Shown here: one piece after another, positions 1 through 64,000 of the stretch
How the letters are laid out: the number at the start of each line of letters is the position of its first letter
How positions within the stretch are numbered: the first letter of the stretch is position 1
The notes under the pieces: generated by a model
Databases searched by the model: none
Told to the model about the DNA's origin: nothing
The model's input: only the letters and a program-made list of their open reading frames with translations
DNA from: Halogeometricum sp. S3BR5-2
GTDB lineage: Archaea; Halobacteriota; Halobacteria; Halobacteriales; Haloferacaceae
Direction of reading: 5' to 3'
DNA length: 64,000 nucleotides
Assembly: GCF_031624635.1 (NCBI RefSeq)
Contig: NZ_JAMQOQ010000004.1
Location: 1-64,000 of the forward strand
Program-made: the position numbers and the translations under genes

Positions 1-2
1 TC

Positions 3-1961
<1,959 letters not shown>

Positions 1962-2016
1962 GAACCGTCGGGCGCGCGGCCCCTTACGCCGGTAGCCTTG
2001 TAACGGACATCGAAAA

Positions 2017-2034
2017 CGAGCCGGTTTTTTCGGA
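2017..2034 (+). terminator. T-tract terminator after malic enzyme gene
   Basis: A run of six T residues at 2025-2030, preceded by CCGG and lying about 65 bp after the malic enzyme stop codon. Archaeal termination commonly occurs at such T-runs. Placement and sequence are the only support. Confidence 0.35.
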
Positions 2035-2108
2035 GAACCCACAGTTCGAAACGATCGGTCGAGCGACCCGGTCGGCGGACGGAGCGGAGGCGCACCCGGT
2101 CGGTAGGG

Positions 2109-2870
2109 TCACATGAACATCCGGTCTTCGGGGTAGTCCCGACCCGACGCGGAGAGGTCGCCGTCTTCGAGCGTCTGCATCCGGTCTGCGAGCTCCTGAT
2201 ACTGGCGCCGGAGCTCCTCCGCGCGCTGTCTGAGTTCGGCCTCGTCGATGGCGACGCCGTACAGTTCCTCGACGGCTTCGAGGACGCGAATCGCGGCGTC
2301 CAAGTCGGGACCCGGCGGGTGCGCCGGCGTCACTAGCGCGCCGACGGGCGGCGACTCCGCGCCGAGGCCGCGGAGCATGAGTTCGCCGAGGAAGCCGTCG
2401 AAGAACCCGCCGCCCAGCGGCGGGATGTCCGTCTCGGCGAGGTGTCCGGCGCGGTACTCCTCCGTGGCGACGTAGAACACCGCGTGCTCCTCGGGGCCGT
2501 GCGGGAACGGGACGCCGTAGACGACGGTTATCTCCTCGATTCCCCGCTCGTTCGCGAACGCGACGAGGGCGTCGCTGAACGGTTCGCCGACGCCGACGGG
2601 GAGGAACAGTTCGCTCGTGAGCACGGTCATATCGAACTCGGGTACGTCGTACAGTCGCATCGGGTACCGCGGAACGCCGTCGGTGAACGGCGTGACGTCG
2701 GTGAGGCCGCGCGCGGTGACCTGTCCGACTTGCGCCGACTCGGAGTGCGCGACGAGGTAATCGACGGCGCTCAGGCCCACCATGCCCGGAAACGCCGTTC
2801 CGACGACCAATCGGGAACCCATCTCTGTCTTGTCGGTCACGTCGAACTCGAACGACACGGTCGTGGACAT
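2109..2870 (-). CDS. PAC2 family protein (proteasome assembly chaperone-like)
   Basis: A 253-residue member of the PAC2 family, related to eukaryotic proteasome assembly chaperone 2; archaeal members are cytosolic and mostly uncharacterised. The call rests on the N-terminal GSRLVVGTAFPGMVGLSAVDYL region, the GGGFFDGFLGELMLRG segment, and the overall spacing of the family. The C-terminus (about residues 195-235) is rich in Glu, Arg and Leu and probably forms a coiled coil. The reading frame stays open upstream to 3065, but the ATG at 2868-2870 begins the conserved region, so it is preferred. Divergent from the TrmB gene across a 381-bp intergenic region. Confidence 0.8.
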   Translation of the reverse strand: MSTTVSFEFDVTDKTEMGSRLVVGTAFPGMVGLSAVDYLVAHSESAQVGQVTARGLTDVTPFTDGVPRYPMRLYDVPEFDMTVLTSELFLPVGVGEPFSDALVAFANERGIEEITVVYGVPFPHGPEEHAVFYVATEEYRAGHLAETDIPPLGGGFFDGFLGELMLRGLGAESPPVGALVTPAHPPGPDLDAAIRVLEAVEELYGVAIDEAELRQRAEELRRQYQELADRMQTLEDGDLSASGRDYPEDRMFM

Positions 2871-3251
2871 ACGTCTCCTCGTACCACCCCGGAGGACTAA
2901 CCCATTTCCCCCTCTCACCAACGCTCTATCCGTCGGTATCCCGTCACTCCCCGGAGATTGCCATAGCGAGTTCGGAATCAGTAATACACACTCACCTCTT
3001 CCTCGAATTGGCAGAAATGCAGAGCCGTACGCGCAAGTAAGTCCAATTACCACCCATATCGGCATATATGCTCCCTATCTAATTCTTTATTCGGAGCATA
3101 TAGAAACATAACTCGCATTCTGGGCAGATATTTGGAGAACAGAACGAGTGCGAGAGACGCGTCGGCCGGGGGTCGTGATTTCCACGGTCGAGCCGTTCCG
3201 ATGGTATTAGCAATAGTTATTTATGAGAGATTGGCTATCCGTCTAGTCAGG
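2871..3251. promoter_or_regulatory. Divergent intergenic region between PAC2 and trmB-like gene
   Basis: 381 bp with no gene, more AT-rich than its surroundings. It must hold the promoters of both flanking genes. It contains a perfect 10-bp palindrome GCATATATGC (3062-3071) and a long inverted repeat described in the next entry. I see nothing else. Confidence 0.5.
3065..3102. promoter_or_regulatory. Perfect 10-bp inverted repeat, candidate operator
   Basis: TATATGCTCC at 3065-3074 and its exact reverse complement GGAGCATATA at 3093-3102, separated by 18 AT-rich bases. The arms are about 150-190 bp before the TrmB start and about 195-230 bp before the PAC2 start. The arms do not resemble the TrmB motif described in Halobacterium (TACT-N7/8-GAGTA), so the binding protein is unknown. 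Inference only; a hairpin in a transcript is the alternative. Confidence 0.4.
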
Positions 3252-4316
3252 ATGGACGAAGAACTCAGAGACAAGATACGGCAGTTCGGTCTGACGGAGA
3301 AGGAGACGGACACCTATCTCACCATCCTGCAGAACGGTCCGGCGACGGTTACGGAAATTGCCAAAGCGGCGGAGATATCCAAGCGACACGTCTACACCGT
3401 CGCGAGGAAGCTCGAAGAACGTCACCTCGTCATCGTCAACGACTACTTCACACCGACGACTATCGAGGCAGCGCCACCGGAGGAGGTGTACGAGCAACTC
3501 AAAGAGCAGGCGAGCGATATGTACCGCATTCTCGAGACGAAGTACCACGGCAGTAACCAGCTGGACGATATCAAGGTGCTGAAGTCCCGTTCGACGGTCA
3601 TCAACAGGCTCGAAGAGATGATACACGCCTCCGAGGATCAGTTGGCGCTCTCGCTGCCCGCCGTGGTCATTCCGACGCTTCAGGACGCCCTCCGCGACGC
3701 CGTCGCGCGCGACGTGCTCGTTTTGCTGTTGGTCTTCGAGGACCGAACGGAAGTCGGGACGGACCCACTCGCCGGCGTTTCGCTGGACGGACTGGCCACG
3801 CTGGTCAGGTACCGCGACTCGAATCAGCCCGTAATGTTGGCGGCGGACTCGAAATCGGCGTTCGTCTCCTCCCGCGGCGTCATCACTCGACCGAACAGTC
3901 CGGTGAAAGCGATTTCGATAGAGCAACCGTACATGGAGACGGTCGTGTTCACGTCGCTCATGAACTCGCTGTGGGTGAACTCCGACGAGGTGAGCGTCAC
4001 TCCGCCCAACGAACTCCCGCACACGTATCGGAACTTACGGAGGGCGGCTATCGACGCGACCATCTACGGAGAGCGGGGCGCTGTGATAACCGCCGAAATC
4101 GAGGCGAGAGCCTGCGACCACCCCGACTCAGTCGTCAATCTCGTCGGCGAGGTCGAAGGGGTAAAACAGCGACTCATCAGTCCGACCACCGACCCCCGTC
4201 CCAGACAGTGCTGCATCTGCCTCCGAACCGAAGAGGGGACGGTTACCGTCGGCAATCACGACGCGTTCTTCGAGGACTACCGCGCCTACAAGACGACGCT
4301 CAGGTTTCCCGAGTGA
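3252..4316 (+). CDS. TrmB family sugar-responsive transcriptional regulator
   Basis: A 354-residue TrmB-type regulator: an N-terminal winged helix (about residues 8-75, including LTEKETDTYLTILQNGPATV and a recognition helix near SKRHVYTVARKLE), a short coiled coil (about 75-105), and a C-terminal sugar-binding domain. TrmB proteins sense sugars and control sugar ABC transporters and central carbon genes. It lies tail-to-tail with the ABC transporter operon (4389-8896), a common position for its own regulator. The open frame extends upstream to 3132, but the ATG at 3252 begins the conserved MDEELRDKIRQFGLTEKE sequence. The sugar ligand cannot be read from the sequence. Confidence 0.87.
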   Translation: MDEELRDKIRQFGLTEKETDTYLTILQNGPATVTEIAKAAEISKRHVYTVARKLEERHLVIVNDYFTPTTIEAAPPEEVYEQLKEQASDMYRILETKYHGSNQLDDIKVLKSRSTVINRLEEMIHASEDQLALSLPAVVIPTLQDALRDAVARDVLVLLLVFEDRTEVGTDPLAGVSLDGLATLVRYRDSNQPVMLAADSKSAFVSSRGVITRPNSPVKAISIEQPYMETVVFTSLMNSLWVNSDEVSVTPPNELPHTYRNLRRAAIDATIYGERGAVITAEIEARACDHPDSVVNLVGEVEGVKQRLISPTTDPRPRQCCICLRTEEGTVTVGNHDAFFEDYRAYKTTLRFPE

Positions 4317-4388
4317 GGCGCTCCGCACCTCCGTCGCCACTGTCCGCCTGCGGGCGATAATTCGGCCCCCGACCGGAGACCGGTTCTC

Positions 4389-5525
4389 TCACGCGTTCGA
4401 GACGGCAGGCGGCGTCGTATCGTCCGGTTCCTCTCTGTTGACGATGGCGTCGCCGGTCTGCCCGTCGAACAGATGAATGCGATTCTCGGGGAGTTCCAGA
4501 CGGATCGTACTCCCCTCGTCAACGTGGACGTCGCCCTCCGTCTCGACGTCCGTCTCGACGCCGCCGAGGTCGACGACGATGTGGTTCACGTCTCCCTGCG
4601 GTTGGACCACCTGGACCGTCCCGGTGACAGAGTGGGATGTTTCGGTCTCCGCGAAGGAGATGTCCTCCGGTCGGATTCCGAGGACGACGTCGTCGCATTC
4701 GGAGACGAGGCGCGCGTGCTCTGTAGAGAGCGGGTAGTCGAATGCGCGGGACGCGAGCACGCTCTCGTCGCGGGTGGTCTCGAAGAAGTTCATCGAGGGT
4801 TCGCCGATGAACCCCGCGACGAACTGATTGTTGGGCTTGTGGTAGCACTCCAGTGGCGTCCCGAGTTGCTGGAGTTCCCCGCCGTTGAGGATGGCGATGC
4901 GGTCGCCCATCGTCATCGCCTCCGTCTGGTCGTGCGTCACGTAGACCGACGTGACGTTGAGGCGGCGTTGGATCTGGAGAATCTCCGTCCGCATCTTGGT
5001 CCGGAGCTTCGCGTCGAGGTTCGAGAGCGGTTCGTCGAGGAGGAACACCTCGGGTTCCCGAACGATCGCTCGACCGAGCGCCACGCGTTGCTGTTGGCCG
5101 CCGGAGAGTTCTTTCGGCTTGTCCTCCAGCAGGTCCGTGATTCCCATCGTCTCCGCGACGGACTCGACGCGGTCGCGTATCTCCTCTTTCGAGAGGTGCG
5201 TCGACATCCGAAGGCCGAACGACATGTTCTCCCGGGCGGTCATGTGGGGGTAGAGCGCGTAGCTCTGAAACACCATGGCGATGTCGCGTTCCTCGGGTGA
5301 CTGGTCGTTGACGACCTCGCCGTCGATACGAATCTCCCCGTCCGTGACCGTCTCCAACCCGGCGATACACTGGAGCGTCGTCGACTTCCCGCACCCCGAC
5401 GGACCGACGAGAACGAGAAACTCCCCCTCGGCGAGTTCGAGAGATAGGTCGTCGACCGCCACGATTTGATTCTCGCCCACGGCGCCGTATACCTTGGTCA
5501 GGTGGTCCAACACTAAGTGTGACAT
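4389..5525 (-). CDS. Sugar ABC transporter ATP-binding protein (MalK/UgpC/ThuK type)
   Basis: A 378-residue cytosolic ATPase that powers the adjacent permeases. Walker A GPSGCGKST at residues 41-49, Q-loop near 87, signature LSGGQ at 140-144, Walker B FLLDEP at 161-166, and H-loop in VTHDQTEA. A C-terminal TOBE/OB domain (about 235-378) identifies the CUT1 sugar and glycerol-phosphate subfamily. It is the last gene of the transporter set, 109 bp behind the second permease, and the gap contains a TATA-like CATTTAATG about 27-35 bp before the ATG, so it may also have its own promoter. The gene set and order match thuK of rhizobial trehalose operons. Confidence 0.93.
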   Translation of the reverse strand: MSHLVLDHLTKVYGAVGENQIVAVDDLSLELAEGEFLVLVGPSGCGKSTTLQCIAGLETVTDGEIRIDGEVVNDQSPEERDIAMVFQSYALYPHMTARENMSFGLRMSTHLSKEEIRDRVESVAETMGITDLLEDKPKELSGGQQQRVALGRAIVREPEVFLLDEPLSNLDAKLRTKMRTEILQIQRRLNVTSVYVTHDQTEAMTMGDRIAILNGGELQQLGTPLECYHKPNNQFVAGFIGEPSMNFFETTRDESVLASRAFDYPLSTEHARLVSECDDVVLGIRPEDISFAETETSHSVTGTVQVVQPQGDVNHIVVDLGGVETDVETEGDVHVDEGSTIRLELPENRIHLFDGQTGDAIVNREEPDDTTPPAVSNA

Positions 5526-5634
5526 CGGATTGCCGATAGACGACCTACTACATTAAATGTGAGGGTAACACATACCACGCGGCGTCCGGCGGAGCGGGTC
5601 TTCTCCGGGCAAGAAGAGAGAACGCGGGGTGTCG

Positions 5635-6498
5635 CTACCCCTTGACTGCCCCGTCCGTGAGACCGCTGACGAAGTAGCGCTGTAACGCGAGGAACATCAC
5701 GAGCAGCGGAATCATCGCGATGACGCTCGCCGCGGCTATCGCGCGGTAGTCGGTCGAGTACTGTCCCTGGAACGAGTAGACGCCCATCGCGATGGTGAAC
5801 AGCTTCGAATCGTTGAGGACGGTGAACGCCATCACGAACTCCGCCCACGAGAAGACGAAGTTGAAGATGCTTACGACCGCTATCCCGGGCATCACCGACG
5901 GGAGGAGCACGTGCCAGAGCGTCTGGAGACGATTGCAGCCGTCGATTCGCGCGGCTTTGTCGAGGTCCTCCGGTATCGTATCGAAGTAGCTCTTCAGAAG
6001 CCAGACGGAGAACGGCACCTGCAGCCCGATGTATAGCGCGATGAGGCCGATGTGGGTGTTCAGGAGACCGAACTGCGCCATCATGTTGTACAGCGGGATG
6101 ACGATGACGACCGGAGAGATCATCTGGAACAGCAGTATCGCCAGCAGGACGGCCCGCTTCCCTTTGAACCGGAACCGCGAGAAGGCGTACGCGGCCGGCG
6201 TGACGAGAAAGAGGATGCCCGCGACTTCGAGCAGCGCTATCTTCAGCGAGTTCCACACCCACCGGAGGATGTCGCTGTTCTCCAGAACGTTTCGGTACAC
6301 CTCGAAGGTGAACTCACTCGGGATGACTCTGAGCGGAACCGAGATGACTTCCTGTCGGGGCCGGACGCTCATCGAAATCGCCCAGAGGACGGGGAAGATG
6401 AAGAACGCCAGTCCCAGCAGGTAGACGGCGTACGTCGCGGCCGTGTAGCGGTCGAAGTCTTCGAACCGGGAGCGGCCGGACCGCGATTGGGTCGCCAT
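5635..6498 (-). CDS. Sugar ABC transporter permease (MalG/ThuG type)
   Basis: A 287-residue membrane protein of the MalG family, one half of the translocation pore. About six hydrophobic segments are visible, starting with TYAVYLLGLAFFIFPVLWAI. The binding-protein-dependent transport signature, with the EAA loop that docks the ATPase, is at about residues 183-205 (IPEDLDKAARIDGCNRLQTL). It starts one base after the stop of the first permease, so the two are probably translated together. Confidence 0.92.
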   Translation of the reverse strand: MATQSRSGRSRFEDFDRYTAATYAVYLLGLAFFIFPVLWAISMSVRPRQEVISVPLRVIPSEFTFEVYRNVLENSDILRWVWNSLKIALLEVAGILFLVTPAAYAFSRFRFKGKRAVLLAILLFQMISPVVIVIPLYNMMAQFGLLNTHIGLIALYIGLQVPFSVWLLKSYFDTIPEDLDKAARIDGCNRLQTLWHVLLPSVMPGIAVVSIFNFVFSWAEFVMAFTVLNDSKLFTIAMGVYSFQGQYSTDYRAIAAASVIAMIPLLVMFLALQRYFVSGLTDGAVKG

Positions 6499-6499
6499 C

Positions 6500-7459
6500 T
6501 CAGATCCCCTCCTCTTCGATGAGGAACCGCATGTAGACGAACGTCATCACGACGTTGACCAGCAGCATCAACACCGCGATGGCCGCCGCCTCTCCGAGGT
6601 TGAACGACTGGAAACCTTTGAAGTACATGAACAGCGCGAGCACCTGCGTCGCCCTCCCGGGGCCGCCCCCGGTGAGGCTGATGATCATATCGAAGGTGTT
6701 GAGCGTGTAGATGGTTATCAGGACGAGATTGATGAACACCACCGGCTTTATCTGCGGAATCGTCACGTGGCGGAACCGCTGTATCGCCGAGGCGCCGTCT
6801 ATCTTCGCGGCGGCGTACAGTTGCTGCGGGACCTGCTGTAACCCTGCGTACAGCATGATCATCGAGAACGCCGTCCCCCGCCACGTGTTGGCGGTAATGA
6901 CCGAGAGGAGCGCCATCTGCGGGTCGGACAGCCACGCGACCACGTCGAACCCGAGTTGCGTCAGGAAGAAGTTCAACACGCCGTACGGCGCCTCGATCAT
7001 CATCAGTTGCCAGATGATTCCGATGACGATGCCCGGGATGACCCAAGCCGAGAGAACGGCGATGCGCGTCGACACGCTCCCGCGGATGTGCTTTTTGACG
7101 CCGTAGTCGATGGCCATCGCCAGTATCAATCCGAGCACTATCTGTCCGATGACGCTGATGGCGACGAATATCAGCGTCACGCGGGCCATCGTCCAGAATC
7201 CCGGAGCGGACAGCACGTCGAGATACTGCTCGATACCCACGTACGAGTAGCTGTCCGAGAGGAGACTCATATCGGTGAAACTCATCCGAACGACTTCGAC
7301 CAGCGGGTAGAGGCGGAACGCGAGGAGTACCGCTATTGCCGGGAACACCCACGGTATCGGGTTCTCCTGGAGCCACACGAACCGTCCGAGCGCTGATCTG
7401 AGGCGCTCCGTTCCGGTGACAGAGGGGTCTTTCGTTCCGGTGTCTGTTTCCGTACTCAT
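6500..7459 (-). CDS. Sugar ABC transporter permease (MalF/UgpA/ThuF type)
   Basis: A 319-residue membrane protein of the MalF/UgpA family with about six transmembrane helices after a hydrophilic N-terminus of some 30 residues. The EAA loop is visible as VPQQLYAAAKIDGASAIQRF, which docks the ATP-binding subunit. It begins 6 bp after the substrate-binding protein gene and is followed directly by the second permease. Together these four genes make one importer. Confidence 0.92.
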   Translation of the reverse strand: MSTETDTGTKDPSVTGTERLRSALGRFVWLQENPIPWVFPAIAVLLAFRLYPLVEVVRMSFTDMSLLSDSYSYVGIEQYLDVLSAPGFWTMARVTLIFVAISVIGQIVLGLILAMAIDYGVKKHIRGSVSTRIAVLSAWVIPGIVIGIIWQLMMIEAPYGVLNFFLTQLGFDVVAWLSDPQMALLSVITANTWRGTAFSMIMLYAGLQQVPQQLYAAAKIDGASAIQRFRHVTIPQIKPVVFINLVLITIYTLNTFDMIISLTGGGPGRATQVLALFMYFKGFQSFNLGEAAAIAVLMLLVNVVMTFVYMRFLIEEEGI

Positions 7460-7465
7460 GCGGTG

Positions 7466-8896
7466 TTACCCGTCGTACTCGCTGTTGACGTTGTTGATCA
7501 TGTTGCGGACGGCGGTCTCGGGATCGGACTGTCCAGTGATGACCTCCCCGGCGGCTATCTGCCACTCGCTGGAGACGGTCGTGTATATCGGATAGCCCGG
7601 ACGCGCTCGACCGTTCTCGAGGAGCTTCGAGTACACCTGGAAGTACTCGTCCTCCGAGAAGAACTCGTTCTCCTCGAAGACGGACTGTCGCGTCGGGAGG
7701 AACCCGCCCTCGCGGCACCGCTGAGCCATGTTCCCCGAATCGGTGAACAGGCTGTAGAGGTCGACGGCGACCTTTCGCTGCTCTTCGTCGTCCGTGAAGA
7801 CGCCCTTCGTCCAACCGCCGACGCCCGTCGCGGCGATGTCCGCGTTCTTCTGCGGAATCGGCGCGACCTTCCAGTTCGACCAGACGTCCTCGTCGACCAT
7901 CGACTTCATGGTGCTTATCTGCCAGTTCCCGCCGAGGAACATCGCCGTCTGGTCGTTGAGCGCGGCCTCGCGGAGTTGAGCGTAGTCGTTGATGTTCGCC
8001 ACGCGCTGCGGCGTGATGCCGGAGTCGATAGTCCGTTTGAACCACTTCATCACCTCGACGAGCGCACTCCTGTTTTCGCTCTCGTCCAACACGGGCGCTC
8101 CCTGGTCGTCGATGAGCGTGCCGCCGAGCGCCCAGAAGTGGGCGAGGTTGTCGAACGTCGTCGCCTCCCACCGGCCGCCGTTGTACATGTAACCGTTCAT
8201 GTTCTCGCCGTCGGCGATGGCGCTCCCCACGTCGACGAGTTCGTCCCACGTCTCGGGCGGGTTCCCCTCGTTGTACTCGTCGAGGAGGTCCTTTCGGTAG
8301 TAGAGCGCCCGACAGTCGGTGTTCTGCCATACCGCGCGCCAACTACCCTCGTTCTTCGCGACGTTCTCGACGAACGGGTACCAGTCGTCATACTCCTGCA
8401 TAGCCTCGTCCACCGAGGCCAGGTCGCCGTAGAACTGCGGCACCCAGAACGAGTCGACTTCCGACATCGGCGGCGCGTTGTTGCTCGCGTTCGCCTGCAG
8501 CAACTTCGTTTTGAACTGCTCTAAGTTCGTCTGAATCTGGACGTTTATCTTCCAGTCCGGGTGTTCTTCGGCCCACGTCGTGAGCATACCCTCGTGCACC
8601 GACCCGAGGTTCGTGTTCTCTGCCGTGTGGATGAAGTCCTCCTGTGTCCAGTAGTTGACCGTGTTGCTCGCCGAGGAGTAGCCGATGCGCTCCGACCCGA
8701 GCGGTTCGCCAGAAGGACTCCCGCCGCCCCCGCTTTCGGAGCCGTCGCCGGTGCTGCCGCCACCGCCGTTCCCGCTCCCGTCGTTCCCGCCGCTACAACC
8801 GGCGAGTGCGACCGCTCCTCCCAGCCCCATGAGTCCCAGGAGTCGCCGTCTGTTGATACTCTCGGCTGGGTCGCTCTCTTCGTGGTTGCTTGCCAT
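7466..8896 (-). CDS. Sugar ABC transporter substrate-binding lipoprotein (family 1)
   Basis: A 476-residue extracellular binding protein and first gene of the transporter operon. It has a Tat signal (RRR at 16-18, hydrophobic stretch 19-30) and a lipobox LAGC at 31-34, so it is exported folded and anchored by lipid on Cys34. A Ser/Gly-rich linker (about 35-70) is typical of haloarchaeal lipoproteins. The mature part fits the SBP_bac_1 fold (for example MFLGGNWQIST and the late ERFF/ETAVRNMIN region), the family binding oligosaccharides and polyols. The ligand is inferred, not seen. A TATA element lies 24-32 bp upstream of the ATG. Confidence 0.92.
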   Translation of the reverse strand: MASNHEESDPAESINRRRLLGLMGLGGAVALAGCSGGNDGSGNGGGGSTGDGSESGGGGSPSGEPLGSERIGYSSASNTVNYWTQEDFIHTAENTNLGSVHEGMLTTWAEEHPDWKINVQIQTNLEQFKTKLLQANASNNAPPMSEVDSFWVPQFYGDLASVDEAMQEYDDWYPFVENVAKNEGSWRAVWQNTDCRALYYRKDLLDEYNEGNPPETWDELVDVGSAIADGENMNGYMYNGGRWEATTFDNLAHFWALGGTLIDDQGAPVLDESENRSALVEVMKWFKRTIDSGITPQRVANINDYAQLREAALNDQTAMFLGGNWQISTMKSMVDEDVWSNWKVAPIPQKNADIAATGVGGWTKGVFTDDEEQRKVAVDLYSLFTDSGNMAQRCREGGFLPTRQSVFEENEFFSEDEYFQVYSKLLENGRARPGYPIYTTVSSEWQIAAGEVITGQSDPETAVRNMINNVNSEYDG

Positions 8897-8918
8897 ATCA
8901 GAAAAAGTGTGTCATCTA

Positions 8919-8928
8919 TGTATATGTA
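8919..8928 (-). promoter_or_regulatory. TATA element of the sugar ABC transporter operon
   Basis: On the minus strand AGTACATATA lies about 24-32 bases before the ATG at 8896. This spacing fits a leaderless haloarchaeal transcript starting at or near the A of the ATG. The surrounding region (8897-9018) is AT-rich. Confidence 0.5.
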
Positions 8929-9018
8929 CTTTTCTAATTATTACTTACAGATTCTTCGAACCGGCTCGACTCCTACGAGTCCGGGCCTCGAACAGCTAAC
9001 TCGGCCGCCACGACGTGC

Positions 9019-9687
9019 TCAGCGTCCCGCCCACAGCGTCGCGTTTTCGAGGACGCGGCGAATCGAGGGGTGGTGGTAGATTCGGAACGTTTCGTGGCCG
9101 GGACGGAGGTAGACGCCGCGTCCATCGCCGAACGTGAACGTCACGCACGACCGGAACTCCCCGCCCTTCGGGAAGGTGCTACGGAGGACCACGTCGTCCG
9201 GTTCCGGAACGTCGAACGGTTCGCCGAACATCTCCGTGTTGGGGAGCGCGAACGATTCGACCCCTCGGGCGATGGGATGGTCCGGCGCCTCGACGGTCAG
9301 AACCTCGGCCTCGCCGGGGTCCTCCCAGCGCACGTCGCCGAGGTCGCCGGACCCGCCGATGAGTCGTTTGAACGGCCGGGCGTAGTGAGCCGAATGGAGC
9401 GATATGAACCCGACGCCGTCGGTTCGCACCGCCGAGACGACCCGATCGACCGTCTCGTCCGTCACGTCGTCGTGGCGCCTGTGTCCCCACCAGAGCAACA
9501 CGTCCGCCCATTCCAGTGCGTCGTCGTCGAGGCCCTGTTGATCCGCCTCGATGGACGTCGCCCGGGCGGCGACGCGACTGGACTCGTTGAGGTGTTCTGC
9601 GACCGTCGCCGCGATGCCGTTGGGGTACACGTCCTCGGGTTCCGTCGCCTCCGTCCAGACGAGCGCGTGGATAGGTTCTCGAACCAT
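9019..9687 (-). CDS. thuA: ThuA-like trehalose/disaccharide utilisation protein
   Basis: A 222-residue ThuA family protein with a class I glutamine-amidotransferase-like fold. Family features: the start REPIHALVWTE, the WADVLLWWGHRRHDDV stretch (about 70-85), the GFISLHSAHYARPFKRLIGG block (about 107-127), and HPIARGVESF with EMFGEPF further on. In rhizobia ThuA acts with the dehydrogenase ThuB on trehalose and related disaccharides by way of 3-keto derivatives. It follows the binding protein gene by 122 bp reading the same way, and a Gfo/Idh/MocA dehydrogenase diverges from it. The ATG at 9685-9687 is preferred to the upstream start at 9723 because family similarity begins there. Confidence 0.85.
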   Translation of the reverse strand: MVREPIHALVWTEATEPEDVYPNGIAATVAEHLNESSRVAARATSIEADQQGLDDDALEWADVLLWWGHRRHDDVTDETVDRVVSAVRTDGVGFISLHSAHYARPFKRLIGGSGDLGDVRWEDPGEAEVLTVEAPDHPIARGVESFALPNTEMFGEPFDVPEPDDVVLRSTFPKGGEFRSCVTFTFGDGRGVYLRPGHETFRIYHHPSIRRVLENATLWAGR

Positions 9688-9825
9688 CACCTTCGAGAAT
9701 TCGCCCGGTTGTAATAAACTCACGCCCCGATCGGAACCGCTATCTGGAGAATTATACTATATCGCTACATTCATCAATAGCCAATACACCGAAATTTTAT
9801 GATATATGAGCGGGAGAAGCAGTCG

Positions 9826-10827
9826 ATGTCAGAACCGACGAAGATAGGCCTAACAGGAGCGGGTGGTCTCGGGATGCACCTGTCGCGGGGTTTCGAAGAT
9901 ACCGAAGACGCGGTCGTCCACGCGGTCGCCGACGTCAGCGACGAGAGCCGGAACCGAGCGGGAGAGAGGCTCGATATCCCCGAAGACCGGCGGTACAGCG
10001 ACCACATCGAGATGCTCGACGATGCCGAACTCGACGGTGTCGTCGTTGCGACACCCCACACGTTCCACTACGAACAAACGCTCGCCGCCTTGGAGCGAGA
10101 GATCGATACGCTCTGTGAGAAACCGATGACGACCGACTTGGCCGACGCCGAAGACCTGGTCCGCCGGGCCGAAGACAGTAGCGCCACGCTGATGATCGGA
10201 TACCAGCGCCACCTCGACTCGGCGTTCCTAACGGCGAAGGAAGCGCTCGCCGAGGAAGTGGGCGAACCGACGTTCATCACCGCCGAGGTCACGCAGAACT
10301 GGATCGCCACCCAACGTGGGACGTGGCGGACGAACCCGGACCTCTCGGGCGGCGGCCAACTCTACGACACCGGCAGCCACCTACTCGACGTCGTCCTCTG
10401 GACGACGGGACTCACGCCCGTCGCCGTGGACGCGCAGATGCTGTTCGACGACGACGAGGACCGCGTCGACGTGCAGGCCGCTCTCACCGTGACGTTCGAG
10501 AACGGCGCCGTCGCCTCCGTCGCCGTCTCCGGAGACACACCCACGGTGCGCGAACATCTCCACGTGTGGGGGGACAACGGCGGCTTCTTCGTCGAGGGCG
10601 AGGACTGGGACCCCCGGAAGATACGCTTCATCGCCCCCGACGGGGGCGAGCGACAACCGAGACTCGACCGCTGGGGGTCGAAGAACAAGGCGCAGGCGTT
10701 CGTCGACGTGATTCGGGACGGCGCCGAACCGCCGGCGACGCCGCGCGATGCGCTGAAGGTTACCGCAGTCACCGAAGCCGCGTACGAGTCCGCTCGGACG
10801 GGAAAGAGAGTCGATATCGACCTCTGA
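9826..10827 (+). CDS. Gfo/Idh/MocA family oxidoreductase (ThuB-like)
   Basis: A 333-residue NAD(P)-dependent sugar dehydrogenase. N-terminal Rossmann motif GAGGLG at 11-16, the family EKP motif at 98-100 with its catalytic Lys, and the active-site block GGGQLYDTGSHLLD at about 175-188 holding the conserved Asp and His. ThuB, the trehalose 3-dehydrogenase of rhizobia, belongs to this family, and divergence from thuA suggests this role; the family alone does not settle the substrate. The ATG at 9826 is preferred to the start at 9799 because the Rossmann strand begins just after it. It shares a 138-bp AT-rich promoter region with thuA. Confidence 0.85.
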   Translation: MSEPTKIGLTGAGGLGMHLSRGFEDTEDAVVHAVADVSDESRNRAGERLDIPEDRRYSDHIEMLDDAELDGVVVATPHTFHYEQTLAALEREIDTLCEKPMTTDLADAEDLVRRAEDSSATLMIGYQRHLDSAFLTAKEALAEEVGEPTFITAEVTQNWIATQRGTWRTNPDLSGGGQLYDTGSHLLDVVLWTTGLTPVAVDAQMLFDDDEDRVDVQAALTVTFENGAVASVAVSGDTPTVREHLHVWGDNGGFFVEGEDWDPRKIRFIAPDGGERQPRLDRWGSKNKAQAFVDVIRDGAEPPATPRDALKVTAVTEAAYESARTGKRVDIDL

Positions 10828-11759
10828 GAGAACGCACAGCGCGTTCCCGATGCCGGCCGGCGACCGAGAGATGAAGTCCGACAGGGTGAACGTCGGCGAG
10901 CAGTCGCGCTCGGTTTCGGGGTCGAGGCGATGGTGTGAAACCGCAGTTCGAACTCTCGACGACGCGGTGTCTGCCGTACGTCGAGCTGGCGTTGTTTGAG
11001 CGGATTGACCGCGTGTGGTCGTTCCTTATCCAGCGATATGGCCGCGGAGAACGCACTCTCGCGGCGTCTTGGACGTTCAACCGTCGGCGCGACGACGAGT
11101 GAAGTTAGAGTTCATTATAATAATTGTTCACGGCGTATGCTCGGAGCGGCTGTCGGGGCTGACACGGCGATTGCCGGCTTCTCCCGCCAGTTGAGGCAAT
11201 ATTTGCGGACATTCGAGAGAACAGACGCCGCACCGAGATATTGAGTGTCGGGAGCCGAAAATTGCCTTTTGTGCAGTACCTCGGTGTCTGTCGGAGGAAA
11301 ATCCGGTACAGTATCCTCTACAGAGACGTTCGTACAGAAATGTACGAAGCCACACTTCAGAGCGACTCTGCAACCGTGCTCGCCGTCGAACGTGTTTGGC
11401 ACCGAATGACTATCCGACGACGATAAGCGATTCACCTCGTAGACGCGCCCCCCATTACACTATTAGTATCGTAATCTATGAGACTCTCGGCCGGAACTGG
11501 AGGACACGGACGTGCGATTAGATACAGGCTCTTTTGGGGAATATAGTTCCACAAATACGCTTTCATACCTACACGAACTGCATCTACGGCGATATTTGGG
11601 TAGATGGAGCTGTATTGCAGGGTCCGAAAGCACGGCGGAGACGGACGAATCGGATGTTCGAGGAATCGATACGACGCGATTCGGGGCATCTGAGGTTGCG
11701 GTCCGCTCCCGAACGGTGTGAAATACGTGTTCACCGAAAAGACGGCGACTGCGGGCCGA
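10828..11759. other. 932-bp region without a supported gene
   Basis: Several short open frames exist on both strands (for example 10996-11244 plus and 11115-11435 minus, about 106 residues), but none shows a recognisable domain, a good start context or haloarchaeal acidic composition. Base composition is lower in GC than the neighbours, which would fit a decayed element or insertion. No terminal inverted repeats or transposase motifs were recognised. Confidence 0.5.
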
Positions 11760-13076
11760 TCAGATCTGTGGTCCGAGATACCCCCACGCGAGGAGGCGGT
11801 CACCGTCGCCGTCTATCCACCGTTCGCCGATGTCGTCGCGGTAGTAGACGTTCGGGATGACGATGTCGTCGATGCGATCGTACGCCTGCTCGCGCGCCTT
11901 CTGCATCGTTTCGCCCTTCCCGGTCACGACGAGGGGCATGCCGCTCTCGCCGGCGACGCGCCACTGCCCGTCGACCTGCTTCGCGTCCTCGAGGTGGATA
12001 CCCGCTCGGCTCTCCGTCTCGAACACGACGGCGGCGTTCCGGGAGTTCTCGTCGTACGTCTTCTCGTCGGTGAAGGGGAACGGCGGGAGGACGATTCGGA
12101 CGCCGATTTGGTAGCCCCGGTGGACCTCCAACTCGGGGCTGTTTCCGTGCGCGAGGTCGTAGAAGAACTGGCCGGTCGACGACTCGAAGGACTCCTCTTG
12201 GAGCGCGATGGTCGGGTAGCCGAACCGGGGGGTGAACTCCAGCGGGTAGATGCCTCGGTCGTTGACGATGCAGTTGATGTCGATGCTGCCGACGTAGCCC
12301 TCGTCGGCGAGCCATCCTTCGAGTTTACCGAGCGTTTCCTCGAACAGGCGGTTCCGCCCGGCCCAGAACATCGAGGTGCCCATCTCGCCCGTCGACGGGC
12401 CGATGTTCCCGGGGAACAGCCGCTTGTGCTCGAAGTTGAAGTTCACGCGGTCGACGAACCGCTCCCCGTCGAAGAACCCGCAGACGGCGACTTCCACTCC
12501 CTCGACCTTCCGCTGGAGCTGAAACCCCGTCATGCGGTGTCCCCACGCCTTCTCGTAGGCTTCGAGCACGTCGACCACGTCGCTGCCGTCGTCCTCGCTG
12601 CCGACGTACAACAGTCGCTTCACGTTCTGGACTTCGCCCAAGGGTTTGATGACGTAGGGCGCGCGGTGGTCCCGGACGTACGCTATCGCCTCGTCGAAGT
12701 CGTGGAAGACGCGGTGTTCGACGGTGTCGACGCCGTGCGCTTCGAGCACGTCCATCGCGTACCCTCGGTCCCCCTCTAGTCGGTCCGTGTTCGGCGTGCC
12801 GCCGACGACGGCCTTCCCCTTCTCGCGGAGTTCGGCCGCGAGTTTTCCCGTCCCGACGTCCGACCCGACCCAGATGTCGTCGAAGACGACGACGTCGGCC
12901 CACTCGACCTCGGCGCGCCAGTCGTCCGTCTTGGGGACGAAGCCGTCGCCTATCTCCCGGTCGCGTTCGGCCTCGATGTAGTACTTCACGTCGTGGCCCT
13001 CGCGGTGAACCTGCCAGGCGAGGTCGGTTATCAGCGCGGCGTCCGCGGAGACGAAGAGGAATCGCTTGCCGTCCAT
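11760..13076 (-). CDS. ATP-grasp protein related to phosphoribosylamine-glycine ligase
   Basis: A 438-residue protein of the ATP-grasp superfamily resembling PurD (GARS). It has an N-terminal Rossmann-like part (MDGKRFLFVSADAALITDLAW), an ATP-grasp core with APYVIKPLGEVQNVKRLLYVG (about 150-170), an acidic metal-binding region DRVNFNFEHKRLFPGNIGPSTGEMGT, and SIDINCIVNDRGIYPLEFTPRFGYPT, where PurD has its Glu/Asn metal ligands. The Gly-rich start typical of true PurD is missing, and no other purine gene is nearby, so a different amine-acid ligation is possible. The ATG at 13074-13076 starts the conserved region although the frame is open to 13337. Confidence 0.75.
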   Translation of the reverse strand: MDGKRFLFVSADAALITDLAWQVHREGHDVKYYIEAERDREIGDGFVPKTDDWRAEVEWADVVVFDDIWVGSDVGTGKLAAELREKGKAVVGGTPNTDRLEGDRGYAMDVLEAHGVDTVEHRVFHDFDEAIAYVRDHRAPYVIKPLGEVQNVKRLLYVGSEDDGSDVVDVLEAYEKAWGHRMTGFQLQRKVEGVEVAVCGFFDGERFVDRVNFNFEHKRLFPGNIGPSTGEMGTSMFWAGRNRLFEETLGKLEGWLADEGYVGSIDINCIVNDRGIYPLEFTPRFGYPTIALQEESFESSTGQFFYDLAHGNSPELEVHRGYQIGVRIVLPPFPFTDEKTYDENSRNAAVVFETESRAGIHLEDAKQVDGQWRVAGESGMPLVVTGKGETMQKAREQAYDRIDDIVIPNVYYRDDIGERWIDGDGDRLLAWGYLGPQI

Positions 13077-13314
13077 ACGACCCCCACGGCGGCTTGGTAT
13101 ATATGGTTGGACGTGGTCCGTTCGCCGCCCGCGCGTTCCGAGTCGTACGCTGCGGAAGGGCAATCTCGACCGGGTTCGAGCGAGCGGTTCGATTAAACTC
13201 CGACAAAGTTTCATGACGATCCGACGACCGGCACCCTCGACTCTCGGGGTCGGTCGTTCGACAGCACCTCGCCCGCCTCGGAAACGCTTTGAACCTTCCT
13301 TCCGAGGTGAAGGC

Positions 13315-13710
13315 ATGGCCGACCGACACCGCGCCAACTACGCGCTGCTCCCGGTGCTCGAACAGTTGGGTCCGAACGAAGGTGCGCTCGACGTCCCGTG
13401 GGCGACGTTCGCGGGCGATTGTACCTCGGAGCACGAGTTCACCGTCCCGACCGACGGGACGGTGGACGCCTACGTCGAACTGCAGGCGTACGACGTGGGA
13501 ACGTACGGCCACGAGATACTGCTCAACGGCGACTCGCTCACCGGGTTCGACGTGCCGCCGACGGAGGGCTGGCAGTACTGGATGGACACCGTCTCCGGGA
13601 GCGAACTCCGAGAGGGGACGAACGCGGTACAGATCCGACGGGACGCATCGGAGGACGACTCGTTCGCGGTGGGCAACGTCACCGTACACTGGAAGGAACC
13701 GATAGAGTGA
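13315..13710 (+). CDS. Conserved haloarchaeal protein, 131 aa, beta-rich
   Basis: Small acidic protein without signal peptide. The sequence alternates short polar turns and beta-strand-like stretches (HEFTVPTDGTVDAYVELQAY, GHEILLNGDSLTGFD, VGNVTVHWKEPIE), which suggests a carbohydrate-binding-like or galactose-binding-like beta sandwich. I believe it belongs to a haloarchaea-specific family of unknown function. The ATG at 13315 is the first residue of the conserved-looking part; the open frame reaches back to 13066 but that part has no protein-like composition. It diverges from the ATP-grasp gene across 238 bp. Confidence 0.7.
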   Translation: MADRHRANYALLPVLEQLGPNEGALDVPWATFAGDCTSEHEFTVPTDGTVDAYVELQAYDVGTYGHEILLNGDSLTGFDVPPTEGWQYWMDTVSGSELREGTNAVQIRRDASEDDSFAVGNVTVHWKEPIE

Positions 13711-13842
13711 CCCGCGGCGCGAGTGCTTAAAACTGAACCCGAGTTTATTCTGGGTGGTTACCGGCACACGCCGACCGGCCGGACTCCGCGAGTCGACAGC
13801 GCCGCCGACGAGGCGTTCGTCGGGCGCGGCGCGGCGTCGGCG

Positions 13843-14244
13843 CTACTCGCGGATGTCCTTGGGGTCTCCCTCGGAACCGTCGTGCGCGACCGGTTCGCCG
13901 TCGCCGGTGTCCCCGGTCGCCACCGTGTTCTGGTCGTCGTCCGGCGGGCGCTCTCGCTTCGCGGCCTCGTCGGCGTCGGCGACGTTCTCGCGGTCGATGA
14001 CCCGAAGGACCGGTTCGTCGTCGGGGCCGCTCCGGCGGTACTGGAGGAGTCGGTCCTCGGCGTCGAACCGCTCGAAGAAGCGCTCCCACTCGACCGGTTC
14101 GGCGTCCGAATCCGTCGAGAACACGAGTTCGTCGGACGGACCCGACGCCCGCGTCGGAACGGCGCCGACCTCGTCCGCCAGCGACCGAATCTCGTCGTGG
14201 TCCGTCGTCCGCTTCCATCCTGTGTCGTCGGTGTCGTTCGCCAT
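13843..14244 (-). CDS. Acidic protein of unknown function, 133 aa
   Basis: Highly acidic soluble protein (MANDTDDTGW start, many Asp/Glu, Asp-rich C-terminus after about residue 85). The central part, with DELVFSTDSDAEPVEWERFFERFDAEDRLLQYR, alternates strand and helix character. No recognised domain. The frame continues upstream, but the ATG at 14242-14244 is followed by the only stretch with haloarchaeal composition; the upstream extension is very Arg-rich and overlaps the next gene in another frame. Same direction as the prenyltransferase-cyclase gene, 86 bp downstream of it. Confidence 0.6.
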   Translation of the reverse strand: MANDTDDTGWKRTTDHDEIRSLADEVGAVPTRASGPSDELVFSTDSDAEPVEWERFFERFDAEDRLLQYRRSGPDDEPVLRVIDRENVADADEAAKRERPPDDDQNTVATGDTGDGEPVAHDGSEGDPKDIRE

Positions 14245-14330
14245 GGGTTCCGACGTAGAGCCGTCGGGAGGATAAGCCAGTCGGCCGGTCGCCGCGTCGG
14301 TCGCCGGCGTTCGGACGACGGGCCCTCTCG

Positions 14331-15506
14331 TCACTCGACCTCGCGGTCGGAACGGCGGAGCGTCTCGTGGAGGCCGAGGACGAACGCGGGGACGACGACC
14401 ATGAACAGGTGCTCTTCGAGGGGGATGCCGAACAGGTCGACGCCGGTCCTGAGGACGATCTCGAAGACGCCGACTTCGAGCGTGTACCAGTCCCAGAGGT
14501 AGGCGACGGGGTAGAGGACGGCTATCGTCCGAACCGCCGACCACAGGGCGCCCCGTCCCGCGCGGGCGAGGAGCGCGAAGGCGACGGTGCCGAAGACCAG
14601 TTCGGTCGCGAGGTAGGTGTACGGCCCGAGCGCGCCAATATCCGGGAGCGGAGCGTTCGTCAGGGGGGCGAACCAGACGCCGACGACGAGGACGGCGAGG
14701 AAGACGTACGCGCCGCGCACGAGCAGCATCGTCGCGAGTCCGGGGTCGGCGTCGAGGCTCACCGCGGCGACGACGCCGAACAGGGCGGCGGCGACGACGG
14801 CCGACGGCGGAAACAGGCCGTCGACGGCGAACCACAGCGTCGCCACGAGGGCGACGCCGACGAGGGCGTGTGCGAACCGGCGCGCCCGGCGGCGTCCGAG
14901 GGCGACGGCGACGGTTCGCTTGCCGATGGAGCGGTCGTACTCGTAGTCCGTCGAGTCGTCGATGACCTTCACGCCGCAGAGGAGGACGAAGAACACGCCG
15001 GCGAACGCGAGCGGTGCCGCCGCGACGGCGAGCGTCTGGACGTAGTAGCCGCCGAACAGTGCGACTGCGATGCCGAGCGGGTACCCCGCCGTCGTCGTCA
15101 CGGGGTTCGTGTCCAACTGCGGCGCGTGGAGGACACCGATGACCCACGCGGGGAGCGTGACCAGAACGGCGAGCGGTCCGGCGAAGAACCACAGAACCGC
15201 GAGACACGCCGCGAACCCGGCGCCGGCGGCGACGAGGGCCAGTCGGCAACCGCCCGCGGTCAGCGGATGGTCGTCGTCCTCGCCGCGGACGTGGAAGTCG
15301 ACGTACCCGTCCTTCACGTGCGCCGTGTAAACGCTGAAGAAAATGGCGAGGAGATGGGCGAGGAGGACCACGGGGTGCGCCTCCGCGGCGAGTATCGCGC
15401 CGAACGCGGCGGCGGCGACCGGCGGGAGCATGAACACCGGATGAACCTGCGACCCGAGGGCTCGACCGGCGGCGAGCGCTCCGTGACCGTGTCGAGAGAT
15501 ACCCAT
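14331..15506 (-). CDS. UbiA prenyltransferase fused to lycopene cyclase-type domain
   Basis: A 391-residue membrane protein with two domains. Residues 20-280 form a UbiA-like prenyltransferase with about seven helices and two Asp-rich motifs: KDGYVD-FHVRGEDD (65-78) and DDSTDYEYDRSIGKRT (183-198), variants of the UbiA NDxxDxxxD and DxxxD motifs. Residues 293-382 match a CrtYc/d-type lycopene cyclase subunit: three helices, WDWY at 339-342, and the hallmark GIPLEEHLF at 360-368. UbiA enzymes of the CrtEb/LbtAB type add prenyl units to lycopene and small cyclases close the C50 product, so the fusion could join the two steps. The ATG at 15506 is preferred to a GTG at 15530. Confidence 0.85.
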   Translation of the reverse strand: MGISRHGHGALAAGRALGSQVHPVFMLPPVAAAAFGAILAAEAHPVVLLAHLLAIFFSVYTAHVKDGYVDFHVRGEDDDHPLTAGGCRLALVAAGAGFAACLAVLWFFAGPLAVLVTLPAWVIGVLHAPQLDTNPVTTTAGYPLGIAVALFGGYYVQTLAVAAAPLAFAGVFFVLLCGVKVIDDSTDYEYDRSIGKRTVAVALGRRRARRFAHALVGVALVATLWFAVDGLFPPSAVVAAALFGVVAAVSLDADPGLATMLLVRGAYVFLAVLVVGVWFAPLTNAPLPDIGALGPYTYLATELVFGTVAFALLARAGRGALWSAVRTIAVLYPVAYLWDWYTLEVGVFEIVLRTGVDLFGIPLEEHLFMVVVPAFVLGLHETLRRSDREVE

Positions 15507-15759
15507 ATGCGTGGTATCGGTGCCGAGCACAAGAACCTACGGGCCAGCGGTCGATGCGATAGCGGAGGAGTCGGGCGTATTTGGTCGCTCGGCGGCCGGA
15601 CGGTCGGCCGGTCGAAACTCCTCCGTCGGAGATAGTCCTTACGCGAATACACTTGTAACGGCGGTACTGTCGTTAGAGAACGACACAGACCGAGTTCGGT
15701 CGGGCCCGTCGATGTACGGGGCCACATCTTTGAGGAGCCTCCCGTTCGAAAGCGTATCC

Positions 15760-16029
15760 ATGACGGACGAACCGAACGTCGAGACGGTCGAAGCGGGAGA
15801 CGACTACTACCACGTCCGGTTCCGCGACCCGGACGACTTCGACGACGTCCGAACCCCCGACTGGGCGGAGAACGCCGCGGAGTCCGTCTCCGAGGGAGCG
15901 GAGGTTCGGATGGGTCAGAAAGAGGGAAGCAACGACTGGGTGGTGCAGAGCGTCCTCGTCAAAAAGAGCGTCGGCAAGGAGAAAGCCGTCGAACAGGCCG
16001 AAGAGATACGGGCCGAGATAGCATCCTGA
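15760..16029 (+). CDS. Conserved haloarchaeal protein, 89 aa
   Basis: Small acidic soluble protein, MTDEPNVETVEAGDDYYHVR at the start. The middle (FRDPDDFDDVRTPDWAENAAESVSEGAEVRMGQKEGSNDWVVQSVLVKK) looks like a short alpha/beta domain, and the C-terminal third is a charged helix. No recognised function. It converges with the next gene, with three bases between the stop codons. The ATG at 15760 is the only start with protein-like downstream sequence; the frame upstream to 15511 crosses the promoter region. Confidence 0.65.
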   Translation: MTDEPNVETVEAGDDYYHVRFRDPDDFDDVRTPDWAENAAESVSEGAEVRMGQKEGSNDWVVQSVLVKKSVGKEKAVEQAEEIRAEIAS

Positions 16030-16032
16030 CGG

Positions 16033-16344
16033 CTACGCCGACTCCGCGCTCCCATCGTCCTCATCGCCCTGCCCGCCGCGGTCCGAGTACTTCTTTCGAC
16101 CGATGGCCTCGTCGCTCACCATGCCCACGACGCTCTGTCTCACGTCGTCGGCGGAGTCGAACGTCGTCTCTCCCAGGGGTTCGAGCACCTCTCGCAGCGT
16201 CTGCGTGCCGTCTTCGAGTTCGAGTTCCCGGTCGCCGTAGCGTTCCAGCACGTCCGCCTTGCTCATCGGATACTCCTCGTCGGCTAGGTCGTCGTCGAGC
16301 GAACCGAACTCCACGCCCTGTTCGCGGCTCTCGTCGGGGGCCAT
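16033..16344 (-). CDS. DUF5789-like haloarchaeal protein, 103 aa
   Basis: Acidic protein of a small family widespread in haloarchaea that I recognise as DUF5789-like, of unknown function. Visible features: GVEFGSLDDDLADEEYPMSKADVLERYGD, ELELEDGTQTLREVLEPLG, the helix SADDVRQSVVGMVSDEAIGRKKYSDRGG, and an acidic disordered tail. The helix block resembles small wHTH-like domains, but no DNA-binding claim is made. Convergent with the preceding gene; 142 bp separate its start from the divergent glycosyltransferase-like gene. Confidence 0.7.
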   Translation of the reverse strand: MAPDESREQGVEFGSLDDDLADEEYPMSKADVLERYGDRELELEDGTQTLREVLEPLGETTFDSADDVRQSVVGMVSDEAIGRKKYSDRGGQGDEDDGSAESA

Positions 16345-16486
16345 ACGACGGAATCGGCCGACTGAACCTTATAGCCGTTGCTGGCGCGTGCCGGCGGTGC
16401 GGTCGCCCGCCGGTCGCGAGGCGGGCCGCGGCGGCCGACGCAGTCATGCGACCGTGCGTCGTAGCCGCGTTCGAAGGTGTCCACAG

Positions 16487-17971
16487 ATGCGAGTCCTCAT
16501 CGTTCCGGAACTGTACCGACCGCGCGACGCCAGCGCGAACGCGACGCTGAACGACGCCGTGACGTGGGTCCGCGAGTGGTTGCGGCAGGACCCGACCGTC
16601 CACGTCTACTGGCTGCTCCCGCACCGGGGAACCGCGAACTACGAACGCGAGGACGTCCTCGCCGACCGCGACCGGGTCACGCTCCTCGAAGCCGACTCGT
16701 TCATGCAGGGGACCGATAGCGAGTACGTCTTCACCGAGAGCGGGTACACCGAGGAGCAACTGCGCGTGATACGCGAGCGAATCTACGAGGAGCTGGGGTA
16801 CGTGGACGTCGTAGTCGACCAACTGCGTCAGGGACGCGAGGACCTCCTGAAGTGGCTGCTCCTGCTGTCGGGTCACCGGGCGGACGAACCGAAACCGTTC
16901 GACGTCGTCGTCAACGTCCACGACCTGATGCTCCCGTTCAAGTACGCCACCGACGGTTATCGCGACGACTACCACCGCAAACTCGAAGTCGCTCACGCCG
17001 TCCTCGCCGACGGCTGCTGGTTCAAAGCCGGGCTCGACGCGAGCGAACTGCCCGTGTTCGGTCGGGAGTTCCTCTCGGAGACGGTCATCGAGGACGCCCT
17101 CGACGACGCGGTGATGACCGAGAGCCCTATCGACTTCAGCCGGTTCGAAGAGCGGTACGCGAAGGAACCGCGATGGCTCCACATCGCCGGGTCGGGGTGG
17201 AAGAAGAAGCACCCCGAACTCCTCTTCGAGATAGCGGAGGACCTCTACCGGGAGTACGGCATCGAGACCATCTTCACCAGCATGGACGACATCCCCGAAT
17301 CGTACACCCGGTATCCGTGGGTCGAGGCGTACCCGAGAGCCTCGTGGGAGGAGTACGCGCGGATGCTCCGGAAGGGGGACATCGCCATCTGCGCGACGGA
17401 GTACGACACCCTCGCGCGGACGTGGTTCGAGCAGGCGGCGAGCGGACAGGTGCTCGTCGTCCGCGACGAACCCTGGGTCGAGGACTGCGTCCCCGACGAC
17501 TCGCCGCTCGTCGTCCCGGTCGAGGAACTCGGGAGCCGCGCGCGCTGGGTCGTCGAGAACTGGGACGACGCCGTCGCCGCGAACCAGCGGCTGATAGACC
17601 ACGTCCGGGAGGTCAGGAGCCCGGAGCGCGCCGGTCGGAAGACGCTCGATGACATGACGCGGCGCGTCGAGGAGAAGGTGGACGAGTACACCGAGGTCCA
17701 CCGAAAAGGAGACTCGCGGCGGTCGGCCGTCGGTCGGGCCATCGACCGGACCGACCCGGACAGCATCGCCCTCGACGAGTTGAACGAGGCGGGCGCGACA
17801 GTTGTGAGAGACGGGGAACCGCTGTTGGACCACGAGTGGTGCTCGATCACCGACCTCGTGTTCGCACTCCGCGTGCGCGGCTACTACGACACCGGCAGCG
17901 CCGGAACGCCGGTGTTCCGCCGGGTCCCCGACCCCGACTCGCCCGGACGGATGTCGGTTCGGTCACCGTGA
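16487..17971 (+). CDS. Glycosyltransferase-like protein (GT-B fold)
   Basis: A 494-residue soluble protein. The N-terminal part (MRVLIVPELYRPRDASANA, then LADGCWFKAGLDASELP) and the C-terminal Rossmann part (WLHIAGSGWKKKHPELLFEIAEDL, EAYPRASWEEYARMLRKGDIAICATEYDT, ARTWFEQAASGQVLVVRDEPWVEDCVPDDSPLVVPV) are typical of GT-B glycosyltransferases, where the second region binds the nucleotide sugar and a conserved Glu sits near the EQAASG position. The final 80 residues are an extra, poorly recognised tail. No other glycan gene is adjacent, so donor and acceptor are unknown. The ATG at 16487 begins the first Rossmann strand. Confidence 0.6.
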   Translation: MRVLIVPELYRPRDASANATLNDAVTWVREWLRQDPTVHVYWLLPHRGTANYEREDVLADRDRVTLLEADSFMQGTDSEYVFTESGYTEEQLRVIRERIYEELGYVDVVVDQLRQGREDLLKWLLLLSGHRADEPKPFDVVVNVHDLMLPFKYATDGYRDDYHRKLEVAHAVLADGCWFKAGLDASELPVFGREFLSETVIEDALDDAVMTESPIDFSRFEERYAKEPRWLHIAGSGWKKKHPELLFEIAEDLYREYGIETIFTSMDDIPESYTRYPWVEAYPRASWEEYARMLRKGDIAICATEYDTLARTWFEQAASGQVLVVRDEPWVEDCVPDDSPLVVPVEELGSRARWVVENWDDAVAANQRLIDHVREVRSPERAGRKTLDDMTRRVEEKVDEYTEVHRKGDSRRSAVGRAIDRTDPDSIALDELNEAGATVVRDGEPLLDHEWCSITDLVFALRVRGYYDTGSAGTPVFRRVPDPDSPGRMSVRSP

Positions 17972-18298
17972 GGCGCGGCGCCGACTCGAGTATTGGCACC
18001 TTATGAACTTATTTTAGGTTATTTTAAGCACATATAGCACAGTACGGAGTCAACTACCGAAGCCGAATTTCAAAGTATCGAGAGAAGTGGCCACATCGAG
18101 TTGAAGCAAATCATCTCTCGCGAATACGGTTTCGAATCGGGTATGAGACAAACAAGCGGTCGTTCGATAAACGTATTCTCGTCGCCGTCCGCTTCAGCGT
18201 TACAGGCCTACCGCTGTAATTCGACCGAGTAGACAGTCCTCGGACGGTCCGATCGAGGGACCCGGTGGCTTTTTCCGCCGCGCGGGAGAGAGGCGAGC
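17972..18298. other. 327-bp AT-richer intergenic region
   Basis: No gene. Contains AT-rich stretches near 18003-18045 and a pair GAATACG / CGTATTC (about 18121 and 18172) that could form a weak hairpin. It must contain the promoter of the AGE epimerase gene, but no clear TATA element is seen at the usual distance. Confidence 0.4.
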
Positions 18299-19510
18299 AT
18301 GACACGTTCGATTCCGGCCCGGTCGCCCGAGTGGCTTCGGCGCGACGCCGTCGGCGCGCTCCGATTCCATCGAGAGCGGTCGATGGACTCGCACTTCGGC
18401 GGCTACGTCGCGCAGGTGAGCGACCGCGACGGCGCCATCTACGACTCGCGCACGAAGCATCTCGTCCCGACCGCCAGATTCGTCTTCGCGTTCAGCGTCG
18501 GGAAACTGCTCGACGGGCCGGTGTGGTGCGAACCGGCGGCCGAGCACGGTCTCTCGTACCTCCGAAACGTCGCCTACGACGAGGAGCGCGGCGGCTACGG
18601 GTGGCTGTTCGCGGGCCGCGAGACGACGGACGACACGCGGGCGACGTACGGGCACGCCTTCGTCCTCCTCGCGTACGCCGCCGCGACGCGCGCCGGCATC
18701 GGCGACGTCGAGGGCCGTATCGGCGAGACGTACGACATCCTCGACGAGCAGTTCTGGGAGGACGACCCCGGCGCTTTCGCCAGCAACCGGGACGGAGACT
18801 GGGACCCCGCCGAACCGGGGTACCGGGGGCAGAACGCCAACATGCACGCGACGGAGGCGCTGCTCGCCGCCTACGAGGCGACCGGCGAGGAGCGCTACCT
18901 GTCGCGGGCGGCCGACGTGGCGGCGACGATAGCGCGCGACAAACCCGACGAGGCCGACGGACTCCTCTGCGAGCACTTCACCGCCGACTGGGAGATAGAC
19001 TGGGAGTACAACCGCGAGAAGAAGGCGGACCTGTTCCGCCCGTGGGGCTACCAACCGGGCCACATGCTGGAGTGGGCGAAACTGCTCGTCCGCCTCGACG
19101 CCCACCGCGACGAGGAGTGGTACCTCGACCGCGCGGAGCGGTTCTTCGACGCCTCCGTGACCGACGGCTGGGACGACGAGCGCGGGGGGTTCTACTACAC
19201 CGTCGACCGCGACGGGTCGCCCATCGTCGAGGCGAAGTACACGTGGGCGCTCGAAGAGGGCCTCGGCGCCGCGGCCCGCCTCGCCGACGCGACGGGCGAG
19301 GAACGCTACTGGGACTGGTACGACCGAATCGCGACGTACCTCCACGAGTACGCGACGAACCGCTCGCTCGGCATCCGCTACGAACGGCTCACGCCGGACG
19401 GCGACGTCCACCCGAGCATCGACGAGACGCCGAAGGTCAAGAGCGGCTACCACCACGTCAACGCCTGCTACGAGGTGCTGGAGTCGATGGGTGCAGTGGA
19501 AGAGTCGTAG
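18299..19510 (+). CDS. AGE family sugar epimerase/isomerase
   Basis: A 403-residue (alpha/alpha)6-barrel enzyme of the N-acylglucosamine 2-epimerase superfamily, which also contains mannose, cellobiose and sulfoquinovose isomerases. Conserved positions: R60 in HLVPTARFVF, YGHAF with H119, GQNANMHATEALLA with H183, PGHMLEWAKLL with H255 and E259, and KSGYHHVNACYEVLESM with H385/H386 in the place of the second catalytic His. Cytosolic. Followed by a TIM-barrel isomerase and a Gfo/Idh/MocA dehydrogenase in the same direction, so it likely serves a sugar-interconversion pathway. The exact sugar is not determined. Confidence 0.85.
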   Translation: MTRSIPARSPEWLRRDAVGALRFHRERSMDSHFGGYVAQVSDRDGAIYDSRTKHLVPTARFVFAFSVGKLLDGPVWCEPAAEHGLSYLRNVAYDEERGGYGWLFAGRETTDDTRATYGHAFVLLAYAAATRAGIGDVEGRIGETYDILDEQFWEDDPGAFASNRDGDWDPAEPGYRGQNANMHATEALLAAYEATGEERYLSRAADVAATIARDKPDEADGLLCEHFTADWEIDWEYNREKKADLFRPWGYQPGHMLEWAKLLVRLDAHRDEEWYLDRAERFFDASVTDGWDDERGGFYYTVDRDGSPIVEAKYTWALEEGLGAAARLADATGEERYWDWYDRIATYLHEYATNRSLGIRYERLTPDGDVHPSIDETPKVKSGYHHVNACYEVLESMGAVEES

Positions 19511-19612
19511 TCCCCATCGTGCTCCGGCGGTCCGTCACCATCGTTCGACGGAGAAGGGGCAACCCTTGGTCGTTCACGGGCACTTATGCGGGAGAGGGGA
19601 GAACCCCGCGCT

Positions 19613-20347
19613 ATGACATCCATCGGATTTCAACTGTACAGCCTCCACGCGGTCGAAGACGACCTGCCGGCTGTCATCGAACGCGTCGGCGAGACCGAGT
19701 TCGAGGGCGTCGAACTCGCCGGTCTGGGCGACGCCGACCCCGACGCGGTGGGCGAGGCGTTGGCGTCGGCCGACCTCGAACTCGCCGCGGCGCACGTCGG
19801 CCTCGAGACGTTGGAGGAGAGCCTCGAGGAGACGGCGGAGACCTACCGCGAACTCGGCTGCGAGGACGTCGTCGTCCCGTGGTTAGAGCCCGATGAGTTC
19901 GAGTCCGTCGAGTCGGTGGAGGCGGCGGCCGAGCGTCTGAACGCCGTCGCCGCCGACCTCGCGGCGCACGACCTCTCCCTGCACTACCACAACCACGACC
20001 AGGAGTTCGTCGAACTCGACGGCGAACCCGCGCTGTCGTACCTCCTCGAAGCGACGGACGACGACGTGGGACTCGAACTGGACCTCGGGTGGGCCGGCGC
20101 CGCCGGCTACGACCCCCTCGCGTACCTCGACGACCACGCCGAGCGAGTGCGTCTCGTCCACCTGAAGGACTACGACGGCGACGCGGGCGAGGCGGCCGTC
20201 GTCGGCGAGGGCGATTTAGACATCGAGGCCGCCGTCGACAGCGTCCGGGACCACGGGTTCGACTGGCTCGTCTACGAGGCCGAAGAGGGTCCGGACACCT
20301 ACGACACCCTGACGCACGCCGACGACGTCGTCCGGACGTACTGGTAA
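19613..20347 (+). CDS. Sugar phosphate isomerase/epimerase (xylose isomerase-like TIM barrel)
   Basis: A 244-residue AP_endonuc_2/IolE-like TIM barrel. Metal-binding and active-site segments are visible: FEGVELAGLG (strand 2), LSLHYHNHDQEF with its His pair, VGLELDLGWAGAAGYDP, and RLVHLKDYDGD, ending in WLVYEAEEG with the last Glu. These enzymes isomerise keto sugars, or in 3-keto-glycoside pathways split keto intermediates. The ATG at 19613 gives the conserved first strand TSIGFQLYSLH. It sits 102 bp after the AGE gene and 100 bp before a Gfo/Idh/MocA gene, all in one direction. Confidence 0.85.
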   Translation: MTSIGFQLYSLHAVEDDLPAVIERVGETEFEGVELAGLGDADPDAVGEALASADLELAAAHVGLETLEESLEETAETYRELGCEDVVVPWLEPDEFESVESVEAAAERLNAVAADLAAHDLSLHYHNHDQEFVELDGEPALSYLLEATDDDVGLELDLGWAGAAGYDPLAYLDDHAERVRLVHLKDYDGDAGEAAVVGEGDLDIEAAVDSVRDHGFDWLVYEAEEGPDTYDTLTHADDVVRTYW

Positions 20348-20447
20348 CTGTATCGGACGCACTGCGCGCGTCCGAGACACGGGCTCGTCGGGCCCGGTCG
20401 AAGGCGAAACCCCTATGTCGGTCGTTCACCCACAGCGTAGTAGATAG

Positions 20448-21545
20448 ATGAGCAGTTACACTGTCGCGGTCATCGGCACCGGTCCGGATCCGAGCAACCC
20501 AACGGTACAGGGGTTCGCCATGGGCTATCGACACACGGAGGCGTACGCCACCGACGACCGGTTCGAGTTGGTCGGCGCAGCCGACATCGTCGAGGAGAAC
20601 GGGCAGGCGTTCGGAAACCACTTCGACCTCGACGAGGAGAGCGTCTACGTCGACTACGAGGAGATGCTCGCGGACCTCGAACCCGACGTAGTGAGCGTCT
20701 GCGTCCCGCCCGCTATTCACCGGCCCGTGGTCGTCACGTGCGCCCAGAGCGGCGTCGTGGAAGCGATTCACTGCGAGAAGCCGATGGCCGACACGTGGGA
20801 GGAGGCCCGGACGATGGTGCAGGAGTGCTGGCGACGCGACGTGCAGTTGACGTTCAACCGCCAGCGTCGCTTCGGCAGACCGTTCACCGAGGCCAAGCGG
20901 CTCATCGAGGAGGGGGAAATCGGGTCGCTCGAACGGATAGAGATCGGATGGGGGGACTTCTACGACACCGGCGCGCACTCCGTCGACCTCGCCTGCATGT
21001 TCAACGACGAGCACACGGCCGACTGGGTCCTCGCGGGCCTCGACTACCGCGAGGAGGACGTTCGGTTCGGCTCCCACCAGGAGAACCAGATGTGGGCGCA
21101 GTGGCGCTACGAGAACGGCGTCTACGGCGTCGCCTCGACGGGGCCGGGGACGGACTTCGTCGGGGCGGCGTTCCTCCTCCGAGGGAGCGAGGGGACGGTC
21201 CGCATCGACGTCGAGGACGGACCGATGCTCGAACTGGAACGCGACGGCGAGCGGACGGCGATAGACGTCGGCTCCGAGACGCTCCACCACAGCGGGCACG
21301 AGGAGGGTCGGTTCGGCTCGCAGTTCCACGACCGCGCGGTCGCGGAAGTCGCCGACGCCCTCGACGAGGGGCGTGAGCCGACCCTGAGCGGCAGACGCGG
21401 ACTCAACACGACCGAGATTCTGTTCGCCGGCTACGAGTCCGTCCGCACCCGCGGCCGCGTCGACCTCCCCCTCGACCTGGACGACAATCCGCTGGAAGCG
21501 CTCGTCGAGTCGGGCGAACTGACCCCCCGAACCCCCGACGAGTAG
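20448..21545 (+). CDS. Gfo/Idh/MocA family oxidoreductase
   Basis: A 365-residue NAD(P)-dependent dehydrogenase. The nucleotide-binding loop GTGPDPSNPTVQGFAMG (10-26) is longer than the usual GxGxxG turn, a variant known in some subfamilies. EKP is at 110-112 and the active-site block YDTGAHSVDLACMF at about 172-185. It probably oxidises a sugar or polyol in the same pathway as the two genes before it. The spacing of about 100 bp before each gene suggests separate promoters or one long transcript. Confidence 0.85.
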   Translation: MSSYTVAVIGTGPDPSNPTVQGFAMGYRHTEAYATDDRFELVGAADIVEENGQAFGNHFDLDEESVYVDYEEMLADLEPDVVSVCVPPAIHRPVVVTCAQSGVVEAIHCEKPMADTWEEARTMVQECWRRDVQLTFNRQRRFGRPFTEAKRLIEEGEIGSLERIEIGWGDFYDTGAHSVDLACMFNDEHTADWVLAGLDYREEDVRFGSHQENQMWAQWRYENGVYGVASTGPGTDFVGAAFLLRGSEGTVRIDVEDGPMLELERDGERTAIDVGSETLHHSGHEEGRFGSQFHDRAVAEVADALDEGREPTLSGRRGLNTTEILFAGYESVRTRGRVDLPLDLDDNPLEALVESGELTPRTPDE

Positions 21546-21965
21546 ACGCGCGAGACCCTCTCGTTTCGCTTTCGCGCGGATACGCGGGTGCGACCGGCAA
21601 CAGCAGCTTGTTCGACATCATCGAACCAAACTCGTGGCTCCGCTCGCAGTTTTCCTCGCCTGCGTCGGTACGACCCCCGACGGAGAGTCGAGTACGCGAG
21701 TTCGTCTCCAGTCGCTGCCGCAGAATGACGCAACTACGAGCGTAATGCCTTTTCCACATCGCATACCCTTGTTCGATAGGAGAGAACAGAGTTGAGTCAG
21801 CGGAGGGCGACTCGCTTGCTCTCGGCGTCGATAGCGGTTCCGTCGTACTCCCGACGGTCGCCGGTCGTTCGGTGGTGTCGGACCGCCAGTGGGGAATTGG
21901 TGAGCCGGCCCGTTGAGCCGCAACCCGGCGCAAACGTTAGTATCCTCCCGAACGCTGTGGAGAAT
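21546..21965. other. 420-bp intergenic region before iclR-like gene
   Basis: No supported gene. The frame of the downstream regulator stays open back to 21792, but the composition there is not protein-like. A possible promoter element CGTTAGTATCC lies about 20-32 bp before the ATG at 21966. A short GC hairpin (CGCGGATACGCG) follows the upstream stop at about 21575. Confidence 0.4.
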
Positions 21966-22733
21966 ATGGCGTCGGAAACCCCCGAAGGCGGCGGGATCAA
22001 GTCGGACGAGACGCTGTTCGACCTCGTAGAACACATCCGAGCGGCGGACGGCGCGGGCGTGACGGAGTTGGCGTCGGCGACGGGTCGCGCGAAGAGCACC
22101 GTTCACGGGCACCTCTCGACGATGCGCGACCGAGGATTCGTGGTGAAGCGCGACGGGGAGTACCACCTCGGATTGGAGTTCTTCAACTACGGTCACCACG
22201 TCCGCGCCCGGCGCGCGGTGTACGACGCCGCGCTGCCGGTTCTCCGGGACGTCGCGGACGACACCGGCGAGACGGCGTGGCTGATGGCCCACGAGAACGG
22301 GCGCGTCATCTACCTCGACGGGCGCTCGGAGGGGTTGGACATCAACGTTAACTCGCTCATCGGGTCGTGGAAGTACATGCACTCGAACTCCGGCGGGAAG
22401 GCGATTCTCTCGCACCTCCCGGAGGAGGAGGTGGACGAGATTCTGGCGCGGCACGGCCTGCCGGCGCAGACGGAGGCGACGGTCACCGACCGGGAGCGCC
22501 TGAACGAGGAGTTGGCGGAGGCCCGCGAGCGAGGCTACGCGCTCAACTTCGGCGAGGACCTGAGCGGCATCCACGCCGTCGCCGTCCCCCTCGTCTTCGA
22601 GGGGTCGGTCGTGGGGTCGCTCGCCGTCGCCGGTCCGGCCCACCGACTCCCGCGCGAGCGCTGCGAGGGGGAACTGGCGGACCGCCTCTCCGCGGCCGCC
22701 AACGACGTGCAACTCAGTCTCACCTACCGCTGA
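21966..22733 (+). CDS. IclR family transcriptional regulator
   Basis: A 255-residue regulator: N-terminal winged helix (about 13-72, with TELASATGRAKSTVHGHLSTMRDRGFV as the HTH and YHLGLEFFNYGHH after the wing) and a C-terminal GAF-like effector domain (about 80-250, with GGKAILSHLPEEEVDEIL and GYALNFGEDLSGIHAVAVPLV). IclR proteins bind small carboxylates or sugar-derived metabolites. It follows the AGE-isomerase-dehydrogenase cluster and converges with the UbiA paralogue, so local sugar genes are its most likely targets. No operator was identified. Confidence 0.88.
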   Translation: MASETPEGGGIKSDETLFDLVEHIRAADGAGVTELASATGRAKSTVHGHLSTMRDRGFVVKRDGEYHLGLEFFNYGHHVRARRAVYDAALPVLRDVADDTGETAWLMAHENGRVIYLDGRSEGLDINVNSLIGSWKYMHSNSGGKAILSHLPEEEVDEILARHGLPAQTEATVTDRERLNEELAEARERGYALNFGEDLSGIHAVAVPLVFEGSVVGSLAVAGPAHRLPRERCEGELADRLSAAANDVQLSLTYR

Positions 22734-22749
22734 GCCCTCAGACAACCCC

Positions 22750-23488
22750 TCACGGGGCGACACCCGCCGCGCGCGCGAGAACGCAGGAGACGCCGAGGCA
22801 CGTCGCGGCGTAGAGCGTCGCCGCGAACGGGTAGGCCGCGGCCATCTGAACGCGAATCGCTCGCTCCGGCGGCGACGCGGGCGGCGCGGGCGTCCCCGAG
22901 AACGACGGGCACCGTCCGCTTGTCGACGCGGCGGTCGAAGGCGCGGTCCAGTCGGTCCAAGGAGACGTTCGCCCCGGTCAGGAGGGCGACGAACGCGAGG
23001 GAGGGCCACGCCAGCCACGGGGGGATTCGACCGGTCTGAGCGACGTGGCCGCCCGCGAGGACGAGTCCGATAGCGACCGGGTAGTCGAGGCTGCCCGCGA
23101 CCGTGCGTTCGTCAAGGTGGGAGGCGTGGACGTATCCGAGGAGCAACGGGGGGAGGGCGAAGGCGGCCGCGAGGGGGCCGGCGACGACGGCGAGGGCGGC
23201 GCACGCCGCGAGAGAGAGGAGGACGGTCACCGCGATGGCCGGGCGGAGGAGCGACGCCGCGACGCGCGGGTCCTCCTCGCCGCGGACGTGGGCGTCGACG
23301 AACTCGTCGCGGAGGTGGGCGACGTAAAGCGCCGAGGCGACGGAGACGACGTGGAGACAGAGGGCGGCCGGCGAGACGGCGGATGCGAGGAGCGCGCCGA
23401 ACAGCGACGTTCCGACGGCGGGCGCCATGAACGGCGGCTTCACCTGCGTCGCCAGCGCGCGCGGTCCGGTCGTCGATACCGTGTCCAT
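22750..23488 (-). pseudogene. UbiA prenyltransferase paralogue with a frameshift near its 3' end
   Basis: The frame starting at ATG 23488 encodes a UbiA-like membrane protein related to the N-terminal domain of the fusion at 14331-15506: compare LRDEFVDAHVRGEED with VKDGYVDFHVRGEDD, and DRLDRAFDRRVDKRTVPVVLG with DDSTDYEYDRSIGKRTVAVALG. After VLGDARAARVA (about 22895) the frame turns into Arg-rich, non-membrane sequence and runs on to 22724, overlapping the iclR end. Another frame picks up at about 22880 with ERAIRVQMAAAYPFAATL and a hydrophobic helix, ending at a TGA at 22750-22752. A one- or two-base indel in the GC-run 22865-22895 explains this. It may be a true mutation or a sequencing error. 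No cyclase domain is present. Confidence 0.7.
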
Positions 23489-23619
23489 ACCCGGTCGCCG
23501 CCGCCGAGCGGTAAAGTTCCACTCGTTCGCGCGCCGGGAACTCGACCCCCGTTCCGCCGGTGCTTCGCCTACCATAAGGATTAATAACTATCGAAGAGGG
23601 GTTCGTACTGACTGACAGC

Positions 23620-25191
23620 ATGAGATTCTTCGACGCTTTCCGGCGAACCGTCCGGTGTCACGGGGGCGAGACGGCGCTCGTCGCCGAGGACGGACGGACG
23701 TTCACGTACGCGGAACTGGACGACCGGAGCACCCGCCTCGCGAACGCGCTCACGGCGCGACTGGGAGACGGGCGCTGCGCGGTGCTCGGCGGCAACTCCC
23801 CGGCCGTCATCGAGACGATGGTGACGGGTCACAAACGCGGCGCCGCGACGGCGCAACTCCCGTTCCGCGGCGAGGCCGAGGAGTTCGTCCGGATGTGCGA
23901 GTCGGCGGACGCGACGGGCCTTATCTTCGACGACGACAATCGGGAGACCGCAGAGGAGGTGCTGGCGCGCCGCGACTTCGAGGCGGCCATCCACGTCGGC
24001 GACGCCGATGTCGACGCGGCGGGCGTCGAGTCCTACGAGGACGTGCTGGCGGACGCGGACCCGACGCTCGACGAGGCGCTGCCGGCCGACGGCGAGTGCT
24101 CCATCTTCTTCACCAGCGGGACGACCAGTCGGCCCAAGGCGGTGCCGTTCGACGGCGAACAGCTCTGGTACGGCGCGATTCAGGGCGTGATGGAGCACGG
24201 CATCGACCGGACGGACGCGGGCATCGTCGCGACGCCGTGGTACCACATGGTCTCCTCGGACGCCTGGATCTACCCGCACTTCGTCGCCGGCGCCACCGTC
24301 GTCCTCCACTCCGATTTCGACCCGGCGGGCCTGCTCGAACAGGTCGAGGAACTGGAGGCGACGGGTCTCCTGGCCGTGCCGACGCAGTTGGACGCCGTCG
24401 TCGACGCCCAGCAGTCGCTCGAACGCGACACGAGTTCCCTGGAGTACGTCCGAACCGGCGGCTCCGTCGTCAGCGAACGCCTCGTCGAGCGGATGAGCGA
24501 GCACGTCACCGACCGGGTGTACAACACCTACGGGATGACCGAGGCGGGACCGAACCTCACGTTCTCGCTCCCCGAGGACCAGCAGGAGCGGCCGGGGACC
24601 GTCGGCAAGGAGGCCCACACCTACGAGATTCGCGTCGTCGAGCCGGTGCCGGTAACGGAGCACCCCGACCCCGAGGCGACGGTCGACGCCGGCGAACAAG
24701 GAGAGATAATCGCCCGCAGTCCGGGCTGTTCGACCGGCTACATCGACAACCCCGAGGCGGAGGCGAAGTCGTACTTCGAGGATTCGGAGAGCGGGGAGAA
24801 CGGGAAGTGGCTCCGGACGCGCGACGTGGCGCGCATCGACGAGGAGGGCTACCTCTACATCGTCGACCGCGTGGACAACATGTTCGTCAGCGGCGGCGAG
24901 AACGTCTACCCCGTCGAGGTCGAACAGGCGCTCGAAACCCACCCCGCCGTTTCGGAGGCGTACGTCTTCGGCGTCGACGACGAGCGCTGGGGCCGCGTCG
25001 TCAGCGCCGTCGTCGTCACGAGCGAGGGCGAGAGCGTCACCGAGGCGGAACTCGACGAGTTCTGCCGCGAGGAGAGCGACCTCGCGAACTACAAGCGTCC
25101 GCGGGAGTACACGATTCGGGCGGAAGAGCTCCCGCGGACGAGCACCGGGAAGATAAAGCGCGGCGCGATAACCGACCAGGCGAGCGAGTAG
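23620..25191 (+). CDS. AMP-dependent acid-CoA ligase (class I adenylate-forming)
   Basis: A 523-residue enzyme that activates a carboxylic acid as acyl-AMP and transfers it to CoA. P-loop FTSGTTSRPKA at 164-174, the motif VYNTYGMTEAGPN near 302, the hinge/adenylate segment WLRTRDVARIDEEGYLYIVDR, GGENVYPVEVE, and a C-terminal catalytic Lys in STGKIKRG (K511). The acid is not predictable; nearby gentisate-dioxygenase-like and dicarboxylate transport genes suggest an aromatic or dicarboxylic acid. A TATA-like ATTAATAAC lies about 35 bp before the ATG. Divergent from the UbiA pseudogene. Confidence 0.88.
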   Translation: MRFFDAFRRTVRCHGGETALVAEDGRTFTYAELDDRSTRLANALTARLGDGRCAVLGGNSPAVIETMVTGHKRGAATAQLPFRGEAEEFVRMCESADATGLIFDDDNRETAEEVLARRDFEAAIHVGDADVDAAGVESYEDVLADADPTLDEALPADGECSIFFTSGTTSRPKAVPFDGEQLWYGAIQGVMEHGIDRTDAGIVATPWYHMVSSDAWIYPHFVAGATVVLHSDFDPAGLLEQVEELEATGLLAVPTQLDAVVDAQQSLERDTSSLEYVRTGGSVVSERLVERMSEHVTDRVYNTYGMTEAGPNLTFSLPEDQQERPGTVGKEAHTYEIRVVEPVPVTEHPDPEATVDAGEQGEIIARSPGCSTGYIDNPEAEAKSYFEDSESGENGKWLRTRDVARIDEEGYLYIVDRVDNMFVSGGENVYPVEVEQALETHPAVSEAYVFGVDDERWGRVVSAVVVTSEGESVTEAELDEFCREESDLANYKRPREYTIRAEELPRTSTGKIKRGAITDQASE

Positions 25192-25227
25192 GGGGGCCGA
25201 GGCGGGGACGTCGCCTTCCGTCCCCAA

Positions 25228-26664
25228 TCAGAAGAAGAGCGCGAAGACGAGTATCTGCACCGGGAGCAGAACGAGCAGCGTGACGAGCGAGCAGATAGTG
25301 GCCATCCGCACGAGTTCGCGGGTGTTCGTCGCTCCGAGTCCGAGGATGGCGACGAGGACGGCCGACTGATAGGGGAAGAAGTACGACAGGAGGACGACGC
25401 TCTCGGTCATGGCGACCGGGAGAATCGGGATTCCCGCCCCCTGCGCGAACGAGATGAACACCGGCGTGAGCACGCTCGCAACCGCCATCCCCTCCATCAC
25501 GAACATGAGCGCCAGCGTGGCGGCGGCGACGGCCGCGAGGACGACGGGAAGCGACGCGCCGCCGGGCACGGTCGAGAGGATTCGGTCGGCGGCGACGGCG
25601 GTGAAGTCGGTCCGCTGAAGCCCCTCCGCGATGGCGAAGACGGCCCCGAGGAAGAACACGACGGAGAAGTCGGCGTCCGCGACGGCGTCGACGTCGACGA
25701 CGCCGACGCGGGGGAGGAAGACGAGGACGACGACCGCGAGGGCGCCGTAGACGGGGTGGAGTCCGTGTATCGCGTCGGTCGCCCAGACGGCGACGCCGAC
25801 GGAGAGGAAGGCGACCATCCGCCGCGCGTCGCCCGCGTCGACGGGTTCCTCGCCGCCGTCGGTCGCGTCCGCGCCCGCATCTGCGTCCGACCCGAGGGAC
25901 ACCGTCTCGGAGTCGCGGGGGCGGTAGAGGACGTACGCGACGGCGACGACGACGGCCGACCGGGCCAGCGACATCACGGGCGCGAGCCACGTCAGCCACT
26001 CGACCCACCCGAGGGAGACGCCGGTCGTCGACTCGACGATGCCCGCGACGATGATGTTTCCGAGCGACCCCGTGAGGACGCCGGCGGCGCCGTAGAACGT
26101 GACGAACAGGGGTCCCAAGAACAGGCCGATTCGCGGCCGGCGCTCGGAGAAACACTCGCCGGCGGACACCAGAATCGGGCCGAGGATGAGGACCCGAACG
26201 AGCGCCGAGGGGACCAGCACGACGAACGTCAGAGCGACGGCCGAGAACGCCCCGAGGAGGTAGCGGTACGCGGTCGTCGGGTCCGAGCGGGCGTGTCCGG
26301 GCATCCGGTCGAACACGCGCCGCTCCACGAGCGTCGAGAGTCCGCTGTGACGGGTCGCCTCGCCGATGAGGATGCCGAGGACGACGAGCCACGTCGCCGC
26401 CGACCCGAACCCGACGAGGGCGAGTTCCGTCGAGAACCGCACGCCGACGAGTCCGATGCCGACCAGTCCGGTGAGCCACGGCGGGACGGGCGTTCCGACC
26501 CAGAGGGCGACGCAGAACGCGGTGATGGCGAGCATCGCGGCCGCGTCCGAGGAGAGCGGCGCGTACGCGGCAACGAGACCCGCGAGAGCGACGCCCACGG
26601 GAACGGAGAGCCACGAGGCGTCGACGCCGCGGACGCGGGCGGCGAGGGCGGAGATGTCTGCCAT
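25228..26664 (-). CDS. SLC13/DASS family anion transporter
   Basis: A 478-residue membrane protein with 11-12 hydrophobic segments, related to sodium-coupled dicarboxylate, citrate or sulfate carriers. Family features: TPVPPWLTGLVGIGLVG (first inverted-repeat region), FGSAATWLVVLGILIGEA, SLGNIIVAGIVESTTGVSLGWVEWLTW, and in the second half FMEGMAVASVLTPVFISFAQG and SYFFPYQSAVLVAI. ATG 26664 is preferred because a TATA element lies 25-32 bp before it; the alternative ATG at 26706 would place that element inside the coding region. It faces the ligase gene tail-to-tail with 36 bp between them, suggesting uptake of its substrate. Confidence 0.82.
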   Translation of the reverse strand: MADISALAARVRGVDASWLSVPVGVALAGLVAAYAPLSSDAAAMLAITAFCVALWVGTPVPPWLTGLVGIGLVGVRFSTELALVGFGSAATWLVVLGILIGEATRHSGLSTLVERRVFDRMPGHARSDPTTAYRYLLGAFSAVALTFVVLVPSALVRVLILGPILVSAGECFSERRPRIGLFLGPLFVTFYGAAGVLTGSLGNIIVAGIVESTTGVSLGWVEWLTWLAPVMSLARSAVVVAVAYVLYRPRDSETVSLGSDADAGADATDGGEEPVDAGDARRMVAFLSVGVAVWATDAIHGLHPVYGALAVVVLVFLPRVGVVDVDAVADADFSVVFFLGAVFAIAEGLQRTDFTAVAADRILSTVPGGASLPVVLAAVAAATLALMFVMEGMAVASVLTPVFISFAQGAGIPILPVAMTESVVLLSYFFPYQSAVLVAILGLGATNTRELVRMATICSLVTLLVLLPVQILVFALFF

Positions 26665-26688
26665 TCGCCCGTCGGTTTTCGAGCGAGC

Positions 26689-26696
26689 GATATAAC
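26689..26696 (-). promoter_or_regulatory. TATA element deciding the start of the SLC13 gene
   Basis: Minus-strand GTTATATC lies 25-32 bases before ATG 26664, the spacing expected for a leaderless haloarchaeal transcript. This favours 26664 as the start over 26706. Confidence 0.5.
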
Positions 26697-26747
26697 GGTT
26701 GGTCATCGGGCACAACCCCTTTCCGGCTCGCGCGACGCCCGTTTGAC

Positions 26748-27371
26748 ATGATCACGGAAGTCGCGGACGACGTGTACGACCTGACCGTCGCCGAGCGGAA
26801 CGGCGGCCGCTACCGCGTGTTCTTTTTTGACTGGGAGACGCCGACGCTCGTGGACGCAGGGTTCGAGGATACCACCGACGTCGTCGCTGACCGAATCGAG
26901 GAGGTGGGAACGGAACCGGAACGGCTCGTTCTCACGCACGGCGACCCCGACCACGCGGGCGGGTTCGCGTCGCTCGCCGAGCGATACGACGCGGAGACGT
27001 GGGTCCCACAGCAGACGCGCTGTGAGACGTTCCGGCCGGACGAGCGGTACGGCGAGGGCGCCGAAATCGGACCGTTCACGGCGGTCCACGTCCCCGGCCA
27101 CACCTCCGACCACCACGCCTTGGTCGACGAGTCGCGGTCGCTGGCCGTCCTCGGCGACGCGGTGTTCGGTTCGGACGTCCGCGGCATCCCCGCGGGACAC
27201 TTCGTGCTGCCGCCGGCGGTGTTCACCGAGGACCTCGCGTCGGCCGAGGAGAACCTCGAACGCCTCGCGGAGTACGAGTTCGACGTCGGACTGCTGTTCC
27301 ACGGGTCGAGCGTCACCGAGGACGCGAGCGGGAAGCTCACCTCCTTCGTCGACTTCGCGGGAAAACCGTAG
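26748..27371 (+). CDS. Metallo-beta-lactamase fold hydrolase
   Basis: A 207-residue cytosolic protein. The zinc motif is THGDPDH (H64, D66, D68, H69), a variant of HxHxDH with Gly-Asp in place of the second His. Further ligands are H118 in VPGHTSDHH, D137 in LGDAVFG, and a late FHGSS His. The family includes glyoxalase II, lactonases and other thioester or ester hydrolases; the substrate cannot be read here. Divergent from the SLC13 carrier by 83 bp. Confidence 0.85.
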   Translation: MITEVADDVYDLTVAERNGGRYRVFFFDWETPTLVDAGFEDTTDVVADRIEEVGTEPERLVLTHGDPDHAGGFASLAERYDAETWVPQQTRCETFRPDERYGEGAEIGPFTAVHVPGHTSDHHALVDESRSLAVLGDAVFGSDVRGIPAGHFVLPPAVFTEDLASAEENLERLAEYEFDVGLLFHGSSVTEDASGKLTSFVDFAGKP

Positions 27372-27427
27372 GAGCCCACTCGCGCGGCGGACAACACGCT
27401 TTTGAGGGTGCCGCCGAATCTACGGAC

Positions 27428-27616
27428 ATGGCCGAGTTCGAGAACCCGTACGCCGAGGAGAGTCCGTTCGCGCGGGCGCACTTCGACTGCCCGAACTGCG
27501 ACGGGAAACTGTGGGAGTACGCCATCCAGCGGCAGATGGTCTGCGAGGACTGCCGGTCGGTCTTCCCCGCAGAGGAGATATTCGACGCGCAGGCCCGGAC
27601 GTCGGCCGAGGCGTGA
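27428..27616 (+). CDS. Small zinc-ribbon protein, 62 aa
   Basis: Two CxxC knuckles, CPNC at about residues 21-24 and CEDC at about 39-42, 18 residues apart, form a zinc ribbon. It resembles the Trm112-like or general small zinc-finger proteins common in haloarchaea. It has acidic ends and no signal peptide. It lies 56 bp after the metallo-beta-lactamase gene and 68 bp before the bicupin gene, all in the same direction. Role unknown. Confidence 0.8.
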   Translation: MAEFENPYAEESPFARAHFDCPNCDGKLWEYAIQRQMVCEDCRSVFPAEEIFDAQARTSAEA

Positions 27617-27684
27617 ACGGCGCGGGCGACCGATGGACGTGCACATCCATCACACTTATGCCCGACCTGACGTAACGATAGACC

Positions 27685-28767
27685 ATGGCACAGAAGGAGC
27701 CGGAGGAACTCCTCGAACTGAGTTCCGACACCCGAAGCATCCTCGAACAGCACGGCCTCCGACCGCTCTGGGAGGTCGAAGACGACTTCGGGAACGTCAT
27801 CGACGACCCCGAACCCGGCATCTGGCGCTGGGAGGAGATTCAGGAGGCCATCGACGGCATCGAGGCGGACGTTCCCATCTCCGAGTTGCCGCCGGGGTTC
27901 CAGCGGCGCGTCGCCGTCCCCATCAACCGGAGTCTCGGTAACGCCATCTCCAACACCATCTACGTCGGCGTCCAGACGGTGTCGCCCGGCGAGACGGCGC
28001 CCGCCCACCGCCACTCGGCGAACGCGCTCCGCTTCACCATCGACGGCACCGAGGACATGAAGACGGTCGTCTCCGGCGAGGAGTTCCCGATGGAGAACAA
28101 CGACCTCATCACGACGCCGCAGTGGGAGTGGCACGACCACGTCAACGACTCCGACGAGACGGCGGCGTGGTTGGACGTGCTCGACCTTCCGCTGTTCCTC
28201 GACTCGATGAACAAGAAACAGGTGTTCGAGAACCACGAACTCGAACGCCAACCGGTGACGAAGACGCAGGGCTACTGGGACTCCCAGTACGGCCGCGGCC
28301 GCCCCGCAAACGAGAAGTCCGACGGGGAGATTCCGGGGCCGTTCGAGGGCATCCGAGAGGCGACGCCGCCGTACCGCTTCGGGTGGGAGGAGATGGAGGA
28401 GACGCTCCGCCAACGGGCGGACAACGACGACCCGGACCCGAACGACGGCTACAGCCTCGCGTACGTCAACCCCGCGACGGGGAAGGAGCCGCTGTTCCCG
28501 ACGATGTCGTTCCGGGCGCAACTGCTGCAGGAGGAGACGGACCCCCACTTCCACAACGCGACGGAGGTGTACTTCGTCATCGAGGGCGAGGGAGCGACGC
28601 ACGTCGACGGCGAGGCCCTGGAGTGGGGTCAGTGGGACATCTTCGTCGTGCCGCCGGACGCGACGCACCACCACGACCCCGACGACGAGGCCGTCCTCCT
28701 CGGCATGACCGACCGCCCGGTGCTAGAGGCGTTCAACTTCTACGCCGAGGCGGAGCCGTCGTCCTGA
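27685..28767 (+). CDS. Gentisate 1,2-dioxygenase-like bicupin
   Basis: A 360-residue bicupin. The N-terminal cupin has the iron-binding set H108 and H110 (PAHRHSANALRF) and H150 (PQWEWHDH), matching gentisate 1,2-dioxygenase, which opens the gentisate ring to maleylpyruvate. The C-terminal cupin also keeps His residues (DPHFHNATEVYFVIEG with H288 and H290, and DATHHHD). WLDVLDLPLFLDSMNKKQVFEN is a strong family match. 1-Hydroxy-2-naphthoate or salicylate dioxygenase is the alternative. Maleylpyruvate hydrolase or isomerase genes are not seen in the window. Confidence 0.83.
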   Translation: MAQKEPEELLELSSDTRSILEQHGLRPLWEVEDDFGNVIDDPEPGIWRWEEIQEAIDGIEADVPISELPPGFQRRVAVPINRSLGNAISNTIYVGVQTVSPGETAPAHRHSANALRFTIDGTEDMKTVVSGEEFPMENNDLITTPQWEWHDHVNDSDETAAWLDVLDLPLFLDSMNKKQVFENHELERQPVTKTQGYWDSQYGRGRPANEKSDGEIPGPFEGIREATPPYRFGWEEMEETLRQRADNDDPDPNDGYSLAYVNPATGKEPLFPTMSFRAQLLQEETDPHFHNATEVYFVIEGEGATHVDGEALEWGQWDIFVVPPDATHHHDPDDEAVLLGMTDRPVLEAFNFYAEAEPSS

Positions 28768-28792
28768 ACGCGAACCGAACCGCGGTCGCCGG

Positions 28793-29113
28793 TCACAGGT
28801 CGAACTGACGCGCGAACCAGCGCTCGCGGGCCGCCGCGACCATCGCCGCTGCATTCTCGAACGCCGTCGTCTCCGCGACGAACGCGTCCCACTCCTCGCG
28901 GGGGATGACGCCGAGTTCCGCCGGCGACGACGCCGACGACGGACTCGCGCGAACCATCTCGCCGAACGTTCGAAACGAGGTGTGTTCGCGCAGAAACGCC
29001 CGCTCGAACAGCTCTGTCGGCGGAATCGACTCCCATTCTGCGAGCACCGCGGCCGCGCTCGGCGGCCCCTCGGCCGAGTCGTCCGACACGTCGACCGTCA
29101 GATCGAATCCCAT
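28793..29113 (-). CDS. Conserved haloarchaeal protein, 106 aa
   Basis: Acidic, mostly helical soluble protein, with start MGFDLTVDVSDD, then a helix LAEWESIPPTELFERAFLREHTSF and another, EEWDAFVAETTAFENAAAMVAAARERWFARQF. No recognised domain. Convergent with the bicupin gene. The ATG at 29113 is the only one followed by protein-like sequence throughout. Confidence 0.6.
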   Translation of the reverse strand: MGFDLTVDVSDDSAEGPPSAAAVLAEWESIPPTELFERAFLREHTSFRTFGEMVRASPSSASSPAELGVIPREEWDAFVAETTAFENAAAMVAAARERWFARQFDL

Positions 29114-29410
29114 ACCTCCCCGTCCGTCTCGCCGGCACGTAAACCGTTCGCGTCGATAGTCCCGAACGCGGACGGAGGGACGACTGCGTCCGTCAGCCGT
29201 GGCGCGTCGCGCGGACCCGTGTCGAAGCGTGCGGTCGCGTCGTGTTACCGGGGGTCGCCGGCGTCCGGAAAGCCATACCCGTTCGCAGTCCGAATCGGGC
29301 AGTATGAAGACGATACCGACGCGAACGCGCGACCGACCGCGGAGCCGAGTCGAGTTCCGGGCGACCGCCGGACCCCGCGCGAATCGAGCCGAGACGGGAG
29401 GATGGAAGCG

Positions 29411-30613
29411 ATGAGCGACGGCTACCGGTTCGAGTTCGACGCGCCCGTGATTCGCTCCCGTCGCGGCGCGGCCGCCGACCTCGGAGACGAGTTGGAAGCG
29501 CACGGCCTGGAACGCGCGCTCGTCGTCTGCGGGTCGACGGTGGGGGAGACGCCAGCCGTGATGGACCCCGTGAGAGACGGACTGGGCGACCGGTTAGCGG
29601 GCGTGTTCGCGGAAACCACGCCGGAGAAACGACTCGGCACGGCCTACGACGGACTGAACGCCGCGCGGGAGTGCGACGCCGACGTCGTCGTCGGCCTCGG
29701 CGGCGGCAGCAGTCTCGACGTGGCGAAGGTGGTCAGCCTCCTCGCGGCGGACGAACGACCGCCCGAAGAGGTGGGCACCGAACTCGTCGAGTCGGGAACC
29801 GTCTCCGTTCCGTCGGGCGACCTCCTGCCCGTCGTCGCGGTGCCGACGACGCTGGCCGGCGCGGAGATGTCGAACGTCGCCGGCGTGACGGCCTCCCCCG
29901 AATCGGGTCCGGTCGACGAATCCGCTGGCGGCGGCATCGCGGACCCGAAACTGACCCCTCGGGCCGTCGTCTACGACCCCGAACTGTTCGCGACGACGCC
30001 GAAGGGCGTCCTCGCGGCGTCGGCGATGAACGGCTTCGACAAGGGTATCGAGACGCTGTACGCCTCGAACGCGACACCGGTGACCGACGCGACGGCGTCG
30101 CGCGGACTCGGACTGCTCGAACCCGGTCTGCGCCGACTGGGCGAGGGCGCCTCGGACCCGGACCCGGAGACGCTGGACCCGGTCGTCGAGGGGACGATGC
30201 TCGTCCAGTACGGCGTCTCCCGCCCCGGCGGCGTGACGCTCTCTCTCATCCACGCGTTCGGACACGGCCTCACGCGCACGTACGACGTGCAGCAGGGCGC
30301 CGCGCACGCCGTCGTCGCCCCGCACGTCCTGCGCTACCTGTTCGAGGAGGTCGACGGCCGGCGCGAACTGCTCGCGGAGTCGCTCGGCGTCGGGCGGGCG
30401 GCGGACCCCGCCGCCGCGGTGGTCGACGCCGTCGAACGGGTTCGGGACGCGCTGTCGCTCCCGTCGCGCCTGCGCGACGTGGACGGCCCGGAACCCGCCG
30501 AGTTCGAGGCGGTGGCCGAGGACATCGTGAACGACTCCTTCCTCGCGAACGCCCCCGAAGACCTCGAACCGACGGCCGAAGCGGTCGAGGGAGTGCTCCG
30601 GGACGCCTACTGA
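29411..30613 (+). CDS. Iron-containing alcohol dehydrogenase / maleylacetate reductase family
   Basis: A 400-residue group III dehydrogenase. NAD(P) binding GLGGGSSLDVAK (about 95-106) and a metal/active-site region SLIHAFGHGLTRTYDVQQGAAHAVVAPHVLRYL with the family's His spacing. Maleylacetate reductase would fit an aromatic degradation setting next to a gentisate-dioxygenase-like gene, but glycerol or other alcohol dehydrogenase functions are equally compatible. Two starts are possible (29402 and 29411); the second is preferred because the conserved region begins directly after it. Confidence 0.82.
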   Translation: MSDGYRFEFDAPVIRSRRGAAADLGDELEAHGLERALVVCGSTVGETPAVMDPVRDGLGDRLAGVFAETTPEKRLGTAYDGLNAARECDADVVVGLGGGSSLDVAKVVSLLAADERPPEEVGTELVESGTVSVPSGDLLPVVAVPTTLAGAEMSNVAGVTASPESGPVDESAGGGIADPKLTPRAVVYDPELFATTPKGVLAASAMNGFDKGIETLYASNATPVTDATASRGLGLLEPGLRRLGEGASDPDPETLDPVVEGTMLVQYGVSRPGGVTLSLIHAFGHGLTRTYDVQQGAAHAVVAPHVLRYLFEEVDGRRELLAESLGVGRAADPAAAVVDAVERVRDALSLPSRLRDVDGPEPAEFEAVAEDIVNDSFLANAPEDLEPTAEAVEGVLRDAY

Positions 30614-30694
30614 GTGGCGGGGCGGCGGGCGCCGGCCCTCTCTCCCAGACCGTTCCACCCTCCGGTTCGACCCGTTCGGTTTTTCTAATTCGTC

Positions 30695-30731
30695 TATCAA
30701 AGCTAGTTTTGCTATTTTTCTATCTTTGATA
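30695..30731. repeat. 8-bp inverted repeat with T-rich surroundings
   Basis: TATCAAAG (30695-30702) and CTTTGATA (30724-30731), perfect arms around 21 AT-rich bases, in the 258-bp gap between the dehydrogenase and the AEC transporter. It is flanked by T-runs (30680-30685, 30707-30710, 30715-30719). It could terminate the upstream gene or act as an operator for the carrier. Confidence 0.35.
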
Positions 30732-30871
30732 TACAATATAGTTTTTACATCTTGGAACTATCACGTTCGATTGCCACTATCGGCGGCGAGAGCGGTCGAG
30801 ACGCCGGTCGAGGCGGTCGCCGCGGTTGCCGCAGGCGTAAGACCGAATGGGGCGCTGACCGACGGGAGCGC

Positions 30872-31780
30872 ATGGATGTCGTCTCGAACCTGCTCTATCT
30901 CCTCGTCCTCCTGTTGGCGGGCATCGGCGGGCGGCGCCTCGGCCTCCTGACCGAGTCGCGGGCGGACCTGCTCACGGGGTTCGCGTTCTACCTCGCGCTC
31001 CCGGCGCTCGTCTTCACCTCCACGTCCACCCAGTCGCTCGGGGACGTACTCGAACCGCGTCTGATCGCCGGGTTCTGGCTCGTGCTCCTCGTCGTCGGCG
31101 CGGCGGGGTGGGTCGTCCACCGACGGACCTCCTCCCCGGCGGCTCGGAGCGTCGCCGTCGTCCAGTCGTATCACTGCAATTTCGGCTTCCTCGGTCTGCC
31201 GATAACCGCGGCGGCGTTCGGCGACGTCGCCACCGCGAAGGCGAGCGTCATCCTCGGCGTCGGCGGTCTGACGCAGATACCGGCGACCGTCGCGATCCTC
31301 GCCCTCGTCAACGAGGCGGAGGCCGACCTCAGTAAGGAACTCCGAGGGTTCCTCGCCAACCCCGTTATCGGCGCGTTGGCGCTCGGCTTCCTCTGCTCCG
31401 CGCTCGGTGTCTCCGTTCCGGGGGTCGTCTCGGACGGCCTCGGCGCTATCTCGCAACTCGCGCTTCCGGCCGCACTGCTGGCCGTAGGGGCATCGCTGTC
31501 GCTCGACGCGGGCGCCGTCGACCTCCCGACGGTCGGGTCGGTCGTCGCCCTGAAGATGCTGTTCATGCCCGCGACGGCGCTCGCCGCGTTCTCGCTGCTC
31601 TCGGCGAACCTCTCGACCACCCGCGCCGGCGTGCTCATGCTCGCCATGCCGACGGCCATCTCCACGTTCATCTACGCGACGGAACTCGGCGGCGATGCGG
31701 ACCTCGCCTCCGCCAACGTCTTCGCGACCACCGTCGCGTCGGTTGGAACCATCTTCGTCGTCCTCCAGTTCGTCGGATGA
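30872..31780 (+). CDS. AEC family transporter
   Basis: A 302-residue membrane protein with about ten hydrophobic segments, of the auxin efflux carrier (AEC) family, which includes malate/malonate and other carboxylate permeases in prokaryotes. Family features: GFAFYLALPALVFTST near residue 40, QSYHCNFGFLGLPITAAAFG (about 105-125), LRGFLANPVIGALALGF, and the late LMLAMPTAISTFIYATELGGD. The open frame starts at 30752, but the ATG at 30872 directly precedes the first membrane helix. Its partner among the nearby metabolic genes is unknown. Confidence 0.85.
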   Translation: MDVVSNLLYLLVLLLAGIGGRRLGLLTESRADLLTGFAFYLALPALVFTSTSTQSLGDVLEPRLIAGFWLVLLVVGAAGWVVHRRTSSPAARSVAVVQSYHCNFGFLGLPITAAAFGDVATAKASVILGVGGLTQIPATVAILALVNEAEADLSKELRGFLANPVIGALALGFLCSALGVSVPGVVSDGLGAISQLALPAALLAVGASLSLDAGAVDLPTVGSVVALKMLFMPATALAAFSLLSANLSTTRAGVLMLAMPTAISTFIYATELGGDADLASANVFATTVASVGTIFVVLQFVG

Positions 31781-32040
31781 GGTTGTGCCCCAATCCCGAC
31801 GACGCCGCGCGGAAGCCGGATTTCCATGACTGGTAACGATAGCAAACCCGGAAGAGGTGGCAAAGACGAAAAAGACAGCAAAGATAGAGTAGATCAGTAA
31901 CGGACAGTAGATATCAAAACTGGCAAAACGAGAGTGTATAGAACATATTCGTTGGACACTAACTCCGCGAAACGGAGCGCCGAACCGCGAGGAAGAGAGA
32001 CTCGACTGATACTCCTCTGAGACCGACCTCGATTTGCTTT
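31781..32040. other. 260-bp convergent intergenic region
   Basis: Lies between the stop codons of the AEC carrier and the BKACE gene. It is purine-rich and AT-richer than average (31830-31960). No gene or clear hairpin is seen; termination of both transcripts is expected here. Confidence 0.4.
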
Positions 32041-32889
32041 TCAGGCACTCAGGCCCAGTATCTCGCGCGCTTGGTCGGTCGTCGCCACCGGTCGGCCGAG
32101 ACGCTCCGAAATCTCCGCGACGCGCTCCACCAACTGGGCGTTCGACTCGGCCAACTCGCCGCGCCGGAGGTAGATGTTGTCCTCCAGTCCGACTCGGACG
32201 TGACCGCCGAACAACACCCCCATCGTCGCGAAGGGGAGTTGGTGGCGGCCGAAGCCCAGCGTGTTGAACGTCGCTCCGGGCGGTAAGTTTGCGACGGAGT
32301 TCAAGAAGTTCTGTGGGGTCGGCCGAGTGAGCGTGCCCGGACCGAAGATGAGCGTAGCGTAGACGGGCGCCGAGAGGTCGCGGCGTTCGAGGAGGCCGTG
32401 CACCTCGTTGAGGTGGCCGTCGTTGAACACCTCCAGTTCGGGCTTGATTCCGCGCGTCCGCATCTCGTCGTACAGGTCGTCCACCAGTCCTCGGGTGTTC
32501 TCGCTCGTCAGGCGGTCGTAGCGGTTCAGCGGACCCATGTCGAGCGAGGCCATCTCGGGCGCGGGGTCGGTGCGTAGCGGTCGCGCCCGGTGGTCGTCGG
32601 GCGCGGCCGTTCCACCCGTGGAGTGCTGGATGATAACGTCGTCGGCGTAGCGTCGGACCGCGTCGTCTATCTCCTGAAAGCGCTCGGTCGAGAAGGAGCG
32701 CTCGCCGTTCGGCCGGCGGGCGTGGAGGTGAACGACGGACGCTCCGGCCGCCTCGGCCTCGGCCGCCGCCCGTCCTATCTCCTCGGGCGTCTCGGGCAGG
32801 TTCGGGTTCGCCTCCTTACCGTGGACGCCTCCGGTCAGCGCCGCGGTGAGTATCACGGGGTCCCCGGCGAGGTAGTCCTCGTACGTCAC
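32041..32889 (-). CDS. BKACE family beta-keto acid cleavage enzyme
   Basis: A 282-residue zinc enzyme of the 3-keto-5-aminohexanoate cleavage enzyme (BKACE, formerly DUF849) family. These TIM barrels combine a beta-keto acid with acetyl-CoA to give acetoacetate and a new CoA ester. Visible motifs: ILTAALTGGVHGKEANPNLPETPEEI at the start, VVHLHAR with metal ligands H54 and H56, IIQHSTGG, and the C-terminal LGRPVATTDQAREILGL. Substrates vary widely in this family. The start overlaps the stop of a small 4-Cys gene by four bases (ATGA), so the two are translationally coupled. Confidence 0.9.
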   Translation of the reverse strand: MTYEDYLAGDPVILTAALTGGVHGKEANPNLPETPEEIGRAAAEAEAAGASVVHLHARRPNGERSFSTERFQEIDDAVRRYADDVIIQHSTGGTAAPDDHRARPLRTDPAPEMASLDMGPLNRYDRLTSENTRGLVDDLYDEMRTRGIKPELEVFNDGHLNEVHGLLERRDLSAPVYATLIFGPGTLTRPTPQNFLNSVANLPPGATFNTLGFGRHQLPFATMGVLFGGHVRVGLEDNIYLRRGELAESNAQLVERVAEISERLGRPVATTDQAREILGLSA

Positions 32890-33098
32890 GGAGCGTCCCC
32901 GCTCTCGTTCCCGTTTCCGACCTCCCCGTCGGCGTTCGCGCGGTAGATTTCGCAGTCGGTCGCGTGGTCGAGTCCGTAGCGGTCGTTGCAGATGTCGGCG
33001 CGCATCGCCTGCACGAACTCCTCGGCGGCGGCGCAGTAGGCGCGGGGCGTTCCGTCGCCGTCGGGGAGCGGTCGGTACTCCGAGAACGGGCAGGTCAT
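32886..33098 (-). CDS. Small four-cysteine protein, 70 aa
   Basis: Cys residues at about positions 3, 22, 37 and 49 and a conserved-looking core (TCPFSEYRPLPDGDG, AYCAAAEEFVQAMRADICNDRYGLDH-DCEIYR) suggest a small metal-binding or [Fe-S]-type domain. The tail is Gly/Asn/Glu rich. It lies directly upstream of, and overlaps by four bases, the BKACE gene. The function is not recognised. I rate this real because of the overlap and the regular Cys spacing. Confidence 0.65.
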   Translation of the reverse strand: MTCPFSEYRPLPDGDGTPRAYCAAAEEFVQAMRADICNDRYGLDHATDCEIYRANADGEVGNGNESGDAP

Positions 33099-33178
33099 AG
33101 CAGTCGTTAGTACACGGCGGACTTAACCGCTGGCACGCCGGAAGCGCCGCGTTCGGTGCGTCGACGGACGAACGAGGC

Positions 33179-34378
33179 TTAGAAATCGCCCGTAACGATG
33201 TCGTTCACGCGCCGACGGTCGAACAGCGGTTCGTCGCCGAACGCCTCGGGGTAGAGCCCCTGCGCGGCCATCTCGAGTTGGAACAGGTAGATGATGGGTC
33301 CCTGGTACGTCAGGCCGCCGTAGACGACGCGGTCGTTCTGCACCGCCGTGAGTTGACTGGCGACGTCGTGCTGCTGGAGGGGTCGGACGACGTTCTCCCG
33401 GAAGTACTCCTCCGTGATGTTCCCCTGAATCCGGACCGCGATGGCGTCGGGGTCGATATCGAGGAGCGTCTCGAAGTCGATAGTGCCGCCGCCCGCCTGC
33501 GCGTCGGCGATGCCGTTCTTCGCCAGGGCGTCGCCGACGTTCAGAGTGCGCCACTGCTTCGACGCCGTCCCCTCGCCGATGAGGTAGGGGTAGAACGATT
33601 CGGGCGGGATGCTCGCGGGATACAGGAGCGCGACGTCGAGCGACTCGTCGGGCAGGTTCTCCCGAATCGAGGCCGTGACCTCCTCATTGAGGTTCGCGAA
33701 CGCGTCGTAGCGCTCCTGCTGTCGGAACAACTGCGCGACTTTCTCGAAGGCCTCGTACAGCGAGTAGTGCTGGTAGTCGTGCCAGTCGTACACCCGCGTG
33801 AAGATGGTGTTTCCGAAGAACGGGGCCACGTTCCGACGTACCTCCTCTACGTCACTTCGACTCCACTGGAGTCGGTTGGACATGAAGTTGGGGTCGACGA
33901 CGTGGACGTCGGCGCCTATCTCGTAGAATATCTCCTTGCCCGTCCCCTCCTGGTACAGCGTCGTCAGGCTCTCTTTATCGACGGAGACGTCCGGCAGTTC
34001 CTCGTAGTAGTGGGTTCCGAAGCGCTCGGGGACGCCGATGGCCTCCAGTCCGTCCGCCTGGCCGAGGGCGACGCCCATGTCCGCGTAGTCGCCCGTGAAC
34101 GGGACCCACGACTCGGGGACGCCGTCGAGCTCGACGGTGCCGACGGGTTCCATCGACACCGCGTACGACTCGCCGGACGCCGACTCCGTCGCGGCGTCCG
34201 TCCCCTCCCCGGTCGTCGACTCGTCCCTCGCGGACGACGTCGGGTCGCCACCGTCGCCGGTCGCGGTCGAACCCGCGCCGTCCTGTCCACACCCCGCCAG
34301 CGCGCCGCTGACGGCGAGGCCGGTGCCCGCCTTCAGGAATCGCCGCCGCGTCGAACCGTCCTGCGTATCTCGCGTCAT
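33179..34378 (-). CDS. Fe3+-siderophore-type ABC substrate-binding lipoprotein
   Basis: A 399-residue periplasmic-binding protein of the FhuD/BtuF class. Tat signal RRRFLKAG (11-18) and lipobox LAGC (27-30); a long Ser/Thr/Asp linker (about 31-75); then the two-lobed domain with EAIGVPERFGTHYYEELPDV, GADVHVVDPNFMSNRLQW, DWHDYQHYSLYEAFEKVAQLFRQQ, and FETLLDIDPDAIAVRIQG. It has no adjacent permease or ATPase gene, so it must work with a transporter encoded elsewhere. Two DtxR-like operators lie immediately upstream of the ATG, indicating iron regulation. Confidence 0.88.
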   Translation of the reverse strand: MTRDTQDGSTRRRFLKAGTGLAVSGALAGCGQDGAGSTATGDGGDPTSSARDESTTGEGTDAATESASGESYAVSMEPVGTVELDGVPESWVPFTGDYADMGVALGQADGLEAIGVPERFGTHYYEELPDVSVDKESLTTLYQEGTGKEIFYEIGADVHVVDPNFMSNRLQWSRSDVEEVRRNVAPFFGNTIFTRVYDWHDYQHYSLYEAFEKVAQLFRQQERYDAFANLNEEVTASIRENLPDESLDVALLYPASIPPESFYPYLIGEGTASKQWRTLNVGDALAKNGIADAQAGGGTIDFETLLDIDPDAIAVRIQGNITEEYFRENVVRPLQQHDVASQLTAVQNDRVVYGGLTYQGPIIYLFQLEMAAQGLYPEAFGDEPLFDRRRVNDIVTGDF

Positions 34379-34381
34379 GTT

Positions 34382-34395
34382 TTCGGCTTGCCTAA
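34382..34395. promoter_or_regulatory. DtxR/IdeR-like operator, proximal copy (one mismatch)
   Basis: TTCGGCTTGCCTAA, an inverted repeat with arms TTCGGC / GCCTAA (one mismatch from the symmetric TTAGGC). It begins 4 bp upstream of the ATG of the siderophore-binding protein gene, so a bound repressor would cover the start site of a leaderless transcript. The same TTAGGC-type motif is repeated 37 bp further upstream. Confidence 0.55.
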
Positions 34396-34418
34396 AGAAC
34401 CTAAATCGGTTTCGATTT

Positions 34419-34432
34419 TTAGGCGAGCCTAA
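34419..34432. promoter_or_regulatory. DtxR/IdeR-like operator, distal copy (perfect)
   Basis: TTAGGCGAGCCTAA with perfect 6-bp arms TTAGGC / GCCTAA, the type of site bound by DtxR family iron regulators such as SirR/Idr in haloarchaea. It lies 41-54 bp upstream of the ATG at 34378, just behind the expected TATA position. The 37-bp centre-to-centre spacing to the proximal copy is about 3.5 helical turns. Confidence 0.65.
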
Positions 34433-34598
34433 GGAGTATGGTCGAATCTTCGTATCGGGGCCGACGCCAGTTAGGCCGGTGCAGTCGTCGCCGAAAAGGT
34501 ACGAAAACGGAGCGGTTCGTACATACCGAATACGTACAAGCCCGGAGAGGCGATTATGAGGGTTGTACAGATTTCTCAGGTCGTAAAGCCGCCAGAGC

Positions 34599-34607
34599 TA
34601 AATATAG
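34599..34607 (+). promoter_or_regulatory. TATA element of tbsP-like gene
   Basis: TAAATATAG lies about 20-28 bases before the ATG at 34627, consistent with a leaderless or very short leader. Confidence 0.45.
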
Positions 34608-34626
34608 ACCAGCGCTGAAATAAAGT

Positions 34627-35457
34627 ATGAACTACCCAGCAGAACTGCTGACAGACGAGATGAGCGATGTTTTCGAGCGGGCGTTCGAGACGACTGAGCG
34701 TTCGCTGTATCTCGTCAACCCCACCGTCGACACCCTCGAACGGGCGGTGGAGTCGCTCAGCACGTTCGCGGGGCCGACGCCGACGGTCCGTGTACTGGGC
34801 GAGAAGACCGTGCTGCGCGAGGTCATGGACGACTTCCTCGTCGCCAGTCGGACGGCCGACCTCGTGGAGTCGGAGTCGCTGGAACTCCGCGTCCTCGACG
34901 ACGCGGACGGCCACAAGCCGAACCTGATGGCGTCGGAGTCCGTCGTGACGACGGTCGTGAGCGCGGATTCGCTGTTGGCGGGGCTTCAGACCGACGACGA
35001 GGAGTTCGTCGGCGCGGTGCGCGAGGAGTACGAGACGCTGTTCGAGGCGAGCGACGAGTACAAGCTTCACACGCCGGGACTCAGCCGAGTCGAGACGACC
35101 ATCGCGGAGCGTCTCGGTCCGGAGTGCAGGACCGACTTCACCGACCTGCTCTCGAACCTCCAGACGGCCCGCGGGGGCGGCGACGGTCCGGACGAAGTCG
35201 CTATCAGCCTCCTCGTCGCCGCGCGGAACGAGGAACTGTTCTACGACGTCTCGCGGTGGGCCGAAGATATCGGCCTCGCCTCGAAGGCGACGTTCTCGCG
35301 GAAGAAGAGCGAACTCGAAGAGCGGGGCCTCATCGCCACGGAGAAGGTTCCCATCGACGTCGGCCGCCCGCGACTTCGCCTCAAACTCGGCGACGAGCGC
35401 CTGAGAGACGCCAGCGGGGCGCAGTTGGCGAGCGTCGCGCAGAGCATGGGCAGCTAA
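34627..35457 (+). CDS. tbsP: TbsP-like transcriptional regulator
   Basis: A 276-residue haloarchaeal regulator. It has an N-terminal sensor-like domain (about 1-150: LYLVNPTVDTLERAVESLSTF, TVRVLGEKTVLREVMDDFLVASR), then a C-terminal winged helix (about 185-262: DEVAISLLVAARNEELFYDVSRWAEDIGLASKATFSRKKSELEERGLIATEKV). It matches the family described in Haloferax volcanii as TbsP, which controls a glyceraldehyde-3-phosphate dehydrogenase gene together with TrmB. It may take part in sugar-dependent regulation, but no target is visible here. An AT-rich promoter lies upstream. Confidence 0.75.
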   Translation: MNYPAELLTDEMSDVFERAFETTERSLYLVNPTVDTLERAVESLSTFAGPTPTVRVLGEKTVLREVMDDFLVASRTADLVESESLELRVLDDADGHKPNLMASESVVTTVVSADSLLAGLQTDDEEFVGAVREEYETLFEASDEYKLHTPGLSRVETTIAERLGPECRTDFTDLLSNLQTARGGGDGPDEVAISLLVAARNEELFYDVSRWAEDIGLASKATFSRKKSELEERGLIATEKVPIDVGRPRLRLKLGDERLRDASGAQLASVAQSMGS

Positions 35458-35540
35458 GGCGAAGCGACTCCGTTTCCCGCCCCGCGTATCGCCGGACGGG
35501 ATTCTGTGGCGTTTATCACCGTGGACGACCAGTGCGGCGT

Positions 35541-36284
35541 ATGGTCGACCGACTGGACGACGTCGACAAGCGGATTCTCTATCACCTCGTGCGGGACGCC
35601 CGGAACACCTCCGCGCCGATGGTGGCCGAGGAGGCGCACGTCTCCGCCGGGACGATTCGGAACCGGATCAACCAACTGGAGGCCGACGGCGTCATCCGCG
35701 GTTACCACGCGCACGTCGACTACGAACGCGCGGAGGGTCGCCTGACGAACCTCGTCGTGGGGACGGCGGAGATAGCCGAGCGGGAGCGGTTGGCCAAGCA
35801 GATAGCCGACGTGCCCGGCGTCGTCAACGTCCGACAACTCATGTGCGGAACCGCGAACATCCACGTCACGACGGTGGGGGAGGACGCCCAGGAACTCTCG
35901 CGGGTCACCCGGAGCGTAGCGGAGATGGGGTTGGAGATAGAGGACGAACACCTGTTACAGCACGAGGAGCACAGTCCCTACCGCGCGTTCGGACCCGAGG
36001 GGCGGCGGGGACGACAGTCCATCGCCGACTTCATGTCGCTGTCCGGCGGCGCCGAGGTGGTGGAGGTGAGCGTCGCGCCGGGGGCGAGGATAGACGGGAC
36101 GACGCTCAGCGAGGCGAACGAACGCGGCTACGTCGACCCGGAGGTGCTCGTCGTCTCCGTCGAACGCGACGAGCAGATACTCACCCCGCGCGGCGACACC
36201 GAGATACGCGCCGACGACCTGGTGACGCTGTTCGCCCGCGGCGACCTGCCCGAGGACACCATCGCGGCGTTCGGCGGCGATTGA
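35541..36284 (+). CDS. Lrp/AsnC regulator with TrkA_C domain
   Basis: A 247-residue regulator with three parts: Lrp-type HTH (about 1-60, LDDVDKRILYHLVRDARN-TSAPMVAEEAHVSAGTIRNRI), a RAM-like/AsnC domain (about 65-145), and a C-terminal TrkA_C (RCK_C) domain (about 165-247, EVVEVSVAPGARIDGTTLSEANERGY through ADDLVTLFARGDLPEDTIAAF). RCK_C domains bind small ligands in potassium transport systems, so the protein may link transcription to an ion or nucleotide signal. It follows the tbsP gene by 83 bp in the same direction. The ATG at 35541 begins the HTH. Confidence 0.85.
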   Translation: MVDRLDDVDKRILYHLVRDARNTSAPMVAEEAHVSAGTIRNRINQLEADGVIRGYHAHVDYERAEGRLTNLVVGTAEIAERERLAKQIADVPGVVNVRQLMCGTANIHVTTVGEDAQELSRVTRSVAEMGLEIEDEHLLQHEEHSPYRAFGPEGRRGRQSIADFMSLSGGAEVVEVSVAPGARIDGTTLSEANERGYVDPEVLVVSVERDEQILTPRGDTEIRADDLVTLFARGDLPEDTIAAFGGD

Positions 36285-36670
36285 GCGGACGGGAGAAACG
36301 ACGGGCGCGGCCCGCGTCCGACGGCCCGCCTCACCCGATGTTGACCGCGGACGGTGCCGAAACGGATGCTAGATGCGTCGAGGGGGCTGAATCGGGAACG
36401 TGTGTCACTCGAAACTGTATTGATTCTGTGACAGTAGCAAAAACATACATTTATCAGCTGGTCCGCGAAAGTGGAGGTGCGGGAGCGCTTCTCCCCCATC
36501 CCACCACGTTCCCGCACCGGGGCCGGAGACGGCGTCGGTTCGAGTCCCCCCGGACTCACTTTTGATTCGACGACTTGAGGGCGACGGCCGCGACTCGAAA
36601 AACCGGACAGAGTGTCGACAGCTCGGAACGACAGACAGACGCTTGTATCCCGGCCGCCTACGTCCGAGGG
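36285..36670. other. 386-bp intergenic region
   Basis: Lies between the Lrp-TrkA_C and DHH genes. It holds the tRNA-like structure described separately, plus an AT-rich stretch at 36425-36455 that could be a promoter for it. The DHH gene frame is open upstream but shows no protein-like sequence before 36671. Confidence 0.4.
36460..36556 (+). ncRNA. tRNA 3'-half-like or structured RNA, doubtful
   Basis: Contains a perfect B-box-type GGTTCGAGTCC (36537-36547) and a 4-bp hairpin GCCG-GAGA-CGGC (36522-36533) like a long variable arm. The 5' end GGTCCG (36460-36465) can pair with CGGACT near 36551-36556, and a 7-bp GTGCGGG / CCCGCAC hairpin (36477-36517) lies inside. No D-arm is found, and the T-stem would have two mismatches, so this is not a normal tRNA. 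It could be a decayed tRNA or an unrelated structured RNA. A T4 tract follows. Confidence 0.25.
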
Positions 36671-37684
36671 ATGACGAAAGCGCGAGAACTCTTCGAGTTG
36701 CTCGCCGGCGCCGAGCAACTCACCGTCGTCTGCCACAACAACCCGGACCCGGACTGTCTGGCGAGTACCCTCGCACTGGGGCGCATCGCGGCGGAGGCCG
36801 GGATAGACGAACACCAGATACTCTACGGCGGGAGTATCTCACACCAGCAGAACCGCGCGTTTATCAACCTCCTCGACATGGACCTCGAACTGTTCACGCC
36901 CGAGTCGTTAGGCGAGCGTGACGACGGGTCGCTGCTCGCGTTCGTCGACCACTCGCTCCCCGGAGTGAACAACGAACTCCCGGAGGAGACGTCCGTGGAT
37001 ATCGTCATCGACCACCACAGCGTCGAGGACGTCGAGGCTCGGTTCGTCGACCACCGCGAGGACATCGGCGCGACGGCGACGATACTGGCCGAGTACGTCC
37101 GCGAGTTGGACGTGGCCGTCGAGGAGACGCTGGCGACGGGGCTGCTGTTCGCCATCCGCCGCGAGACGCTCGGCTTCCTGCGCGGGGCGACGACCGCCGA
37201 GTACGACGCCGCGGGGGCGCTGCACGACCACGCCGACCGGGACCTGCTCCGGAGGCTGTCGACGCCGTCGGTGAGCGGGGCGACGATAGACGCCATCTCC
37301 GACTCCATCGACAACCGCGTCGTCCGCGGGTCCGTCCTCCTCTCTCACGTCGGTCGGACCGACGAACGCGACGCCCTGCCGCAGGCGGCGGACTACCTCG
37401 CCACCTTGGAGGGCGTCGAGACGGCCGTCGTTTTCGGCATCGTCGAGGACGCTATCGAGTTGAGCGCGCGGACGACCGACTCGCGCGTCCACGTCGGCAA
37501 CGCCCTCGAGGAGGCGTTCGACGACGTGGGGAGCGCCGGCGGTCACCGCGAGATGGGTGGCGGCGAGATTCCGCTCGGCATCTTCGCCGACTACCGGAAC
37601 CACGACGAGTGCTTCGTCGACATCGTCGAGAACGTCGTCACCGACCGACTGAGCGAGAGTCTCAAACTCTCGGGCGGTACCTGA
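36671..37684 (+). CDS. DHH family phosphoesterase
   Basis: A 337-residue cytosolic phosphoesterase of the RecJ/NrnA-type DHH-DHHA1 family. The metal motifs are HNNPDPDCLAS (N24, D26, D28), FVDHSLPG (D93, H94) and the name-giving DHH at 114-116. The C-terminal DHHA1 part has VHVGNALEEAFDDVGSAGGHREMGGGEIPLG. Such proteins degrade nanoRNA or cyclic dinucleotides; archaeal members with this architecture act on short oligonucleotides or pAp. It is not part of an evident operon. Confidence 0.87.
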   Translation: MTKARELFELLAGAEQLTVVCHNNPDPDCLASTLALGRIAAEAGIDEHQILYGGSISHQQNRAFINLLDMDLELFTPESLGERDDGSLLAFVDHSLPGVNNELPEETSVDIVIDHHSVEDVEARFVDHREDIGATATILAEYVRELDVAVEETLATGLLFAIRRETLGFLRGATTAEYDAAGALHDHADRDLLRRLSTPSVSGATIDAISDSIDNRVVRGSVLLSHVGRTDERDALPQAADYLATLEGVETAVVFGIVEDAIELSARTTDSRVHVGNALEEAFDDVGSAGGHREMGGGEIPLGIFADYRNHDECFVDIVENVVTDRLSESLKLSGGT

Positions 37685-37897
37685 CCGCGACCCGAGGAGG
37701 CGGCGGTGCGCGAAAGCGTACCGCCGCCGGACGTACTCCGCGTCAGTGCGGACGCGGACGCCGACTCCGGGGCGATGACGGGTCCCGTCGTGCGACGAGC
37801 GACGAGATGACCTCGCCGCCCCCGGCACGCTTCCCGAATGTCGAACACGAAGAACGGTCGCAAAACGCTCTTCTCCCGCCGCGTCCACCCCCTCGGT

Positions 37898-38947
37898 ATG
37901 CCCTCCCGGACCGAGACGGACGCGTCGGACGACGAACGACCCCGTGATCCCGCCGAATCGAAGTCGCTGCTGGAGAGGCTTCCGGACCCGACGAACCTCG
38001 CGCTGCTAGGTCTACTCGGTCTCCCGGCCGTCTTCTCGTCCCGGTTCGCGGTGCTCTCCCCCTTTCTCTACTGCTTCCTGTTCGGTCTGTGGCCCTTCGT
38101 CTCGCTGTTCCTTCCGACGCGCGGCGAGTCTCCGACCGAGTGGATTCGGACGGGCGACCGGTGGAGCACCGCGCGGTTTCTGTTGTCGATGGTCCCCCTG
38201 CAACTCAACCCGTACGTCCAAGCGCAGAGCGTCGGTCAACTGCTCGGCCACCTCGACGTCTACCGGCGCTACCGGTTCGACCTACCGGGCCCCGAATCGT
38301 TCGAGCAACGGGCGACCTACCGCCTCCCCGTGGAGGGCGAGTGGACCGTCGTCGGCGGCGGACACGAGAGAGACGATTCGCACTCGTGGAGCATCCTCGC
38401 ACAGCGGTACGCCTACGACCACGTGGTGACGGACGACGAGGGCCGGACGCACGCGGGCGAGGGGTCCGACCCGTCGGACTACCACTGTTGGGAGCGACCC
38501 GTCGTCGCGCCGGCCGCGGGCGTCGTCGTCGCCGCCAGCGACGGACACCGCGACGCGCCGCGGACGCGAGGATGGTTAGACCTCCGTCAGCGGGACATCC
38601 GCGGCAACTACGTCGTCGTCGAACACGCTTCGGAGGAGTACAGCGTGCTCGCGCACCTCCGAGAAGGAAGCGTCGCCGTGCGCGAGGGCGACCGCGTCGA
38701 CTCCGGGCAGCGAATCGGGCTGTGCGGTCACTCGGGCAACTCCACGGAACCGCACCTCCACTTCCACGTGCAGGATTCGCCGTCGTTCTACCGCGGGATG
38801 GGACTGCCCGTCGGATTCGACGGCGTCGCCGTCGCGGACGGACCCAACGGCGAACCGGTTCCCGTCGAACGGGCGGCGTTACGGGCGGGACAGCGCGTAG
38901 TGCAGCAGAAATCGGAGCAATCGGAGCGGCCAGCGGAGACGGAATGA
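37898..38947 (+). CDS. Membrane-anchored M23 family metallopeptidase-like protein
   Basis: A 349-residue protein with hydrophobic segments at about 34-72 and 92-108 and a C-terminal LytM/M23 domain (about 155-300). The zinc-type residues are H162, D174 and HLHFH at 286-290, with GLCGHSGNSTEPHLHFHV as hallmark. Haloarchaea lack murein, so the target must be other than peptidoglycan; the S-layer glycoprotein or another envelope protein is possible. The frame is open to 37838, but the ATG at 37898 gives the most plausible start. It ends 3 bp before the stop of the convergent PH-domain gene. Confidence 0.78.
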   Translation: MPSRTETDASDDERPRDPAESKSLLERLPDPTNLALLGLLGLPAVFSSRFAVLSPFLYCFLFGLWPFVSLFLPTRGESPTEWIRTGDRWSTARFLLSMVPLQLNPYVQAQSVGQLLGHLDVYRRYRFDLPGPESFEQRATYRLPVEGEWTVVGGGHERDDSHSWSILAQRYAYDHVVTDDEGRTHAGEGSDPSDYHCWERPVVAPAAGVVVAASDGHRDAPRTRGWLDLRQRDIRGNYVVVEHASEEYSVLAHLREGSVAVREGDRVDSGQRIGLCGHSGNSTEPHLHFHVQDSPSFYRGMGLPVGFDGVAVADGPNGEPVPVERAALRAGQRVVQQKSEQSERPAETE

Positions 38948-38950
38948 ACG

Positions 38951-39868
38951 CTACAGCGGACCGTCGTGAGTCGCCTCGCCGGAACCGTCCGCCGCGTCGT
39001 CGCCCGCGGAAATCGGCTCGACGGTGCCGCCGTCGCTCCACGGTTCGGCGTCGGGGAACGCGGCGTCGACGTCGGTGGTCGACAGCGGTTCGACGGAGCC
39101 CTCCGCGTCGAGGACCGAGTCGTCGGACGCCGGGTCGACCGGCGTCGACTCGACGAACGCGCCGTCGAATCGGTCGTCGGCGCGGTCGGCGCCGTTGATC
39201 GTGTGATCGATCTCGTCGCGTATCTCGTCGGCGAACTCGGCGGAGTCGTAGACGGAGCGGACCGTCACGCTCAGGTTTCCGCTCGCGCCCGCCCGGACGT
39301 GGACGTTACCGAGGCCGAACAGCGTGTCGACGACCGACTGCCGCTCCTCGACGGCGCGGACTTTCTCCAAGGGAACCTCGGTCCGCGAGAGCGAGATAAA
39401 CCGGTACTCCTGCAGTATCCGGCGGTTCGTGACCACGTAGGTCGTGAGCGTGTTCCGCCAGTAGCGGTGGATGCCCGTCGAGAACAGGTACAGCCCCACC
39501 GCGAGGGCGAGCGTCGGGTACACGAGCGGGTAGTCGGTGAAGTACAGCAGGTCCAGTCCGGCCGCGAGGAACGGCACGGAGAGGAACGTCTGCAACAGCG
39601 CGCTCCGCTGTGCGGGGTCGCGGTCGTCCACGACGAACTCGTTGTCCCGCATCGTCGGCTCGTCGGGCGTGCTGGCGAACTGCACGTAGACGCCGAGCGC
39701 GACGACGAACAGGCCGAAGAGCGCCAGCGGAACGCCGGCCAACGGCGGCGCGGTCGGCTGGTTCGCCACCAGCGGGTACTGCGACTGGAACGCGAAGACG
39801 TACGCGCCGAGGGCGAGGAACGGCGCGCCGAACAGCGCGCTCCACGCCGCGGGGAGCCCTCGGGTCAT
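38951..39868 (-). CDS. Membrane protein with bacterial PH (bPH2) domain
   Basis: A 305-residue protein with four hydrophobic segments (about 10-28, 45-64, 94-112, 117-132) and a bPH2/DUF304 domain at about 140-210, including TYVVTNRRILQEYRFISL and LFGLGNVHVRAGA. The C-terminal 90 residues are acidic and disordered. Proteins of this type are found in the envelope with unknown function. Its start overlaps the stop of the upstream surface-protein gene by four bases (ATGA), so the two are translationally coupled and may act together. Confidence 0.78.
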   Translation of the reverse strand: MTRGLPAAWSALFGAPFLALGAYVFAFQSQYPLVANQPTAPPLAGVPLALFGLFVVALGVYVQFASTPDEPTMRDNEFVVDDRDPAQRSALLQTFLSVPFLAAGLDLLYFTDYPLVYPTLALAVGLYLFSTGIHRYWRNTLTTYVVTNRRILQEYRFISLSRTEVPLEKVRAVEERQSVVDTLFGLGNVHVRAGASGNLSVTVRSVYDSAEFADEIRDEIDHTINGADRADDRFDGAFVESTPVDPASDDSVLDAEGSVEPLSTTDVDAAFPDAEPWSDGGTVEPISAGDDAADGSGEATHDGPL

Positions 39869-41334
39869 CGTCGCCCCTGCGAGAGTTGGAAGACGATTCC
39901 CAGTCCGGAGAGGAAGATACCGACCAGCGTGAGCGACGTCTCGCCCAGCGCCGTGCCGCCGCAGGCCGTGAAGAAGCCGCGCTGGCACTCGATGTCGGCG
40001 TCGGCGTCGTCACCCCCGTCGGACGCGTCCGCGGCGGGCGTCGCCGTCGGCGCTCCGACCGACCCGTCGGCGGTGAACGTCGGAGGCTCCGGCGTCGCCG
40101 TCTCGGGTTCGGGCGGAACGTGGACCGTCACCGGACGGGTCTCGACGGCGTCGCTTCCGACGTACACCCCCTGTTCGGTGTCCGGGGCGGAGAGCGGAAC
40201 CGCCGCGTCGGCCACGTCGTCGTGCGTCATGCGAAAGCTGACGGTCCGGCGCTCGCCGATGGGGACGCGCGTCCAGTCGGTAGCGACGACGGCGCCGTTG
40301 ACGCGGTAGCCGAGTTGCCCCTCGAAGTCGGCGGTGTCGACGTTCCGAACCGTGAGGTTGACGCGGTAGGAGTCGCCGGGGCGCACGTCGTCGGGCGCCT
40401 CGAAGGACTCGACGGCGAGGGCCGAGGCGTCGGCGCTCGGCCCGCGGACGACGCGGACGGCGCCGCCGGCGCGCGAGTCGCCGGTTCGGACGCCGTGGTC
40501 GTACGTCGTCTCGTTCTCGACGGGTCCGACGACGGACGCCGCGTCGGCGAGCGTCATCTCGAAGGCGACCTGTCGGTCGTCGCCGGCGGCGACGGTGACG
40601 GCCCGTTCGACGACGGGTTCGCCGGCGAACGCGTAGTCGACGTTCCGAGTGATGGTGACGTCGCCGGGGTTTCGAACCGTCGCGAGGACGATGTAGGACT
40701 CGTTGTGAGAGATTTCGGTCGGCGCGTCGAAGCGTTCGACGGAGAGGTCCACGTCGGGCGTGACGCGGAGGCGCGCGGCCGCGCCGGCCCCCGATTCGTT
40801 CCGAACGCCGTGGACGTACGTGCCCGGCGCCGGGTCGCCGAGCGCCGACTCGACGTCGGCGTACGGGACGGCGAACTCGACGGTCTTCGACTCGCCCGCG
40901 GCGAGCGTCACCGTCCGCGAGGCGACGGTGGCGCCGCCGAGGGAGTACCGGAGCGTCTCGGTGCCGTTCGCCGACGCGCGGTTCGTCACCGTCGCGTTCA
41001 CGTGGACGCCGTCGCCCGCGCGGAGGGTCTCGGGCGCGTCGAGATCGGAGACGACGAACACCGCGTCGGCGGCGGGCGGGGACTCGGTCGGCGGCGACGA
41101 ATCCGGCGTCGTGGTGGCCGTCACCCCGTCCGGTGATGGGGTTGCCGTCGGCGTCGCGTCCGTTTCGGTCGTTCGGTTCGCCTGCGGCGTCTCGGTCGCG
41201 GCGGCCGTCGCGGTGGAGGCCGACGCGCCGTCGCCGGCCGCGCCGCCCGCCGCCGTTCCGACCGAGACGGAACAGAGGGCGAGGACGAACGCGAGCGTGA
41301 GCGCGATGGAGGACCAATTAGGGTTCGTATTCAC
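39865..41334 (-). CDS. Secreted CARDB-like surface protein with C-terminal membrane anchor
   Basis: A 489-residue exported protein. A Sec-type signal (residues about 8-28), then a Thr/Pro/Ser-rich spacer (about 35-88, likely glycosylated), then three tandem CARDB-like beta-sandwich repeats of about 110 residues each (starting near 90, 205 and 310; each has a PxxxRxGDxxxVNxTVxN-type start), and a C-terminal helix at about 465-484 followed by a basic end. Two Cys (near 448 and 455) precede the helix. The protein is probably a membrane-anchored adhesion or structural component. Coupled to the downstream bPH2 gene. Confidence 0.75.
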   Translation of the reverse strand: MNTNPNWSSIALTLAFVLALCSVSVGTAAGGAAGDGASASTATAAATETPQANRTTETDATPTATPSPDGVTATTTPDSSPPTESPPAADAVFVVSDLDAPETLRAGDGVHVNATVTNRASANGTETLRYSLGGATVASRTVTLAAGESKTVEFAVPYADVESALGDPAPGTYVHGVRNESGAGAAARLRVTPDVDLSVERFDAPTEISHNESYIVLATVRNPGDVTITRNVDYAFAGEPVVERAVTVAAGDDRQVAFEMTLADAASVVGPVENETTYDHGVRTGDSRAGGAVRVVRGPSADASALAVESFEAPDDVRPGDSYRVNLTVRNVDTADFEGQLGYRVNGAVVATDWTRVPIGERRTVSFRMTHDDVADAAVPLSAPDTEQGVYVGSDAVETRPVTVHVPPEPETATPEPPTFTADGSVGAPTATPAADASDGGDDADADIECQRGFFTACGGTALGETSLTLVGIFLSGLGIVFQLSQGRR

Positions 41335-41715
41335 GACCGAATTATCAATGACATCCTATATAAATGTTATGTGATAACGACATTTTCACGATTTGAACGT
41401 TTTGGGTCGAGTACCGTATACGACGCGTATTCGGCCTTTAGTGCCATTATTGTCGCGTTAAGCCGAATCTGAGGGTGGGATAAACGGGTGTATCAGATTA
41501 GTTAGATATGCTGAAATTTTTGTATTCCTATTTGTATCGCGAGAGGATAGTCTGAGGGCGGGTGTGAGGGTGAAACATGCCTGGAAAGAGGACCAAAGAG
41601 CGATTCGGATACTAGGGCGCGGGAGAGAAGTTCCCTCGCCCGCACCCCCGAAGGTTCGGTTCAGCAGAGCCACCGCTACCATGAAGGTGCGCCGGACGGA
41701 CGGTGCGTACGACAC
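41335..41715. promoter_or_regulatory. Divergent intergenic region with TATA element (41357-41364)
   Basis: 381 bp, AT-rich for this genome. TATATAAA at 41357-41364 (minus strand TTTATATA) lies 23-30 bp before the ATG of the surface-protein gene and is its probable promoter. The rest holds no gene that I can support; a TTAGATATG at about 41500 and T-rich segments (41515-41532) are unassigned. Confidence 0.5.
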
Positions 41716-42354
41716 ATGGCGTCCGGAATCCGAGCGACCGTAAAATTCGCCGACCCGAACGGGTGCCCCATCGCCCGGCGCTCCGAGTCCGCGGCGGGAG
41801 CCATCGATCAGACGGCCACGAGCGTCTCGTTGCCGGGGGAGGCGGGGAGCGTCACCGAGTTCCTGGTTCCGGGAGACGACGACGCCGAGGACGCCGTCTT
41901 CTCCTACGGGACGGCGACGGTGTTCCGGACCGCCCACGAGGGCGACGCGACCTGTCCCTGCGAGTGTCTCGGGCGGTTCGGCTGTCCGGTCCACCGGTAC
42001 GTCGCCGACGACGGCGACCTGACGCTCGTCTTCCACGCGGCGGATTTCGGCCAGTTGCAGGCGGTGATGGGCGAACTCGGCGACCGATTCGAGAACGTGG
42101 ACGTTCAGCGTCTCCTCCAACCGCCGCTGGAGGGACCGCCCGAAGAGCGGGTGTTCGTTAACCGAGGGAAACTCACCGACAGGCAGCGCGAAGTGCTGGA
42201 GACGGCGTATCGGATGGGCTACTTCGAGCGGCCGAAGCGGGCCAACGCCACCGAGATAGCCGCGGAACTCGACATCTCCCAGTCGACGTTCACCGAACAC
42301 CTCGTCACCGCCCAGCGGAAGATTCTGGAGGACGTGCTCGAAGGGAGCGCGTAA
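41716..42354 (+). CDS. Cys-rich sensor with Bat-type HTH (HTH_10) domain
   Basis: A 212-residue regulator. The N-terminal half has a Cys/His set (NGCPIARR near residue 17, and CPCECLGRFGCPVHRY at about 77-92) that probably binds metal or senses redox; the C-terminal part (about 148-208) is a bacterio-opsin-activator-type HTH: LTDRQREVLETAYRMGYFERPKRANATEIAAELDISQSTFTEHLVTAQRKIL. Similar paired genes are common in haloarchaea near copper systems. A copper-responsive function is suggested by the Cys motif and the copper island 1.1 kb away, but is not proven. Confidence 0.8.
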   Translation: MASGIRATVKFADPNGCPIARRSESAAGAIDQTATSVSLPGEAGSVTEFLVPGDDDAEDAVFSYGTATVFRTAHEGDATCPCECLGRFGCPVHRYVADDGDLTLVFHAADFGQLQAVMGELGDRFENVDVQRLLQPPLEGPPEERVFVNRGKLTDRQREVLETAYRMGYFERPKRANATEIAAELDISQSTFTEHLVTAQRKILEDVLEGSA

Positions 42355-42409
42355 GGGTGCAGTCGCCCCGCCGTCCGGCGAACGCGCGGACCGTCTCGCC
42401 CGCACGTGG

Positions 42410-42419
42410 ATAATTTAAG
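42410..42419 (+). promoter_or_regulatory. TATA element of the flavin-protein gene
   Basis: ATAATTTAAG, 29-38 bp before ATG 42448. Its position supports that ATG over the earlier in-frame start at 42406, which would overlap the element. Confidence 0.45.
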
Positions 42420-42447
42420 TCGAGCGGTCTCCTCGCACCAGTACACA

Positions 42448-42918
42448 ATGCCACTCGCACAGGAAACCGAGATGTCGGACTCGGAGGTCGACGAGTTCCT
42501 CGGTCGCCACGAGACGGGCGTCCTCTCGCTTGCCCAGTCGGACGAGCCCTACTCGATTCCCATCTCCTACGGGTACGACGCCGGCGCCCGGGCGTTCTTC
42601 GTGCGACTCGTCTCGACGCCCGAGAGCGAGAAGCGGCGGTTCCTCTCGTCGTCGCCCCGCGCGCGTATCGTCGTCTACGAGGAGAGCGAGTCGAACCCGA
42701 CGTCGACGTACCGGAGCGTCGTCGGCACCGGCACCCTCGAGGAGATATCGCCCGCGGAACTGACCGTCGAGCACGTCGAGCAGTACGGGAACGCGAAGCG
42801 ACCGCTGTTCGAGATATGGGGACAGTCGAAGAAGGACCTCAACATCCAACTGTACACGCTCGACCCGGACGAACTGAACGGGCGACGGACGGAGATAGAC
42901 CGAGACGCGGCCGAGTGA
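42448..42918 (+). CDS. Pyridoxamine 5'-phosphate oxidase family flavin-type protein
   Basis: A 156-residue split-barrel protein. The start EVDEFLGRHETGVLSLAQSDEPYSIPISYGYD and YRSVVGTGTLEEI are typical of the PNPOx-like FMN- or F420-binding family, whose haloarchaeal members bind flavin or heme and act in redox housekeeping. The C-terminus (FEIWGQSKKDLNIQLYTLDPDEL) is also family-typical. Substrate unknown. The gene has its own promoter. Confidence 0.8.
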   Translation: MPLAQETEMSDSEVDEFLGRHETGVLSLAQSDEPYSIPISYGYDAGARAFFVRLVSTPESEKRRFLSSSPRARIVVYEESESNPTSTYRSVVGTGTLEEISPAELTVEHVEQYGNAKRPLFEIWGQSKKDLNIQLYTLDPDELNGRRTEIDRDAAE

Positions 42919-42980
42919 CGGGAGCGCTCGGAACGGAATCCGTCAATAAATTCATTTCGGAGGAGGCCGCGCCGCCTACT

Positions 42981-43094
42981 ATGATTCGCCTGATACGATT
43001 TGTCGGACTGTTGCTCCCGTACGTCGCTTTCGCCGGGCCTGTACGGTCATCGGCGCGGCGACGTGACGACTTCGACCGTCGGACGACCCGGTAA
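42981..43094 (+). CDS. Small hydrophobic protein, 37 aa (tentative)
   Basis: The short frame encodes MIRLIRFVGLLLPYVAFAGP, one membrane helix, followed by a strongly basic Arg-rich tail with two Asp (RRRDDFDRRTTR). A TATA-like CAATAAATT lies 29-37 bp before the ATG, as expected for a leaderless gene, and no other gene occupies this gap. Such single-helix proteins are common in haloarchaea and often missed. No family is recognised, and chance is possible. Confidence 0.4.
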   Translation: MIRLIRFVGLLLPYVAFAGPVRSSARRRDDFDRRTTR

Positions 43095-43191
43095 CGGGGC
43101 TCGATTTCGCGAGCGTCGCCGAAGGACAGTTCGAGCGCTCTCCCGCGTCATCCGAAGATAGGTCCCGCGCGGCGAACCGAGAGACGAACCG

Positions 43192-43329
43192 TCAACAGGA
43201 CGCGAAGTGCTGCGAGTCGACTGACGCCCCGCAGACGGGGCAGCCGTGCGTCAGCGTCGCTTCGCGCATCGGGCCGTTGACCTCGATTCGCTGACCGCAC
43301 TCCGGGCAGGTGAAGACGAACTCGCTCAT
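43192..43329 (-). CDS. Small zinc-ribbon protein, 45 aa
   Basis: Reads MSEFVFTCPECGQRIEVNGP at the start. CPEC (C8, C11) and CPVCG (C30, C33), 18 residues apart, form a zinc ribbon; the last residue is also Cys. It is a member of a group of roughly 45-residue haloarchaeal zinc ribbons of unknown role, too short for usual gene finders. It lies upstream of the copper island genes on the same strand. Confidence 0.75.
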   Translation of the reverse strand: MSEFVFTCPECGQRIEVNGPMREATLTHGCPVCGASVDSQHFASC

Positions 43330-43446
43330 GGCCGCTGTTTCACACTCTCGCATATAGGCGGTTTGGCTCCGGGAGTCGACCGCAGTTCCGCCCGGATATC
43401 GGGGTGTATTTGACTCGGATGTGCGGACGCGGACGTTCCGAAGGGG

Positions 43447-43860
43447 TCACCGCCCGCCCGCCACCGACGAACGGGCCGACCGCTCGGCGCGTTCGCGACG
43501 GGTGATCGACAGCGAGAACTCGCCCGCGGCGTCCATCGACACCACGATGTCGTCGACGCGGCGGCGGTACTCGCTGGTATGCTTGCCCGAGCGACAGAGG
43601 CGGAGGCTCTCTTCGAGGAGTCCGGCCTCGGTGAGCGATTCCACTTTCCGGTACGTCGTCGACAGGGGGATGTCGCACTGCTCGGAGAGTTCCCCCGCGG
43701 ACAGGGCCTCCTCGCTGGTCGCCCGGAGGATGGCGCGGCAGTCGGCGTCGTCGAGGACGTCGAAGAGGCTCTCGACCTCGGCGACGTCGGAGACCGTGCG
43801 GCTCTCGTCGCTGTATTCGCGGTGACGGACTGCCATCGGGGCCATCGTCGACTGACTCAT
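43447..43860 (-). CDS. Winged-helix regulator (ArsR/HTH_20-like)
   Basis: A 137-residue regulator with a winged HTH at about 25-95: LFDVLDDADCRAILRATSEEALSAGELSEQCDIPLSTTYRKVESLTEAGLLEESL. One Cys lies in the turn (DADC) and another before the recognition helix (QCDIP), possible redox or metal sensing residues. It lies at the edge of the copper island, 151 bp from the start of the gene to its right. A transcriptional role for the local metal genes is inferred. Confidence 0.8.
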   Translation of the reverse strand: MSQSTMAPMAVRHREYSDESRTVSDVAEVESLFDVLDDADCRAILRATSEEALSAGELSEQCDIPLSTTYRKVESLTEAGLLEESLRLCRSGKHTSEYRRRVDDIVVSMDAAGEFSLSITRRERAERSARSSVAGGR

Positions 43861-44011
43861 ATTTTATCCAAGGCGGGGAACGACAACCAGTCTGCACCGC
43901 AGATATCCGGGGTGGTTTATATACCGCCAAGTGGAGACGGTCGATGGAGCGGTTCGGACGCGAAGAAAAACCGGGACGAAGCGTCGATTGCGAGAGCGGT
44001 TCGCCGGCGCT

Positions 44012-44362
44012 CTATGCCATGCTCCGGCACGTCTCGACGCAGTCGCGGAGGACTTCCGCGCACTGCTGGCAGTGGTCGGCGTCGTGGCTCTCACACTCGT
44101 CGGCGCACGCCTCGCAGACGTCCGCGCACGTCTCCGCGAGGTCGTTGGCGTAGTCGGAATCGCGGGCCATCAGTCGCGCGTGGAGCGACGCGATGTCGGC
44201 CACGTCGCGGCAGAGGCGGGCGCACTCCTCCATGTCCTCGCTGCCGAGGCACTCGTCGGCGCACCACTCGCAGACCTCGGTGGCCCGGGTGCAGTTCTCG
44301 ATACATTCGCGCTGTTCCTCGCTCAGATGGTCGATCTCGGAGACGGACTCTGACAGGGACAT
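44012..44362 (-). CDS. Four-helix bundle copper-binding protein (Csp/DUF326-like)
   Basis: A 116-residue protein with 15 Cys (positions 20, 24, 31, 34, 38, 47, 51, 79, 83, 86, 90, 98, 101, 108 and 112), most in CxxxC and CxxC steps along four predicted helices. This is the pattern of copper storage proteins (Csp), in which the Cys line the bundle core and bind many Cu(I) ions. No signal peptide is visible, so it should be cytosolic (Csp3-like). Its position 281 bp from the Lrp-TRASH sensor and 1.1 kb from copA fits copper storage. Confidence 0.88.
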   Translation of the reverse strand: MSLSESVSEIDHLSEEQRECIENCTRATEVCEWCADECLGSEDMEECARLCRDVADIASLHARLMARDSDYANDLAETCADVCEACADECESHDADHCQQCAEVLRDCVETCRSMA

Positions 44363-44643
44363 CGCATCTGTACCAACGGGCGGCTACTTTTCCTCGCTTG
44401 TGGCTTCGATCGTTAACCTTCGCTCGCTGCGGCGAATCCGGCGTCGATGGTCGTTACGAGCGTGATTCCGTCGAAATGCGGACGACGGCGGCGTCGAGAA
44501 TTCCGTTTCGGTCGAAGGAACCGCGGTCGTCGGGGTAATTCGTTTTCGAACGAAAAACGGGCCGGAACGAGCGGGCGAGGACGGAAGAGACGGCGCATCG
44601 AGACGGGCGGTTCGTTAACCGGGGGAGAGCGCGGGAAGAAGAT

Positions 44644-45243
44644 TCATTCGCCGGTCGACTCGGCGAGCGACTCGTACTGGGCGCTTATCTTCTCCGCGCA
44701 CGACGCACAGCAGACGTGGTAGAGGTCGCCCGACTCGACTTCCACCGTCTCGCCCTCGCCGGAGACGGCGTTCCCGCAGACGGAGCACTGTACGTCGAAG
44801 TCGCCCGCTTCGAGTTGGGGCTGCCACGAGGAGTCGAGCACGGACTCGACCCTGTAGTTTCTGAGTTCCAGTCCCTCCAGGACCGACCGGAGCAGGGCGT
44901 GTATCTCCGAGGGCGAACGCATCGTCTTGGCGACGACGCGCGACTCGACGGTTCGGAACACGTGTTCGACGCCCTCCTCGGACTCCAGTCGGGACAGCAC
45001 CTCCTCCGCGTCGGCCGGGTGCGACTCGACGACGACCAGCGTCTCGTCGGCGTCCGAGAGCAGCGTGCGGTCCAGTTCGAGGGTGAAGCGGCGGATGATG
45101 CCGAGTTCCCGGAGCCGTTCGACGCGGTTGGAGACGGTCGGCGGCGAGCGGTCGACCTCCTCCGCGATACCCCGGAACGACCGGCGGGAATCCTCCATGA
45201 GAAGCCGCAGGATATCGACGTCCGTCTCGTCCAACTCGGTCAT
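44644..45243 (-). CDS. Lrp family regulator with TRASH domain (copper sensor)
   Basis: A 199-residue regulator: Lrp HTH (about 5-55: LDETDVDILRLLMEDSRRSFRGIAEEVDRSPPTVSNRVERL), a RAM domain (about 60-140) and a C-terminal TRASH zinc/copper motif with C153, C156, C178, C179 and C182. This architecture matches VNG1179C of Halobacterium salinarum, reported to control a copper ATPase (yvgX) in response to copper. It lies directly after copA on the same strand with 240 bp between them. It probably binds the palindromes upstream of copA, but this is inference. Confidence 0.88.
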   Translation of the reverse strand: MTELDETDVDILRLLMEDSRRSFRGIAEEVDRSPPTVSNRVERLRELGIIRRFTLELDRTLLSDADETLVVVESHPADAEEVLSRLESEEGVEHVFRTVESRVVAKTMRSPSEIHALLRSVLEGLELRNYRVESVLDSSWQPQLEAGDFDVQCSVCGNAVSGEGETVEVESGDLYHVCCASCAEKISAQYESLAESTGE

Positions 45244-45483
45244 AGACGACGGGTACCACTCGCAGCCTGTTTTGGCTTCTGGCAGGTCGGGCCGCCCGCG
45301 CTCGGCGGTGGGCGCTCGGAGTCGGTCCCGCGTTCGACCGGTCGTTGGCCCGTCGCACGTCCGAGGGCAGAGGAGAAGGAAGACGTGGTGCAACGGACGA
45401 TGTCGGACCAGAGGACGACGAGCGACGCGAGGACGTAGCGCGGCGGTGTGACGAAAGCGGCGGGTCGAAGAGAGGAGAACGGA

Positions 45484-48102
45484 CTACCGACGCAGGAACC
45501 CGAGCAGTTCGTAGTCGCGGTCGGGGGTATAGCGCCGGAACAGCAGGCTGTTCGTGAGCACCGACACCGAGGAGACGGCCATCGCGCCGGCCGCCAGCAC
45601 GGGTTGAAGCAGGCCGAGCGAGGCCAGCGGAATCATCGCCGTGTTGTAGCCGAGCGCCCAGAAGAGGTTCTGCTTTATCTTCTGAAGCGTCCCCTCGGAG
45701 ATGCGGATGGCCTTCACGACGTCGAGGGGGTCGTCACGCATCAGCGTCACGTCGGCCGCTTCGATGGCCACGTCGGTACCGCTGCCGATGGCCGTGCCGA
45801 CGTACGCGACGGCGAGGGCCGGGGCGTCGTTGACGCCGTCGCCGACCATCATCGCCTGCCGACCCTCGTTCTGAATCGACTCCACGGCGTCGGATTTGTC
45901 CTCGGGGAGGACCTCCGCGCGGACGTTCGCCGGGTCGATACCGACCTGTTCGGCCACCGCCCGCGCCGTCCGTTCGTTGTCGCCGGTGAGCATCATCACG
46001 TCGGTGCCGCGTTCGCGGAGCGCCGCGACTGCCTCCTTCGCGCTCTCTTTGACCGTGTCCGCGTCGGCGACGACGCCGAGCAGTTCGCCCGCTCCGCCGT
46101 CCGCGGGGAGTCGCGCGACGAGCATCGCCGTCTTCCCCTCGTTCTCCAGTCGCTCCATCGTCTCCGCCGCCGGCGAGGGGTCGATGTCGTTGTCGCGGAG
46201 GAGCTTTCGGTTCCCGACCAGCACGTCGCTGCCGTCGACGGTCGCCCTGACGCCGTGGCCGGGAACGTTCTCGAAGTCTTCGGGGTCGGTCACGTCGATA
46301 CCGCGTTCCTCCGCGCCGCTGACGATGGCGCGGGCGAGTGGGTGTTCGCTCCCGCTCTCGGCGATAGCCGCGAGGCGCAGCACGTCGTCCTCGTCGAGGC
46401 GGTCACGGGCGGTCAACTGACCCCCGTCGGGAGCCGCTTCGCCGCCGTCGGCCACGGGCGCTCCGTCGTCTCCGAACACCACCACGTCGGTCAGTTCCAT
46501 CGCCCCTTCGGTCAGGGTGCCCGTCTTGTCGAAGACGACCGTGTCCACGTCCTTCGCGCGTTCGAGCACGTCGCCGCCCTTGAACAGGACGCCGTTCTGC
46601 GCGCCGATGGTCGTGCCGACCATCGTCGCCGCGGGCGTCGCCAGACCGAGCGCGCACGGGCAGGCGATGAGGACGGACGAGGCGAACACGACGACGGCGA
46701 ACTCGAACGCCGACAGCGCCGCGGGGCCACCGCCGACCAGTCCCCACAGCGGGAGCGACCCGACGAACCCGGCGAGCGCTTCGGGGAACAGATACCAGAC
46801 GGCGCCCCAGACCAGGGCGTTCAGGATGACCGCGGGGACGAAGTACGCCGAGATGCGGTCCGCGAGGTTCTGAATCTCGGGCTGGCGCGACTGCGCCTCC
46901 TTCACCGTCTGCACGATTTGCTGGAGCGCCGTGTCCTCACCGACCTTCGTCGCCTCCACGACGAGCACGCCGTTCTCGTTTATCGTGGAGCCGACGACCT
47001 CGTCGCCCTCGCCCTTCTCGACGGGGACGGACTCGCCGGTGACCATCGACTCGTCGACCGCCGACTGCCCGTCGACGACGACGCCGTCGGTCGGAATCTG
47101 CTCGCCGGGGCGGACCTTCATCCGGTCGCCGACCTCGACCTCCTCGACGGGGACCTCGCGTTCGGTTCCGTCGTCGTCGACGACGGTGGCCTCGTCGGCC
47201 TCCATCTCCAGAAGCGTCCGAAGGGCCTCGCCAGCCTGTCCCTTCGAGCGGGCTTCGAGGTAGTTGCCGAGCGTGATGAACACGAGGATGAGCGCGGCCG
47301 TATCGAAGTACAGCCCCTCGCTGGCCAGCAGTCCGAGGAGGACCGCGACGGAGTAGACGTACGCGGTGGACGACCCTAACGCGATGAGCACGTCCATGTT
47401 CGCCGTGCGGTTCTTCACGAGCGCCTTGTACGAGTTCCGATAGAACGGCCGCCCGAGGACCAACTGAACGGGCGTCGCCAGGGCGAACTCGACCCACCCG
47501 AAGTCGACGCCGAACACCTCGTCCGGGAGCACGCTCCCCCCGAGGAGCAGTTTCTCCACGAGGAAGAACAGCAACGGGGCCGAGAGCGCCGCGCCGAACA
47601 GCGTCAGTCGGAGCTGTTTCCGGATTTCGGCCTTCCGGGCGGCGTCGCGTTTGTCCTCCGAGGATTCCTCGTCGTCGCCGTCTTCCCGGACGGGCGAGTA
47701 GCCGGACTCCTCGATTGCGTCGTAGAGGTCCGACAGCGTCGCCTCGGCGGGGTTGTACGTCACCTGCGCCTCGTCGGTAGCGAAGTTCACGTCCGCGGAA
47801 ACGACGCCGGGGGTCCCCTCTAACGCACCCTGCACGGTCTCCGAGCAGTTCGCACACGACATGTCCGTAACGGCGATAGTGGTCGTCTCCGCTACGGGGT
47901 CGTAGCCGGACTCTTCGATGGCCGCGTAGATGTCGCCCAGCGAGACGACGTCGGGGTCGTACTCGACGGACCCCTCGTCGGTGGCGAAGTTGACGTTCGC
48001 CTCCCGCACGCCGTCCAGCGACTCGACGGCGCCGGACACCGTCTGCGAACAGTTCGCACAACTCATCCCTTGTACGTCGATTCGGCTGGTGCGGTGACTC
48101 AT
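45484..48102 (-). CDS. copA: Copper-translocating P-type ATPase with two N-terminal HMA domains
   Basis: An 872-residue membrane pump exporting Cu(I). Two heavy-metal domains, with CxxC at C15/C18 and C83/C86, are followed by about eight helices, the TGES actuator loop (355-358), the transmembrane CPC metal site (481-483), the phosphorylation motif DKTGT (525-529), the SEHPLA nucleotide-domain motif, and the hinge [12 protein letters not shown]. It sits beside an Lrp-TRASH copper sensor and a Csp-like copper protein. The start ATG is preceded, 3 to 21 bp upstream, by overlapping palindromes. Length is normal for a two-HMA CopA. Confidence 0.96.
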
Positions 48103-48105
48103 TGT

Positions 48106-48124
48106 CCCTAGGTAGGGGCCCTAC
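48106..48124. promoter_or_regulatory. Overlapping palindromes upstream of copA, candidate copper operator
   Basis: CCCTAGGTAGGG (48106-48117: arms CCCTA / TAGGG around GG) overlaps GTAGGGGCCCTAC (48112-48124: arms GTAGGG / CCCTAC around one G). The segment begins 3 bp upstream of the copA ATG. In a leaderless promoter this covers the transcription start region, so a bound protein would block initiation. The binding protein is likely the Lrp-TRASH or Bat-type regulator of this island. Confidence 0.5.
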
Positions 48125-48274
48125 ATTCAACCGGGTTTCCCTTTCGAAAGTACGGCTCCACCTGGAGAGCAACGTTCGAATCGAAAGCCGGTTCGGCCGA
48201 CGGTCGGGGGTCCCTGCCGCTCCGCGGACGCGTCGAAACCAGCACACGTTTCACGCGGTTCGCCCTCCCGAGGA

Positions 48275-48976
48275 GTGGAGGGAGAGACGATTCTCACGAT
48301 AGAGTTCGAGACGGAACCGACGGGGGTGGTGGCCGAACTGCTGCCGTTCGTCGGCGACGGGGGGAGCATCGAGGTTGACAACGCCTTCTACGTCGAGGAC
48401 GGCGAGTGGTTGGAGTCGTTCACCGTCGCCTCGACGGAGGAAGTGGACCTCGCGGCGCGTTTCGAGGAGGTGTCGGGCGTCTCCGTCTTCTACACGCAGT
48501 CCATCCCCTCCGGGTCGGCGGGCACGCACCTCGCCCGCGCCGTCGTCTTCGCCAACGAACCTTACCCCTACGTCCTCGAAACCGTGCTGCGGCGGCACGC
48601 GATACCCAACCGTCTGGTCGTCGAGAGGGGGACGGTCAGCGTCATCGCGACGGTGGCCGAGTGGGACGACTTCAGAGACTTGGCCGACGACGTCGAGGAG
48701 AAGTACGGCCGGTTCGACCTGCTGAAGGTGAACGAGACGGACCGACCGGGCGAACCGCTGGACAGCGGCCGTCTCACGGACGTCCTCGTCTCGAAGTTCA
48801 GCGACCACCAGATAGACGTGCTGGAGACGGCGTACACGATGGGCTACTTCTCCGTCCCCCGCGAGGCGTCGGCGCAGGAGGTGGCCGACGCCCTCGGAAT
48901 CCAGCAGTCCACGTTCAGCGAGCGCATCCGCACGGCGCAACACACGCTCTTCGAACTCATATTCTCGACTCGTTGA
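48275..48976 (+). CDS. Bat-type HTH (HTH_10) transcriptional regulator
   Basis: A 233-residue regulator. N-terminal alpha/beta sensor-like part (about 1-160; MEGETILTIEFETEPTGVVAELLPF) and a C-terminal bacterio-opsin-activator HTH (about 172-230: LVSKFSDHQIDVLETAYTMGYFSVPREASAQEVADALGIQQSTFSERIRTAQHTLFEL). Divergent from copA across 172 bp, which it may share as a promoter region. The N-terminal part has no Cys, so a metal ligand is not obvious. Confidence 0.83.
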   Translation: MEGETILTIEFETEPTGVVAELLPFVGDGGSIEVDNAFYVEDGEWLESFTVASTEEVDLAARFEEVSGVSVFYTQSIPSGSAGTHLARAVVFANEPYPYVLETVLRRHAIPNRLVVERGTVSVIATVAEWDDFRDLADDVEEKYGRFDLLKVNETDRPGEPLDSGRLTDVLVSKFSDHQIDVLETAYTMGYFSVPREASAQEVADALGIQQSTFSERIRTAQHTLFELIFSTR

Positions 48977-49102
48977 ATTTACTATATCAATATATCACGG
49001 TCCCGTCGGCCCCGAGATCTCCCACCCCTATTTAATGTGTGATACTCATCACCGGGGTTCGGGGGAAGTCCTACCCGATTATCGGTGTTGGTTGGGACCA
49101 TC

Positions 49103-51046
49103 ATGGGCGATGATGACAGACGAAGCGACCCGGAAGGCGGACCGGGGACGACCCGGCGGCGGTGTCTGCGGGCCGTCGCGGGACTCGGTGCCGCCGGCGT
49201 GACCGGCCTGTCCGGATGCGTCGGCGGCGGGTCCGGTCCCGTCAGCCTCGAACCGGACGTCCCCGCGGGCACGCGGGAGACCGTCGAGACGAAGTACTGG
49301 CACGACTGGCCGACCGTCGACGCGGAGTCGCCGCCGATGGAGTACACGGCGCGGGCCGGCGCGGTTCTCGACCCGGTGACCATCGAGTTCTCCACGGAGG
49401 ACGACCCCTGGATGCGCGAACACGCGTTCATGTTCCAGCGGTCGCTCCGCGACCTCGGCGTCAGGCCCGAACTCGACAACCGACCGCTCAACCAACTGTA
49501 CGCGCAGAGCTGGGCGACGAACGGGTTGGAGAACATGATATCGATGAGCACCCACGGGCCGGACCCTCAGCGCGGACTCGACCCGAACCCGCTCTTGATG
49601 CGGCGGTACAAATCCAGCCCGTCGAACTACGACAACTACTGGCATCCGAAGCTCAACGAGATTCTCGACGAGCAGCGCCGCCTGACCGGGAACCGGGAGC
49701 GACGGAAAGAACTCGTCGACCGGGCGCAGGCCGTCTTCGCAGAGGACGTGGGGGCGCTCATCACGCTGTTCCCGGACGTCATCACGGCCGTCAACGAGCG
49801 CAAGTGGGACGGCTACGTGATGACGCCCGGTAACGGGCCGACGGGCGACGCGTTCCAGTGGTCGGAGGTGAACCTCCAGCCCCAGACGGGCGAGACGGCC
49901 TACGTGAAGGGCACGTCGACGTCGATGAACTCGCTGAACCTGCCGTGGGCGGCGGGCGGGGCGGAGGCCAAACGGCTCACCTACATCTACGACGGCCTGT
50001 TCGACGCCTCGCCGGACCTCGAAGTCGTCCCGGCCCTCGCCACGTCTGCAGAGTTCGTCGACGACACCACCGTCGAGATGACGCTCCGCGAGGGCGTGAC
50101 GTGGCACGACGGCGAGGCGTTCACCGCCGAGGACGTGAAGTTCTCCGTGGACTTCTACAACGAGCACTCGGCGGTGAGTCAGGCGCCGTTCTACGGCCCC
50201 ATCGACTCCGTCGAACGGTTGGGGAGCCACGAGGTGCGCTTCAACCTCTCTCGACCGGACGCGTCGTTCCTGACCCAGCGAGTCGTCCGCAGCGCCATCA
50301 TCCCGAAGCACCGCTGGGAGGACGTCGAGAACCCCACGCAGTACAGCCCCACCGAACCCGTCGGCACCGGACCCTTCGAGTTCGGCAGGTGGTCGCAGAG
50401 CAGCAAGTTCGTCGTCGAGCGCAACGACGACCACTGGACGTGGGACGACGACTGGCGCGCCGAACACCTCGGCGACGCCGCCGCGCGCGGCCCCGGAATC
50501 GACCGGGTCATCTGGGTGAACGTCGGCAACGTCAACGCGCTCATCGGCGGCCTCCAGAACGAGAAGATAGACGCCGTCGCCGGCCGCCTGTCGAACACGC
50601 AGGCCGAACGCGCCGCCGATACGTCGGGCGTCGAGAAGCGCGTCGCGGACAACTTCGCTCCTTTGGACACGAAGCTCATGTTCTCGACGCCGCTGATCCG
50701 CGACAAGGAGTTCCGCATCGCGCTTGCGAAAGCCGTCGACAAGGAGGGCTTCGTGACGCAGGTGCTCCAGAACCGCGCGACGGTCCCGCCGGGGGAGAAC
50801 TTCATCTCCGACCTGACGATTTGGACCAACGCCGAGACGAAGAACTACGAGTACGACCCGGAAGCGGCCCGCGGAATCCTCGCCAGCGCGGGGTACACGT
50901 GGGACGGGGAGGGCAACCTCCGCTTCCCGAACGGCGAGGCGTGGGCGGCGTTCGTCGAACGCGTCCAGAACGGCAACTGCCACCGCCGCAGGACCGAACT
51001 GAATCAACCCGACTTCGCGGACGCAGCGGAGGACTCAGACCAATGA
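49103..51046 (+). CDS. Oligopeptide/dipeptide ABC substrate-binding lipoprotein, apparently circularly permuted
   Basis: A 647-residue SBP_bac_5-type protein. Tat signal RRRCLRAVAGLGAAG and lipobox LSGC (36-39). Segment order is unusual: residues 91-240 (IEFSTEDDPWMREHAF through PKLNEILDEQRRLTGNRERRKELVDRAQAVFAEDVGALITLFPD) resemble the C-terminal third of normal family members, while residues 265-620 (LTYIYDGLFDASPDLEVVPALA, WHDGEAFTAEDVKFS, PVGTGPFEF, YDPEAARGILASAGYTW) are the normal N-terminal part, and the chain ends at the linker. The cut lies between GNLRFPNG (603-611) and VTIEFST (92-98), exactly where the two parts join in typical proteins. First gene of a dpp-type operon. Confidence 0.85.
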   Translation: MGDDDRRSDPEGGPGTTRRRCLRAVAGLGAAGVTGLSGCVGGGSGPVSLEPDVPAGTRETVETKYWHDWPTVDAESPPMEYTARAGAVLDPVTIEFSTEDDPWMREHAFMFQRSLRDLGVRPELDNRPLNQLYAQSWATNGLENMISMSTHGPDPQRGLDPNPLLMRRYKSSPSNYDNYWHPKLNEILDEQRRLTGNRERRKELVDRAQAVFAEDVGALITLFPDVITAVNERKWDGYVMTPGNGPTGDAFQWSEVNLQPQTGETAYVKGTSTSMNSLNLPWAAGGAEAKRLTYIYDGLFDASPDLEVVPALATSAEFVDDTTVEMTLREGVTWHDGEAFTAEDVKFSVDFYNEHSAVSQAPFYGPIDSVERLGSHEVRFNLSRPDASFLTQRVVRSAIIPKHRWEDVENPTQYSPTEPVGTGPFEFGRWSQSSKFVVERNDDHWTWDDDWRAEHLGDAAARGPGIDRVIWVNVGNVNALIGGLQNEKIDAVAGRLSNTQAERAADTSGVEKRVADNFAPLDTKLMFSTPLIRDKEFRIALAKAVDKEGFVTQVLQNRATVPPGENFISDLTIWTNAETKNYEYDPEAARGILASAGYTWDGEGNLRFPNGEAWAAFVERVQNGNCHRRRTELNQPDFADAAEDSDQ

Positions 51047-51162
51047 CGACGAGACACGAGCACGACGACCGAACCGACGCCCGCGACGCCCGCCGACCCC
51101 CGGCGTCCGGCGAACCGACGGTGAAGAACGACGCGAGGACCGAAGCGGAGGCGGGGCGATGA
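51043..51162 (+). CDS. Tiny charged protein, 39 aa, coupled between binding protein and permease
   Basis: Begins with ATG 51043 inside an ATGA overlap with the stop of the binding protein gene and ends in TGA 51160-51162, overlapping the ATG of the permease at 51159. It encodes a very charged peptide (MTTRHEHDDRTDARDARRPP at the start), with no membrane segment. Such perfect double coupling suggests that ribosomes cross it, so it may act as a translational bridge instead of giving a functional product. No homology is recognised. Confidence 0.45.
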   Translation: MTTRHEHDDRTDARDARRPPASGEPTVKNDARTEAEAGR

Positions 51163-52148
51163 GTCAGTTCCAGCGGTTCCTCGCCAAGCGCATCGGCATC
51201 GCGGCGGCGCTCACCTTGGTCGCCGTCACTATCATCTTCTTCACCCTCCGACTGCTCCCCGGGAGCCCGTTCACGCAACTGGTGGCCTCGGGGAACCTCT
51301 CCGAACAGCAGGTCGCGGAGATTCTGTCCCTCTACGGGCTGAACCAACCCCTGCACGAGCAGTACCTCATCTACCTCCAGAACCTGCTCACCTTCCAGTT
51401 CGGCTACTCCATCCGGCAGACCCGACCCGTCTGGGAGATTCTCGGGCCGAAGCTGTTCAACACGCTGATACTGCTCGTGCCCGCCCTCGTGACGACGGCG
51501 GTGCTGAGCACCCTGCTCGGGATGTACGCCGGGTGGAACCGCGGGTCGTGGCTGGAGACGGGGAGCATCGTCACGACGACGTTCCTCCGCTCGACGCCCG
51601 TGTTCATCACGGCGCTGCTGTTCATCATCGTGTTCTCGTACACGCTCGACCTCGTCCCCGCGTTCGGGATGCGCGAGATAACCGCCAGTCCGGACGGCTT
51701 CGCGGCCACCTACCTCTCGGTGGACTTCCTGCACCACTACCTCCTCCCGTTCACGGTGGCGGTGCTGTACTACAGCGGCGACTTCCTCCTCTTGGCGCGT
51801 AACGGCGTCGTCGAGCAGAAGGGCTCGGAGTTCCTGAAACTTCACAAGGCGAAGGGACTCTCGGAGACGGAGCAACTGCTGCGGACGGGGCGGAACTCGC
51901 TTTTGCCCGTCCTCACCTACTTCGCGCTCCGGCTGGGGATGATATTCCAGGGGCTCATCCTCCTCGAAGTCGTGTTCGGGTGGCCCGGCATCGGCCGCCA
52001 ACTCGTCACGTCCATCTCCCAGCAGGACTTCCCCGTCGTGCAGGCGGCGGTGTTCCTGATGGCGCTTGCGGTCATCGTCATGAACCTCGTCGCCGACGTG
52101 CTGTCGGCGTACTTCGACCCCGCCGTCACCGCGGGAGGTGGGAGCTAA
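51159..52148 (+). CDS. Dipeptide/oligopeptide ABC transporter permease (DppB type)
   Basis: A 329-residue membrane protein of the DppB/OppB family: N-terminal helix, then a loop with SPFTQLVASGNLSEQQVAEIL, then about five helices. The EAA-type loop (LKLHKAKGLSETEQLLRTGRNSLLPV, about 227-252) docks the ATPase, and the C-terminal VVFGWPGIGRQLVTSISQQDFPVVQAAVF is typical. Stop TAA overlaps by one base with the next ATG (TAATG), so translation is coupled. Part of the operon 49103-55152. Confidence 0.93.
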   Translation: MSQFQRFLAKRIGIAAALTLVAVTIIFFTLRLLPGSPFTQLVASGNLSEQQVAEILSLYGLNQPLHEQYLIYLQNLLTFQFGYSIRQTRPVWEILGPKLFNTLILLVPALVTTAVLSTLLGMYAGWNRGSWLETGSIVTTTFLRSTPVFITALLFIIVFSYTLDLVPAFGMREITASPDGFAATYLSVDFLHHYLLPFTVAVLYYSGDFLLLARNGVVEQKGSEFLKLHKAKGLSETEQLLRTGRNSLLPVLTYFALRLGMIFQGLILLEVVFGWPGIGRQLVTSISQQDFPVVQAAVFLMALAVIVMNLVADVLSAYFDPAVTAGGGS

Positions 52149-53065
52149 TGTCCGTCGACAGCGTCGAACCCGTGCGCTCGTGGGTCCGGTCCGGCGCGGA
52201 CCGAATCGCGTCGAGCCTCCGGTTCGTGGTCGGCGACACGCCCGCGGCCGTCGGCCTCGTCGTCCTCGTGACGTTCGCGTTCCTCGGGGTGTTCGGTCCC
52301 GCCATCGCGCCGCACGACCCCATCCGCTACAGCGTCCAGACGGGACAGGGGGCCATCGCGCGCCTCCAGTCCCCGACGCTCGCCGCCCCCTTCGGCACGA
52401 CGGCCTACGGGAAGGACGTGTTCAGCCAGTTCCTCGCCGGCGCCCGTCCGACGTTCGTCGTCGGCCTGTTCGGCGGGGTGGCGACGGGCGGCGTCGGGTT
52501 CCTCGTCGGCCTCGTCGCGGGCTACTTCGGCGGCACGGTCGACGAGGTGCTGATGCGCCTGACCGACCTGACGTTCTCGCTTCCGTTCATGCCGATGGCG
52601 CTGCTGCTGTTGACGTTCGTCCAGCCGAACATCTGGGTCATCACGGCCATCGTCGCGGCGTTCCTCTGGAAGATGCCCGCGCGGGTCATCCGCTCGGAGG
52701 TGCTTTCAGTCTCGGAACGGACGTTCGTGCGGTCGGCGAAGGCCAGCGGCGCGGGCCACCTGCGGACGATGTTCGTCCACGTCGCGCCGAACGTCCTCCC
52801 CATCGCGTTCCTGTACACGGCGTACGGCGTCGCGTGGTCCATCGCCGCGCAGGCCAGCCTCGCGTTCCTCGGCTTCGGCGACCCGACGACGACGAGTTGG
52901 GGCCGGATGCTCCGACAGGTGTTCGCCTCCGGCAGCATCCGCGTCGCGTGGTGGTGGGTGATTCCGCCCGCCGTCGGCATCGCCGCGGTCACGACGTCGG
53001 TGTTCCTCATCGGCCGCGCCTACGAGGAAGTCATCAACCCCGAAATCAGCGAGCAATCACAATGA
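52148..53065 (+). CDS. Dipeptide/oligopeptide ABC transporter permease (DppC type)
   Basis: A 305-residue DppC/OppC permease: N-terminal helix GLVVLVTFAFLGVFGP (about 38-53), the APFGTTAYGKDVFSQFLAGARPTFVVGL segment typical of the family, and the EAA loop SERTFVRSAKASGAGHLRTMFVHVAPN (about 195-220). With DppB it forms the pore. ATG 52148 overlaps the DppB stop, and the gene's own end overlaps the ATPase start by four bases. Confidence 0.93.
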   Translation: MSVDSVEPVRSWVRSGADRIASSLRFVVGDTPAAVGLVVLVTFAFLGVFGPAIAPHDPIRYSVQTGQGAIARLQSPTLAAPFGTTAYGKDVFSQFLAGARPTFVVGLFGGVATGGVGFLVGLVAGYFGGTVDEVLMRLTDLTFSLPFMPMALLLLTFVQPNIWVITAIVAAFLWKMPARVIRSEVLSVSERTFVRSAKASGAGHLRTMFVHVAPNVLPIAFLYTAYGVAWSIAAQASLAFLGFGDPTTTSWGRMLRQVFASGSIRVAWWWVIPPAVGIAAVTTSVFLIGRAYEEVINPEISEQSQ

Positions 53066-55152
53066 GCCTACTCGAAGTCGAAGACCTGACGGTGACGTAC
53101 GGTTCGGACGACGGCCGCGTGCACGCGGTCAACGGCGTGTCGTTCGAGATACGCGAGGGCGTCAACTACGGCCTCGCCGGCGAAAGCGGGTCCGGCAAGT
53201 CCACGGCCGCCGAGGCGCTCCTCGGTCTGCTGCCGAACAACGGCCGGGTCGACGCCGGGTCGGTCACGTTCAAGGGGCAGGACCTGCTCTCGATGTCCGA
53301 CGAGGAGCGCCGGGACGTGCTCTGGGAGGAGATAGCGTACATCCCGCAGAGCGCGATGGACTCGCTCGACCCGGTGATGACCTGCGGCGCGCAGATTCGG
53401 CAGGCGATACAGAAACACCGGAACGTCTCCGACGCGAAGGCGCGCGACCGGGTGCGCGAACTGTTCGAGATGGTCGGCCTCGACCCCGACCGGACCGAGC
53501 AGTACCCCCACGAGTTCTCCGGCGGGATGCGCCAGCGGGTCACCATCGCCATGGCGCTGGCGCTGGAACCGGATCTCATCGTCGCCGACGAACCGACGAC
53601 GGGCCTGGACGTGGTCGTGCAGGACAAAATCGTCGACACGATACTGGAGATACAGGAGCGCATCGACAGTTCGCTGCTGCTCATCACGCACGAAATCGGC
53701 GTCATCGCGGAGACGTGCGACGAACTCTCCATCCTCTACGGGGGGACGGTGATGGAGCAGGGCAGCGTCGACAACGTGCTCGTCAACCCGACGAACCCGT
53801 ACACGATGGGGCTGAAGAACTCCTTCCCGGAGGTCGAACGCCTCTCGGAGGACCCGGTGGCGATTCCGGGGTCGCCCCCGAGCCTCGACGCGCCGCCGAC
53901 GGAGTGCGTGTTCGCCGACCGCTGCCCGTTCGAGACCGAGGAGTGCACCGACTCGGAACCCCCGCTGGTCGACCTTCCGAACCGCAACCATCGCTCGGCC
54001 TGCCACCACGTCGACCGGGCCGCGCGGATGCGGCGGGAGGCGGCCGACCCGGAGACGTGGGGCGTCGACCCCGCCGAGGAGGCGGCCGCGGACGGGGAGG
54101 CCGAAGAAATCCTCCGCGTCGACGAGTTGGAGAAGTGGTACTCGACGAATCAGTCGCTGTTCGACCAACTCCGCGGCGAGGAACCGCCGCAGGTGAAGGC
54201 CGTCGACGGCGTGTCGTTCTCGCTGCACCGCTCGGAGATTCTCGGCGTCGCGGGCGAGAGCGGGTGCGGGAAGTCGACGCTCGGCGAGACGGTCGCCATG
54301 CTCGAAGAGCCGACGGGCGGCGACGTCGAGTTCGACGGCAAGAGCGTCGAGGAGTACCAGCGCGGCGGGATGAAGGAGTTCAGGCGAAAGGCGCAGATAA
54401 TCTTTCAGGACCCCTTCGACTCGCTGAACCCGCGGCAGACGGTCCGGCAGCTCGTGACCGAGCCGCTGAAGATTCACGACCTCGCCGAGGGGCGACAGAC
54501 GGAGAAGGCCACGGAGACGCTCGAACGCGTCGGGTTGACGCCCGCCGAGGGGTTCCTCGACGACTACCCGCACGAACTGTCCGGAGGGCAGCGACAGCGC
54601 GTCGCCATCGCCCGCGCCCTCGTGCTCGACCCGGACTTCCTCGTCTGCGACGAACCGGCGTCGATGCTGGACGTCTCCCTCAAGGTCAACCTCCTCAACC
54701 TGCTCCGCGACCTGGCCGACGAGGACGACATCGGCATCGTCTACATCTCCCACGACCTCGCCAGCCTCTCGCAGGTGTCGGACCGACTCGCCGTCATGTA
54801 CCTCGGTCGGATCGTCGAGATGGGCGAGACCGAACGCGTCGTCTCGGAGCCGAAGCATCCGTACGCGTCCGCGCTCCTCTCGGCGGCGCCCGAGAAGGAC
54901 CCCTCGAAGGACAGAGACCGCGTCCTCCTGGACGGCGAACCCCCGGACCCGGTCGACCTGCCCGAGGGCTGTACGTTCGCGCCTCGCTGCCCCAAGGCGA
55001 CCGAGGAGTGCCGCGAGGCCGAACCCGGTCTCGGGGAGGCCGCCGACGCGGACGGCGACCACACCGCCGCGTGTTACTTCCCCGTCGACGAGGACGGACC
55101 GAGCGACGCCCCCGCGAACGCCTCGGCCTCGAACACCTCCGCGGACGACTGA
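53062..55152 (+). CDS. Fused dipeptide/oligopeptide ABC transporter ATPase (DppD-DppF)
   Basis: A 696-residue protein with two complete ABC domains in one chain. First: Walker A GESGSGKST (40-48), FSGGM (152-156), DEPTTGLD (176-183), and a 4-Cys tail ECVFADRC-PFETEEC-C (C282, C288, C295, C314). Second: Walker A GESGCGKST (398-406), LSGGQRQR, DEPASMLD, with its own Cys tail GCTFAPRC-KATEEC-ACYF. These are normally the separate DppD and DppF subunits, so the fusion fixes a heterodimer. An acidic linker (about 330-350) joins them. Confidence 0.95.
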   Translation: MSLLEVEDLTVTYGSDDGRVHAVNGVSFEIREGVNYGLAGESGSGKSTAAEALLGLLPNNGRVDAGSVTFKGQDLLSMSDEERRDVLWEEIAYIPQSAMDSLDPVMTCGAQIRQAIQKHRNVSDAKARDRVRELFEMVGLDPDRTEQYPHEFSGGMRQRVTIAMALALEPDLIVADEPTTGLDVVVQDKIVDTILEIQERIDSSLLLITHEIGVIAETCDELSILYGGTVMEQGSVDNVLVNPTNPYTMGLKNSFPEVERLSEDPVAIPGSPPSLDAPPTECVFADRCPFETEECTDSEPPLVDLPNRNHRSACHHVDRAARMRREAADPETWGVDPAEEAAADGEAEEILRVDELEKWYSTNQSLFDQLRGEEPPQVKAVDGVSFSLHRSEILGVAGESGCGKSTLGETVAMLEEPTGGDVEFDGKSVEEYQRGGMKEFRRKAQIIFQDPFDSLNPRQTVRQLVTEPLKIHDLAEGRQTEKATETLERVGLTPAEGFLDDYPHELSGGQRQRVAIARALVLDPDFLVCDEPASMLDVSLKVNLLNLLRDLADEDDIGIVYISHDLASLSQVSDRLAVMYLGRIVEMGETERVVSEPKHPYASALLSAAPEKDPSKDRDRVLLDGEPPDPVDLPEGCTFAPRCPKATEECREAEPGLGEAADADGDHTAACYFPVDEDGPSDAPANASASNTSADD

Positions 55153-55207
55153 ACCGACCGAGATGAACCCCGCTCGAACCTCCTCTCGACCCACGCGCGC
55201 TTCATAG

Positions 55208-56650
55208 ATGCCCGACGACGCTCGCGCCGACGACGAACCGACCCTCGCCCGAGCGGACGCGCTCGGAATCGCCGCCGCCGTCGCCGTCCTCGCGTGGGGC
55301 GCGCTGGCGGAACCGTCGGCGTTCGCGCCGAACGCGCAGGACGTGATGGCGGTGTTCGGCTTCGCGCTGGTGCTGTGGCTCACGGAGGCCGTCCCGTACG
55401 TCGTCTCCAGCACCCTCGCCGTCGTGCTGCTCGTCGTCTTCGGCGCCGCCCCGTCGTTCGCCGTCGCGGCGTCCGGGTTCGCCTCCTCGCTCGTGTTCTT
55501 CCTCCTCCTCGTGTTCCTCCTCGGGGCCGCCATCGACGAGGTGAACCTCGACCGCTGGTTCGCGTCCCGACTGCGCTCGACCGGGGGGAGCGCCGCGCGG
55601 CCGTTCCGGTCGCTCGCGTCGAACCTGTTCGCGCTCGCCTTCCTCATGCCGTCGGCGGTGGCCCGCGCCGTCACGTTCGTTCCCGTGGTCAGGCGGGTCC
55701 GCGACGCCTACGGCCTCGACCCCGGCGGCGGCTTCGAGCGCTCCTCCTTCCTCGTGCTCGGACACGTCAACCCCGTCGCCTCGCTGGCGCTCATGACCGG
55801 CGGGGGAATGGCGCTGGTGACGGCCGAAATCGTCCGCTCGGGCTCCCAAAGCGTCACGTGGCTGGAGTGGGCCGCGCTGATGATTCCCCCCGTCGCCGCG
55901 CTGTACGCGCTCTCTGCGGCGACGGCCGGCTACCTCTACGGCGCCGCCGCCGCGGACGCGTCGGTCGGTGAGGGCGTCGAATCGGACGGAGGCACGGCGG
56001 GCGGGACCGTCGGTGCGCTCACCCGCGACCAGCGAATCGTCGCGGCGACGATGGCCGGCGCGGTCTGTCTATGGCTCCTCGGCTCTCTCACCGGCCTCCC
56101 CGCCATCGTCCCCGCGGCGCTGGCCGTCGCGGTTCTCGCCCTCCCCGGTATCGAGATTCTGACGGCCGCGGACGCCGCCGACGTGAGTTGGGGCATCCTC
56201 TTCGTCGTCGGAGCGATGTTCTCCGTCCTCGACCGGATGGAGGCGACGGGCGCGCTTGGCACCATCGTGGAGGCGGCCACCGGCGCGGTTCCCTTCCACG
56301 CGATGCCTCACTGGCAGGGCGCGGCCGTGCTCCTCGGGGTGGCCGTCTGCGTCCGCGCGCTCTTCTCGACGGGGTCGGCCGCGATGCTCGTCGTCCTCCC
56401 GGTGGCGCTCCGAATCGGCGGCGAAATCGGACTGAACCGACTGTTCCTCGCGCTCGCCGTCGTCCTCGTCGTCGGTTCGACGACCGTCTTCCCGTTCAAC
56501 ACGACGGCGGTGCTGGTGTCGATGGAGGAGGGTCCCCTCGACGGATTCGACGTGCTGGCGTTCGGCCTCGTGACGATGTTGTATTCCTTGGTCGTCGTCG
56601 CCGTCGCGTGGGCCGTCTACTGGCCGGCCGTGACCGCGGCTCTCGGGTGA
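55208..56650 (+). CDS. SLC13/DASS family anion transporter
   Basis: A 480-residue membrane protein with 11-12 helices. Features of the family: LWLTEAVPYVVSSTLAVVLL (first repeat), GFASSLVFFLLLVFLLGAAIDEVNL, an SLASNLFALAFLMPSAVARAV region, and in the second repeat SWGILFVVGAMFSVLDRMEATG and STTVFPFNTTAVLVSMEEGPLDGFDVLAFGL. A gene for the same family lies at 25228-26664. It follows the dpp operon after 55 bp in the same direction, so it could share that transcript. The anion is unknown. Confidence 0.8.
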   Translation: MPDDARADDEPTLARADALGIAAAVAVLAWGALAEPSAFAPNAQDVMAVFGFALVLWLTEAVPYVVSSTLAVVLLVVFGAAPSFAVAASGFASSLVFFLLLVFLLGAAIDEVNLDRWFASRLRSTGGSAARPFRSLASNLFALAFLMPSAVARAVTFVPVVRRVRDAYGLDPGGGFERSSFLVLGHVNPVASLALMTGGGMALVTAEIVRSGSQSVTWLEWAALMIPPVAALYALSAATAGYLYGAAAADASVGEGVESDGGTAGGTVGALTRDQRIVAATMAGAVCLWLLGSLTGLPAIVPAALAVAVLALPGIEILTAADAADVSWGILFVVGAMFSVLDRMEATGALGTIVEAATGAVPFHAMPHWQGAAVLLGVAVCVRALFSTGSAAMLVVLPVALRIGGEIGLNRLFLALAVVLVVGSTTVFPFNTTAVLVSMEEGPLDGFDVLAFGLVTMLYSLVVVAVAWAVYWPAVTAALG

Positions 56651-56765
56651 CTCAGGAGGGAAATGACCGGTGTAGAGTGCGTTCGATGACGGATCGCATC
56701 TCCCCGGAGAGACCCGAGATAGCGGCGATAGCAATCCGGCTAGTCGCTGGAGCGCGCGGGTAGCG

Positions 56766-57197
56766 TCACTCGGAAGAACCGGTGCCCGGCGACGCCGAAC
56801 TATCGTACATCTCTTCGAACTCCTGCTCGCCGCGGATGAGCTCGTCGACGCCCTCGGTGAGCGTCACGTCTCCGAAGACGGTCGCTCGGTAGTACGTGTG
56901 CAAGCCGTCTTGACCTCGGTCGGTCCGCTGGCGTTTCTCGACGAGACCGACCTCGACGAGTTTGTTGAGGTGGTAGTGGAGGGTGCTATCGTCGATGCCT
57001 ATCGCTTCCTCCAGTTCTTTGGGACTCATGTCCCCGCTATGGACGAGTCGGTAGAGAATCTCGTACCGCGTCCGATGCCCCACAGCGGCGTGCATAGCGA
57101 GATACTCGTCGAGACCGAGGACGCTCTCCTCCGAGAGCAGATCCCGCGGGTCCTCCGGCGGGTTGCCCTCGGCCGACTGGGGGTCGTTCGTCGCCAT
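56766..57197 (-). CDS. Winged-helix transcriptional regulator
   Basis: A 143-residue ArsR-like regulator with HTH at about 32-95: LAMHAAVGHRTRYEILYRLVHSGDMSPKELEEAIGIDDSTLHYHLNKLVEVGLVEKRQR, followed by a wing YYRATVF and an acidic tail. No Cys or obvious metal site. It is divergent from the unknown 206-residue protein at 57295, with 97 bp between their starts, and probably controls it. Confidence 0.85.
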   Translation of the reverse strand: MATNDPQSAEGNPPEDPRDLLSEESVLGLDEYLAMHAAVGHRTRYEILYRLVHSGDMSPKELEEAIGIDDSTLHYHLNKLVEVGLVEKRQRTDRGQDGLHTYYRATVFGDVTLTEGVDELIRGEQEFEEMYDSSASPGTGSSE

Positions 57198-57263
57198 TGT
57201 AGGCTATGATAGGGACGGGTGATTCTTAGGTGTTCTCGAGCCGAGGGTTCTAAAAAACTCCCT

Positions 57264-57273
57264 CTTTTAAGTT
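57264..57273 (+). promoter_or_regulatory. TATA element of the unknown 206-aa gene
   Basis: CTTTTAAGTT lies 22-31 bp before ATG 57295, the usual spacing for a leaderless transcript. The divergent regulator start is 67 bp away. Confidence 0.45.
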
Positions 57274-57294
57274 CCCGGTAGAGATAGATGATCT

Positions 57295-57915
57295 ATGACC
57301 GCGGTGATCACGCGCGACTTGATCGTCGACCGATTGGGGAACGTCCCGTATGACCGGTTTCTCTGCTATCTGATGGGTCCGTACAAGTCGTTTAATCTCG
57401 AGTACGTCCTCAGCGAAGAGGAGCGACGGGATATCGACGTCGAGGAACTCCCGGGTCCATTGCGACGACTCTTTCAGAGCAAGGACGACATCGATGCGGC
57501 GCAGGCGCTCTTGCGTCGCGTACAGGGCGAACTTCGCGTCGATCCGGGGGTGAACGCGTTTTTAGCTCTCGACGTCGACGTGGACACCGACGACGTAGAC
57601 GCGGCGACGCAGAGCGTCGAGTACACGAGATGCAGTAACGCGACAGCCTTCGTGCTACCGTTTCTCGGGCATAACTTCGGCGTCGGCGAGGAAGCCGGGA
57701 GTATCCTCGAATCACTCTCGGAGACGCACGGCGAGCGGTTGCTCTTCGTACGCGAGCGTGACGTCACGAGTGCGATGATTCGGTCGGCAAACACACGCTG
57801 GGACCTCCGTATCGAAACGTACGACACGGAAGCGGAGCTCGTCGAGAAACTCCGACTGTTCGTCGGTGGTATTATGCATCGAGAACGACGGGGCGAACTC
57901 GGTCGGTTGGACTAA
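57295..57915 (+). CDS. Haloarchaeal protein of unknown function, possible NDT/TIR-like alpha/beta fold
   Basis: A 206-residue soluble protein. Order: a helix pair (about 1-20), a strand with RFLCYLMGPYKSF (21-33), a variable acidic region, the strand GVNAFLALDVDVD (85-97), then DAATQSVEYTRCSNATAFVLPFLGHNFGVGEEAGSILESL (102-141), strand RLLFVRE, and helix ELVEKLRLFV. The pattern of a GPY strand, a mid-chain Glu, a hydrophobic strand and a G-x-G-E-E-x-G helix start resembles nucleoside 2-deoxyribosyltransferases and TIR-like NAD hydrolases, but similarity is only by pattern. I believe it belongs to a family limited to haloarchaea. Function not claimed. Confidence 0.65.
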   Translation: MTAVITRDLIVDRLGNVPYDRFLCYLMGPYKSFNLEYVLSEEERRDIDVEELPGPLRRLFQSKDDIDAAQALLRRVQGELRVDPGVNAFLALDVDVDTDDVDAATQSVEYTRCSNATAFVLPFLGHNFGVGEEAGSILESLSETHGERLLFVRERDVTSAMIRSANTRWDLRIETYDTEAELVEKLRLFVGGIMHRERRGELGRLD

Positions 57916-58738
57916 CTCTACTTGTTCGCCGTCGCAAACGTGTGAGGAGAGCTTGACCGGACAGCTATCGAGTCAGTTTCGACCGCGTTCCGAAGCCACT
58001 GTCGAGTGGAAACGGCGGTGACGGATACCAGACATATCAGATATCGAGTACCGAGAACGGAGAATCCAGTTGGCGTACACCCCCGGTTTCCCCGGAGTGT
58101 GGCTTGCTACGTAAGGTGTAGCGGGAATCTCGAGCAATCTCCAAGCGCTATCTCTCCTCGACTGGAAATTGAGGTCGTCTATTCCTAATACTGTCGTTTC
58201 AGTGTCTGTCTCGGGTACTGTCGGTGGTCGACGAACGACGCGCAGCAAGCAGTGAGTGCCAACTGGGGTTTTTCCAGACTACGATTCGGTCGATACACCC
58301 CGATTTTGATGGGGTGTATCGGGATTTCAGTGTTCGCAGAGTGCCGGTCTTCCGTCGCGGCGCCGGTTGGAGGGCTGGAAGACGATCGGACACGTAGTCC
58401 GTAGACGGACCACAGAGGGTTGAATTCGGCCGATCTTGGAAGTTCCACGAAGCGAGAGCCGACCGTCGAATCGAGCGACTAGCTCCAAGGGTTCTACACC
58501 CCCTCCACGCCCACTACTTGCGGGGAGCGGTGTCAGTGTACTGTGTCGAAAACGCGTTACAGGCGCCTCGTACCGCTGAAACGCTCGTTCGACGGGGTGT
58601 ACGGCTATCCCACCGCGAAAAAATGACAGCTTCAGTATCTAACTCTCGATGTGAGCCACACGGCGATGTTGCCGACCTACCGGCGAAGACGAGCGACCGT
58701 TCCCGAGGGGAAGAAAATCGGTATTAGATACCGACCGT
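57916..58738. other. 823-bp region without supported gene; contains strong hairpin
   Basis: Short frames (58006-58188 plus, 58185-58448 minus, 58518-58727 plus) have no recognised domain. The composition is less GC-rich than that of the genes. The only clear structure is the hairpin at 58291-58321, described separately. Repeated GGGGTGTA words (58311, 58594, and the inverted TACACCCC at 58494) hint at a degraded repeat element. Confidence 0.45.
58291..58321. repeat. Perfect 11-bp hairpin with 9-base loop
   Basis: CGATACACCCC (58291-58301), loop GATTTTGAT, and GGGGTGTATCG (58311-58321). The arms match perfectly. It stands alone in a gene-free region, with no T-run directly after it. It could be a subterminal hairpin of an IS200/IS605-like or MITE remnant, a terminator, or a structured RNA. 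Confidence 0.6.
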
Positions 58739-59929
58739 CTACCACTGCCACTCCTCGCGCGGGTCGACGCTGTCCTCCGCGCGGTCGAACACGTGTTCGC
58801 CGTCCACGAAGACGTGCTGGGCGCTCGTGTCGAACTGGTGGAATGGACCGTCCCAGACGACGATATCGGCGTCGGTTCCCTCTTCGAGTGTGCCGACGCG
58901 GTCCTCGATACCCAGAATTTCCGCGGGGTTGCGCGTGACCACGTCCAAGGCGGCTTCTTCGGGCAGACCCTCGCGGACGGCGAGGCCGACGCAGACGTCG
59001 AGATGTCGCTGGGGGACGACCGGCGCGTCGGTCTGAACGGCCACTTTCACGCCCGCCTCGTGGAGGATGCCCGGCGTCTCGAACGTGATGTTCCGGAGTT
59101 CGTACTTCGCGCCGGAGTACAGCGACGGGCCGCAGACGGCGGGGACGCCGTGCGTGACGAACTCCTCGGCGACGAGGTGACCCTCCGTCGCGTGCTCGAT
59201 AGAGAGGTCGTCGATACCGAACTCCTCGGCAATGCGGAAGACCGTCACGATGTCGTCGGCGCGGTGGGCGTGGACGCGCAGGGGGAGGTCGCCCTCCACG
59301 ACGCGGGCGAGGTTCTCCATACCCAAGTCGCGGTCGAACGGGTCGCCCTCTTCGGCGGCCTTCGAGCGCTTGTCGACGTAGTCCTCGGCGTTCATCAGCG
59401 CCTGTCTGAGCGTCGCGGCGACGCCCGGTCGGGTCGAGGGCTGGCGGTCCTTCCGTTCGCCGTGGAAGCGCTTGGGGTTCTCCCCCATGGCGGCTTTCAT
59501 CCCGTCCTCGCGGATGAGCATCCGGTCGGCGATATCGCCGTACGTCTTCATCGAGCAGATGACGCCGCCGACGACGTTCCCCGACCCCATCCGCGCGGAG
59601 ACGCTGGTGACGCCGTTCTGGAAGGCGTACTTCAGTTCCTCGTCGCGCGGGTGGAAGCCGTCGAGGGCGTTGACGTGCGGCGTGACCGGGTCGGTCCCCT
59701 CGTTGTAGTCGCCGTCCTCGGGTTCGCCCCATTCGGCCATCCCGGCGTGACTGTGCGCGTCGACGAGGCCGGGGGTGACCGGCGCGCCGTCGACGTCCAA
59801 CTCGGTTGCCTCGTCGGGTGCGTCCACGTCGCCAACAGCGGCTATCTTCCCGCCTTCGACGAGTAAGTCCCCTTCGACCGTTCCCCGGTCCGTCGCCGTG
59901 TGGAGCGTCGCGTTGCGAATGATGTGCAT
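58739..59929 (-). CDS. Amidohydrolase family protein (imidazolonepropionase-like)
   Basis: A 396-residue metal-dependent TIM-barrel hydrolase. The metal motif is DAHSHAG with H59 and H61; later sites are the VHAHRADD (second His pair), SIEHATEGH, and the Asp in VAVQTDAPV. The C-terminal VTRNPAEILGIEDRVGTLEEGTDADIVVWDG is typical of the family (imidazolonepropionase, dihydroorotase-like, prolidase-type). Substrate unknown; no histidine degradation genes are near. The ATG at 59927-59929 starts the first strand, and the longer frame to 59992 lacks support. Confidence 0.86.
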   Translation of the reverse strand: MHIIRNATLHTATDRGTVEGDLLVEGGKIAAVGDVDAPDEATELDVDGAPVTPGLVDAHSHAGMAEWGEPEDGDYNEGTDPVTPHVNALDGFHPRDEELKYAFQNGVTSVSARMGSGNVVGGVICSMKTYGDIADRMLIREDGMKAAMGENPKRFHGERKDRQPSTRPGVAATLRQALMNAEDYVDKRSKAAEEGDPFDRDLGMENLARVVEGDLPLRVHAHRADDIVTVFRIAEEFGIDDLSIEHATEGHLVAEEFVTHGVPAVCGPSLYSGAKYELRNITFETPGILHEAGVKVAVQTDAPVVPQRHLDVCVGLAVREGLPEEAALDVVTRNPAEILGIEDRVGTLEEGTDADIVVWDGPFHQFDTSAQHVFVDGEHVFDRAEDSVDPREEWQW

Positions 59930-60795
59930 ACGGCCCGGTCGCGGGGGGTGTACAATACGTTTCGGTTCGAAATACGCCGGTCGATCAGCCACTGCCTCGA
60001 AGTACGGGAAGCTGCATTCCCGTATTTACACGTGGATCAAAACAACTTGATAACGAGACAGAGGCCTGTGTTCGGTTACAAATGAAGTTCAGCGGCGTAT
60101 AGAGTCGAATATCGATATTTGGTAGTGGTTCATCTGTTGTATATCTACTTTTCCTTACTGAGAATACGTATCCTAGTTTTTCGTAACTAGATACCGTCGT
60201 ATTCCCCGTACTGGTCGTACGCTGACTCTATCGATTTCGCCAACGGGCGAGCCGCGTATAACGGCTGTGTAGCTGTAACGCCGGAGAGAATCAGTCGACC
60301 GACGAAGACAGGTGCATCCGCGAGGCGAGCCCTTCGTCTGCGAAGACCCCGTTAGACAGAGGCGCTCGAAGGGGTTGATCGGCGTTCCCACAGAGAACGG
60401 CCTATCGCTCCGGTCGCCCCTGTTCGGCACCGAACCCGACGACCTCGGGTTTCACCCCTCCCATGATAGAGAGCGGATGAACGATAAATCCACCATGGAG
60501 AGCACGAACCACCTCGGCCCGGACGGAACGATAGACTCAACGTACGCGGTCCGACCGGTCGTCATCGGCCGCACGGGCGGTGACGAGTCCGGCCGAGGAG
60601 AGAGCGACGGCGACTCCGAAGAACGCTGGCGCTCTGACGGTAAGCCGGGTCTGCCTGACGCCATCGAGGTATGGAGTGTGAGGAACAGTACAAAAGAGGA
60701 CCGCCGAACGAACCCGTCCAGTAAGGGGGAAAACGGCGAAGTGGTCGGCCCCCCGTCTTCGGGAATTCGCGCTCGTGGCCTCCTGATTACCTGCG
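59930..60795. other. 866-bp intergenic region
   Basis: No gene supported. The left part (59990-60200) is AT-rich and should include the amidohydrolase promoter (a TTGTACACC-like stretch near 59951). The right part is GC-richer. Open frames of 62-115 codons are present but lack domains or acidic composition. No convincing repeats were found. Confidence 0.45.
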
Positions 60796-61584
60796 TCACG
60801 GGACGAAGTCGAGCACGCGCTCGACCGTCGCCGCGGCGTCGGTCGACGGCGAGTACTCGAGGCCGACGTAGCCGTCGTAGCCGGCGTCATCCAGCGCCTC
60901 GAAGATTCGCGCGTAGTTGAGTTCGCCCGTTCCGGGTTCGCGTCGTCCCGGCACGTCGGCGACGTGGACGTACCCGACGAACTCGACGTGTTCGGTCAGG
61001 TTCTGGATGACGTTGCCTTCGGTTATCTGCTGGTGGTAGACGTCGAAGAGGACTGAAACTGCGGAGCTGTCCACCGCGTCGACGATTTCGTACGCCTCGT
61101 AGGAGGAGTCGAGATAGTACCCGGGGTGGTCGACCGGATTGTTGAGCGGTTCGACGACGAGGTCGATACCCGCCGCCTCCGCGGCGGGCGCGGCGTCCCG
61201 GAGGGCGTTGACGACGGCGCGGTGTTCGGCGCCCGGCGGCAGGTCGTCCCGCTCGGGGCCGACCGTGACCACCAAGGCGTCGACGCCGACCGCCTCGCCC
61301 AGTTCGACCGAGCGTTCGAGGTCCGAGACCCCCTCCTCGTGCAGCGAGGGGTCCGTGAGGCCGGGTCCCTCCCCCTGCGTGTTGGCCGCGACGCCGACGC
61401 ACGTCGACGCCGACACGGAGACGCCGTGTTCGTCGCAGCGGTCGCGGAGGGTTTCGGCGTCGACGTCCTCGATACCCCAGAACTCGACCGCTTCGAGTCC
61501 GAGGTCGGCGACTTCCGCGACGGCGTCCACCGGGTCGTCGACTCCGAACACCATGTTGGCGTTCGCGCTGACGGTGAAGCTCAT
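60796..61584 (-). CDS. Hydroxypyruvate isomerase-like TIM barrel protein
   Basis: A 262-residue AP_endonuc_2 TIM barrel close to Hyi: the segment VLFDVYHQQITEGN, the HVADVPGRREPGTGELNY motif, EPLNNPVDHPGYYL and the final GYVGLEYSPSTDA are almost diagnostic. Hyi interconverts hydroxypyruvate and tartronate semialdehyde; related proteins act on keto sugars. It overlaps by four bases the preceding Gfo/Idh/MocA gene (61581-62552), so the two are made together and probably act in sequence: oxidation, then isomerisation. Confidence 0.87.
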   Translation of the reverse strand: MSFTVSANANMVFGVDDPVDAVAEVADLGLEAVEFWGIEDVDAETLRDRCDEHGVSVSASTCVGVAANTQGEGPGLTDPSLHEEGVSDLERSVELGEAVGVDALVVTVGPERDDLPPGAEHRAVVNALRDAAPAAEAAGIDLVVEPLNNPVDHPGYYLDSSYEAYEIVDAVDSSAVSVLFDVYHQQITEGNVIQNLTEHVEFVGYVHVADVPGRREPGTGELNYARIFEALDDAGYDGYVGLEYSPSTDAAATVERVLDFVP

Positions 61585-62552
61585 TCGGCCACCCGCTGTG
61601 ATTCGCCCGTCTCCAGGGCGCGCTCGACCGCGAGGGTCGTCTCGAACGTCTTCCGCGCGTCCTCGTACGGCGACCGCAGGAGCGACTCGTCCCGCGTCTC
61701 GACCGCCTCGACGAACGCCCGCATCTCGGTGTCGTACGGGTCGCCGTCGCCCTCGAAGGCTACCTCCTCGCCGTCGACGGTGCCGACGAGGGTGTCGGCG
61801 CCGATGTCGAGTTCGAGCGAGAAGCCCTCGCCGGTCAGACTGATCCCGTGGGAGAACCGCGCGGAGGTGGACGTGGCCGAGACGTGGCTGATCGCGCCCG
61901 TCTCGTGTCGCATCGACGCCGAGGTGGAGTCCTCGAAGTCGAGTTCCTCGTCGTGCACTTCCTCGCCGCCGACGGCCGACACGGACTCGACGTCGCCGGC
62001 GAAGTACCGGACCGCGTCGTAGGTGTGTGTCGCCTGCTCGACGACCTGCCCGCCCGAGAGGTCCTTCTTCCGCCACCAGTGGTCCGCATCGCCCGGGATG
62101 CCGCACCACCAGTGCCCGTCAACGAGCGCGACGGTTCGCTCGCCGACGAGTTCCGTCGCGCGCTGAACCAAGTCGACGTATCGGACCATGTGACCGACCT
62201 GCGCGAGGCGGTCGGACTCGGCGACGGCCGCGGCGTTCTCGCGGACGGTCTCGCTGTCCAGCGCGAGCGGTTTCTCGACGAACAGGTCGGCTCCGTGCTC
62301 GACCGCGAGCCGCTCTTGATCCTCGTGTGCGAACGGGGGAATCCCGACGACGACGGCGTCGAAGTCCGCTTCCGCGTACATCTCGCGGTGGTCGGTGAAC
62401 GCCGCCGCGCCGTGCGTCTCCGCGGCGGCCGTCGCCCGTTCGTCGTCGATGTCGCAGACCGCGACGACGTCGGCCCGCTCGTTCGATTCGAGGTTGTCGA
62501 GGTGGACGGACGCGATACCACCCGCACCGATAAACGCCAGTTGAACGGTCAT
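61581..62552 (-). CDS. Gfo/Idh/MocA family oxidoreductase
   Basis: A 323-residue NAD(P)-dependent dehydrogenase: Rossmann GAGGIA at 9-14, EKP at 93-95, and the active-site block GGQVVEQATHTYDAVRYF at about 175-192, where the family often has GG-x-D-x-G-x-H; here the Asp and Gly are replaced (EQATHTYD), as in some sugar-acid subfamilies. It is coupled by four-base overlap to the Hyi-like isomerase. Substrate unknown; myo-inositol, galactose or sugar acids are common in this family. Confidence 0.87.
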   Translation of the reverse strand: MTVQLAFIGAGGIASVHLDNLESNERADVVAVCDIDDERATAAAETHGAAAFTDHREMYAEADFDAVVVGIPPFAHEDQERLAVEHGADLFVEKPLALDSETVRENAAAVAESDRLAQVGHMVRYVDLVQRATELVGERTVALVDGHWWCGIPGDADHWWRKKDLSGGQVVEQATHTYDAVRYFAGDVESVSAVGGEEVHDEELDFEDSTSASMRHETGAISHVSATSTSARFSHGISLTGEGFSLELDIGADTLVGTVDGEEVAFEGDGDPYDTEMRAFVEAVETRDESLLRSPYEDARKTFETTLAVERALETGESQRVAE

Positions 62553-64000
62553 CGACTCTCACTATCCGATGACGTGTTATCAAGTTACTGTATCTCACGC
62601 GCCGACTGGTCCACTCCGGCCTCCCCGTTCCTCGCGACTCCGATGGTCCGCTCCTGACCGCCGCGCACGGTGCGAGGAGCCTTCGCAGGACCGCCTCCAT
62701 CGAGTGCTCGTCAGGCGCGTTCGTCGCTGCGCCTGTCGGATACGTCGGCTACCTCGTCTGGTATCGTTCCGGCGCCTGGGCTGACGGTCGGCGCCTCGAC
62801 GGACCCGTCGTACGGAATAGGCGCGAACAACGAACCCCTCGGGCACCCCGTTCTCAGTCGGGATGAGCGCCGACCAGTCGAAAGAGCGCTCTGCCACGGG
62901 ATGCGGCGGCAGCGTCACTGGCTTCGAACCCGTCGGCGTTGTCTAAAAGACGGTCCGAAAAAGCGTCCGGTTCCGGTATTACCGGATAGGTGTGTTGGTC
63001 CCCGTTTGGGACTCGCCCGAAAACATCGACTCTTCGAAGATTACTTTCAGGCGTCTCCGAGCGGTCTCCCCAGTCTGACCGTCGCGAACCTTTCCACCGA
63101 CGACTATCGTTCGACTTCCTCTATCAGTCGGTGCGAATCGAACCGGCGAGTGCGGAGGTGTTTCGCGTTTCCGACGATACCGAAAGAACCTCTGACCATC
63201 GAGAACAACACCGATGTCGAGAACCGAGCGACGGACACGAGGCAGGAGAGTTCTCTCGAAGTCGAGGAGCGCCGTCGAGAATCCGTCGGCCCCCGAGATG
63301 GGCATCGTTACGCTCTTATTACTGTAACGACGCTGCCGAGGCGGAACTGCGGGATCCCGCCGGACGCGACGATTCGAATGCATCGGGAGATCAACCCCGC
63401 GACGTTCGGTACGGTTCGAAGCGCGCTTACGTTCGCGACCGTAGACCGGCGCGATCACTTCGGACTCGCGCCGCCAGCGACGCCGAATCCGGGGCGGCGG
63501 TGACCGCTCCTCCGAAGGGAGATATCTCGACGACGGTTCGGTGGAGCTAACAAGTGGCGGCGAATTTCCGAACGTTTCGGTATGAAACTACGCTCGATGA
63601 GCTCACAAGCAGAAAAGGCGGAAATATACTAAAAGATTTGAGTCTATCTCTCCCGAGAGGGGTCTCTCGAACGGAGTCGTCTCGACGAAGACCATACAGT
63701 CCGTCGATACAGGTGGCAACGGAGTGCTCGCGACGTCTCCAGCGACCTATGCTCCGCGAACGCATCTCGCGAGCGCTCGGTGACGTGACGTCGCGGCTAA
63801 CCCTTACAATGAAAGCCGGCCATTTTAGGGGTGTCAGGTCGATGTTTTCGCCGTATGTCCGATAACCGCGGGAGACGGCGTTTCGAGAAACCGGTCGAGA
63901 GCTCCGGACGCTTCGGCCGAACTTCGAGACACGGCGATTTGGTGACTATTAGCCGTCGTTCGGGCGGCGGCCGGAATCACGAGGCGAGTGGGGGGAGAGA
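62553..64000. other. 1.4-kb region to the window edge without supported gene
   Basis: Open frames of up to 277 codons (62670-63503 plus, 62979-63458 minus, 63554-63865 plus) exist, but their translations are rich in Arg, Ser and Pro with no domains and no acidic bias, unlike real proteins of this genome. GC content appears lower than in the coding parts. The region may be a decayed insertion, an RNA gene region or a regulatory stretch. Nothing further could be supported. Confidence 0.45.

Follow-up and report, generated by a model that had tools for sequence, protein, structure and literature searches.

Gene content of the cluster

The window analysed here is a stretch of 64,000 nucleotides from Halogeometricum sp. 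S3BR5-2. Seven genes, none of them disrupted and every one with a product above the Pfam cut-offs, lie between positions 3252 and 10827 (Table 1). A complete CUT1 importer is encoded, along with a TrmB-family regulator, a protein with a ThuA domain and a dehydrogenase of the Gfo/Idh/MocA family (Gfo), which confirms the gene set reported in an earlier note on this DNA. The ATPase scores 442 bits against the UgpC/MalK-type model NF008653 (cut-off 432). In the terms of the rhizobial thu genes, the order on the minus strand is A-E-F-G-K, with the Gfo gene divergent from the ThuA gene. An AT-rich gap of 122 bp (8897–9018) separates the genes of the binding protein (SBP) and ThuA, which may therefore be transcribed separately. 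The ThuA start was placed at the ATG at 9687, the longest open reading frame beginning at a GTG at 9723; for the Gfo gene, the ATG at 9826 is an alternative start.

Table 1. Features of the gene cluster and of the island that contains it (positions in the window).
Feature	Position	Strand	Evidence or remark
Island inserted between the PAC2 and ATP-grasp genes	~2900–11769		Empty site in two same-genus genomes (G039, G041)
TrmB-family regulator	3252–4316	+	PF11495 (139.6 bits), PF01978
CUT1 ATPase, MalK/UgpC type	4389–5525	-	PF00005, OB_MalK, TOBE_2
CUT1 permease, MalG-like	5635–6498	-	PF00528
CUT1 permease, MalF-like	6500–7459	-	PF00528
Sugar-binding lipoprotein (SBP) of the importer	7466–8896	-	PF13416/PF01547
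Short-ThuA protein	9019–9687	-	PF06283 (95 bits)
Divergent ThuA/Gfo intergenic region, putative promoters	9688–9798		AT-rich, 111 bp
Gfo/Idh/MocA dehydrogenase, haloarchaeal class A	9799–10827	+	PF01408/PF22725/PF02894
Island right end, non-coding	10828–11769		3' of the Gfo gene

Classification of the dehydrogenase

In a maximum-likelihood tree of 64 rows, the window Gfo falls within a haloarchaeal clade of 40 rows, here called class A (support 100/99), where it groups with a protein from genome G022 (63–64% identity). Class A is sister to a second haloarchaeal class, class B (support for A+B 95/92), to whose members the window Gfo is 36–41% identical. Both Sinorhizobium ThuBs are found outside class A+B, beside unrelated paralogs from the same genome (94/87); the position of ThuB itself is unsure owing to long branches in the outer tree, but its exclusion from class A+B is not in doubt. 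Membership of the ThuB clade had been proposed beforehand as a check, and the window Gfo does not belong there: it shares 25.8% identity with S. meliloti ThuB and lies in a separate, strongly supported clade.

Among the curated NCBIfam Gfo models, none was matched at its cut-off, the best being IolG TIGR04380 with 121.7 bits (cut-off 355), followed by the haloarchaeal xylose dehydrogenase (Gfo6) model NF041392 (106.3 bits, cut-off 350), the levoglucosan dehydrogenase (LGDH) model (64 bits, cut-off 650), BT_2158 (38.5 bits, cut-off 750) and BT_2159 (28 bits, cut-off 650). With every curated model so far below its cut-off, the clustering with inositol or polyol enzymes that the earlier note had named as a refutation was not seen either. 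The protein retains the EKP and DTGSH motifs that are typical of a working dehydrogenase. Its predicted model (pLDDT 77) retrieved the whole Gfo/Idh/MocA superfamily at similar scores in a fold search and gave no substrate signal; the nearest solved enzyme, by sequence as well as by fold, is the aldose-aldose oxidoreductase (AAOR) 5a02.

A distinct short ThuA subfamily

Tree and alignment group the window ThuA with six haloarchaeal proteins (from Saliphagus, Halovivax, G082 and G022, and two from Halomontanus), which are separated by a 95/100 branch from a canonical group comprising rhizobial ThuA, Geobacillus 1T0B and the ThuA of most haloarchaeal genomes searched. The short proteins have about eight residues fewer near the N-terminus and an added SGDLG insertion, and they retain the WWGH, LHSxH, E(M/Y)xxE and RPGHE motifs. 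Judged from these features, short ThuA is a subfamily distinct from canonical, including rhizobial, ThuA. A ThuA query was matched in 104 of 170 genomes of the family, mostly at 42–50% identity, while only three of 391 genomes of the class carry a short ThuA above the subfamily-level threshold. The host genome also encodes a canonical ThuA, at 306 kb of contig C1, and no importer or Gfo cluster was found near it in the 19 kb covered.

At all seven short-ThuA loci examined, a class A or class B Gfo gene is located within ~8 kb. Chance proximity was estimated at ~1% per locus, from three class A/B genes in a genome of 4.66 Mb, so this linkage is no accident. A divergent ThuA/Gfo pair at 70 kb of contig C4 was weighed as a better counterpart of thuAB and rejected, its Gfo being no closer to ThuB and its ThuA still more divergent.

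A conserved haloarchaeal importer-dehydrogenase operon

Orthologous importers were found at 10 loci in nine other haloarchaeal genomes, namely four Haladaptatus-like genomes, Saliphagus, G008, G009 (two loci), G329 and G395. Identities to the window importer are 48–61% for the SBP, 58–64% for the ATPase, 62–69% for the MalG-like and 63–75% for the MalF-like permease. Each of the 10 loci combines SBP-F-G-K with a class B Gfo gene, which comes after the ATPase gene at every locus but that of Saliphagus, where the MalG-like permease gene precedes it. A TrmB gene adjoins nine of them (the exception being locus L113), divergently and at the promoter end, and the G329 locus has a TIM-barrel gene (PF01261) that overlaps the stop codon of its Gfo gene. 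On these grounds the window importer is assigned to a conserved haloarchaeal SBP-F-G-K-Gfo operon, of which no earlier report was found in the literature searched. Since a Gfo gene accompanies the orthologous importer at every locus, a coupling of uptake to oxidation is supported, and this part of the earlier note is borne out; importer and dehydrogenase are inherited together.

The window cluster thus resembles the conserved operon in its orthologous importer (48–75% identity per subunit) and in the coupling of a Gfo gene to it, but differs in its Gfo, which is of class A, in the presence of a short ThuA and in its convergent, non-orthologous TrmB. Compared with the 10 loci, these three components were apparently swapped in at the window only. 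The one locus among the 10 at which a short ThuA gene adjoins the importer cluster is that of Saliphagus.

The window TrmB is 23–28% identical to the TrmBs of the operon, which share 40–92% among themselves, and it is not orthologous to them. The earlier note had placed the cluster under a TrmB regulator. A TrmB gene is indeed adjacent, but it converges on the ATPase gene, at the far end of the transporter operon, and because its counterparts in the orthologous operons are divergent and at the promoter end, its position amounts to adjacency rather than operon architecture. The Halobacterium-type TrmB motif TACT-N-AGTA is absent at the cluster, its two matches in the window lying at 28 and 59 kb, and a search of the region between the ThuA and Gfo genes gave no inverted repeat.

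The nearest solved relatives of the SBP are MalE3 and TMBP-type sugar-binding proteins, which bind maltose or trehalose-like sugars; they are consistent with carbohydrate uptake and do not single out one sugar. A predicted structure of the SBP, obtained from a two-sequence alignment with a pLDDT of 31.6, was discarded.

A recently acquired island

In two same-genus genomes the PAC2 and ATP-grasp genes that flank the cluster adjoin each other. The DNA alignment with these genomes ends at about position 2870 of the window (visible similarity extends to ~2899) and restarts at 11770, the two aligned blocks being only ~50–60 bp apart in the relatives. The biological unit therefore exceeds the seven-gene cluster and is an insertion of ~8.9 kb, with a GC content of 60.8% compared with 67–68% in the flanks. 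The binding protein (at E ≤ 1e-60) and short ThuA (at subfamily-type identity) are each missing from all four same-genus genomes searched, as lateral acquisition would predict, and the island is a recent acquisition by its host. No tRNA was detected within the 64-kb window, no Rfam match within its first 24 kb, and no direct or inverted repeats of at least 8 bp at the island ends. The non-coding right end was also searched for a decayed class B Gfo, TIM-barrel or TrmB gene, with no convincing match. The empty site is clean, and the island-free same-genus relatives permit a direct test of the substrate.

Comparison with known systems

The reference thuEFGKAB locus, on pSymB of S. meliloti (L021, 3087–9384), likewise brings together genes for a CUT1 importer, a protein with a ThuA domain and a dehydrogenase of the Gfo/Idh/MocA family. 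Identities between the two loci are 42% for ThuA, 46% for ThuK, 29–32% for the permeases, 24% for ThuE and 26% for ThuB. However, the window Gfo comes from another clade than ThuB and the window ThuA from another subfamily. The rhizobial genes run co-directionally in the order E-F-G-K-A-B, whereas in the window the ThuA gene is upstream of the SBP gene and the Gfo gene is divergent; the regulator is of the TrmB family here and bacterial in rhizobia. The identification of the cluster as the thuEFGKAB gene set accordingly holds for the functional parts, which are the same, and fails for the ThuB clade, the rhizobial ThuA clade, the gene order and the regulator; the label expresses a likeness between components and not membership of that system.

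The lgd cluster of Bacillus smithii, for which an oxidation-elimination-hydration-reduction route is proven, also has an ABC sugar importer beside Gfo-type dehydrogenases, together with TIM barrels such as that encoded in G329, but it has no ThuA, and the window cluster has no adjacent TIM barrel (PMC7676230). In the msc cluster of Haloarcula hispanica, an SBP-F-G-K operon for mannitol and sorbitol uptake, a haloarchaeal CUT1 importer is again genetically coupled to dehydrogenases; these are of other kinds, the activator is of the IclR type, and the part of that report available to us mentions no ThuA domain (PMC11519228).

Substrate clues

Genes near short ThuA or class A Gfo in other genomes include those for a rhamnogalacturonan-lyase-like protein (RGL11), a sulfatase and an arabinofuranosidase (G022), GH4, GH2, GH3 and ketohexokinase (G082), GH172 (Halomontanus) and GH3 (Halovivax), and in Haladaptatus GH2 and GH76-like genes adjoin an importer operon. 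Such neighbours suggest a substrate released from complex polysaccharides during their breakdown, and not trehalose, which is unsupported as the substrate. An earlier survey listed a 'trehalose utilization protein' among the polysaccharide-degradation clusters of soil and sediment haloarchaea (PMC3102087). Two short-ThuA loci also carry genes for a class II aldolase and a four-carbon acid sugar kinase.

Proposed route and alternatives

Import of a glycoside followed by its NAD-dependent oxidation is the most likely function of the locus. The fuller reading, which we consider probable, is that of a remodelled importer operon on an island. The CUT1 importer would bring a glycoside or small oligosaccharide, presumably a carbohydrate in either case, into the cell; the cytosolic NAD-dependent Gfo would oxidize the sugar ring, supposedly as the first cytosolic step; and short ThuA may act on the oxidized product or assist the dehydrogenase. 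The island itself would be a reworked SBP-F-G-K-Gfo operon of class B type, the dehydrogenase having given way to a class A Gfo with short ThuA and the regulator to an unrelated TrmB. As to the position oxidized, we tentatively favour C3, given the parallels to thuAB, to the lgd cluster of B. smithii (PMC7676230) and to the Agrobacterium eliminase operon (PMC10628242). Rhizobial thuAB works through 3-keto derivatives according to Ampomah 2013, as cited in PMC10433430, and a 3-keto route at the window locus is plausible on that analogy.

That the cluster is a true equivalent of thuEFGKAB, taking up trehalose or a related disaccharide and assimilating it via 3-keto derivatives, seems quite improbable to us. 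The shared domain families, the identities of the ThuA-domain protein and the ATPase to their S. meliloti counterparts and the trehalose/maltose-binding proteins among the SBP relatives would suit such a role, but both the Gfo and the ThuA fall outside the rhizobial clades, gene order, strands and regulator differ, and the genome (99.9% complete) has no match to the 3-keto-disaccharide hydrolase family PF06439. A broader proposal, for which there is perhaps a modest chance, is a haloarchaeal oxidative (3-keto) module in its own right, in which two sister Gfo classes and short ThuA (in G329 a TIM barrel) would act downstream of a shared CUT1 importer, having evolved apart from rhizobial ThuAB and being mobile on islands.

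A cyclitol or polyol system, with an inositol-type Gfo and an importer for inositol, polyols or their glycosides, is unlikely. Of the curated models, IolG gives the Gfo its highest score, and the G329 TIM barrel weakly matches IolE TIGR04379 (53 bits), yet both scores are far under the cut-offs (355 and 290), and the IolG match is non-specific because ThuB scores alike on it (120.4 bits); the H. hispanica mannitol/sorbitol operon, moreover, relies on other dehydrogenases and an IclR-type activator (PMC11519228). We likewise give little credence to oxidation of a free aldose to the lactone at C1, as by Gfo6 or the Caulobacter AAOR, with ThuA handling the sugar acid. The aldolase and acid sugar kinase genes at two short-ThuA loci would fit this chemistry, as would the closeness to 5a02 and the Gfo6 score, but the protein shares only ~26% identity with AAOR when the folds are matched, the Gfo6 cut-off is missed, and the window Gfo has a histidine in its DTGSH motif where AAOR reads DIGIY.

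If the oxidative reading is true, the locus would represent archaeal glycoside catabolism that needs no classical glycosidase at the first step and involves a ThuA subfamily for which no assigned chemistry was found in the literature searched. Regardless of that reading, short ThuA is set apart from canonical ThuA and a conserved haloarchaeal importer-dehydrogenase operon is defined; this operon, the island and the short-ThuA/Gfo module are what is worth keeping. With PF06439 hydrolases missing, the cleaving enzyme would have to be either ThuA or a TIM-barrel protein encoded elsewhere. An IolE-like TIM-barrel gene at 19616–20344 is an example of a candidate outside the cluster, and the host homologue closest to the TIM barrel of G329 is only 33% identical to it and located on a different contig.

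Related loci in this genome and in other genomes

Additional loci
Feature	Position	Strand	Remark
Second divergent ThuA/Gfo pair	L022:10026-11984 = G000:C4:70026-71984	-/+	~6 kb past window end
Gfo/Idh/MocA protein	window 61581-62552	-	near right end of window
AGE-family isomerase (mannose-isomerase-like), IolE-like PF01261 TIM barrel and Gfo/Idh/MocA, consecutive	window 18299-21545	+	beyond island
Canonical ThuA	L024:8986-9765 (G000:C1:306 kb)		family widespread among haloarchaea
ATP-grasp gene of G329	L115:1393-2751		counterpart of island-flanking gene, 79% identical

Both members of the second divergent pair belong to subfamilies other than those of their counterparts in the island pair. The Gfo near the right end of the window was grouped (100/100) with a Gfo on a Poribacteria contig (L014), where a short-type ThuA adjoins it. 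The consecutive sugar genes beyond the island may represent a second oxidative cluster.

A cluster composed of a class A Gfo, an adjoining gene of ~491–494 aa and a canonical ThuA, together with TIM-barrel isomerase-like proteins and sulfatase-like genes, recurs in the haloarchaea G008, G009 and G079 (L096, L097 and L098). Neither a Gfo nor a sugar importer was found near this genome's copy of canonical ThuA, a protein that bears the name 'trehalose utilisation'.

In G329, a member of another family, the orthologous importer operon lies ~5.4 kb from the ATP-grasp gene. The proximity of this gene to the importer in both genomes possibly reflects an integration hot spot or joint transfer.
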